A stretch of 36,896 nucleotides of DNA. Source: a bacterium (GTDB taxonomy: Bacteria > Patescibacteriota > Saccharimonadia > Saccharimonadales > Saccharimonadaceae). A program made the translations under genes and the position numbers. This document shows positions 1-36,896 of the stretch, in pieces. The DNA is taken from the NCBI GenBank assembly GCA_021781475.1, contig JAJXWT010000009.1, positions 1 to 36,896 on the forward strand, given 5' to 3'. The notes beneath the pieces were generated by a model. It was not told the origin of the DNA, made no database searches, and saw only the letters and a list, made by a program, of their open reading frames with translations. Each line of letters starts with the position of its first letter. The stretch's first letter is position 1.

Positions 1-69
1 GACCTACGCGACAAACTGATGCACACAAAAAGCACGGACGAAGTCCGCGCTTTGTTGCATACGCTGTAA
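1..69 (+). CDS. C-terminal end of a gene entering from outside the window (…DLRDKLMHTKSTDEVRALLHTL*)
   Basis: Open frame 1 from base 1 to TAA at 67-69; convergent with atpC; only 22 aa visible. Confidence 0.5.
   Translation, partial: DLRDKLMHTKSTDEVRALLHTL
27..54 (-). terminator. Probable rho-independent terminator of the atp operon, embedded in the convergent CDS end
   Basis: Minus strand reads AAAGCgcGGACttcGTCCgtGCTTTTTG: hairpin followed by T-run, directly after atpC. Confidence 0.6.
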
Positions 70-75
70 CCAAAT

Positions 76-498
76 TTAACGGTGGCGGTGGCGGTGAAGA
101 TCGGCAACCTTAAGGCGCACCATATGCCTGTCTATCAATTGGTGAGCCTTGTCGAGCTCAACATCGTTGGTAGCATTGTCGCGCATCGCAATTGCGCGCT
201 CAAGGGCCGCCTGCGTTTCCGCTTCAATAATATCGGCGCCATGGTCGGCCTCGTCTACTAAAATTTTTACCGTTTTGCCAGTTATCTCAACAATACCACC
301 ACTAATTGCAAAGAATTCGTGGCGTTCGGCAGTGTGGTGCTTTTCAAGCTTAACAGTTACCACACCCGGCTTTGCAACCGTAACAAGCGGTTCGTGGTCG
401 GGGAACACCCCAATTTCACCCTCGATTGTCGGGATCAAAACCTCGTAAACCTCTTCGTTGATTTTTTCGCCCGCAAGGGTAACAAGCTTAAACCGCAT
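76..498 (-). CDS. atpC: F-type ATP synthase epsilon subunit
   Basis: MRFKLVTLAGEKINEEVYEVLIPTIEGEIGVFPDHEPLVT; last gene of atp operon. Confidence 0.93.
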   Translation of the reverse strand: MRFKLVTLAGEKINEEVYEVLIPTIEGEIGVFPDHEPLVTVAKPGVVTVKLEKHHTAERHEFFAISGGIVEITGKTVKILVDEADHGADIIEAETQAALERAIAMRDNATNDVELDKAHQLIDRHMVRLKVADLHRHRHR

Positions 499-502
499 CA
501 GG

Positions 503-2768
<2,266 letters not shown>

Positions 2769-2769
<1 letters not shown>

Positions 2770-4304
2770 TAGCCCTCAAACCCTTTCGCAACGCTTTTCG
2801 CGGTTTTTTCAACAAGCGCCACCAGCTCTTCGTTGTCGCCGAACTTTTTGTCGCCCTTACTTAACGTGCGCATGTCATCTTTATGGTCGGTCCATAGTTT
2901 CGCCAAAAGGGCAGCCTGGGCATCCTTAATTTTATCGGCCGCAACGCTGTCAAATAACCCGCTCGTAACGGCATGCATGCTGACAACCTGTTCCCAAATA
3001 CTCATTGGCTGATATTGGGGCTGCTTTAGGAGTTCGGTAAGGCGCTGGCCGCGGTTAATCTGTTGCTTGGTGGCGTCGTCGAGGTCGCTCCCAAACTGTG
3101 CAAAGCTTGCCATTTCACGGAACTGGCTCAGGCCAAGCTTAAGGTTACCGCTCACACTCTTAACGGCCTTGGTTTGGGCATCGCCGCCCACGCGGCTCAC
3201 ACTAAGGCCAGCGCTAATAGCCGGGCGAATACCCTGGTAAAACAGGTCTGTTTCCATAAAAATCTGGCCGTCGGTGATACTGATTACGTTGGTTGGAATA
3301 TAGGCGCTAATGTCACCCGCTTGGGTTTCGATAATCGGCAGGGCAGTCAAGCTACCGCCGCCGAGCGCATCGCTCAACTTAGCTGAACGCTCCAGCAGGC
3401 GCGAGTGTAGGTAAAACACGTCACCCGGGAACGCTTCGCGGCCTGGCGGGCGGCGGAGCAGCAGGCTCATTTGGCGGTAGGCTACGGCGTGTTTAGTTAA
3501 ATCGTCGTAAATCATAAGGGCGTGCTTGCCATTGTCGCGGAAATATTCGCCCATGGCGGTGCCCGCATAGGGCGCAAGGTACAAAAGTGAGGCAGGGTCG
3601 CTTGGACCAGCCACCACCACGATAGTTTGGTCCATCACGCCCTCGGACTTGAGGCGGTCGACCAAGCGCGCAACCTTACTGAGTTTTTGGCCAACTGCCA
3701 CATATACGTTAATAACGCCGGTTTTTTGGCGCGCCTGGTTAATCATGGTATCAAGCACAATTGCCGTTTTACCAGTTTGGCGGTCACCAATAATAAGTTC
3801 GCGCTGACCGCGGCCAATAGGGAACATGGCATCAATCGCCATAATGCCGGTCATAAGGGGTTCACTCACGTGCTTGCGGCCCATCACGCCAACCGCTTCG
3901 CGCTCAACGAGGCCGCGTTGTTTGGTCTTAATTGGCGCGCCACCGTCAAGGGGCTCGCCCAGGGGGCTGACCACGCGACCCAACAGCTCTTCGCCAATTG
4001 GCACGCTCAGCACTTCGCCCTTAAGCCGTACCGTATTGCCGGCCGAAACAGCTTGGTCGGCACCAAGCAAAATCGCACCAATTTCATCTTCCATCAAGTT
4101 AAGGGCAAATGCCTCTACAACGCCACTCGCCGTCGAAATTTCGAGCACTTCGTTGTAACCGGCGCTCCTTAGGCCATGCACCCAGGCAACACCGTCGCCA
4201 ATGCGGGTCACAATGCCAGATTCTTCGAGCCCCTCTGTCAAATCAAGCCTGGTGATCGCGTCACGCAGCTCTTTACTCAAGTCTTGTACTGTAATTTCGG
4301 CCAT
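2769..4304 (-). CDS. atpA: F-type ATP synthase alpha subunit
   Basis: [18 protein letters not shown] Walker A; full-length alpha architecture. Confidence 0.97.
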
Positions 4305-4315
4305 TGTTTTCTCCT

Positions 4316-4699
4316 TTAGCTCAGCGTCATTTCGGTTAGTAATTGCAATTTATGGCGCACTGTTGCGTCGTAGCGGGAGCCTGGTATATCAATACAGATA
4401 CCGCCAATCACCTGTGGGTCTACAACTTCAGTCAGCTGCACGGTAGGGGCGGCCAATTGTGTGCGTATTCGGCGACGGACCGCTTCGGTGAGCGTACGGG
4501 CCGACGTAACTGTTGCAAGCACTACGCCACGGCGCATCAGCTCGGCTTCAATGTCGCGGACCACCAAATCTGTTTCGCGCATGCGATTAGACAAAACCAA
4601 AAATGCCGCCAGCTGTTTGACCGCCAGCGTGGCCTTGCCGTCAATAACCATACCGGCCGTGTAAATGGCCAGCTTGCGCCGTGAAATTGCCGCCGCCAT
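4316..4699 (-). CDS. atpH: F-type ATP synthase delta (OSCP) subunit, unusually short (127 aa)
   Basis: C-terminal [19 protein letters not shown]…[29 protein letters not shown] delta signature; TAATG overlap with atpF. Confidence 0.88.
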
Positions 4700-5241
4700 T
4701 ACTCAATCTCCTTGAGCGCCGTATGAATCAGCGCCTCATCGGCCTTACCAGATAGTTTTTCGCCTGCAACCTTTTCGGTCGCCTGGGCCACTAGCATAAC
4801 CATTTCATTATGGAGCGACTTTTTCGCCGCTGCAATCTCGTTTTCGACATCGGCTTTAGCGGCCTTTGCAATCGCTTCGGCGTGCGCCCGCGACTTATGT
4901 TCGGCACGTGTCAGCAAATCGCTCGCTTCGTCTTTTGCCGTGCGGACAATATCACCGGCTTCGTCTTTTGCCTCTTTAAGCATTTTTGCCACGCTATCTT
5001 GCATTTCTTGTACCCGTTTTGTTGCTTCGACAACCGCTTTGTTGCTTTCGTCGATTTCTGCCTGACGTTTTTCAAGCGTCTTGGTAAATACAGGGAACAC
5101 AAATTTGCCCAAAAGAAACACGACAAGCAAAAATGCGACGCCCTGAAATAGCAATTGAATTGGCTCAATGCCAAGCGTGCTTAAAAGATTCCCGCTTTGT
5201 TGGGCCGCTGCTGCAAATTGTGTAAACGCCTGTAGGTCCAT
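4699..5241 (-). CDS. atpF: F-type ATP synthase b subunit
   Basis: N-terminal TM helix then long charged helix; operon position. Confidence 0.92.
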   Translation of the reverse strand: MDLQAFTQFAAAAQQSGNLLSTLGIEPIQLLFQGVAFLLVVFLLGKFVFPVFTKTLEKRQAEIDESNKAVVEATKRVQEMQDSVAKMLKEAKDEAGDIVRTAKDEASDLLTRAEHKSRAHAEAIAKAAKADVENEIAAAKKSLHNEMVMLVAQATEKVAGEKLSGKADEALIHTALKEIE

Positions 5242-5247
5242 TCGCTC

Positions 5248-5463
5248 CTACGCCTTTGCCATGTAAGCCACAATAATACCAATAATGGCGAGTGAGTCCG
5301 AAAACACAATCGCGGTAATCATCATGGTGCGAATTTCGGCTGCCTTTTCGGGGTTGCGACCAAGCGCGTTCAAGGCGCCGTACCCAATCAAGCCCACGCC
5401 AATAGCGGCGCCAAGCGCAGGGAGCGCGTAGGTCAGGCCGAATGCGAGTGATGTAATGTTCAT
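5248..5463 (-). CDS. atpE: F-type ATP synthase c subunit
   Basis: Two-TM hairpin with GRNPE loop, VFSDSLAIIGIIVAY second helix. Confidence 0.95.
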   Translation of the reverse strand: MNITSLAFGLTYALPALGAAIGVGLIGYGALNALGRNPEKAAEIRTMMITAIVFSDSLAIIGIIVAYMAKA

Positions 5464-5478
5464 TGTTATCTCCTTTTG

Positions 5479-6294
5479 TTAATTACCTAAATGTTGCGTC
5501 TCATTCTCGACTGTATTAGCGGGTGAATGAGCAGGTTCGGGGGCGCCATGACTTGCTACGCCCAGGGCAGTGAATATGCAGGTAAGCACCATAAATACAT
5601 ACGCCTGAATAAAGCCAATAAACAGTTCAAAGGCAATAAACAGCGGCAACGAAAAGCTTGCAAAATACCCGCTCAATAGCAGCACGACCGCCAGCAGCAC
5701 TTCGCCGGCGAATGCGTTGCCGAACAAACGTAAGCTCAGGGCAGTAAAACGGCTGAACTCGCCAATAAATTCGAGTAAGCCTTCGAACGCGCCAATCGGG
5801 TTTTTAAACGGATTTACCGCATAGCGGCGAATATTGCCAAATACGCCATGGCTTTTAATGGCATAGCCCTGGGCAACAACCAGCGCAATAATGGCGAGTG
5901 CAAACGTAAAGTTTAAATCGGTTGCAAGGCTCCGGAACAAAGGGTGCCCGTTCACGGTTATGACCTCCCCAATCCCTGGCAGCACACTTGCCCAATAGGT
6001 AAATAGTACCGTAAAGAACATGGTAAGCGCTAACGGGGCAATGCTTTTGGCAATTTTTTTGTCAGGGATAATGTCTAAAATTTGGCCGTACATGCCCTCG
6101 ATAGTCCACTGGATCATGCCCGTTACAAAATTGCGTTTACCGCGCAGCACGTTCGCGCGCGCATACAGCAATAGCGCAAACATGACCGCCACCGAAATAA
6201 CGCCTGAAATCATGCTGTTTGTAATAGGGAACGGGCCAATATAAAAGATGGGGGCGGGGGGTAATATGATTTGAATTTGCGCAAAATGGTTCAT
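5479..6294 (-). CDS. atpB: F-type ATP synthase a subunit
   Basis: SLRLFGNAFAGEVLLAVVLLL signature; start set at MNHFAQ (ATGA overlap with upstream gene). Confidence 0.93.
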   Translation of the reverse strand: MNHFAQIQIILPPAPIFYIGPFPITNSMISGVISVAVMFALLLYARANVLRGKRNFVTGMIQWTIEGMYGQILDIIPDKKIAKSIAPLALTMFFTVLFTYWASVLPGIGEVITVNGHPLFRSLATDLNFTFALAIIALVVAQGYAIKSHGVFGNIRRYAVNPFKNPIGAFEGLLEFIGEFSRFTALSLRLFGNAFAGEVLLAVVLLLSGYFASFSLPLFIAFELFIGFIQAYVFMVLTCIFTALGVASHGAPEPAHSPANTVENETQHLGN

Positions 6295-6545
6295 GAGCGA
6301 TCCCCCCGTAGCTGCCGGCGCACAAGCAATGCAGCGGCTGCGCCACCAATGAGTGCGCCCAATAACATAAACCATGGCCGAGTATTCAGCGAACTATCAA
6401 CCCAGTTACCCGCAACAATCAGTGGCACAGTCGGCACGAACATGCGCCAGGTAGTATCAGCCATACTTGCGAGTAGCCCTAAGGTAGACAGCTCAGTCTG
6501 AGCCGCCGGCACAGTTACGGTGTCGCTGCTTGGCTTTTTCCCCAT
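6291..6545 (-). CDS. atpI: AtpI/AtpZ-like small membrane protein, first gene of atp operon
   Basis: Two-TM small protein in atpI position; stop overlaps atpB start (ATGA); TATAGT 8 nt before ATG. Confidence 0.65.
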   Translation of the reverse strand: MGKKPSSDTVTVPAAQTELSTLGLLASMADTTWRMFVPTVPLIVAGNWVDSSLNTRPWFMLLGALIGGAAAALLVRRQLRGDRS

Positions 6546-6583
6546 ATACCACTACTATAGCAACAGAGGAGCAATATTCCAAG

Positions 6584-6796
6584 ATGCCACGCCATAATAA
6601 ATCACAAAAATATACCCGTGCCACGCCACCAACAGGGGCGTGCGAACAAAAACGACGCTACGCCAATCGGGTTGATGCAGAGCGGCAAGCTGAGCTTGGC
6701 ATGCTACAGACGCCCGGGCTCGAGCTCACAGTATACCAGTGCCAGTATTGCCGGGGCTGGCACCTTACTAGTAGACAAACTGGCGAGTCGGAATAA
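6584..6796 (+). CDS. Small basic protein with CxxC…H (YQCQYCRGWH) putative zinc knuckle
   Basis: MPRHNKSQKYTR…YQCQYCRGWHLTSRQ; 3' end overlaps the convergent gene by 29 bp. Confidence 0.55.
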   Translation: MPRHNKSQKYTRATPPTGACEQKRRYANRVDAERQAELGMLQTPGLELTVYQCQYCRGWHLTSRQTGESE

Positions 6797-9212
6797 GTAC
6801 TTGCGAAGGGTTTGGATGTGTCAGCGAATCAACCGTACCGTTACCAAGCTGGCCAACATTATTAGCCCCCGCCGCGTATACGTTACCGTCGCTCCCCAGT
6901 ACATAGGTCGTGTATTCGTCGCGCGTTGATAAGTCGACAGCCGTCACCCCAGCTGGTAGCGTGAATTCCGCCGTATAGCAAATCGCGTAGTTATTCGAAG
7001 AAGTACCGACACCGCCATTACCAAGCTTACCGTACACATTACGCCCTGCACCGTACACCTGCCCGTCAGTCCCAATAATGAGCAGGGAATTGTATTGGTA
7101 TTCCCAGTTACTATCAAGCTTGTTGTAGTCTACTTTTACCGTGCCGTTTTGGTATATGTTCATGTTAATCGGGCTTGTGCTCGACGTACATAGGCCGCCG
7201 TTTGAGCCGGCGTTTGGCATCGTAGAATAGTTAGCAAATTCACCATAGGTATTGTCGCCCGAGCACCACACGCCGGACGTGCCGGGGTCGTACCGCAACC
7301 CGCAGAACGTGTATGGCATCGATATCATCCCTTTCCATGGGTAGACACGCGTGTTAACGTTCCATGTCTGGCTTGATGTCCCGTTACAGGTATACAGCTG
7401 GGGCTGGGTGCCGTTGGCGGTCGCGCCGCCTGGCCTGTCGATACAGTAGCCTGTATTTTCTTTGAGGCGGATTGTGCTATCCGACTCTACTACCCACTGT
7501 TGGGCTGCGCTCCCATTACACGTATATATTCGCAATTTCGTGCCATTTGCGATTGTATTACCCGGTAGGTCGACACAGGTGCTGCTGCCTGTGGTGCCCG
7601 CCGTGCTGCTAGCCGAAAAGGGCAGCCACAGCGCACCCGTATCGGCAGTCCAAAACCAGCGCTGCGCATCGGTGCCGTTACAGCCATATATATCCAGGTT
7701 AGTCCCACTTGAAAAGTTCGAGCCTATAACGTCTAGGCACTGGCCCGTAGCAGTACTCGCATTGATCGTGCCGCCAGTAGCAGTGTACGAGCTTGGCGAG
7801 TTACCCCATACCCACGCAGGGTTCGTGCCGGTTGAGCCCGTATTTATACCAGTCCCTGACTCACTTTGGCAAGTCGTCGAAGTGCACGACGAGGCACCAG
7901 GCGGTATAATGCCTAAATCTCCAGAAAACCAAATCACGCCATCGGTCGTAAGCACAAAAATATTGCCGCCTTGGCTGCTGTGATACTGCATGAGCACCTT
8001 CTGTACCTTGCGCGCCACGCTACCAGCCGCCGGAATTACGTACTTTACTGGCGTGTACACATTACCGTTTACCGTTCCCGCTATTTGGCCTGTGCCGCTT
8101 AAGCCTGCACAGTACAAATTATTATCGCTCGCAATGACACATGCGTCCCTATCTTGTATCTCAACGCTCACCGCACTAAGGCCTGCCGGCAAAATAAACG
8201 GCGGAACAGTCGCGCCACCCGAAGGTACAAGGGGAACATTGGGCATAGATGAGTTACCATTGCCCAACCGGCCCCAGCCGTCGTCGCCTGCACAGTACGC
8301 TTGGGCAGGGGTTGTTGAACTGCCTGCGATTGCACACACATTGTCACCCCCGTAGCCACTGACCGAAATACTGGTTGCGGTAAGGCCAGCCGGCAAACTC
8401 ATTTTTATCCAATAGCCCGTTTCGACCCCTAGGGCGTCATTACTCGTTGTGTAGCCACCCCGGCACCACACATTATTATCATTGCCAATGATGCATAAAA
8501 ACGTTGCGCCAAACCCCGATGTCTTGACCTTTATCACCTTAGTAACACCCGTTGGCAGGGCCATCTTAACGGGCGTTGCGGCATCAGCAGGTGTGCGCGA
8601 ATCGGTCAGCTGGCCACCGCTATTTATACCAAACCCATACAATTGGTTATCGGCTGTCCAGAACAAGCCCATATCATTCGTCGCGTTGCCGCTAGTACCG
8701 TCATACCCCGCGCCACCAGAAAGCATTGGGGCCGCTGTATTTGAGCTACTGTAGTTAAAAGTTGCGGTCGTAGTGCGCCACACCGTATTAGGGCTTGACG
8801 TTTGGGTTAATTGCAACGTCGCCAGCACCGAATACAAGACAGCGGAGTATTGGCCAGTTGTCGCGGCGCCAACACTAAAGGTAGTGCGTACGTTACCGTT
8901 CAAGAGCACGTAACACTGTGAGGGGGTCGTGCTACAGTTAACGCTTGTGTAACCGGTGCAATCCGACTGTGGCGTCAGCGGGCTGCTGCTGCTCCAGGTT
9001 GCGACACCATTGTTGGCCTCGATACATGTTTTTGCCTTAGCCCAACCCGCTTCGGCCGCCTCGCGCGCAAGTTGCGCATAGTATTGTTCGTCAAGCGCCG
9101 AGCGCGTGCCGCTAATAACCGAAAGCGCCACCGAAAGCGCCATTAACACCAAAACCGATGCTAATACCATTGTTGGGAGCGCAAATCCGCGCTGGCGCCG
9201 TGCCATGCTCAT
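6768..9212 (-). CDS. Pseudopilin-like signal/TM + RCC1-like repeat protein with embedded ricin-B-type lectin region
   Basis: N-term MARRQRGFALPTMVLASVLVLMALSVALS; repeats like VYGAGRNVYGKLGNGG / VYAAGANNVGQLGNGTV; QxW-type repeats QCLDVIG…CNGTDAQRWFW, TCVDLPG…CNGSAAQQWV, YCIDRPG…CNGTSSQTWN. Confidence 0.85.
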   Translation of the reverse strand: MSMARRQRGFALPTMVLASVLVLMALSVALSVISGTRSALDEQYYAQLAREAAEAGWAKAKTCIEANNGVATWSSSSPLTPQSDCTGYTSVNCSTTPSQCYVLLNGNVRTTFSVGAATTGQYSAVLYSVLATLQLTQTSSPNTVWRTTTATFNYSSSNTAAPMLSGGAGYDGTSGNATNDMGLFWTADNQLYGFGINSGGQLTDSRTPADAATPVKMALPTGVTKVIKVKTSGFGATFLCIIGNDNNVWCRGGYTTSNDALGVETGYWIKMSLPAGLTATSISVSGYGGDNVCAIAGSSTTPAQAYCAGDDGWGRLGNGNSSMPNVPLVPSGGATVPPFILPAGLSAVSVEIQDRDACVIASDNNLYCAGLSGTGQIAGTVNGNVYTPVKYVIPAAGSVARKVQKVLMQYHSSQGGNIFVLTTDGVIWFSGDLGIIPPGASSCTSTTCQSESGTGINTGSTGTNPAWVWGNSPSSYTATGGTINASTATGQCLDVIGSNFSSGTNLDIYGCNGTDAQRWFWTADTGALWLPFSASSTAGTTGSSTCVDLPGNTIANGTKLRIYTCNGSAAQQWVVESDSTIRLKENTGYCIDRPGGATANGTQPQLYTCNGTSSQTWNVNTRVYPWKGMISMPYTFCGLRYDPGTSGVWCSGDNTYGEFANYSTMPNAGSNGGLCTSSTSPINMNIYQNGTVKVDYNKLDSNWEYQYNSLLIIGTDGQVYGAGRNVYGKLGNGGVGTSSNNYAICYTAEFTLPAGVTAVDLSTRDEYTTYVLGSDGNVYAAGANNVGQLGNGTVDSLTHPNPSQVLIPTRQFVY

Positions 9213-9294
9213 ATACTTATATAGTAGCACAAGCAGTTTGACTTTCCATAGTGCTTTTGGTTATACTTGTTACACTATATATGGAGGTCACAGG

Positions 9295-9570
9295 ATGAAA
9301 CAAGCAGCAACTACAACCAATGTTACCGTGTACAGCACCCCTTGGTGCGCGTTTTGCAAAACCGAAAAACAATATTTAGAACACCTTGGCGTCACGTTTA
9401 TTAACCGCGACATCGAAACAGAGCCAGCCGCAAAAGCCGAACTCGACGGTAAACTTGGTGGCAGCTTTACGGGTGTACCCGTCACTGATATTTGCGGCAC
9501 CCTTGTGACCGGTTTTGATCGCAAAAAAATTGACGATTTACTGCGTGCAAACGGCCTGGTTGCCGCTTAA
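9295..9570 (+). CDS. Glutaredoxin family protein
   Basis: VTVYSTPWCAFCKTEKQYLEHLGVTFINRDIE…GVPVTDI; GGAGG SD upstream. Confidence 0.92.
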   Translation: MKQAATTTNVTVYSTPWCAFCKTEKQYLEHLGVTFINRDIETEPAAKAELDGKLGGSFTGVPVTDICGTLVTGFDRKKIDDLLRANGLVAA

Positions 9571-11339
9571 GCGCCAACCTGCACCACATCGCCGCCGATT
9601 TTTTGCCTAAAATACGTATCGTGGCTAACGTACAAAATGGCGCCGGCGTATTTTTGCAGCGCCGCTTCCAACTCTTCGATACTTGGCAGGTCAAGGTGAT
9701 TAGTCGGCTCGTCCAAAATTAACAGCTGTGGCTCGTTGGCCAGCATGCTCATTAATTGGAACCGCGCCTTTTGGCCACCGCTTAAGTGGGAGAGGGGCGT
9801 GCGCTCGTCGCTTTCGGTGAACAAATAGTCCGCCAGCAGCTGGCGCATTTTTGTTTGGTTACAATTCAAGTTTTTGTCGGCGTACATGTGCTCTATGGCG
9901 GCGCCCAGCGGCAGTTCCAGGTAGCGCGCGCCAATTTCTTGCTCGTACACGCCCACGCGCACATGCGGATCAAGCGTTAATTCGCCACTATACATAATAA
10001 TGTCCGGCCGCCGCTCGCTCGTTGCTATCGCCGACTTTCTCGAACCCGAGTCGAGCGAGGCTCCGGGGACCTCTGCGACGCCCGGCGTGAGAGCAGGAGG
10101 CGACAGTAATGGGCGAGAAGGCGCAGTCGACGGGAGCGGGGATGAGCTTAATAATGCCTTAATCAGCGTCGTTTTACCGGCACCGTTACGCCCACGCAGC
10201 TCCACGGCCTCGCCCTCGCGCAAATCAATATTTACGTCCCTAAATAGCACCATATCGCCATAACCCAGTGCCACATCGCTGGCGCGCACCAACACATGCT
10301 TACTGCGCGATTCATCGTTTTTTACGTTCAGCCGGATATTTTTGGCCTTAAACTTTTGGTATTGGTTCGCCACCTTGTAATTTAGGTTTTCTACGCTGTC
10401 TTTATCAATCCAAAATGTGGGCTTTTCAATCTTTTCAAGTTCGGCTAGCTGTTCGCGCGCCATGTTTTCCAGCCGTTTAAAACGCTGGATAGTACCAGGG
10501 TTACGCGATTTTTCTTTAAGCCGCTGGTAATCGAGCACTTTTTGTTTTAAGTTTATAATCCGCTTTTCAATCATTTCAAAATCGTTCATGGCCGTACCTG
10601 TGGTGCTGGCATTTTGCTTTAGGTAGGCATCGTAATTGCCCTTGTAGCTTACGGTGCTGCCGTCTTTTAGCTCCACAATCCTATCAACTTCGTGCAGCAC
10701 ATCGCGGTCGTGGGTAATAATCAGCGCCGCCTGCTGGTAGCTTTTTAGCCAATCAATAAACTGCCGCTTGGCCACGTAATCCATGTGGTTGGTCGGCTCG
10801 TCCAGTAGCGCCAAATCGGCGTTGGCATGCATGATTTTGATTACCTCGACCAGCCGCTTTTGGCCGCCCGAAAGGGTGCTGAGTGCACGGTCGCCAAAAC
10901 CTTCCATTTGAAAGTTTTTTAGCTCTTCGGCCACTAGCTCTTCAACTTGGTAAAAATTCTTTTGGCCAAACCGCTCCAGCGCCTCGGTATATTCGTTGAT
11001 TTTTTTAAGGTCATCGCCCATATGATCGGGGTAGGTGTGCAAAATATGGTGCAGGCCGGCATATTCTGGCAACCCCTGTAAAATGTATTCCATAACCATT
11101 TGTTCGCCCGCGCCAAGGTGTTCTTGGGCCGTCGCCACCACGGTGGTGCCTTTTTTATACACTACATCGCCAGTGAAATCCGTGTCGGCCCCCGTTAAAA
11201 TACCAAACAGGGTACTTTTGCCAATGCCATTACGGCCGATTACGCCAACCTTTTCGTGGTCGTCCACGCTAAATTTAACCCCGGTCATTAACACTTTAGG
11301 GCCAAACGATTTTTCGGTAACGGTAATATCGGCAATCAT
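9567..11339 (-). CDS. ABC-F family ATPase with two NBDs and an in-frame insertion after the second Walker A
   Basis: GRNGIGKSTL, LSGGQKRLVEVIKIM, GRNGAGKTTLIKALL, LSGGQKARFQLMSMLANEPQLLILDEPTNHLD. Confidence 0.93.
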   Translation of the reverse strand: MIADITVTEKSFGPKVLMTGVKFSVDDHEKVGVIGRNGIGKSTLFGILTGADTDFTGDVVYKKGTTVVATAQEHLGAGEQMVMEYILQGLPEYAGLHHILHTYPDHMGDDLKKINEYTEALERFGQKNFYQVEELVAEELKNFQMEGFGDRALSTLSGGQKRLVEVIKIMHANADLALLDEPTNHMDYVAKRQFIDWLKSYQQAALIITHDRDVLHEVDRIVELKDGSTVSYKGNYDAYLKQNASTTGTAMNDFEMIEKRIINLKQKVLDYQRLKEKSRNPGTIQRFKRLENMAREQLAELEKIEKPTFWIDKDSVENLNYKVANQYQKFKAKNIRLNVKNDESRSKHVLVRASDVALGYGDMVLFRDVNIDLREGEAVELRGRNGAGKTTLIKALLSSSPLPSTAPSRPLLSPPALTPGVAEVPGASLDSGSRKSAIATSERRPDIIMYSGELTLDPHVRVGVYEQEIGARYLELPLGAAIEHMYADKNLNCNQTKMRQLLADYLFTESDERTPLSHLSGGQKARFQLMSMLANEPQLLILDEPTNHLDLPSIEELEAALQKYAGAILYVSHDTYFRQKIGGDVVQVGA

Positions 11340-11370
11340 CTGTTTTAGTATAGCACGGCCCCTGTTGGTA

Positions 11371-11399
11371 TTGACTGTTTTAGCCAAAAGTGCTATAAT
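11371..11399 (+). promoter_or_regulatory. Sigma70-type promoter for the 81-aa small ORF
   Basis: TTGACT - 17 nt - TATAAT. Confidence 0.75.
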
Positions 11400-11446
11400 A
11401 AAGGGATAGACTATCAAACAGATAGCTCGCACACCAAGGAGGCACC

Positions 11447-11692
11447 ATGCCACGTGAAGATGCACCGCAAACACGTGAGGAGCTCATCGCAACGCTACAG
11501 AAGGCGAGGCGGACGCTCGGCGATGCGATCGACGCCTGCGTAGCATGTACGAAATCGCCTGCGTTCGTGGCGCAGGAGGGGCTTGCTGGGCCCAAAGACC
11601 TCGGCACGCTCCGGGCGATCACTGACGGCCTCTGGTCACATGAGGTCCGGCTGCTCTCGCTGCTGGGAAAAATCAAGGGGGGAGGGGTGTAA
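11447..11692 (+). CDS. Small hypothetical protein (81 aa)
   Basis: Strong promoter, AAGGAGG SD 4 nt before ATG, structured terminator after stop. Confidence 0.6.
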   Translation: MPREDAPQTREELIATLQKARRTLGDAIDACVACTKSPAFVAQEGLAGPKDLGTLRAITDGLWSHEVRLLSLLGKIKGGGV

Positions 11693-11701
11693 GGTGAGCC
11701 C

Positions 11702-11780
11702 CGCGGCACACGCCGCACAATTAGGCCGCACGGTCGAGCGTAAGCTCCCGCGCACCCGCCTGACTGTGCGGCCTTTTTGT
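11702..11780 (+). terminator. Structured terminator element, copy A (GCGGC-GCCGC hairpin + AGGCCGCACRGTC/GACTGTGCGGCCT stem enclosing GAGC-GCTC hairpin, then T5)
   Basis: Near-identical to 13656-13734; between convergent small ORF and RT. Confidence 0.75.
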
Positions 11781-12755
11781 TTAGTATGGATGCTGTTTCA
11801 GCACGTGGATAAGTTTTTCCGCCCGCGCACCCATTTGGCGCACATGCCTGCTACGGCTATGAGACGATTCGCCACTAAGGTTCAGCACGCCATTGTAGCC
11901 TGCCATGACCGCCAAATCATGTAGGTCCGTGGGCGCGCCACTTTGTATTTTGGCTTCAGCTTGATTCATTGCAAGGCTTGCAGCCTCTAACAAGGCCGGA
12001 GAGGGTGAAATGCGCCCCTGATATAATGATAGCCCAGTAATCGTAAGTGCTGGATGCTCATTGTCTAAGTGCCGAATGCTGGATTTGTGGTGCGCAAATT
12101 CCATACCTGGCGCCTGTGTAGTATATATTTCGCGAATTACCCGGCGGAACGGTTTGTCAAGGGCGTCAGGGTCAGCGCTAGAAACAGTCAAGTCGTCTAA
12201 GTACCGGGTTGCGCGTTCACCGATATTTCGCATTGCCATGGCGTGCACCAATAAATCATCAGCATCTTTCATATACCAGTTAAATAACAACGGGCTCGTT
12301 ACATTACCTTGTGGCAAGCCATCAACTCCTGGCAAAAAAGCGCCCTCCCGCACATAGCTCTCAATGCGGCGGGCATCATCCCGCTGATCACGCCGGCGGG
12401 CGTGGCGACCTAGGATTTTTTCTACTTTTTCTCCCATGGCGCTTTCCTGAACATGCCCATAGGCATCAGAAAAATCTGTCAAATAAAATATGGTTGAATG
12501 GCGGTGGGGAAGAACGTTGTCACGTAAGCTTTTGCCAAGCACACCACCTGTCGCAATTGGCAACGGAACGCGCAGCGACTGCATGGCGCGTAATGCCAGC
12601 ATCTGCTCATGTCGGACTTCTTCGTCATATTTCCATACCAGGCGCGTGTGCGGGTGATCGTTTTTATCAAACAAAAAAAGCACCGGTTGTAAATCGGCCG
12701 CGTCATTTGCGTTTAAAACTACAGTTTCTTTCTTTCGTTGCATATATGGCGCCAT
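11781..12755 (-). CDS. Retron-type reverse transcriptase (about 324 aa)
   Basis: IFYLTDFSDAYGHV (motif A), GLPQGNVTSPLLFNWYM (motif B), ATRYLDDLTVSS (YxDD), HKSS…LTITGLSL (VTG-like), NVLPH at the NAxxH position. Confidence 0.88.
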   Translation of the reverse strand: MAPYMQRKKETVVLNANDAADLQPVLFLFDKNDHPHTRLVWKYDEEVRHEQMLALRAMQSLRVPLPIATGGVLGKSLRDNVLPHRHSTIFYLTDFSDAYGHVQESAMGEKVEKILGRHARRRDQRDDARRIESYVREGAFLPGVDGLPQGNVTSPLLFNWYMKDADDLLVHAMAMRNIGERATRYLDDLTVSSADPDALDKPFRRVIREIYTTQAPGMEFAHHKSSIRHLDNEHPALTITGLSLYQGRISPSPALLEAASLAMNQAEAKIQSGAPTDLHDLAVMAGYNGVLNLSGESSHSRSRHVRQMGARAEKLIHVLKQHPY

Positions 12756-13320
12756 GTTTATGGAAAGGGGTGCCGCTTGCGCTGCGGCACCCTAGGTTTC
12801 CTCTGGTCATGCGAAGGACGGATAGATTGTTCACGGAGGTTATAGCGCGCATTTCTCCTGCTCGCAGCACACGCCGCAAGTGAACATATAATTTACGCAT
12901 GACAGCCGGAGGCATCGAAGGCTTGCGACCCGCCACGCCTGGTGTGCACCACCGGTCATGGGAAATCACACTCCTACGCCGACTACGCCCACGAGGGGCC
13001 AGCCGGATGATGCAGAATCGCAACGTCGCCACCAGTCATGGTACGCTTGGTCATGATCCCGCACCCGTACGGCGCCAACCACACCACACGGGGTCTGGCA
13101 ATCCGGGGAACGAGTCCGCCGGCACCCGGTCGCCCACTTGCGTGGTCCAGCCGCACTATTGCGCTGCCCATGCCTATTCAGGCTGGTACAACGCGGTAAG
13201 CGGAGGGGGGCTTGGTGACCTGTGCGCACTGTGGCTCACATCCGAATATCGGTCCCTCAGGATATTGCATTGTATTGCTGCCTATCCGCCCTATCCCGCC
13301 AGTATGACCTAAACGGGATG
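12756..13320 (-). ncRNA. Candidate structured RNA / RT leader (putative msr-msd-like RNA)
   Basis: Own TTGCCC-18-TATAAT promoter on minus strand; many consecutive hairpins; no convincing ORF. Confidence 0.5.
12768..12792 (-). other. Perfect 9-bp hairpin immediately upstream of RT start
   Basis: GGGTGCCGC-agcgcaa-GCGGCACCC on minus strand. Confidence 0.7.
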
Positions 13321-13326
13321 CGGACC

Positions 13327-13356
13327 ATTATATATGCGCTAACTACATAAGGGCAA
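13327..13356 (-). promoter_or_regulatory. Promoter for RT/structured RNA unit
   Basis: Minus strand TTGCCC - 18 nt - TATAAT. Confidence 0.55.
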
Positions 13357-13399
13357 CTATAAGCTATTTGCTATTGTATTTTTAAATAAATCTGCTGTA

Positions 13400-13651
13400 A
13401 TGGATAATCTGAATATCAACAAGGGTATTCACTTGGAAAAGGGAAGGATAAGGGTCAACGTGCCCGAAACGGCATACGCGCGCACCAAGGCGATGCACGA
13501 AGACCGGAAGGTTGTTCGTGCCAAGCGTGACAATGCAACGAAGCATGCGCGCCAACAGCTCACCATTCTAGCCACCTTGCTGTGGATCGAATGGAAACTC
13601 GCCGAGCGAGCGTTCGAGCGGCGGTATGGCACCAAGATGACCTACCGCTAG
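13400..13651 (+). CDS. Small basic hypothetical protein (83 aa)
   Basis: ORF followed directly by structured terminator copy B; start uncertain. Confidence 0.5.
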   Translation: MDNLNINKGIHLEKGRIRVNVPETAYARTKAMHEDRKVVRAKRDNATKHARQQLTILATLLWIEWKLAERAFERRYGTKMTYR

Positions 13652-13655
13652 CCCT

Positions 13656-13734
13656 GCGGCAAAGCCGCACAATTAGGCCGCACAGTCGAGCACTACGCTC
13701 CTGTGTACCCGCCTGACTGTGCGGCCTTTTTGTT
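13656..13734 (+). terminator. Structured terminator element, copy B
   Basis: TGCGGCaaaGCCGCA hairpin + AGGCCGCACAGTC…GAGCactacGCTC…GACTGTGCGGCCTTTTT. Confidence 0.75.
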
Positions 13735-13749
13735 AGGCAAAAAATAGCG

Positions 13750-15231
13750 CTAGCTTGCCGCCATAAGCTCCATATCATGCACTGAAATGTCAGGGATATT
13801 CTCGTCGACCGGTGTTTCCTGCACAAGCGCATACACGCCCAACCGCGCTCGCATTGTGTCAGATAGGTCATTACGAGACTCCAAAAGCCATAACGCCTTT
13901 ATGGCCGCCTCAAACAATGCATTGCTCGCAATCCTGCGCCGCTGCATATAGGTCTCTGCCAACGTGGGTTCATGCCCGCCATCATTACTGTTTTGTGAGC
14001 CATCAATAATTTCACGGCGGTATCGGTCCTGGTCGCTAAGGCCCGCATTGGAGTCCTGCTCGTCTAACGCTGGCTGACCAGCATGATTAGCCTCATCCCA
14101 AATCAACTGCTTAACTGCCGCGAGTTGTGCCGAAAGGCGCATGTCCCTGGGACCACGGAACTCTTTTTTGCGCTGCGCTGAACGCCGGGCGAGCTGCTCC
14201 GCCTTAATATTTATAAAGCACAGCTCAACCTCGTGGGTGGCAGCATCCTCCGCACTTTCAAAATATGTTTCGCCGTCGCTCGTTGTCCACATGCCAAGCC
14301 CATCAGTCGTAGCGCCTAACCCGCTCGCTTTGCTATCCGAGGCAAACAAGCCAAGCTCCGCTGGGTTTATCTTACCTGAAGCGTTTTCTCGATAATACTC
14401 CAGCCACGTTTTATATATCTCTGCGGCGTCAATTAGCCAGCTAAACGGATACTGCTTTTCGAACGACTGCAGGCTTGGCGGATAGTCTGTAAATACTAGC
14501 GCATCGTGAACGCGGTCGGGGGGGACAGCAAACTTTTCGGCACACTTTTTTTGTGTATAATCGGGGTCAATCGACCGCATTAGGTCAATATAGCTACGCA
14601 TTGAGCGCGCCTCGTCTGCCTTGGGCGGGTTCACGCGCGCGTTGTTTTCAATAAATTGCATTGGCAGAGCGTCTACGTACGAGATGTTTTCGTGTACGCT
14701 ACTTAAAATGAGTGATTCAACGCTATACCCATGCTGTTCAATAAGTATATCCGCTGCTCGTATTCGCCGCTCGCCAGCAATATGAATGACATACCGCAAG
14801 CCCTTTGGCGTCTGCCACGGGGTCAAATCGGCAAGGGTATACACCCTGCCGCTATCTTGGTTCGCCCGGTTGTATTGTTCAAGGTAGCGAACAGCGCTTT
14901 TTTCGGCATGCAAGCCCTCTATAACGGGCTCCATCAGTTCGTGTACAAGCCCGTCAACGTCTTCGGCAAGCGGCATCGCGTCCGCCAGTTCTTGCAACTT
15001 TACTGGGTCGAACTCCCGGCGAATTTGCGGTAATACGTTAATAACATTACGGGGGATCTCCATAATGTGCCGGTTGCCGAACTCCGCAATTGGCTTACCA
15101 TCCGCACCAAGTTTATAGTGCCGCTCTGTGTCAGTGTTTATGGGTGCGGGCACATTCTCTGGCGCAGCCGGAACTACTGGTGCCGTATTTAGCCCATGCT
15201 CCGTATGTAGTGCCCCGACTCTCTCGCTCAT
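13750..15231 (-). CDS. ParB/Srx-fold-like N-terminal domain protein (about 493 aa)
   Basis: IRREFDPVKLQELADAM…YVIHIAGERRIRAADIL…LPMQFIENNARVNPPKADEARSMRSYIDLM. Confidence 0.65.
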   Translation of the reverse strand: MSERVGALHTEHGLNTAPVVPAAPENVPAPINTDTERHYKLGADGKPIAEFGNRHIMEIPRNVINVLPQIRREFDPVKLQELADAMPLAEDVDGLVHELMEPVIEGLHAEKSAVRYLEQYNRANQDSGRVYTLADLTPWQTPKGLRYVIHIAGERRIRAADILIEQHGYSVESLILSSVHENISYVDALPMQFIENNARVNPPKADEARSMRSYIDLMRSIDPDYTQKKCAEKFAVPPDRVHDALVFTDYPPSLQSFEKQYPFSWLIDAAEIYKTWLEYYRENASGKINPAELGLFASDSKASGLGATTDGLGMWTTSDGETYFESAEDAATHEVELCFINIKAEQLARRSAQRKKEFRGPRDMRLSAQLAAVKQLIWDEANHAGQPALDEQDSNAGLSDQDRYRREIIDGSQNSNDGGHEPTLAETYMQRRRIASNALFEAAIKALWLLESRNDLSDTMRARLGVYALVQETPVDENIPDISVHDMELMAAS

Positions 15232-15336
15232 CACTATTTATATTGCCACACTTTTTTGTGTATTGCCAGTAAACCATGGCATAAATGTATCCGCTTTTGC
15301 TTGCATAGCCACCTGCGCCTTTGCTTTACTCAACAC

Positions 15337-15864
15337 ATGCGTTCCATGCCAGAGTATATCAATGCTGTTAAGCCCTACCTCGAGAAAGCGCCGGAACAAG
15401 CGTTTGAAAATATTCGCACCGTCCGGTCTATCTCACTTGCTGTCAATCAGGCAATTGCGGTCTACGGAGGCTACGAAATCCCATCACCAGACGTATCATG
15501 GAACTTATTGGAATATTGTGCCGATACAAATAGCGCAATCGGCTGGCTTGCCACCATGATAACTATCGATGAAGAATTTGGCTGCTGGTGCTTGCCGCTC
15601 GCAGCAGAATACGATGAAAAAACCCGGGCACGATATCCTCAAGTGTCGCGAAAAGAATATGGCGCACACAGCACGCTTGCACACCGCTTCGTGCTCAGTT
15701 CATTGTTCAATCCAACACTCACACGCGATTTGCACTGGGACCATATTTGCCGCTCACACGCCTGCTGTAACCCGACCCACGGAGAACTCGTGACTGCAAA
15801 AACGAATAATGCGCGCAAAGACCTCAGTCTTCGACACACGACAGGGATGGAGACGTTATTCTAA
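15337..15864 (+). CDS. HNH-type endonuclease domain protein
   Basis: AHRFVLSSLFNP…LHWDHICRSHACCNPTHGELVTAKTNNARK; TTTACT 6 nt before ATG. Confidence 0.7.
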   Translation: MRSMPEYINAVKPYLEKAPEQAFENIRTVRSISLAVNQAIAVYGGYEIPSPDVSWNLLEYCADTNSAIGWLATMITIDEEFGCWCLPLAAEYDEKTRARYPQVSRKEYGAHSTLAHRFVLSSLFNPTLTRDLHWDHICRSHACCNPTHGELVTAKTNNARKDLSLRHTTGMETLF

Positions 15865-15887
15865 CTTGCATCTGTTATTATTGATAT

Positions 15888-16376
15888 ATGCCAAAAAAGA
15901 AACCTGCCGTAAAAAAACACGTAGGCACGCCAATTGTAAATAAGCGCGCCCGGTTTGATTATGACCTTGGCGATGAAATCGTAGCTGGGCTAAGCTTAAA
16001 CGGGCAAGAGGCCCGCGCGGCGCGAGATGGGCATATTCAGCTCAAGGGCGCGTTTGTGACCATTAAAGATAACGAATTATGGCTTAATAACGCCAGCTTT
16101 AGTTTAAAACTGAATCAAAAAGGCGATACCAACGCGCGCACCATTGACACGACGCCGCGTAAGCTGCTTGCCAAACGGAAAGAGATTACCCAGCTTGCCG
16201 AACACAAAAAGAAAGGTATGACCATTGTGCCAACCAAACTGCTCACGCAGGGGCGCTACATTAAATTAGTTATTGCCCTTGGTAAGGGTAAAAAGTTATA
16301 CGACAAACGTGAAAGTCTTAAGCGCCGCCAGCAAGACCGCGAATCGCGGCGCGCCATTGCGGGCCACCACGGCTAG
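15888..16376 (+). CDS. smpB: SsrA-binding protein
   Basis: NKRARFDYDLGDEIVAGLSLNGQEARAARDGHIQLKGAFV…KKLYDKRESLKRRQQDRE. Confidence 0.95.
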   Translation: MPKKKPAVKKHVGTPIVNKRARFDYDLGDEIVAGLSLNGQEARAARDGHIQLKGAFVTIKDNELWLNNASFSLKLNQKGDTNARTIDTTPRKLLAKRKEITQLAEHKKKGMTIVPTKLLTQGRYIKLVIALGKGKKLYDKRESLKRRQQDRESRRAIAGHHG

Positions 16377-17731
16377 CTTTGTAATAACCGGGCATAAAAT
16401 TCTTTTGCCCGTGCCACAGCAGTGCGCGCCACTGGCTGCGGTTTGGTGCCATAGCGTGCCACGACAAGTTCGTATAAATCAATCAGCTTTCGGGTTTGCT
16501 TTGCTTGGCACAGGTTACCGGCAAGCGCCTTACCATATTCGCCAAAGGCGGCTTGTTTTTTAGGATCTTTTAATAAATCTGTCACTTTACGCGCAATATC
16601 GCTGGCGTTATTTTTAGCAAAATACCCACTTTTACCGTCGTGGATCACCTCACTGAGCTCGCGGTCAATCATGACAATTGGCGTGCCGGCAAGTGCTGCT
16701 TCGTGCAACACCCAACCCTGGGTATCTTTAAGCGAAGGGAACACAAACACATTAAGGGCCGCGTACACAACCCCCAAATCTTCACGGTTCATAAAACCGG
16801 TAAATATAATCCGGTCGGCGTAGGGCGACTCGGCCGCCATTTTTTCAAGTACCTTGCGGTATTCAAAATCACCCACAAACAGCAGCTTTGCGTGTGGCCG
16901 GTCACGACCAATTTGCTTAAAGGCTTCAATCAGCACCGGTAAGTTCTTTTCTTCGGCAAGGCGGCCCACAAAACCAAATACTTCGTCGATCAGCTCAAGG
17001 CCCCATTGTTTGCGGAACGCGGCAAGCTGGCTCGCGCTAGGGGAAGGCAGGGCATCAACACCATTTGGCATAAGGGTAACTTTGTAACGGTACGCCTTGT
17101 CTTGCCAACTTTCGAGCTGTTTTTTGCTTTTGCGGCTTAGGGCAATCACGGCGTCAGCCTTGCTATACAAAATGGTGATTGCTTTTGAAATAATATCTTG
17201 GTTCCACTGGGTAATTTTGCGGCGCGGCCGGTGCAGCTTAATAATCTCTCGTATATCTTGCCCCTGCAGTTTCATGCTCATGGGGAACAAAACACCCACG
17301 AGCGCCAGGCTACCGGGCAGCACATTGGGGTAATTTTCGGCAAACTGATACAAATCGGTAGAATGCTGCACGACAAATGGCGTTTTTTGCTTTAACGCCG
17401 CGTTAATTCCTAACAACCCCACTTGCGACGGTGTAAAAATGTGAATTACATCAAATTCCATTTCTTTGATTTGCCGCAAAATCCGCGGTGGCAAAAACAG
17501 CGTAATATCAAAATCATCAAAAAAACCACTTGGGATACTTGGGATTCGAACAATGTGATCGTCCTCGAGCTTTGCGGACTCATTTTTTTTGCTCAGCCGC
17601 AAACCACGGGCGGGGCAAAACACGTATACGTCGTGCCCGGCGGCCTCGAGTTCTTTTTTAACCGTTTCGACAACATACGTAATGCCGTTAATTGTAGGGC
17701 GGTACGTGTCGGTAAAAAGTCCAATGCGCAT
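16373..17731 (-). CDS. GT4-family glycosyltransferase
   Basis: MRIGLFTDTYRPTINGITYVVETVKKELEAAGHDV…GFVGRLAEEKNLPVLIEAF…FPSLKDTQGWVLHEAALAGTPIV. Confidence 0.92.
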   Translation of the reverse strand: MRIGLFTDTYRPTINGITYVVETVKKELEAAGHDVYVFCPARGLRLSKKNESAKLEDDHIVRIPSIPSGFFDDFDITLFLPPRILRQIKEMEFDVIHIFTPSQVGLLGINAALKQKTPFVVQHSTDLYQFAENYPNVLPGSLALVGVLFPMSMKLQGQDIREIIKLHRPRRKITQWNQDIISKAITILYSKADAVIALSRKSKKQLESWQDKAYRYKVTLMPNGVDALPSPSASQLAAFRKQWGLELIDEVFGFVGRLAEEKNLPVLIEAFKQIGRDRPHAKLLFVGDFEYRKVLEKMAAESPYADRIIFTGFMNREDLGVVYAALNVFVFPSLKDTQGWVLHEAALAGTPIVMIDRELSEVIHDGKSGYFAKNNASDIARKVTDLLKDPKKQAAFGEYGKALAGNLCQAKQTRKLIDLYELVVARYGTKPQPVARTAVARAKEFYARLLQS

Positions 17732-17791
17732 ATTGGCACCATTATATCATTTTTGGTGGCAGCGCTTACATTTGCTACAATAAACAACACA

Positions 17792-19039
17792 ATGAATACG
17801 CACCGAGCGTTGACAATAGGGTTATTTACTGATGATTTCTTTGGCGGGGTGCTCCGCGCCGTTGAAGTACAGGCCGCCGAGCTTGCCAAACAGGGGCACC
17901 GGGTCATTATTATTGGCCCAAAGCGGCCAGTCGAACCGCTGCCGCACGGTTGCGAATACAGGCCAGTCCGTTTTTTGTGGCACAAGCGACTCGCCGACTA
18001 CATGGGCTTTATTAGCTGGAGCGACAAAACCGTTCAGCAGCTTACGACCGAATACCAGTTTGACATCGTTCATTCGCACAACGAACGGGGCAGTATGTTT
18101 TTGTGCGCAAAAATTGCCAAAAAAACAGGGGTACCACATGTACACACCTTTCATTCTAACTACGCCGGCACCCACGCCGAAAATCCATTTTTTGCGGCTA
18201 TCAGCTCTATGGTGTATTTACCGCTCGCGCTCATGCTGCTGGGCCGCTATAGCCGCATAAAGCCCTTGCGGCATATTCACAAGCCCCAAAAGGTACAAGT
18301 GCTCGAACACAGCACGTTCGCGCGGCACGACTGGTTAATGGTCGCAAAAATGGCCCAATATGTCGATGTCTACACCTCGCCGGCACCATTTTTGATTGAT
18401 ATCGTTAACGAATGTACCTGCGGGGCTTTGAACAAAAAAGGGTTCTTTATTGCCAACGGCATTAGCCCAGAATTCGCTGCCGCCACCCGTACCCGCGCGC
18501 TCACTGGGCCAATCCAGTTTATGAGCTGCGGCCGGCTCGATCCCGAAAAACGTATCGATATCATCATTCGTGCCATGGCAAAAATTAAGGGCCCAGCTAT
18601 TACGCTGTCGATTATTGGCAACGGGTCGCAACAAGCCGCGCTCCAGGCGCTCGTTAAAAAACTTGGCCTTAAAAAGCGCGTTAAGTTTTTGGGCCGCATT
18701 AACAACCGCGAACAGCTGGCAAAAGAATACGCCAATGCCGATATATTTTTGTTCCCGTCGTACCATTTTGAAACCCAAGGGCTGGTGCTGGGCGAAGCGG
18801 CCTGCGCCGGCGAAGCAATTATTTACTGCGACGAACGCCTAAAAGTTGGCGTAAACCCGCACAATAGCTTGTTTGTCGCGCCTACCACACTAGCCTTTGC
18901 CGACGCCATGCAGGCCCTTATTGCCGATAAAAAACAGGTGCGCGCCATGCAAGCAGCCAGCAAAAAACTCTGTGCACCGCTCAGCCCCACCGCCATGGCA
19001 CAAAAAATGCTCGCACTGTACTACGGCCTATTGCAATAA
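17792..19039 (+). CDS. GT4-family glycosyltransferase (divergent paralogue)
   Basis: LTIGLFTDDFFGGVLRAVEVQAAELAKQGHRV…SCGRLDPEKRIDIIIRAM…FPSYHFETQGLVLGEAACAGEAI. Confidence 0.9.
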   Translation: MNTHRALTIGLFTDDFFGGVLRAVEVQAAELAKQGHRVIIIGPKRPVEPLPHGCEYRPVRFLWHKRLADYMGFISWSDKTVQQLTTEYQFDIVHSHNERGSMFLCAKIAKKTGVPHVHTFHSNYAGTHAENPFFAAISSMVYLPLALMLLGRYSRIKPLRHIHKPQKVQVLEHSTFARHDWLMVAKMAQYVDVYTSPAPFLIDIVNECTCGALNKKGFFIANGISPEFAAATRTRALTGPIQFMSCGRLDPEKRIDIIIRAMAKIKGPAITLSIIGNGSQQAALQALVKKLGLKKRVKFLGRINNREQLAKEYANADIFLFPSYHFETQGLVLGEAACAGEAIIYCDERLKVGVNPHNSLFVAPTTLAFADAMQALIADKKQVRAMQAASKKLCAPLSPTAMAQKMLALYYGLLQ

Positions 19040-19056
19040 AACGCTATAATAAACCT

Positions 19057-19869
19057 ATGAAACTATTTAGCTGGAACGTAAACGGCATCCGCGCGGTCTT
19101 AAGTAAAGGGGCGCTGCAAGATTTTATTGCGACGTACGACCCGGATATTTTATGCCTGCAAGAAACCAAGGCTGAACGCGGGCAGGTAGAGCTTGATTTG
19201 CCGCAATATACCGAGCATTTTTTTAGCGCCGTCAAAAAGGGCTACAGCGGCACGGCAATTTTTAGCAAAACCCCAGCTCTGCGCTACATTGACGGGTTCC
19301 CACAAGATATTATCGATACGTTTAACGTAACAGGCGACACCTACGGCGACCCCAATGCCGAAGGCCGTATTATTGCGGCGGAGTTTACCGATTTTTGGGT
19401 GGTAACTGCCTACACGCCCAACAGCAAGGGCGATTTAAGCCGCCTAAAACTGCGCTACGACAGCTGGGATAGAGCCTGCCTGGCGTACCTAAAACAGTTG
19501 GAGCAAAGCAAGCCAGTACTATATTGCGGCGACATGAATGTAGCGCACGCCGAAATTGACCTAGCCAATCCCAAAGCCAATGTAGGCAAGCACGGTTTTA
19601 CCAACGAAGAACGCAAGCGGTTCCAAGATTATTTGGACGCTGGGTTTGTTGATACATTCCGCGCCGCTAATCCAAACGCAACCGAAAAATACACCTGGTG
19701 GACCCATTGGGCCAACGCCCGCACCCGCAATGTGGGTTGGCGCATAGATTATTGGCTCGCCAGCAAAGCCATTGCCAGTAAAGTCAAAAACCCGCAAATT
19801 CACCCGAGCGTCATGGGGAGTGACCACTGCCCAGTGAGTATTGAACTATATAAAGGAGCTGATTCATGA
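19057..19869 (+). CDS. xthA: Exodeoxyribonuclease III
   Basis: MKLFSWNVNGIRAVLSKG…ILCLQETKAE…CGDMNVAHAEIDLANPK…GSDHCPV. Confidence 0.95.
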   Translation: MKLFSWNVNGIRAVLSKGALQDFIATYDPDILCLQETKAERGQVELDLPQYTEHFFSAVKKGYSGTAIFSKTPALRYIDGFPQDIIDTFNVTGDTYGDPNAEGRIIAAEFTDFWVVTAYTPNSKGDLSRLKLRYDSWDRACLAYLKQLEQSKPVLYCGDMNVAHAEIDLANPKANVGKHGFTNEERKRFQDYLDAGFVDTFRAANPNATEKYTWWTHWANARTRNVGWRIDYWLASKAIASKVKNPQIHPSVMGSDHCPVSIELYKGADS

Positions 19870-20249
19870 ACACACCCTCACGCACATTTGATGATGCCTC
19901 AAAAGCAGTTATGCGGCACGTTAAGGAGCGCCACTGGGATAAAAATACTCCACGAGGCCTTGCAATTTCCATTTCACTGGAAGCTAACGAGCTACTCGAG
20001 CACTACCAATGGCAAGACTCTCCCGTAGGTGATACGAATGAGCTAGCGAGCGAGCTTGCTGACATTTTTATTTATGCAATCCAGTTTGCTCACCACTACA
20101 AAATTAATATTCCCACCGCAATTACCCAAAAACTTGAAAAGTCAGCCGAAAAATATCCTGTAGAAAAATTTGCAACTACAGACCCAGCGGCACGGAAAAA
20201 GGCCTGGATTGAATCAAAGGCTAACTTTAAAAAAGATACGATTTTATAA
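19866..20249 (+). CDS. MazG-like nucleotide pyrophosphohydrolase
   Basis: AISISLEANELLEHYQW…ELASELADIFIYAIQFAHH; ATGA overlap with xthA. Confidence 0.85.
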   Translation: MNTPSRTFDDASKAVMRHVKERHWDKNTPRGLAISISLEANELLEHYQWQDSPVGDTNELASELADIFIYAIQFAHHYKINIPTAITQKLEKSAEKYPVEKFATTDPAARKKAWIESKANFKKDTIL

Positions 20250-20301
20250 GCAAACCTCACAAGACCCTACAAACTCATGTATTGCAGGCTATACTATAGC
20301 T

Positions 20302-21093
20302 ATGGATTTAAGTTACTGGCTGCGGCAGGACCAAAAAACGCCGCTATACCCCGACATTGAATGGAGCAAACCCGAGCAAAAAGCCCACGCGGGCCGGCTT
20401 GGTGTTATTGGTGGCAACAAACTAGGGTTCGCCGGCGTGGCCGAAGCCTACCGTGTGGCATATGCCGCTGGGGTAGGGGACGTAAAAGTATTGCTGCCAG
20501 ACTGCCTTAAAAAGGCAATCCCCACCAACTGGGTAGATGTTGCCATGGCGCCATGCACCATTAGTGGTGGGCTTGCCAACGATGCCTTGCCCGACACTAT
20601 GGCGCTCGCCAATTGGAGCAATATGCTGCTATTTATTGGTGACGCCGGGCGCAACAGTGAAACCGCCATGCTGTACGAACGCGTGCTACGCGAAAGCGAC
20701 CGGCCAGTCGTGCTCACGCGCGATGCCATTGATTTAGTCAAAAATGCGCCCGAAATGCTCGCAAACCGGCCCAATACCCTGTTGGTGCTCAGCTTTGCCC
20801 AGCTACAAAAGCTATTCCAAGCGGTATATTACCCCAAAATCTTAACCTTTAGCATGCAGTTGTTGCAGCTGGTCGAGGCCGTGCATAAATTTACCATTAC
20901 GTACCCGATTACCCTTGCAGTGCTCCATAAAGACACGTTAGTGGTGGCGCATGGCGGGCAAGTCACCAGCACGCCTTGGCAAAGCCCGCTGTTAATCTGG
21001 CGTGGCGAAACCGCCGCAAGGGCCGCTTGCTATTGGGCATGGGACCAAAACCAACCGCTCGAAAGCATTACCGCAAGTTTAGTTGCCGCCTAA
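20302..21093 (+). CDS. ADP-dependent NAD(P)H-hydrate dehydratase-like (ribokinase-fold) protein
   Basis: HAGRLGVIGGNKLGFAGVAEAYRVAYAAGVGDVKVLLP…LPDTMALANWSNMLLFIGDAGRNSET; TATACT 6 nt before ATG. Confidence 0.65.
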   Translation: MDLSYWLRQDQKTPLYPDIEWSKPEQKAHAGRLGVIGGNKLGFAGVAEAYRVAYAAGVGDVKVLLPDCLKKAIPTNWVDVAMAPCTISGGLANDALPDTMALANWSNMLLFIGDAGRNSETAMLYERVLRESDRPVVLTRDAIDLVKNAPEMLANRPNTLLVLSFAQLQKLFQAVYYPKILTFSMQLLQLVEAVHKFTITYPITLAVLHKDTLVVAHGGQVTSTPWQSPLLIWRGETAARAACYWAWDQNQPLESITASLVAA

Positions 21094-21095
21094 GC

Positions 21096-21123
21096 TTGCA
21101 CCGCAAACCGAAAGTGCTATAGT
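21096..21123 (+). promoter_or_regulatory. Promoter for 66-aa small ORF
   Basis: TTGCAC - 16 nt - TATAGT, shares AAAGTGCTATARTR with 11371 promoter. Confidence 0.5.
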
Positions 21124-21162
21124 GTTGGTACGGTTCAACAGAGACAGGGAGGACGGCGAGCT

Positions 21163-21363
21163 ATGCCTACCACAACTGCTGCGGATGAGGTCGAGTGGTG
21201 CTGGATGATGCACAAGATCATGGTTGAGTTCGAGCAACTCTGGGCCTATGTACGCGCAGCGCGACAGACCAGGCAGTACCTTATGGATCGCAGCATCCGC
21301 CAAATGATGGAGTCCGCCAATCAGGCCACAAGCGACACCGCGCAAGGCAAGCTGGCCGCATGA
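21163..21363 (+). CDS. Small hypothetical protein (66 aa)
   Basis: Promoter, GGAGG SD, GC-rich hairpin after stop. Confidence 0.55.
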   Translation: MPTTTAADEVEWCWMMHKIMVEFEQLWAYVRAARQTRQYLMDRSIRQMMESANQATSDTAQGKLAA

Positions 21364-21370
21364 GCCGCGA

Positions 21371-21404
21371 CCCCGCCCCGGGCCCCAAAAAGCCCAGGGC
21401 GGGG
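21371..21404 (+). terminator. GC-rich hairpin (terminator-like)
   Basis: CCCCGCCC…GGGC…aaaaa…GCCC…GGGCGGGG. Confidence 0.5.
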
Positions 21405-21475
21405 AACCGCTATTTTACAAACACCCCTGGCGTCCTGTATAATACGCCTGGTAAAAAATACACATTTACAGATAA

Positions 21476-21495
21476 GCAAGTGGCGGAATTGGTAG
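21476..21495 (+). repeat. Partial duplicate of tRNA-Leu 5' end
   Basis: GCAAGTGGCGGAATTGGTAG identical to 21537-21556. Confidence 0.85.
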
Positions 21496-21534
21496 GCCAG
21501 TTGCTGCCGCAATTTAAAAATGTATGGTTAAGAT

Positions 21535-21621
21535 GGGCAAGTGGCGGAATTGGTAGACGCGCTAGACTCAAAATCTTGTAAGAGCAATCTTGTGAGGGTT
21601 CAAGTCCCTCCTTGCCCACCA
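21535..21621 (+). tRNA. tRNA-Leu (anticodon CAA), CCA encoded
   Basis: GGGCAAG…GAATTGGTAGACGCG…CTCAAAA loop…long variable arm…GGTTCAAGTCC…CTTGCCCACCA. Confidence 0.93.
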
Positions 21622-21742
21622 TAACCACACATTTTCGCTAGGGCGCGGTTGCCCACAACCACCGCAAGCGAACAAACAGGCGCGCATTTAGGCCGCTTAT
21701 CCGCTAAAATGATATACTTATACGTAAGTGGGTAACTGACAC

Positions 21743-22936
21743 ATGCAGCCAAACGATGATACACAACTTGCCCTTGCAAACGACACCCCCCAAGGTGTCG
21801 CCGTACTTGGTGGCGCCGCGCCGCAACCAGGGCAGCAGCAAACCGCTCAGCAAATAGTGCGTGGGCAAATAGACAATATCTACCAAAACGACCCCCACGC
21901 CACCGAACCAGCCCAACCGGAACGCCATGGCGCGGTCGACTACACGCCAAACGAAGCGCCCAACCCCTACGCACGCACGCACGACGAATCACAGCACCAG
22001 GTAAGCGCAAATGCATGGGAACGCTACCACAGTGCTTGGCAAAGCTACTACCAACAATATTACGAACGATATTATATAAGCCAAGTCCACCAGGCAAAGC
22101 AACAGCTTGCCGCAGAGGTTAAAAGTACAAAAAATGCGCCAATTAGCGAACAAGAGGCGTTGTACGAGCTCCGTACCGACCTAATTGGTAAGGTAAAATC
22201 ACGCGCAACCAAAGTGCGCAAAAGCCGCCATTTTTGGCCGATTATTTCTGCGCTAACCGTTATGAGCGCTTTTTTGCTATTGCAATACAACCAAATCATT
22301 GGCGCCTACATTTACACCTACATGCGCCCTGGTGGTTCCGGCGAAATCAACCGCTTAGCCGACCCAACCGACATGAGCACTATTACCCAGGACAACCGCC
22401 TAATTATTGCCAGTATTGGGGTAGATGCACCCATTATTCTGAACGCCGATGCCAGCAGCCAATCGTCACTCGACGCGGCCATGGCAAAGGGCGTGGCATG
22501 GTTTAACACACAACAAGCGCACAGTTTACCAGGCCAAGACGGCAATTTTGTCATTAGCGGCCACTCCAGCAACGACTGGGCCGAAACCGGTTCGTATAAA
22601 TTTGTATTCGGCCCACTCACCGAATTAAAGCCGGGCGATACTTTTTACGTTAACTACCAGCAAAAACGCTATATTTACAAAGTCACCGGCTCAAAGGTAG
22701 TTGCGCCCACCGATGTCAGCGCCCTTGCGACCGACAACTCCAAGCCAATGATTACGCTTGTCACGTGCACGCCACTTGGTACCGACTGGAACCGTTTGCT
22801 CGTATTTGCCGACCAAATTAGCCCCGACCCAAGCACCGCAACAGCCCCAGGTGCAAGCACTGCGCCATCAGCCGCCGAAATGCCGCAAAACTCGCCAACA
22901 CTACTCGAAAAAATGCTTGGCGCGCCAGGTAACTAG
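21743..22936 (+). CDS. Sortase family protein with long cytoplasmic N-terminus
   Basis: Single TM, FVISGHSS (His), TLVTCTP (Cys), NRLLVFA (Arg). Confidence 0.9.
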   Translation: MQPNDDTQLALANDTPQGVAVLGGAAPQPGQQQTAQQIVRGQIDNIYQNDPHATEPAQPERHGAVDYTPNEAPNPYARTHDESQHQVSANAWERYHSAWQSYYQQYYERYYISQVHQAKQQLAAEVKSTKNAPISEQEALYELRTDLIGKVKSRATKVRKSRHFWPIISALTVMSAFLLLQYNQIIGAYIYTYMRPGGSGEINRLADPTDMSTITQDNRLIIASIGVDAPIILNADASSQSSLDAAMAKGVAWFNTQQAHSLPGQDGNFVISGHSSNDWAETGSYKFVFGPLTELKPGDTFYVNYQQKRYIYKVTGSKVVAPTDVSALATDNSKPMITLVTCTPLGTDWNRLLVFADQISPDPSTATAPGASTAPSAAEMPQNSPTLLEKMLGAPGN

Positions 22937-22937
22937 G

Positions 22938-24407
22938 TTACTGGCCGACAATCATTGTGTCGCGGGTGATTGCAACCGTGCTGCCTGTTTTGGTAATCGC
23001 ATTTAGGTATTTACCATCTTGCAACAATGATACGTCAAGCGGCAACGCATTTTGCATCATGTCGTGGCCGTTTGTGCCGTCGTAATCGTACATTCTGAGT
23101 GTTGTACCTTCGACTGTGACAAAATGAAAATCGTCAATCCAATCAAGCTGAGTAAGGGGCGGGGACTGTAGCGTAAACGGGCTGGCTTGCTGGCTGTCAA
23201 GATCGTACGTCACTACGCTGCTGCTGCCGCCAGCGTACACAAAGCGGTGCTGGTCGGGCGAAAACCCTAAGTATTCAACAGGGGCGTTTAGGGCAAGCGT
23301 GGTTACCAACGAAAACGGCGCCGGATTTTGGGTGTCGCTCGTGGTTAAGCTGCCTGTATATATCTGCACGGCGGTACCATGAGCAATCACCTCGTAATAA
23401 CTGCCGTAGTATTTATTAATACTTGCAAACAGCGGGGCAGTATCGTTAGGCGCGGTACGGTAAAATACACGCGGTGCGCTGGCGCCAGGGGTCAAGTAGC
23501 CGGCGGTACGAACATGTGTCGTAGGGTCGGCGTTTGTGGTATACACTAACGTGTCGGTGTTATATATGCTAAAGTCGTGCACATTTGTAAGCAACGGGCC
23601 GCTCATGGTCTTTGCATCGATATCGACCTTGCGGACAATGCCGTCGGTTGACAGCAGGTAAAGTGCATTGGCATCGTTAGGCGTATACTGCACATCTGTC
23701 GCGTTAACCCCTAGGGTTGTTGTGATGTTTTTTGCGACACTGGTGTTATTGGTGTCGAGTGAAATCCACTCAACATTCGTGCCATACGTGTGTTTAATAA
23801 GGATATAGCGGTTGTCGTACGACCACGACACAATTTTGAACGTTTGTGATTCGCCCGCGCTTGGTGCCGTATACGAACCGGTGGGCAGGGTCACCTGCTT
23901 GCTTTGCGGGGTGTCGGTGTTAAGCCCAACAAGCGTAACGGTCGGCTGCGCCGCGTTTTCAATCACCGCAAACGTGTTTGTGTCGTACGAAACCTTGCCG
24001 CTTGCGGCCCCGGCAAGCTTAATAGGGGTAGTAGCCACGAGTTTTTGCGGCACTAAACGGGCATAATCGAGCCACAATACAGCCCCAGCCCGCACTGTAA
24101 CCGCTTTTTGCCAGGTGTCATAGCCGGCTTCGCTCATTGTCACCGTGTGATTACCAGCGCCCACAGTCAGGCTGCTTGGCGTTTTGTTCGCAAGGTGGAC
24201 TTGGTCAAGCCGAACATCAGCGCCACTAGGGAACGTGCCAAACTGCACAAGACCACCTTGTTCGAACTTGCCATCGTACTGGTTATAACGGTAACCCTGG
24301 ATAATAAAGTACAGGCCGGTTACCAGCAGTACTACAACCAATACCATGGCTGTGTAGACGATAGCCAGACGGATACGAAGCAAGCGTTTTTGTGCTTTTC
24401 GATTCAT
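22938..24407 (-). CDS. PEGA-domain, beta-propeller-like membrane-anchored protein
   Basis: N-term TM; GTFPSGADVRLDQVHLANKTPSSLTVGAGNHTVTMSEAGYDTW PEGA motif. Confidence 0.75.
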   Translation of the reverse strand: MNRKAQKRLLRIRLAIVYTAMVLVVVLLVTGLYFIIQGYRYNQYDGKFEQGGLVQFGTFPSGADVRLDQVHLANKTPSSLTVGAGNHTVTMSEAGYDTWQKAVTVRAGAVLWLDYARLVPQKLVATTPIKLAGAASGKVSYDTNTFAVIENAAQPTVTLVGLNTDTPQSKQVTLPTGSYTAPSAGESQTFKIVSWSYDNRYILIKHTYGTNVEWISLDTNNTSVAKNITTTLGVNATDVQYTPNDANALYLLSTDGIVRKVDIDAKTMSGPLLTNVHDFSIYNTDTLVYTTNADPTTHVRTAGYLTPGASAPRVFYRTAPNDTAPLFASINKYYGSYYEVIAHGTAVQIYTGSLTTSDTQNPAPFSLVTTLALNAPVEYLGFSPDQHRFVYAGGSSSVVTYDLDSQQASPFTLQSPPLTQLDWIDDFHFVTVEGTTLRMYDYDGTNGHDMMQNALPLDVSLLQDGKYLNAITKTGSTVAITRDTMIVGQ

Positions 24408-24491
24408 TGTATACCCCCATTATACATGCTTGCACAGATAAGGTGAATGGGATATGATATAGGCATAAGCAAATAGGGACACTGTAGGGGT

Positions 24492-25277
24492 ATGCAAAAA
24501 AAGACAGTTACCATTCATGGTATTGTGTACGATGTTGCGTCGGGCAAGCCGGTTGCAAAAAGCACCGAAGGTGTTATATCGCGGCACGCTATTACTAAAT
24601 TTGCCCCTGAATCCCCCCAAAAACCAGCGTTAAAACCCGATACTCCGCCTGTGCGCCACCCAATTGTCACAAAGGTTAACGCTACTCAGTTACAGGCAAA
24701 GCAAGCGCAAAATCGCGTGCCAAAAAGCGCGCAAACAATCAAGCAACAGGCAATTCGTGAAGCTATGGAGCAACCCATGCATTCCCGTAAGCAAATTACC
24801 CTTAAACAGCAGCCAACCAAACTGCAGCGCATACTCCGCACGGGTATGATTGCCCTCGGTGCGTTATTGGTTGGTGGCTACATCGCCTACCTCAACATGC
24901 CCGCCATTACAACCGCAATCGCCGCAAACCAATCTGGCATCCACGCCACATTCCCAAGTTATACGCCAACTGGTTACGCAATCGCCGGGCCTGTTACCGC
25001 TAAAAATGGCATTGTCACTATCCGTTTTAATGCAACCGCAGCACCGGTTAATTACACCATTCAGCAACAAGCTTCAGACTGGGATAGCAGTGCGGTGCTC
25101 GAAAACTATATCACCCCCAACGCGGGCAACAACTATATTGCGACGCAGGCAAACGGCCTTACTATTTACACCTATACGCAAAGTGCCGCGTGGGTGAATG
25201 GTGGCGTGCTGTACACAATCCACGGCAACGCGCCCTTAAGTGCCAACCAAATCGAACACATTGCCATTAGTATGTAG
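24492..25277 (+). CDS. TM protein with DUF4367-like C-terminus
   Basis: LTIYTYTQSAAWVNGGVLYTIHGNAPLSANQIEHIAISM. Confidence 0.5.
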   Translation: MQKKTVTIHGIVYDVASGKPVAKSTEGVISRHAITKFAPESPQKPALKPDTPPVRHPIVTKVNATQLQAKQAQNRVPKSAQTIKQQAIREAMEQPMHSRKQITLKQQPTKLQRILRTGMIALGALLVGGYIAYLNMPAITTAIAANQSGIHATFPSYTPTGYAIAGPVTAKNGIVTIRFNATAAPVNYTIQQQASDWDSSAVLENYITPNAGNNYIATQANGLTIYTYTQSAAWVNGGVLYTIHGNAPLSANQIEHIAISM

Positions 25278-25297
25278 CCACGCGCTATACTAAGGGT

Positions 25298-26260
25298 GTG
25301 GAATTATACCATATTAAATCGGTAGCGCAGGCAGGCGCCGTAGCCGCAGCCGAACGCGGGCGACACACAGCCAGTACCAACACATTGCTGCTCGTTAACC
25401 TCACCACGCAACAGGCAATGCAGCAACTTAGCCACGTTGCACACATTTTTAGCGATGCCGATGGCACATTGGTAAGCGACGGCGCCGAACATATCTCCCA
25501 AGCCACCCTGTTGCTGCTCGCGACATTGTCGCGCCACGGTATTACTACAACGGTCGTGACCGGCAAGCCACTCGCCGAAGTTACGCCCATGCTGAGCTCG
25601 GCCCCGGGCCTTGAATTTATTTGCGAAAAAGGCGCCTACCGCGCCCATATCCAAAACGGCACGGTGCGTAAACAGTTTATGTTAAGCGATGCTGCAATTG
25701 AAACAGAAGTCGCCTTATTCCGCATCGGCCTGGCTCGGTACCTGCAGGGGCTTGCGCGCCGCCACCACATTGGGTTTGGCTGGGCGGGCAGCGGTGCCCA
25801 CACTAGTATTATTAGCGTTGATTTATACGCCGCCACGCCGCCCGCACACTATACCGCACTGCGTGGCGCCGCGCGAAACGCCCTTAAGCTGCGTGACCCC
25901 GCACTACAACGCCGGCTTGAATCATTAATAGCGCGCTGGGTGCACCAACATAAACCAACCTGGCAGGTCGTGCACCTTGGCAATGGCAACACCGAAATTA
26001 CACCGCCAATACTCGAAAAAAGCGCGGCCGTGCGTGCGCACCCAGCCTTTGCCAAAAGCGGCAAGGTGCTCATTTTAGGCGATTCAAAAAACGACGAACC
26101 CATGTTCGCACTCCAGGCCACGCATACACACAAAGTATTAAATGGCCTTGTGTTGCACCAACACGCCAGCCTGCCGCTCGTAAATACTGCCCATTTTGTT
26201 ACATTTGGCATGGCTAACGTGCAGCCCATTTTACAGGCGCTGCTAAGTACAAAAAAGTAA
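25298..26260 (+). CDS. HAD-superfamily phosphatase (GTG start)
   Basis: HIFSDADGTLVSDG…TTVVTGKPLAEV…LILGDSKNDEPMF. Confidence 0.8.
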   Translation: MELYHIKSVAQAGAVAAAERGRHTASTNTLLLVNLTTQQAMQQLSHVAHIFSDADGTLVSDGAEHISQATLLLLATLSRHGITTTVVTGKPLAEVTPMLSSAPGLEFICEKGAYRAHIQNGTVRKQFMLSDAAIETEVALFRIGLARYLQGLARRHHIGFGWAGSGAHTSIISVDLYAATPPAHYTALRGAARNALKLRDPALQRRLESLIARWVHQHKPTWQVVHLGNGNTEITPPILEKSAAVRAHPAFAKSGKVLILGDSKNDEPMFALQATHTHKVLNGLVLHQHASLPLVNTAHFVTFGMANVQPILQALLSTKK

Positions 26261-26287
26261 AACTGCGCATATGCTACAATAACAGAT

Positions 26288-27811
26288 ATGATTCGTACTC
26301 GTTTTGCCCCAAGCCCCACCGGTTACATTCACGTTGGCAACGTGCGTGCTGCGCTGTTTCCGTACCTCTTAGCCCGCCAGCAGGGCGGTCACTTTATTTT
26401 GCGTATCGAAGACACCGACCAGGCGCGCTTTGTCGAAGGCGCGACTGACTTAATTTTGGACACGCTGCAGTGGCTCGGTATCGATTGGGATGAAGGCCCG
26501 CGTAAAGGCGGCAACTACGGCCCCTACATACAAACCGAACGCCGCGAGCACTACCTAACATGGGCAAAAAAGCTGGTCGAGCATGGGCTGGCCTACGCTG
26601 ACCCCTACACCCCCGAACAGGTGCAAGGCTTTCGCGAAGAGGCGATGGCGGCAAAAAAGCCGTTTTTGTACCGCAATTATCGCCCCGAAACCCCGCCAAC
26701 GTGGGACGGCAGCCAGCCACTCCGCCTTAAAGTCATTAACCCACAGCGCTACACATGGCACGACCCAATTATGGGCGAACTTAGTGCCGGCCCCGAAGTG
26801 TTGGATGATTTTATTTTGCTAAAAGCCGATGGCCTGCCAACCTACAACTTTGCCCACATTATTGACGACGCCGAAATGGGCGTTACGCACGTTATCCGCG
26901 GGCTCGAATACATTTCTAGCATTCCACGCTACCTCAGTTTGTACGATGCGCTCGGCATTTACGAACAATCTACACAAACGCAGCGCGCAGCAGATTCAGT
27001 TCAAGATAGTGACAGTAGCGGTACATCCATCGCCACAGAGCTCCTTGGCCGCCCATACACCCGCCCGGTGCTCGCCTGCATGCCGCACATTATGGCCCCC
27101 GACGGCAAAAAAAAGCTAGGCAAACGCGACGGCGCCCGCAGTGTCACCGACTACCGCACCGACGGTATCTTGCCCGAAGCCATGCTCAACTTTTTGGCCA
27201 GCATGGGCTGGAACGACGGCACTGAACAAGAACTGTTTAGCAAAGATGAACTAATTGAAAAGTTTAGCCTCGAGCGCGTCCAGCGCAGTGGCGCCCGCTT
27301 TGACGAACAACGCCTACTATGGATGAACGGGCAGTGGATCCGCCGCTTAAGCCTAGGTGACTTATATAATCGGGTTACGCCATATTGGCCAACTAGCGCC
27401 AGGCAGGCGAGTGATGAGTACAAAAAGCAGGTCCTTGGCCTGGTGCAAGATCGCCTAAAGACCCTGGCCGAGCTGCCAGTCATGACCAACTACTTTTTTG
27501 AAGAACCAACGCCCGACACCAGCCTAATTACCGGCAACAAGCAACTAAGCAAATTAAGTAGCGACGAGCAAAAACAATTGCTTACCACCGCAAAAACCGC
27601 ACTCGAGCAAAGCGAATGGACCGCCGAAGCTATCCAAAACACCCTTAACGCACTGCTTAACCAAACCGGCCAAAAACCCGGCATTATGTTCAGCCTTATC
27701 CGCATTGCTACTACCTGGGCACCCTTTAGCCCGCAGTTAAACGACACCCTGGCGCTGCTTGGCAAAAACACCACCCTCGCGCGCCTGCAAACTGCAATTG
27801 ACACAATTTAA
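26288..27811 (+). CDS. gltX: Glutamyl-tRNA synthetase
   Basis: RFAPSPTGYIHVGNVRAALF; KLGKRDGA (KMSKS variant). Confidence 0.96.
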   Translation: MIRTRFAPSPTGYIHVGNVRAALFPYLLARQQGGHFILRIEDTDQARFVEGATDLILDTLQWLGIDWDEGPRKGGNYGPYIQTERREHYLTWAKKLVEHGLAYADPYTPEQVQGFREEAMAAKKPFLYRNYRPETPPTWDGSQPLRLKVINPQRYTWHDPIMGELSAGPEVLDDFILLKADGLPTYNFAHIIDDAEMGVTHVIRGLEYISSIPRYLSLYDALGIYEQSTQTQRAADSVQDSDSSGTSIATELLGRPYTRPVLACMPHIMAPDGKKKLGKRDGARSVTDYRTDGILPEAMLNFLASMGWNDGTEQELFSKDELIEKFSLERVQRSGARFDEQRLLWMNGQWIRRLSLGDLYNRVTPYWPTSARQASDEYKKQVLGLVQDRLKTLAELPVMTNYFFEEPTPDTSLITGNKQLSKLSSDEQKQLLTTAKTALEQSEWTAEAIQNTLNALLNQTGQKPGIMFSLIRIATTWAPFSPQLNDTLALLGKNTTLARLQTAIDTI

Positions 27812-27815
27812 AACA

Positions 27816-27850
27816 GGGCCGGCACATGTAGGCTATACATGTGCCGGCCC
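27816..27850. terminator. Perfect 15-bp hairpin between convergent genes
   Basis: GGGCCGGCACATGTA-ggcta-TACATGTGCCGGCCC. Confidence 0.75.
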
Positions 27851-27874
27851 ATAGGGTGGACAGGAGAACAAAGT

Positions 27875-28729
27875 TTAAGGCTCCAGCCGTTGTCGCATTT
27901 GCGCCCTCAACCTCTTTGCAGCTTTGGTAGGCGAACACCCACCATTTTTGGCGCGCCACTCTCCAGCTTTATGGTGTTGTTGCGTTGCCCTTACGGCATA
28001 GTGTCCAACACCGGCACCGAAACCAACGCCCATAAGCACGTGTAGTGCAAACATCAGAATACTTTGCCCACCAAGCGCAATCAAGAGTATATTGTAAACT
28101 GCAGCGAGTGCGTATACACCCGTCGTTGCCACGAGCAACGACTCATGCCTCGTCGCCAATTTTGCGCTAAGAGCATCCTCGTAGCTTTTGCGCGTTGCGC
28201 ACTCCAGCGCACCGAGATCGCTCTTGAGCTCAAGGTCTTGGAGGCTTAGGACCGACCCAAATGGGCCTGCCCAGTACGCCAACAGGTACCTGTAAGAGCC
28301 GCCGCCTGGTGACACGAGCGTGCCAAGCAATGCGCAACACTCTTCTCGCAACTCACTGTCACTGTCTTGCGTGTAGCGAACTATCCCAAGGTGATCCTCG
28401 TCAAAATCTCCGCTGTCGAGAACCTCCTTGATACGGTCAGCAACCGCAGCGGGAACATACCCACCCACTTGATTGAAGCTAGCAAGCCGAGTCTGCGAAT
28501 AACCGTAGCCTAACAGCGGTGGAGTTCCAAGCCACGCACGCACCTTATTGTCGTAGGCGCAGTATTTCGCGTCGTACATCAAAATTGTTGCGTTGAATCC
28601 TCGCTGGCTTGCCACATCCACCATACCAATCTGCGCTAACAGGTCAGGGGTAGCGCCATAATCGTCCGACATGACGCCGTGCATACCACCCATAGATATG
28701 CGTGAATCGGGAATATGGTAATTCTGCAT
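27875..28729 (-). CDS. Hypothetical protein with C-terminal TM hairpin
   Basis: Long ORF, GGAGACAATAATG SD/start; two hydrophobic segments. Confidence 0.65.
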   Translation of the reverse strand: MQNYHIPDSRISMGGMHGVMSDDYGATPDLLAQIGMVDVASQRGFNATILMYDAKYCAYDNKVRAWLGTPPLLGYGYSQTRLASFNQVGGYVPAAVADRIKEVLDSGDFDEDHLGIVRYTQDSDSELREECCALLGTLVSPGGGSYRYLLAYWAGPFGSVLSLQDLELKSDLGALECATRKSYEDALSAKLATRHESLLVATTGVYALAAVYNILLIALGGQSILMFALHVLMGVGFGAGVGHYAVRATQQHHKAGEWRAKNGGCSPTKAAKRLRAQMRQRLEP

Positions 28730-28880
28730 TATTGTCTCCAAATCCAAAAGGTTTTTGCTCGCACGGGTTGTACAAGCATCATATTTATGTTATAGCACAG
28801 TTTGCATATTTTCGCAATAATACCCCCTAGACCGTTGTTTGTGTACACCGCCGGTACTATGCGCTATACTAAACATAACC

Positions 28881-29975
28881 ATGAGTGTATTCACTAGGGT
28901 AGGGGAACCATTTCGACGTACTGGGCAGTGGGTAAAAAACCACCGCCTACATACGATTGTCACCGTTGGCGTTGTGCTAATTGCGGGCGCCGGTGCCTCC
29001 ACCTACTTTTTACTCAGCGCACCATTGCCACTGCCAAAGGTGCAGCCTATTGCCGTTGCGCCAAAACCCAAACCGCCAGCACCAAAGTATTACAGCTTGC
29101 TCGATGGCACCCAGGTAGCAAGCCAAAGCGACCTTACCGCGCCCGTGACCGCCATTATGATTGAAAACACCCCCCAGGCGCGCCCGCAAAGCGGCCTCAA
29201 ACAGGCGCAGGTGGTCTACGAAGCCATCGCCGAAGGTGGCATCACCCGCTTTATGGCGCTGTACCAGCAAAACAAGCCGCAAATGATTGGCCCTGTGCGT
29301 AGCCTGCGTATGTACTACCTTGATTGGGCAGCGCCATACCACCCCAGTATCGTGCACGTGGGCGGCAGTTTATATTCGTTGCAAGATGTCAGCAACGGCA
29401 ACTACCGCAATATTGATATTGAACACTACGCTGGTGCCAGCTGGCGCGCCACCGACCGCTACGCCCCGCACAACGTGTACACCACCTTTGCTCGGCTCGA
29501 TGCCCTTAACAGCAAACTCGGCTACACCAGCAGTACCTTTACGAGTTTTCCGCGCGTCGATGGCCAACCGGCCGCCACGCCCAACGCCAGCACCATTAAC
29601 GTACACATGAGCGGCCCGCTGTACGATTCGCAGTACCTGTACAACCCCGCCACCAATAACTACAACCGCTACCAAGACGGCGCGCCCCACCTGGACCGCG
29701 AAGATGGCCAAATAAGCCCCAGCGTTGTGGTCGTGCTAAAAGTAAATATGACCCTGGTAATGCAAGATGGCTACCGCGAAGATATCACCACCACAGGCAG
29801 CGGCGAAGCCGACATATTCCAAAATGGCACCGTGCAAACCGCCACCTGGAGCAAGGCCGGCCGCATGGACCCATTGCAGCTACTCGACAAAAATGGCCAA
29901 CCGATCAGCCTGGTGCGTGGCCAAACCTGGATTGTCGCGCTGCCAAACAGCGTAGGGACAGTGTCGTGGCAGTAA
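28881..29975 (+). CDS. DUF3048 (YerB-like) domain protein
   Basis: VTAIMIENTPQARPQSGLKQAQVVYEAIAEGGITRFMALYQ…IGPVRSLRMYYLDWA. Confidence 0.85.
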   Translation: MSVFTRVGEPFRRTGQWVKNHRLHTIVTVGVVLIAGAGASTYFLLSAPLPLPKVQPIAVAPKPKPPAPKYYSLLDGTQVASQSDLTAPVTAIMIENTPQARPQSGLKQAQVVYEAIAEGGITRFMALYQQNKPQMIGPVRSLRMYYLDWAAPYHPSIVHVGGSLYSLQDVSNGNYRNIDIEHYAGASWRATDRYAPHNVYTTFARLDALNSKLGYTSSTFTSFPRVDGQPAATPNASTINVHMSGPLYDSQYLYNPATNNYNRYQDGAPHLDREDGQISPSVVVVLKVNMTLVMQDGYREDITTTGSGEADIFQNGTVQTATWSKAGRMDPLQLLDKNGQPISLVRGQTWIVALPNSVGTVSWQ

Positions 29976-31501
29976 CGCGTAGCCAGCCCATGGTCAAGGA
30001 TTTTTGGCCGCACTACAGGCGCCGCATGTTGCTAGGGGCCATAGGTATGGGCGTACTACTGGCGGTTGTTGTACTGCTGGCAGTTGTCGTGACCACTGGC
30101 ATACCCGAAGAATCACTCAGTTTTGCCGCCCTTGTTGTGGCACTTTTTGCTGGAGCAATCAGCATGAATATTATTTTGGTGCATTTAGTTACCGTGCCCC
30201 TCAAAACTATCAGCGACGCCCTTACGCATATATCGGGCGAACCAAGCACTGTTGTGCCGCCCAACCCTAACGCCGAGCACTTTGCGCGCAGCGGCCTAAA
30301 ACCCCTTTTGCAATTAATGTACAAATCAGCGGCAGCTGACAAAACCACAAAAAAGCCCAACAGTAGCGCCGGTAGCCTTATTAACCGCGCCCTTAGCAAT
30401 ACCAAGGCCGGGATCGCTGTGCTAACTGCCACCGGCGCATTGCAGTATGCCAACGAAAGCACGCCAATCAGTGTAACCACCGACGGCGCAAAAAACCTTG
30501 AACTCGTGTTCGACGAACACGATACGCTTGAGCAGTGGCTACAAAACGTGCGTGACACCCAGGTGCATGCCGAAAAAGTCTGGCAACGCGTGCCCAATAA
30601 AATTGTTGGCGAAGAAAACCGGCGGATTTTTGACATTGCCGCCACGTTTGAAAAGGGCAGCGAAGCCGAGGTGGTGCTAGTGCTATTTGACCACACAGAT
30701 ATTTACCAGCCCGAAGATGATGCCCTGGACTTTATTTCGTTTGCCGCCCACGAACTGCGCGGCCCCATTACTGTTATCCGCGGCTACCTCGATGTTTTAA
30801 CACTCGAAACCGAAAACCTGCTGCAGCCCGACCAGCAAGAACTACTAAAACGCCTGGTGGTAAGCGCCAGCCGGCTAAGCGGCTACATTAACAATATTTT
30901 GAACGCCAGCCGCTACGACAGGCGCCACCTGCAGCTCCACCTAACCGAAGATACCATGGCCGCCGTGTACGAAGGCATTAACGATGACATGCAGCTGCGC
31001 GCCACAAGCCAAAACCGGCTCCTTAGCGTCGATATCCCTAATAATTTACCTACGATTGCTGCTGACCGCTCCAGCTTATCCGAAGTTTTGGGTAACCTAA
31101 TCGACAACGCTATAAAATATTCCAACGAAGGCGGCTTAGTAAACGTACAAGCCCTGCAAGATGGCGATTTTGTTAAAGTCACCGTCACCGACCACGGCAT
31201 TGGTATGCCCGGCAGTGTTATGGGCAGCCTGTTCCACAAGTTTTACCGCAGCCACCGCAGCCGCGAAACCGTGGCCGGCACCGGCATTGGCCTGTATATT
31301 AGCAAAGCAATTATTGAAAGCCACGGCGGACAAATTGGCGTCACCAGCACCGAAGGCCAGGGGAGCACCTTTTGGTTCAGCGTGCCCACCTATGCCAGTG
31401 TTAAAGACAAGCTGCTAGCTGGCGGCAACACCAACACCGGCGCTAACATGATCACCACCGGCGGCAGCTGGATTAAAAACCACTCCATGTACAGTGGCTA
31501 G
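29966..31501 (+). CDS. Membrane sensor histidine kinase (GTG start)
   Basis: FAAHELRGPITVIRGYLDVL H-box; NLIDNAIKYS; GTGIGLYISKAIIESHGG. Confidence 0.92.
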   Translation: MAVTRSQPMVKDFWPHYRRRMLLGAIGMGVLLAVVVLLAVVVTTGIPEESLSFAALVVALFAGAISMNIILVHLVTVPLKTISDALTHISGEPSTVVPPNPNAEHFARSGLKPLLQLMYKSAAADKTTKKPNSSAGSLINRALSNTKAGIAVLTATGALQYANESTPISVTTDGAKNLELVFDEHDTLEQWLQNVRDTQVHAEKVWQRVPNKIVGEENRRIFDIAATFEKGSEAEVVLVLFDHTDIYQPEDDALDFISFAAHELRGPITVIRGYLDVLTLETENLLQPDQQELLKRLVVSASRLSGYINNILNASRYDRRHLQLHLTEDTMAAVYEGINDDMQLRATSQNRLLSVDIPNNLPTIAADRSSLSEVLGNLIDNAIKYSNEGGLVNVQALQDGDFVKVTVTDHGIGMPGSVMGSLFHKFYRSHRSRETVAGTGIGLYISKAIIESHGGQIGVTSTEGQGSTFWFSVPTYASVKDKLLAGGNTNTGANMITTGGSWIKNHSMYSG

Positions 31502-31522
31502 TGGCTGGGTTATACTAAGCTT

Positions 31523-31894
31523 ATGGCAATCAAAAACATCTTAGTCATCGAAGACGACCGCTTTATTGGTGAAATGTACGTGCGCAGCCTGCTGCACCAA
31601 GGTTATACCGTTGACTGGATGATAGACGGCTCCGACGGCTTAGTTGCCGCCCAAAACAAGCCCTACGACCTTATTTTGCTCGATATTATGTTGCCCGAAG
31701 TCCGTGGCACCGACATTTTAAAAGCCCTTAAAAAGTCGCAAAACAATGCCTCGGCCCAGGCAAAAATTATCATTATGACCAACTTTGACCAAGATGCCGA
31801 CAGCCGCGCCGCCATGGAACACGACGCCGACGGCTACCTGATTAAAGCCGAAATTACCCCGCGCAAGCTCCTCGAGCTCATCGGGCAGCTGTAA
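31523..31894 (+). CDS. Response regulator receiver-only protein
   Basis: ILVIEDDRFIGEMY…YDLILLDIMLPEVRG…IIMTNF…YLIKAEITP. Confidence 0.93.
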   Translation: MAIKNILVIEDDRFIGEMYVRSLLHQGYTVDWMIDGSDGLVAAQNKPYDLILLDIMLPEVRGTDILKALKKSQNNASAQAKIIIMTNFDQDADSRAAMEHDADGYLIKAEITPRKLLELIGQL

Positions 31895-31937
31895 TCTGGA
31901 CACGTGGCCGCTTTTTTGGTAGTATAAGCAAGACTTT

Positions 31938-32014
31938 GGCCCCTTCGTCTAGTGGTCCAGGACGTCTGGTTCTCATCCAGAAAATCGCGGGTTCGACTCC
32001 CGCAGGGGTCACCA
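31938..32014 (+). tRNA. tRNA-Glu (anticodon CTC), CCA encoded
   Basis: GGCCCCTTCGTCTAGTGGTCCAGGAC GTCTGGTTCTCATCCAGA…GGGTTCGACTCCCGCAGGGGTCACCA. Confidence 0.93.
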
Positions 32015-32053
32015 TATAAAGAGCGTCACCTCGTGTGGCGCTTTTTATATGGT
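32011..32053 (+). terminator. Long terminator hairpin starting at the tRNA-Glu 3' ACCA
   Basis: ACCATATAAAGAGCGTCAC/GTGGCGCTTTTTATATGGT. Confidence 0.75.
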
Positions 32054-32159
32054 GCGCTTCTCGCCAGAGAGCCCAAACTAGGGACTACTACAGCAAGAAA
32101 CAAGACAGGGAAGCCTACTCGCCCGAACGCAACACAGCTATAACCCAGTTATACCCCGA

Positions 32160-32195
32160 CTATTAAAGCGCCACCGCAAGGTGGCGCTTTAATAG
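32160..32195. terminator. Perfect 16-bp hairpin with GCAA loop
   Basis: CTATTAAAGCGCCACC-gcaa-GGTGGCGCTTTAATAG. Confidence 0.75.
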
Positions 32196-32208
32196 TGCAC
32201 TGAGCCGA

Positions 32209-32388
32209 TTACTTATGGTTCATTAACCAAATAAACGCACCGGTAGACAGCACTATGATGGCGTAGAACAGGGCCAGCCCTACTGGCGAGCCCCAGCTAA
32301 ACCACGAGCCCCATGCACGCCAGTTCTTCATATGCTGATGCTGGTGCTGCTGCCAATCAAATTCCGGCATGTTGTCGTGTTTTTCCAT
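32209..32388 (-). CDS. Small single-TM protein (59 aa), below the ORF-track cutoff
   Basis: MEKHDNMPEFDWQQHQHQHMKNWRAWGSWFSWGSPVGLALFYAIIVLSTGAFIWLMNHK*; AAAGGGTG SD; TATAAT upstream; terminator downstream. Confidence 0.75.
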   Translation of the reverse strand: MEKHDNMPEFDWQQHQHQHMKNWRAWGSWFSWGSPVGLALFYAIIVLSTGAFIWLMNHK

Positions 32389-32447
32389 GTAACACCCTTT
32401 GTTTACTAATTATATAAGCCAGCATTTCGACCATTACGCCGACTGCT

Positions 32448-32489
32448 CGTTAGCGAATACCACGTTCCCTGGTGTTATGAGCGATAACG
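32448..32489. other. Two-tier hairpin in divergent intergenic region
   Basis: CGTTAGCG-AATACCA-cgttccc-TGGTGTT-atgag-CGATAACG (7/8 outer pairs, 7 inner with one G-T). Confidence 0.5.
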
Positions 32490-32606
32490 GGGCTGTCGTA
32501 GGGTGGATTTATATCAATGTTATAGTAGCACACCTTGCAAAGTTGCGCATGACGCATAGTGGTTACGGTTTACATGCCCAGCGACTGGGTTTAAAATGGT
32601 GGAATT

Positions 32607-33059
32607 ATGGCAAACCTAGAACACGGTGGCTTATGCAACCAGGCAGAATATCAGCGCACATTTAACGAGCGCCTAAAAGAAGGGGATATTACCGACGCCC
32701 AAATTTTAATGTTCTTTTTACGCCTAAAACAGCACGCAGAGGCATTAAAAATTCCTGTTATTGCTCGGTCGATACCCCATCATATCGGACAATTTACAGT
32801 TGAAGTAACTGCTATAGACGAAGACCTTCAACCGTTAAGAGACTGGACACCCGCAGAGGGTGAGTTGGCGAATGGCATTTGGAATGTCAACGATCCTGCA
32901 AATCGCATTTATTATGCAGAAGATACCCACAAGATTCCCTGCTACGATGGTATCTTTGCGGCATACGACGACGGCATCGGCATGAGCGATTTTGAGCGCG
33001 AGCTTGTTGGCGCCGGCGCCCTAGGTGGCATGAGCGACCTTAGCTCATTCAAGTTGTAG
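32607..33059 (+). CDS. Hypothetical protein (150 aa)
   Basis: Intergenic long ORF, balanced composition. Confidence 0.65.
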   Translation: MANLEHGGLCNQAEYQRTFNERLKEGDITDAQILMFFLRLKQHAEALKIPVIARSIPHHIGQFTVEVTAIDEDLQPLRDWTPAEGELANGIWNVNDPANRIYYAEDTHKIPCYDGIFAAYDDGIGMSDFERELVGAGALGGMSDLSSFKL

Positions 33060-33066
33060 GTTGTTA

Positions 33067-33882
33067 CTATATCGCGTTTTCAAATGCCCTTGCAGCGCTG
33101 GGTGAGTATTGGTTCGCGTAGGTAACAACATCGTCAATATCTGCCTCAATATCCCATTTAAGCCTCGCGGCCTGTTTAAATGCAAACGCGCCAACAAGGG
33201 CGCCAACTTGCATGCGCGTGCGCTCTTGGGCGCGCAGTTCACCGGGTGTAAAGGATTTGATCGTATCATCAAAATTGTCTATGCGTTCTGCCAATTTATC
33301 TTGCAGCTGCCCAAGGGCGTCAATTTTGCTAGCCCGCGAATCGGTTATTTGCGCAAGGCTCGGCTGCAAGTCAATTGGGAACCTCAGCCAATCGCTCGCA
33401 ACTTGTAAAAGGGTGGGCTTACGGAGCAATAGCCACGCACCACCATCTTTTTTGCCGCTTGTTCTGCGAACCTCTGGTTTAAACCCGGCAGCCATGACCT
33501 CGGCCCAGTATTCATGAAAACCTGGTTGTATTTCATGGTCATTTTCAATCACGCCGCCGTTCGCATGGCCGTATTCCGTAAAAACATCCATACTTGGCTC
33601 GTCTGCTTGTTTTGTATTCCCAAGGCGAACCGTAAAAATACTGGGCCGCACAACTTCCGCACCAGGGTTATTGGCGAGCGTGTGTTCATAAAAATCCTCA
33701 ATACCATCCAAAATAGCAAACCGGCCAAGCTGTAAAATCCGACCAAGCTCATGGGCGTTTACCCGTAGTTCGCTCTTGCTCGCGCCAGGCAATACGTCCG
33801 CGCGCAGCGTGCAGCCTTGCACCGTTAAGAAATTGCTCCGCAGGGCAACGCCATCAGGCGTGAACTCTCTATTCTTTACCAC
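33067..33882 (-). CDS. Hypothetical protein; GTG start 6 nt after TATAAT preferred over upstream start at 33930
   Basis: Long ORF; TATAAT-tatgtt-GTG. Confidence 0.65.
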   Translation of the reverse strand: MVKNREFTPDGVALRSNFLTVQGCTLRADVLPGASKSELRVNAHELGRILQLGRFAILDGIEDFYEHTLANNPGAEVVRPSIFTVRLGNTKQADEPSMDVFTEYGHANGGVIENDHEIQPGFHEYWAEVMAAGFKPEVRRTSGKKDGGAWLLLRKPTLLQVASDWLRFPIDLQPSLAQITDSRASKIDALGQLQDKLAERIDNFDDTIKSFTPGELRAQERTRMQVGALVGAFAFKQAARLKWDIEADIDDVVTYANQYSPSAARAFENAI

Positions 33883-33959
33883 AACATAATTATATAATAT
33901 TTGCCAACTTATTGGTATGGGGGCGCTCACTAGCTGGCCGGGGGCCTTTGCGGGCCCGT

Positions 33960-35222
33960 TTATGCCGCGAGTGCCAGGCTTAGCTCGGACACATAGCGGC
34001 CCATGCCGCCTGCGTCTTTATACCAATCGTTATATAGCGCCAATAAAATCATGGCTTGGTCTAACACAAGGTAGGCGTCTGACATTTTGCCGTTGGCGGT
34101 ATCCACGGCATCACAAATTCCAAACCCCGGTTTGTTATACCCTGGGTAGCGTTCGCAATCTTGCATGGTGCTTGCAATGACCTGCTCGCGCGCAAAGGGC
34201 AGCGCAAGCAACTTTGCGTGCGCAGTAATAACAGTACCCGCAGGGTAGCCACCCTCTGCTGCATTCGCCGGTACGCCTAGCTCTTTGTAGCCATCTGGCG
34301 TACGGCACACCGACACACCCCAGCTGCCATTAAGGTACCGTTGGCCATACTCTATTTGGTTTTGAATATGCTCGCGCTGGGCATATTCTATTTCGCCAGG
34401 CTCGCCTTGGGTTAAAAATAAGCGGGGCATTAAATCTTCGAACATACTGCCACCCCAGCTTTTTATTGCGCCAGTTTTAGCCTGTGCAGACTGCGGCTTG
34501 CCAGCTGGCGCAAAACGGCCAAGCTGGTTAAAGTGGCTGGGCTCAATTTTTCCCTTGCTCATGGCAATATAGCTGGCTATGCGTGTTTCCGAAAGCAACA
34601 TATCGTTATGGTAGTTCGAAAACTGGCCCAGGCTGCTATTGTAATGGCCGTAAAATAAGTTCTTTTTTCTGTCAAAAAGCCGGGTTATATCCATTGCATC
34701 TAGCAGGGCTGCCGCCCGGGTGCTTTGTTCGCCACAGCCGGCATTTTTTAATATCAGCAGCCCAGTATACGCCCACCCGCCCTCAATCGTAGATATAATT
34801 TTGCCTTCTGGTGGGGTAATGGCCGCCCCGGTGTTGGTGTCGTACCAGTTATAAAAAAGTCCGTTGTCGTTTTCTAGCCGCTCAAGCGTCATTAACATAG
34901 CGCCGGTGGTCGCGTTTGTGTGTTCGGCAGTATGCAGCCCCATGTCGCGCATGGCAACTAAACTCGCAAAAGTCAGCCCGATATTAGTTGGCGAGGTTAT
35001 TGTTTTTGCAACGAGGTTGCCGTTACTAAGCACCAGCGTGTCATTAGGCAGGTGAGTGGGTGTGTCAATAAGCTTATCAATGCACTCGGCTGTGTCGGCG
35101 GTTAGCTGGGCACAAAATTCATATTCTTTTAGGCGCTCGTTATCCTCGGCTACAATCGTTTGGTAATCGCCAGCAGGGTAGCTGCTAAACGTTCGGGTTT
35201 CTGGGTTTTTTGTCTGCCTCAT
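33960..35222 (-). CDS. DUF3131-like / (alpha/alpha)6-barrel glycosidase-like protein
   Basis: TSPTNIGLTFASLVAMRDMGL…LERLENDNGLFYNWYDTNTG…ISTIEGGWAYTGLLIL. Confidence 0.65.
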   Translation of the reverse strand: MRQTKNPETRTFSSYPAGDYQTIVAEDNERLKEYEFCAQLTADTAECIDKLIDTPTHLPNDTLVLSNGNLVAKTITSPTNIGLTFASLVAMRDMGLHTAEHTNATTGAMLMTLERLENDNGLFYNWYDTNTGAAITPPEGKIISTIEGGWAYTGLLILKNAGCGEQSTRAAALLDAMDITRLFDRKKNLFYGHYNSSLGQFSNYHNDMLLSETRIASYIAMSKGKIEPSHFNQLGRFAPAGKPQSAQAKTGAIKSWGGSMFEDLMPRLFLTQGEPGEIEYAQREHIQNQIEYGQRYLNGSWGVSVCRTPDGYKELGVPANAAEGGYPAGTVITAHAKLLALPFAREQVIASTMQDCERYPGYNKPGFGICDAVDTANGKMSDAYLVLDQAMILLALYNDWYKDAGGMGRYVSELSLALAA

Positions 35223-35319
35223 TACGCGCCACCGGCTTTCTGTTAGCCTGTTATAGCACACAAAGGTGCGAGTGGCCACTTTAATATTAAATAGCTCACG
35301 CTTTTTAATGCGCGGCCGG

Positions 35320-35739
35320 CTAGGCAAGTGGTATGGGAAAGCTCGCTACGAACTTTGCCAGCTGGTTTGGGTCTTTTTTCAAATCCACTTTAATCCAGTT
35401 ATCTAGTACGCCATGCGCAAGCAAATCAGCCTTTTCGGCATAAAACAAACCATCGTCAAACCACAAAAATGGCTTGGTAAAATCAATTCCGCGCGTTTTT
35501 GCCGTTTGCCATGTTGTCGGCTTGATCTTTTTCATCAGCTCTACCGTTTCGGCGTCAAACAGGTGACCGATGTGCTTTAGCGGCACGCTCGCATCGCCGT
35601 TACAATGTGTCGTCAGCCAATACGTACTATCTGGATATTTTTTTAGCACGGTTGCTAAAAATTCTTTGGCGTAATTGGCAGGCGTCAGGTCATTCGCCAA
35701 CAGCACGCCGTCGATATCTAAGTAAACATCACGTTCCAT
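35320..35739 (-). CDS. HAD-like hydrolase (DIDGVLL)
   Basis: MERDVYLDIDGVLLANDLTPANYAKEFL; TATAAT 7 nt before ATG. Confidence 0.65.
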   Translation of the reverse strand: MERDVYLDIDGVLLANDLTPANYAKEFLATVLKKYPDSTYWLTTHCNGDASVPLKHIGHLFDAETVELMKKIKPTTWQTAKTRGIDFTKPFLWFDDGLFYAEKADLLAHGVLDNWIKVDLKKDPNQLAKFVASFPIPLA

Positions 35740-35956
35740 ATTTGCTATTATACGGCCTTCCCAAAATGAATATAGCAAGTGTATACTTTTACTATCTCAA
35801 ACGGGTACATAGTCGCAGATATTAACAACCGCGCGCCTGCATACTTAATTCAATAATGTTTACTAAGTGCCTCGCAGAAGAGCTGGGCGCTGCAATACCC
35901 CACTAATTCATAAGTATGCGCTATTTGAAGCTCAGCAATAGAAACGTTTGCTAAGG

Positions 35957-35981
35957 AAAAGGGCGCCGTTACAGCGCCCTT
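35957..35981 (-). terminator. Terminator of the 36007-36585 gene
   Basis: AAGGGCGC-tgtaacg-GCGCCCTTTTCC on minus strand. Confidence 0.7.
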
Positions 35982-36006
35982 GGCTTCTCCTTTCATGAAT
36001 TGGGGG

Positions 36007-36585
36007 TTACAAATCCTTTGGGTTGCCGTATAGCAACAGGTTGTCGACCCACTTTGGCGGATCCTTTTCGCGCTTGACAGCCCAGCGTGCGTGCAGCAGC
36101 AGGCGGAAGGCAATAAAGGCGCCAAAAAGGTACGCAACTGCTATCTGCTGGTTATTCTGCTGCAGTTCAAAATCGCCGGCACCATGGGCCGCACCATACA
36201 GCAGAGTGATAATGGGGTTACTGTAGCAGCAAACTAGTGTAGTGGCTACTAGCACGAACTGCCATAAAGCCAAAAACAAGGTAATTTTTTGCCGCTCGCT
36301 TTTTGCCGCAAAAAACGGCACGTCGAACGTGAGCCCCATTAAGCCCACCGAAAACGCATACGACACCGCCACCGGAAAGCACACAAGTGCCAGCCAGCCC
36401 AGCACGTGCGTGTGATCGTGGCCACTCAGGATCAGCCCCATCAACGGAACAAACCCTAATGCCAAGGACTGGACCTGCAAAAAGGCGCCCCGCACGGGGT
36501 ATAAACTGCCTACGAGCAGGTACACAACAATCATGATTCCACCGCCAGCAGCCAAGGCGTAATCAAAGATATGCCAAATGGTCAT
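36007..36585 (-). CDS. Multi-pass membrane hypothetical protein
   Basis: MTIWHIFDYALAAGGGIMIVVYLLVG…; GAGGTG SD. Confidence 0.7.
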   Translation of the reverse strand: MTIWHIFDYALAAGGGIMIVVYLLVGSLYPVRGAFLQVQSLALGFVPLMGLILSGHDHTHVLGWLALVCFPVAVSYAFSVGLMGLTFDVPFFAAKSERQKITLFLALWQFVLVATTLVCCYSNPIITLLYGAAHGAGDFELQQNNQQIAVAYLFGAFIAFRLLLHARWAVKREKDPPKWVDNLLLYGNPKDL

Positions 36586-36734
36586 ACACACCTCGTGGGG
36601 GTAGGTTTTCAATGTTAAGGTGAGAAGCAGCCATATGTTAGTATTTTTATTTGTTTTTGTCAACTTTAATGGGCCCCAGGTGCGCCACGTGCCAGTGTAG
36701 GTGGGTTATTTTTTATTTTGTTACAAAAAACCTG

Positions 36735-36763
36735 TTGACAAGCCGCTTATGTTTTGCTATGGT
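36735..36763 (+). promoter_or_regulatory. Consensus-like sigma70 promoter
   Basis: TTGACA - 17 nt - TATGGT. Confidence 0.65.
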
Positions 36764-36769
36764 GGCAGT

Positions 36770-36896
36770 AGGTAAGATATATCGACAAAAAGAAATACCT
36801 TACAAAAATAGGCAACGTAAACCAAAAGAATACGAAGCCACGAGATATTTCCACCTTGCAAGGGGAATAAAATAACCGGCCTGATCAGCTGGTTAT
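36770..36896 (+). ncRNA. Candidate small RNA ending in a hairpin at the window edge
   Basis: Consensus promoter upstream; ATAACCGGCctgatcaGCTGGTTAT hairpin at 36872-36896; no good ORF. Confidence 0.35.

Follow-up and report, generated by a model that had tools for sequence, protein, structure and literature searches.

The DNA analysed here (the window, a stretch of 36,896 nucleotides) carries on its minus strand a promoter, a long noncoding leader and a gene for a retron-type reverse transcriptase (RT) that stands without an effector gene. The arrangement is interpreted as a divergent effector-less retron-like system in which a solitary retron-type RT is co-transcribed with, and acts on, an upstream structured RNA of ~565 nt, a reading to which we give an even chance of being correct. 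The RT and the leader are treated as a unit, in which the RT would bind the folded RNA and copy part of it, because of the class of the RT and the layout of the locus. The features referred to below are as follows, in window coordinates.

11781-12755, minus strand: retron-type RT of 324 amino acids, recognized by RVT_1, PADLOC, PDB profile and fold
12756-13320, minus strand: noncoding leader of about 565 nt, a candidate structured ncRNA (putative template or partner RNA), from fold z score, alignment with G008 and absence of a protein match
12768-12792, minus strand: strong terminal hairpin GGGTGCCGC-N7-GCGGCACCC, immediately upstream of the start codon of the RT
12813-13258, minus strand: possible long-range closing stem (5' arm 13242-13258, 3' arm 12813-12824) in the minimum free energy (MFE) fold, positioned like retron a1/a2
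13144-13217, minus strand: sequence-conserved block CCGCG....ACCA.CC....GGG..GCGCAA from the window/G008 alignment
13161-13194, minus strand: conserved leader hairpin with a 9-bp helix, covarying between the window and G008
13327-13356, minus strand: sigma-70-like promoter TTGCCC-18-TATAAT (10/12 matches)
11400-15890: abcF-smpB interval of the window (congener loci L047 and L165-L174)

The RT open reading frame begins with ATG and matches Pfam RVT_1 with an E value of 6e-12. The RT motifs named in the preliminary description are found in the translation of the 11781-12755 minus-strand frame, where they read DNVLPHR, FYLTDFSDAYG, DGLPQGNVTSPLLF, TRYLDDLTVSSA and LTITGLSL. The catalytic aspartates Asp-94, Asp-187 and Asp-188 (D94, D187 and D188) are invariant among 18 aligned, diverse RTs, and judged from the sequence the catalytic triad of the window RT is intact. 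No other RVT_1 protein is encoded in its genome, a patescibacterial (Saccharibacteria-type) assembly of 809 kb that is 97% complete in 30 contigs, with the window being contig 9; as suggested earlier, the genome is a reduced one, from a very small bacterium of parasitic type. The nearest relative with this RT gene is a Candidatus Saccharibacteria MAG.

The window RT is assigned to the retron type because the PDB profile, PADLOC and Foldseek comparisons all rank retron RTs first. A profile built from nine family members and searched against all PDB chains has retron or retron-like RTs in all top 15 positions (3e-29 to 2e-12), with Ec83 first (3e-29) followed by Ec78, Ec67, Ec86, Kva2 and Eco8; one of the 15 chains is the CART-CAPP RT domain (PDB code 8bgj), which is annotated merely as an RNA-directed DNA polymerase. 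After the retrons come group II (5e-12), Drt2 (6e-10) and AbiK (1e-6) and then telomerase. PADLOC retron clades II-A, VI, I-B and III-A are matched by all nine aligned members, and for the window RT the UG and CRISPR RT models score below these clades. The AlphaFold2 model (pLDDT 84.8) retrieves retron RTs as the top six Foldseek hits and as 16 of the top 18, the other two being group II-like RT. Scores against curated models are 64 bits for the NCBIfam retron family St85 (cutoff 235), 36.5 bits for the group II RT model (cutoff 300) and 23.8 bits for NCBIfam Drt2 (cutoff 390), the last indicating that this is not a UG2-type RT. The retron-type assignment made in the preliminary description is therefore well supported by these sequence and model comparisons, with profile, PADLOC and Foldseek in agreement and with group II, DRT2 and AbiK far lower, and the RT is of neither the group II intron nor the diversity-generating retroelement (DGR) kind.

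The window RT and the retrons (clades I-B, II-A, III-A and VI, and NCBIfam St85) have in common the RT core and a length of about 320 amino acids, and they look alike in the region X signature [N]xxxH, the ITG start of region Y and the placement of a probably structured noncoding RNA directly upstream. Region X is NVLPH in the window RT and NVxxH or NAxxH in the family with the Asn replaced in some members, and region Y starts with TITGL. NAxxH and VTG are the defining motifs of retron RTs (PMC6868368), and validated retrons also deviate from them, 2 of 16 RTs at the Asn of NAxxH and Vc81 by the same Val to Ile change at VTG (PMC6868368). The general RT fold is also common to the group II intron RTs and the group II-like G2L4, but the window RT has no maturase or endonuclease domain and no intron RNA, and the profile and fold scores are weaker. 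The DGRs of Saccharibacteria place RT genes in this host order too (L005, L051); the window RT differs from them in having no adjacent variable-protein gene or template repeat.

The position of the RT within the retron type was examined in a maximum likelihood tree of 50 RTs, in which the retrons are represented by Eco1 together with relatives that PADLOC assigns to types III-A, V, VI, VII-A2 and XIII-like; the tree is without UG/Abi references, and HMM, PDB and fold scores are the measure of how far the window RT is from these. The sampled typed retrons share a clade of 30 (support 96/97) with the window RT and its patescibacterial relatives outside it, and the DGR and group II RTs are far from the window RT. 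The placement inside group II or DGR clades that had been set against the retron-like proposal did not occur, and the idea of a distinct lineage is borne out, a position outside the sampled typed retrons being supported by this sequence phylogeny. Parcubacterial members form one clade (98/90) and the window RT, G008 and G422 another (96/83); a single clade of all 17 patescibacterial RTs is not supported (32/9). In a further difference from the retrons, motif A is DxxxA[YF] in 15 of 15 aligned members, with an alanine four residues past the catalytic Asp in the place of the phenylalanine (DxxxF[FY]) of the three retron comparators. The motif-B glutamine (PQG) is replaced by TG, VG or LG in many family members, and loss of this residue is unusual among reverse transcriptases.

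The family is a deep, little-described branch that is thinly spread through the candidate phyla radiation. Clear members occur in seven genomes of the host family (G000, which is the window genome, G008, G015, G041, G137, G344 and G422), and G405 of the same family has a further member with its RT broken over two contigs (L045 and L046); 27 other host-family genomes pass a loose threshold, most of them carrying other RT types. More members are found in Parcubacteria and related groups, and so far the family is seen only in Saccharibacteria and other Patescibacteria, with a patchy distribution. G008 is the nearest relative with an RT 53% identical to that of the window. Relatives are mostly lone genes amid housekeeping genes, and the viral, plasmid and phage collections searched contained no close relative of the window RT. 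Among the open-access papers searched, none deals with retrons of the candidate phyla radiation, whether in Saccharibacteria or in Patescibacteria as a whole. In G405 the 22-nt sequence AACCGCGTATTTCGCTCGTAGC is present on both sides of the leader-RT unit (L045 975 and L046 518), and these flanks are possibly traces of insertion. The Parcubacterial member at L058:1143-2066 has 76 nt upstream and 409 nt downstream before the next gene, and its RNA, if any, may be downstream of the RT. A bolder reading, which we offer tentatively and as a minority prospect, is that these RTs make up a new class of RT-ncRNA systems without an effector, which would be restricted to the candidate phyla radiation and either sister to the retrons or ancestral to them. 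In such a system an RNA scaffold of ~500 nt would be partly reverse-transcribed and the RT ribonucleoprotein or the cDNA would itself be the active agent.

The promoter is located exactly where it had been read before, at 13356-13327 on the minus strand and 572 nt from the RT start, and is the best of six sites in a 2.2-kb region for which shuffles predict 2.0; the G008 promoter matches 11/12 and lies 597 nt from its RT start. Mechanical translation of the leader gives longest frames of 137 amino acids on the plus strand and of 109 and 87 amino acids on the minus strand. These frames look spurious from their sequences because none has a Pfam match and tblastn against the homologous leaders returned nothing at E < 0.05, so that the leader is not shown to be coding and the earlier statement that it holds no convincing open reading frame stands. 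The leader is richer in GC than its flanks, and the corresponding upstream intergenic spacer is 519-570 nt in five further members compared with a control median of 64 nt. An Rfam scan at the gathering threshold and at a permissive one found tRNAs only, with no match in the leader and no intron RNA. The leader is about three times as long as the 169-nt ncRNA of the Eco1 retron, a difference from typical retron RNAs that had been noted from the outset.

The defense-associated RT systems DRT2, DRT9 and DRT10, in which an upstream ncRNA supplies the template, likewise combine a compact RT with an upstream structured ncRNA, and DRT2 is also without a separate effector gene. With two components, a solitary RT and a long upstream ncRNA, the layout is closer to that of DRT2 than to the three-part retron (PMC12039810, PMC12632851). 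The RT could then copy an internal stretch of the upstream RNA without 2'-5' branched priming, as in these systems, and the cDNA, or an RNA or protein derived from it, would be the active product; on this account an effector is absent because the cDNA or its product is itself active. The profile and Foldseek searches do reach Drt2 and DRT9, but in both sequence and fold the RT sides with the retron RTs and not with UG/DRT. A search for a three-frame stop-free template of the 'neo' type was also inconsistent, with p values of 0.38 and 0.20 for the two strands of the window; the leader has no neo-like template, and an endless open reading frame of the DRT2 type was rejected for want of a consistent stop-free stretch. 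The leader is about four times the size of the 137-nt DRT10 ncRNA and about twice that of the DRT2 ncRNA. Overall the DRT-like explanation appears unlikely.

The predicted fold of the window leader is better than 100 of 100 shuffles (z = -3.0), and the leaders of G008 (z = -4.5), G015 (-3.7) and G041 (-3.1) are likewise better than all of theirs. A structure-aware pairwise alignment, here a simple base-pair-probability alignment with 60 dinucleotide shuffles as the null, gives the window and G008 leaders a score of 275 that exceeds all 60 shuffles (maximum 260), with an alifold energy of -95.9 compared with -83.6 for the best null. The aligned leaders contain 35 compensatory pairs, which is no excess over the shuffle null of 30.5 ± 4.7. 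The 9-bp helix of the conserved hairpin shows two compensatory and two one-sided changes between the window and G008 and no broken pairs; sliding its partners destroys the pairing, and a pair shuffle (130/500) is uninformative with two sequences. Recognizable sequence likeness of the leader is limited to the G000/G008 pair, and a covariance model of the 13144-13217 block has convincing matches only at the window and G008 RT loci among 151 family genomes. No convincing free-standing copy of the leader hairpin was found in these 151 genomes or in 43 pattern-matched viral contigs. The possible long-range stem lies ~21-22 nt from the terminal hairpin with similar spacing in the window and G008; as proof of an a1/a2 pairing it was set aside, being not significant against shuffles except in G137, and neither a branch-point AGC/G nor an msr/msd boundary is identifiable in the window leader. 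Covariance of the leader, proposed as a check in the preliminary description, is thin, with a single close relative to draw on: the fold match to G008 and one covarying hairpin stand on one side and a total compensatory count within the null and a nonsignificant long-range stem on the other. The expected conservation of an upstream RNA does hold, since homologues have leaders of comparable length that share features of the fold, and a real structured RNA is moderately supported.

A strong hairpin before the start codon is present in all seven Saccharibacterial members tested, with a mean of -25.2 kcal/mol, whereas 103 control genes average -14.6 kcal/mol (p = 9e-5). This feature, together with the G008 hairpin scoring as an intrinsic terminator, would fit a leader that acts in cis as a regulatory 5' UTR (an attenuator or autoregulatory structure) of the RT gene, with the template elsewhere. 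However, terminator prediction does not pick out the window hairpin, several members have a poor T-run behind the hairpin or none at all, and the structural signal extends over much of the G008 leader (windowed z of -4.0 at -375 and -3.8 at -150). A simple attenuator needs tens of bases, far exceeded by a leader of about 570 nt, and regulation in cis seems still less likely than the DRT-like explanation. Several members have only modest windowed z scores, and those of L058, a member without a leader, are close to zero.

The abcF-smpB interval containing the RT is an insertion hot spot in the genus of the window, with a cargo that varies by genome. The interval is short and empty in six congeners (G001, G002, G003, G005, G011 and G012), holds a ParB-like gene and two HNH genes without an RT in G007, a ParB-like gene and an IS1595 transposase in G009, and an RT with ParB-like and HNH genes in G000 and G008; in two other genera (G041 and G137) the RT is also within about 3 kb of abcF. 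The ParB-like and HNH neighbors were considered as effectors and rejected, as they are separable from the RT and absent from the empty sites, and they are placed outside the RT system because the hot-spot cargo varies and occurs without an RT in G007. No effector gene linked or fused to the RT is present in the window, as the preliminary description had observed, and the flanks of the other members are housekeeping genes. Most described retrons carry an effector, which is usual and not universal, and the lack of one here counts against the retron-like reading. Effector-less retrons such as Bth1 have been reported (PMC12548924). A retron stripped of its effector and maintained or decaying as cargo would fit the missing effector, the patchy distribution and a site that is empty in some congeners and otherwise filled in others, but this is improbable given catalytic residues invariant in 18 diverse RTs and the retention of intact reading frames, promoter and structured leader at an RT identity of only about 50%.

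Several other observations concern the same regions. In G137 (L036:4216-6138) the family RT continues in frame into an entire YaaA (peroxide-stress) domain (PF03883, E = 5e-63) with a photolyase-like gene directly after; this is the only fused member seen, and an effector fusion or capture of a downstream gene are both possible. Two 71-nt direct repeats (11703-11781 and 13655-13745) are 89% identical and are the only two copies in the genome. Each consists of a hairpin and T-run after a small plus-strand open reading frame (81 and 83 amino acids, family unknown), and they are read as plus-strand terminators of these frames and not as the ends of a mobile element. On the minus strand at 6768-9230 the window encodes an 820-amino acid protein that combines a ricin-type lectin domain (PF00652, E = 7e-21) with RCC1-like repeats and a pilin-like hydrophobic N terminus and may be an adhesin on the surface of an epibiont; similar GFALPT-type N termini occur near the same place in congeners.

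The promoter, leader and RT form one short unit, from which the RT and leader would be co-transcribed in the preferred effector-less retron-like system. By analogy with retrons we infer that the leader may serve as the template/primer RNA. The RT would bind the folded leader via its C-terminal region, as region Y of retron RTs binds the msr, and produce from a portion of it a small, multicopy cDNA that remains joined to the RNA or paired with it, and the terminal hairpin may set the 3' end of the ncRNA and limit translation of the RT. The resulting RNA-DNA-protein particle would serve this reduced genome as a sensor or decoy, with phages or plasmids as the likeliest targets. Any effector would be either the RT or cDNA itself or a gene at another genomic site.

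With an unusual active site (DxxxA[YF] in motif A and a variable motif-B glutamine), the family is a source of RTs for cDNA tools. How retrons arose, what an RT-RNA pair is capable of when no toxin accompanies it, and which defenses very small epibiont genomes retain are questions on which such a deep-branching retron-type family, with its long RNA and no effector, has a bearing.
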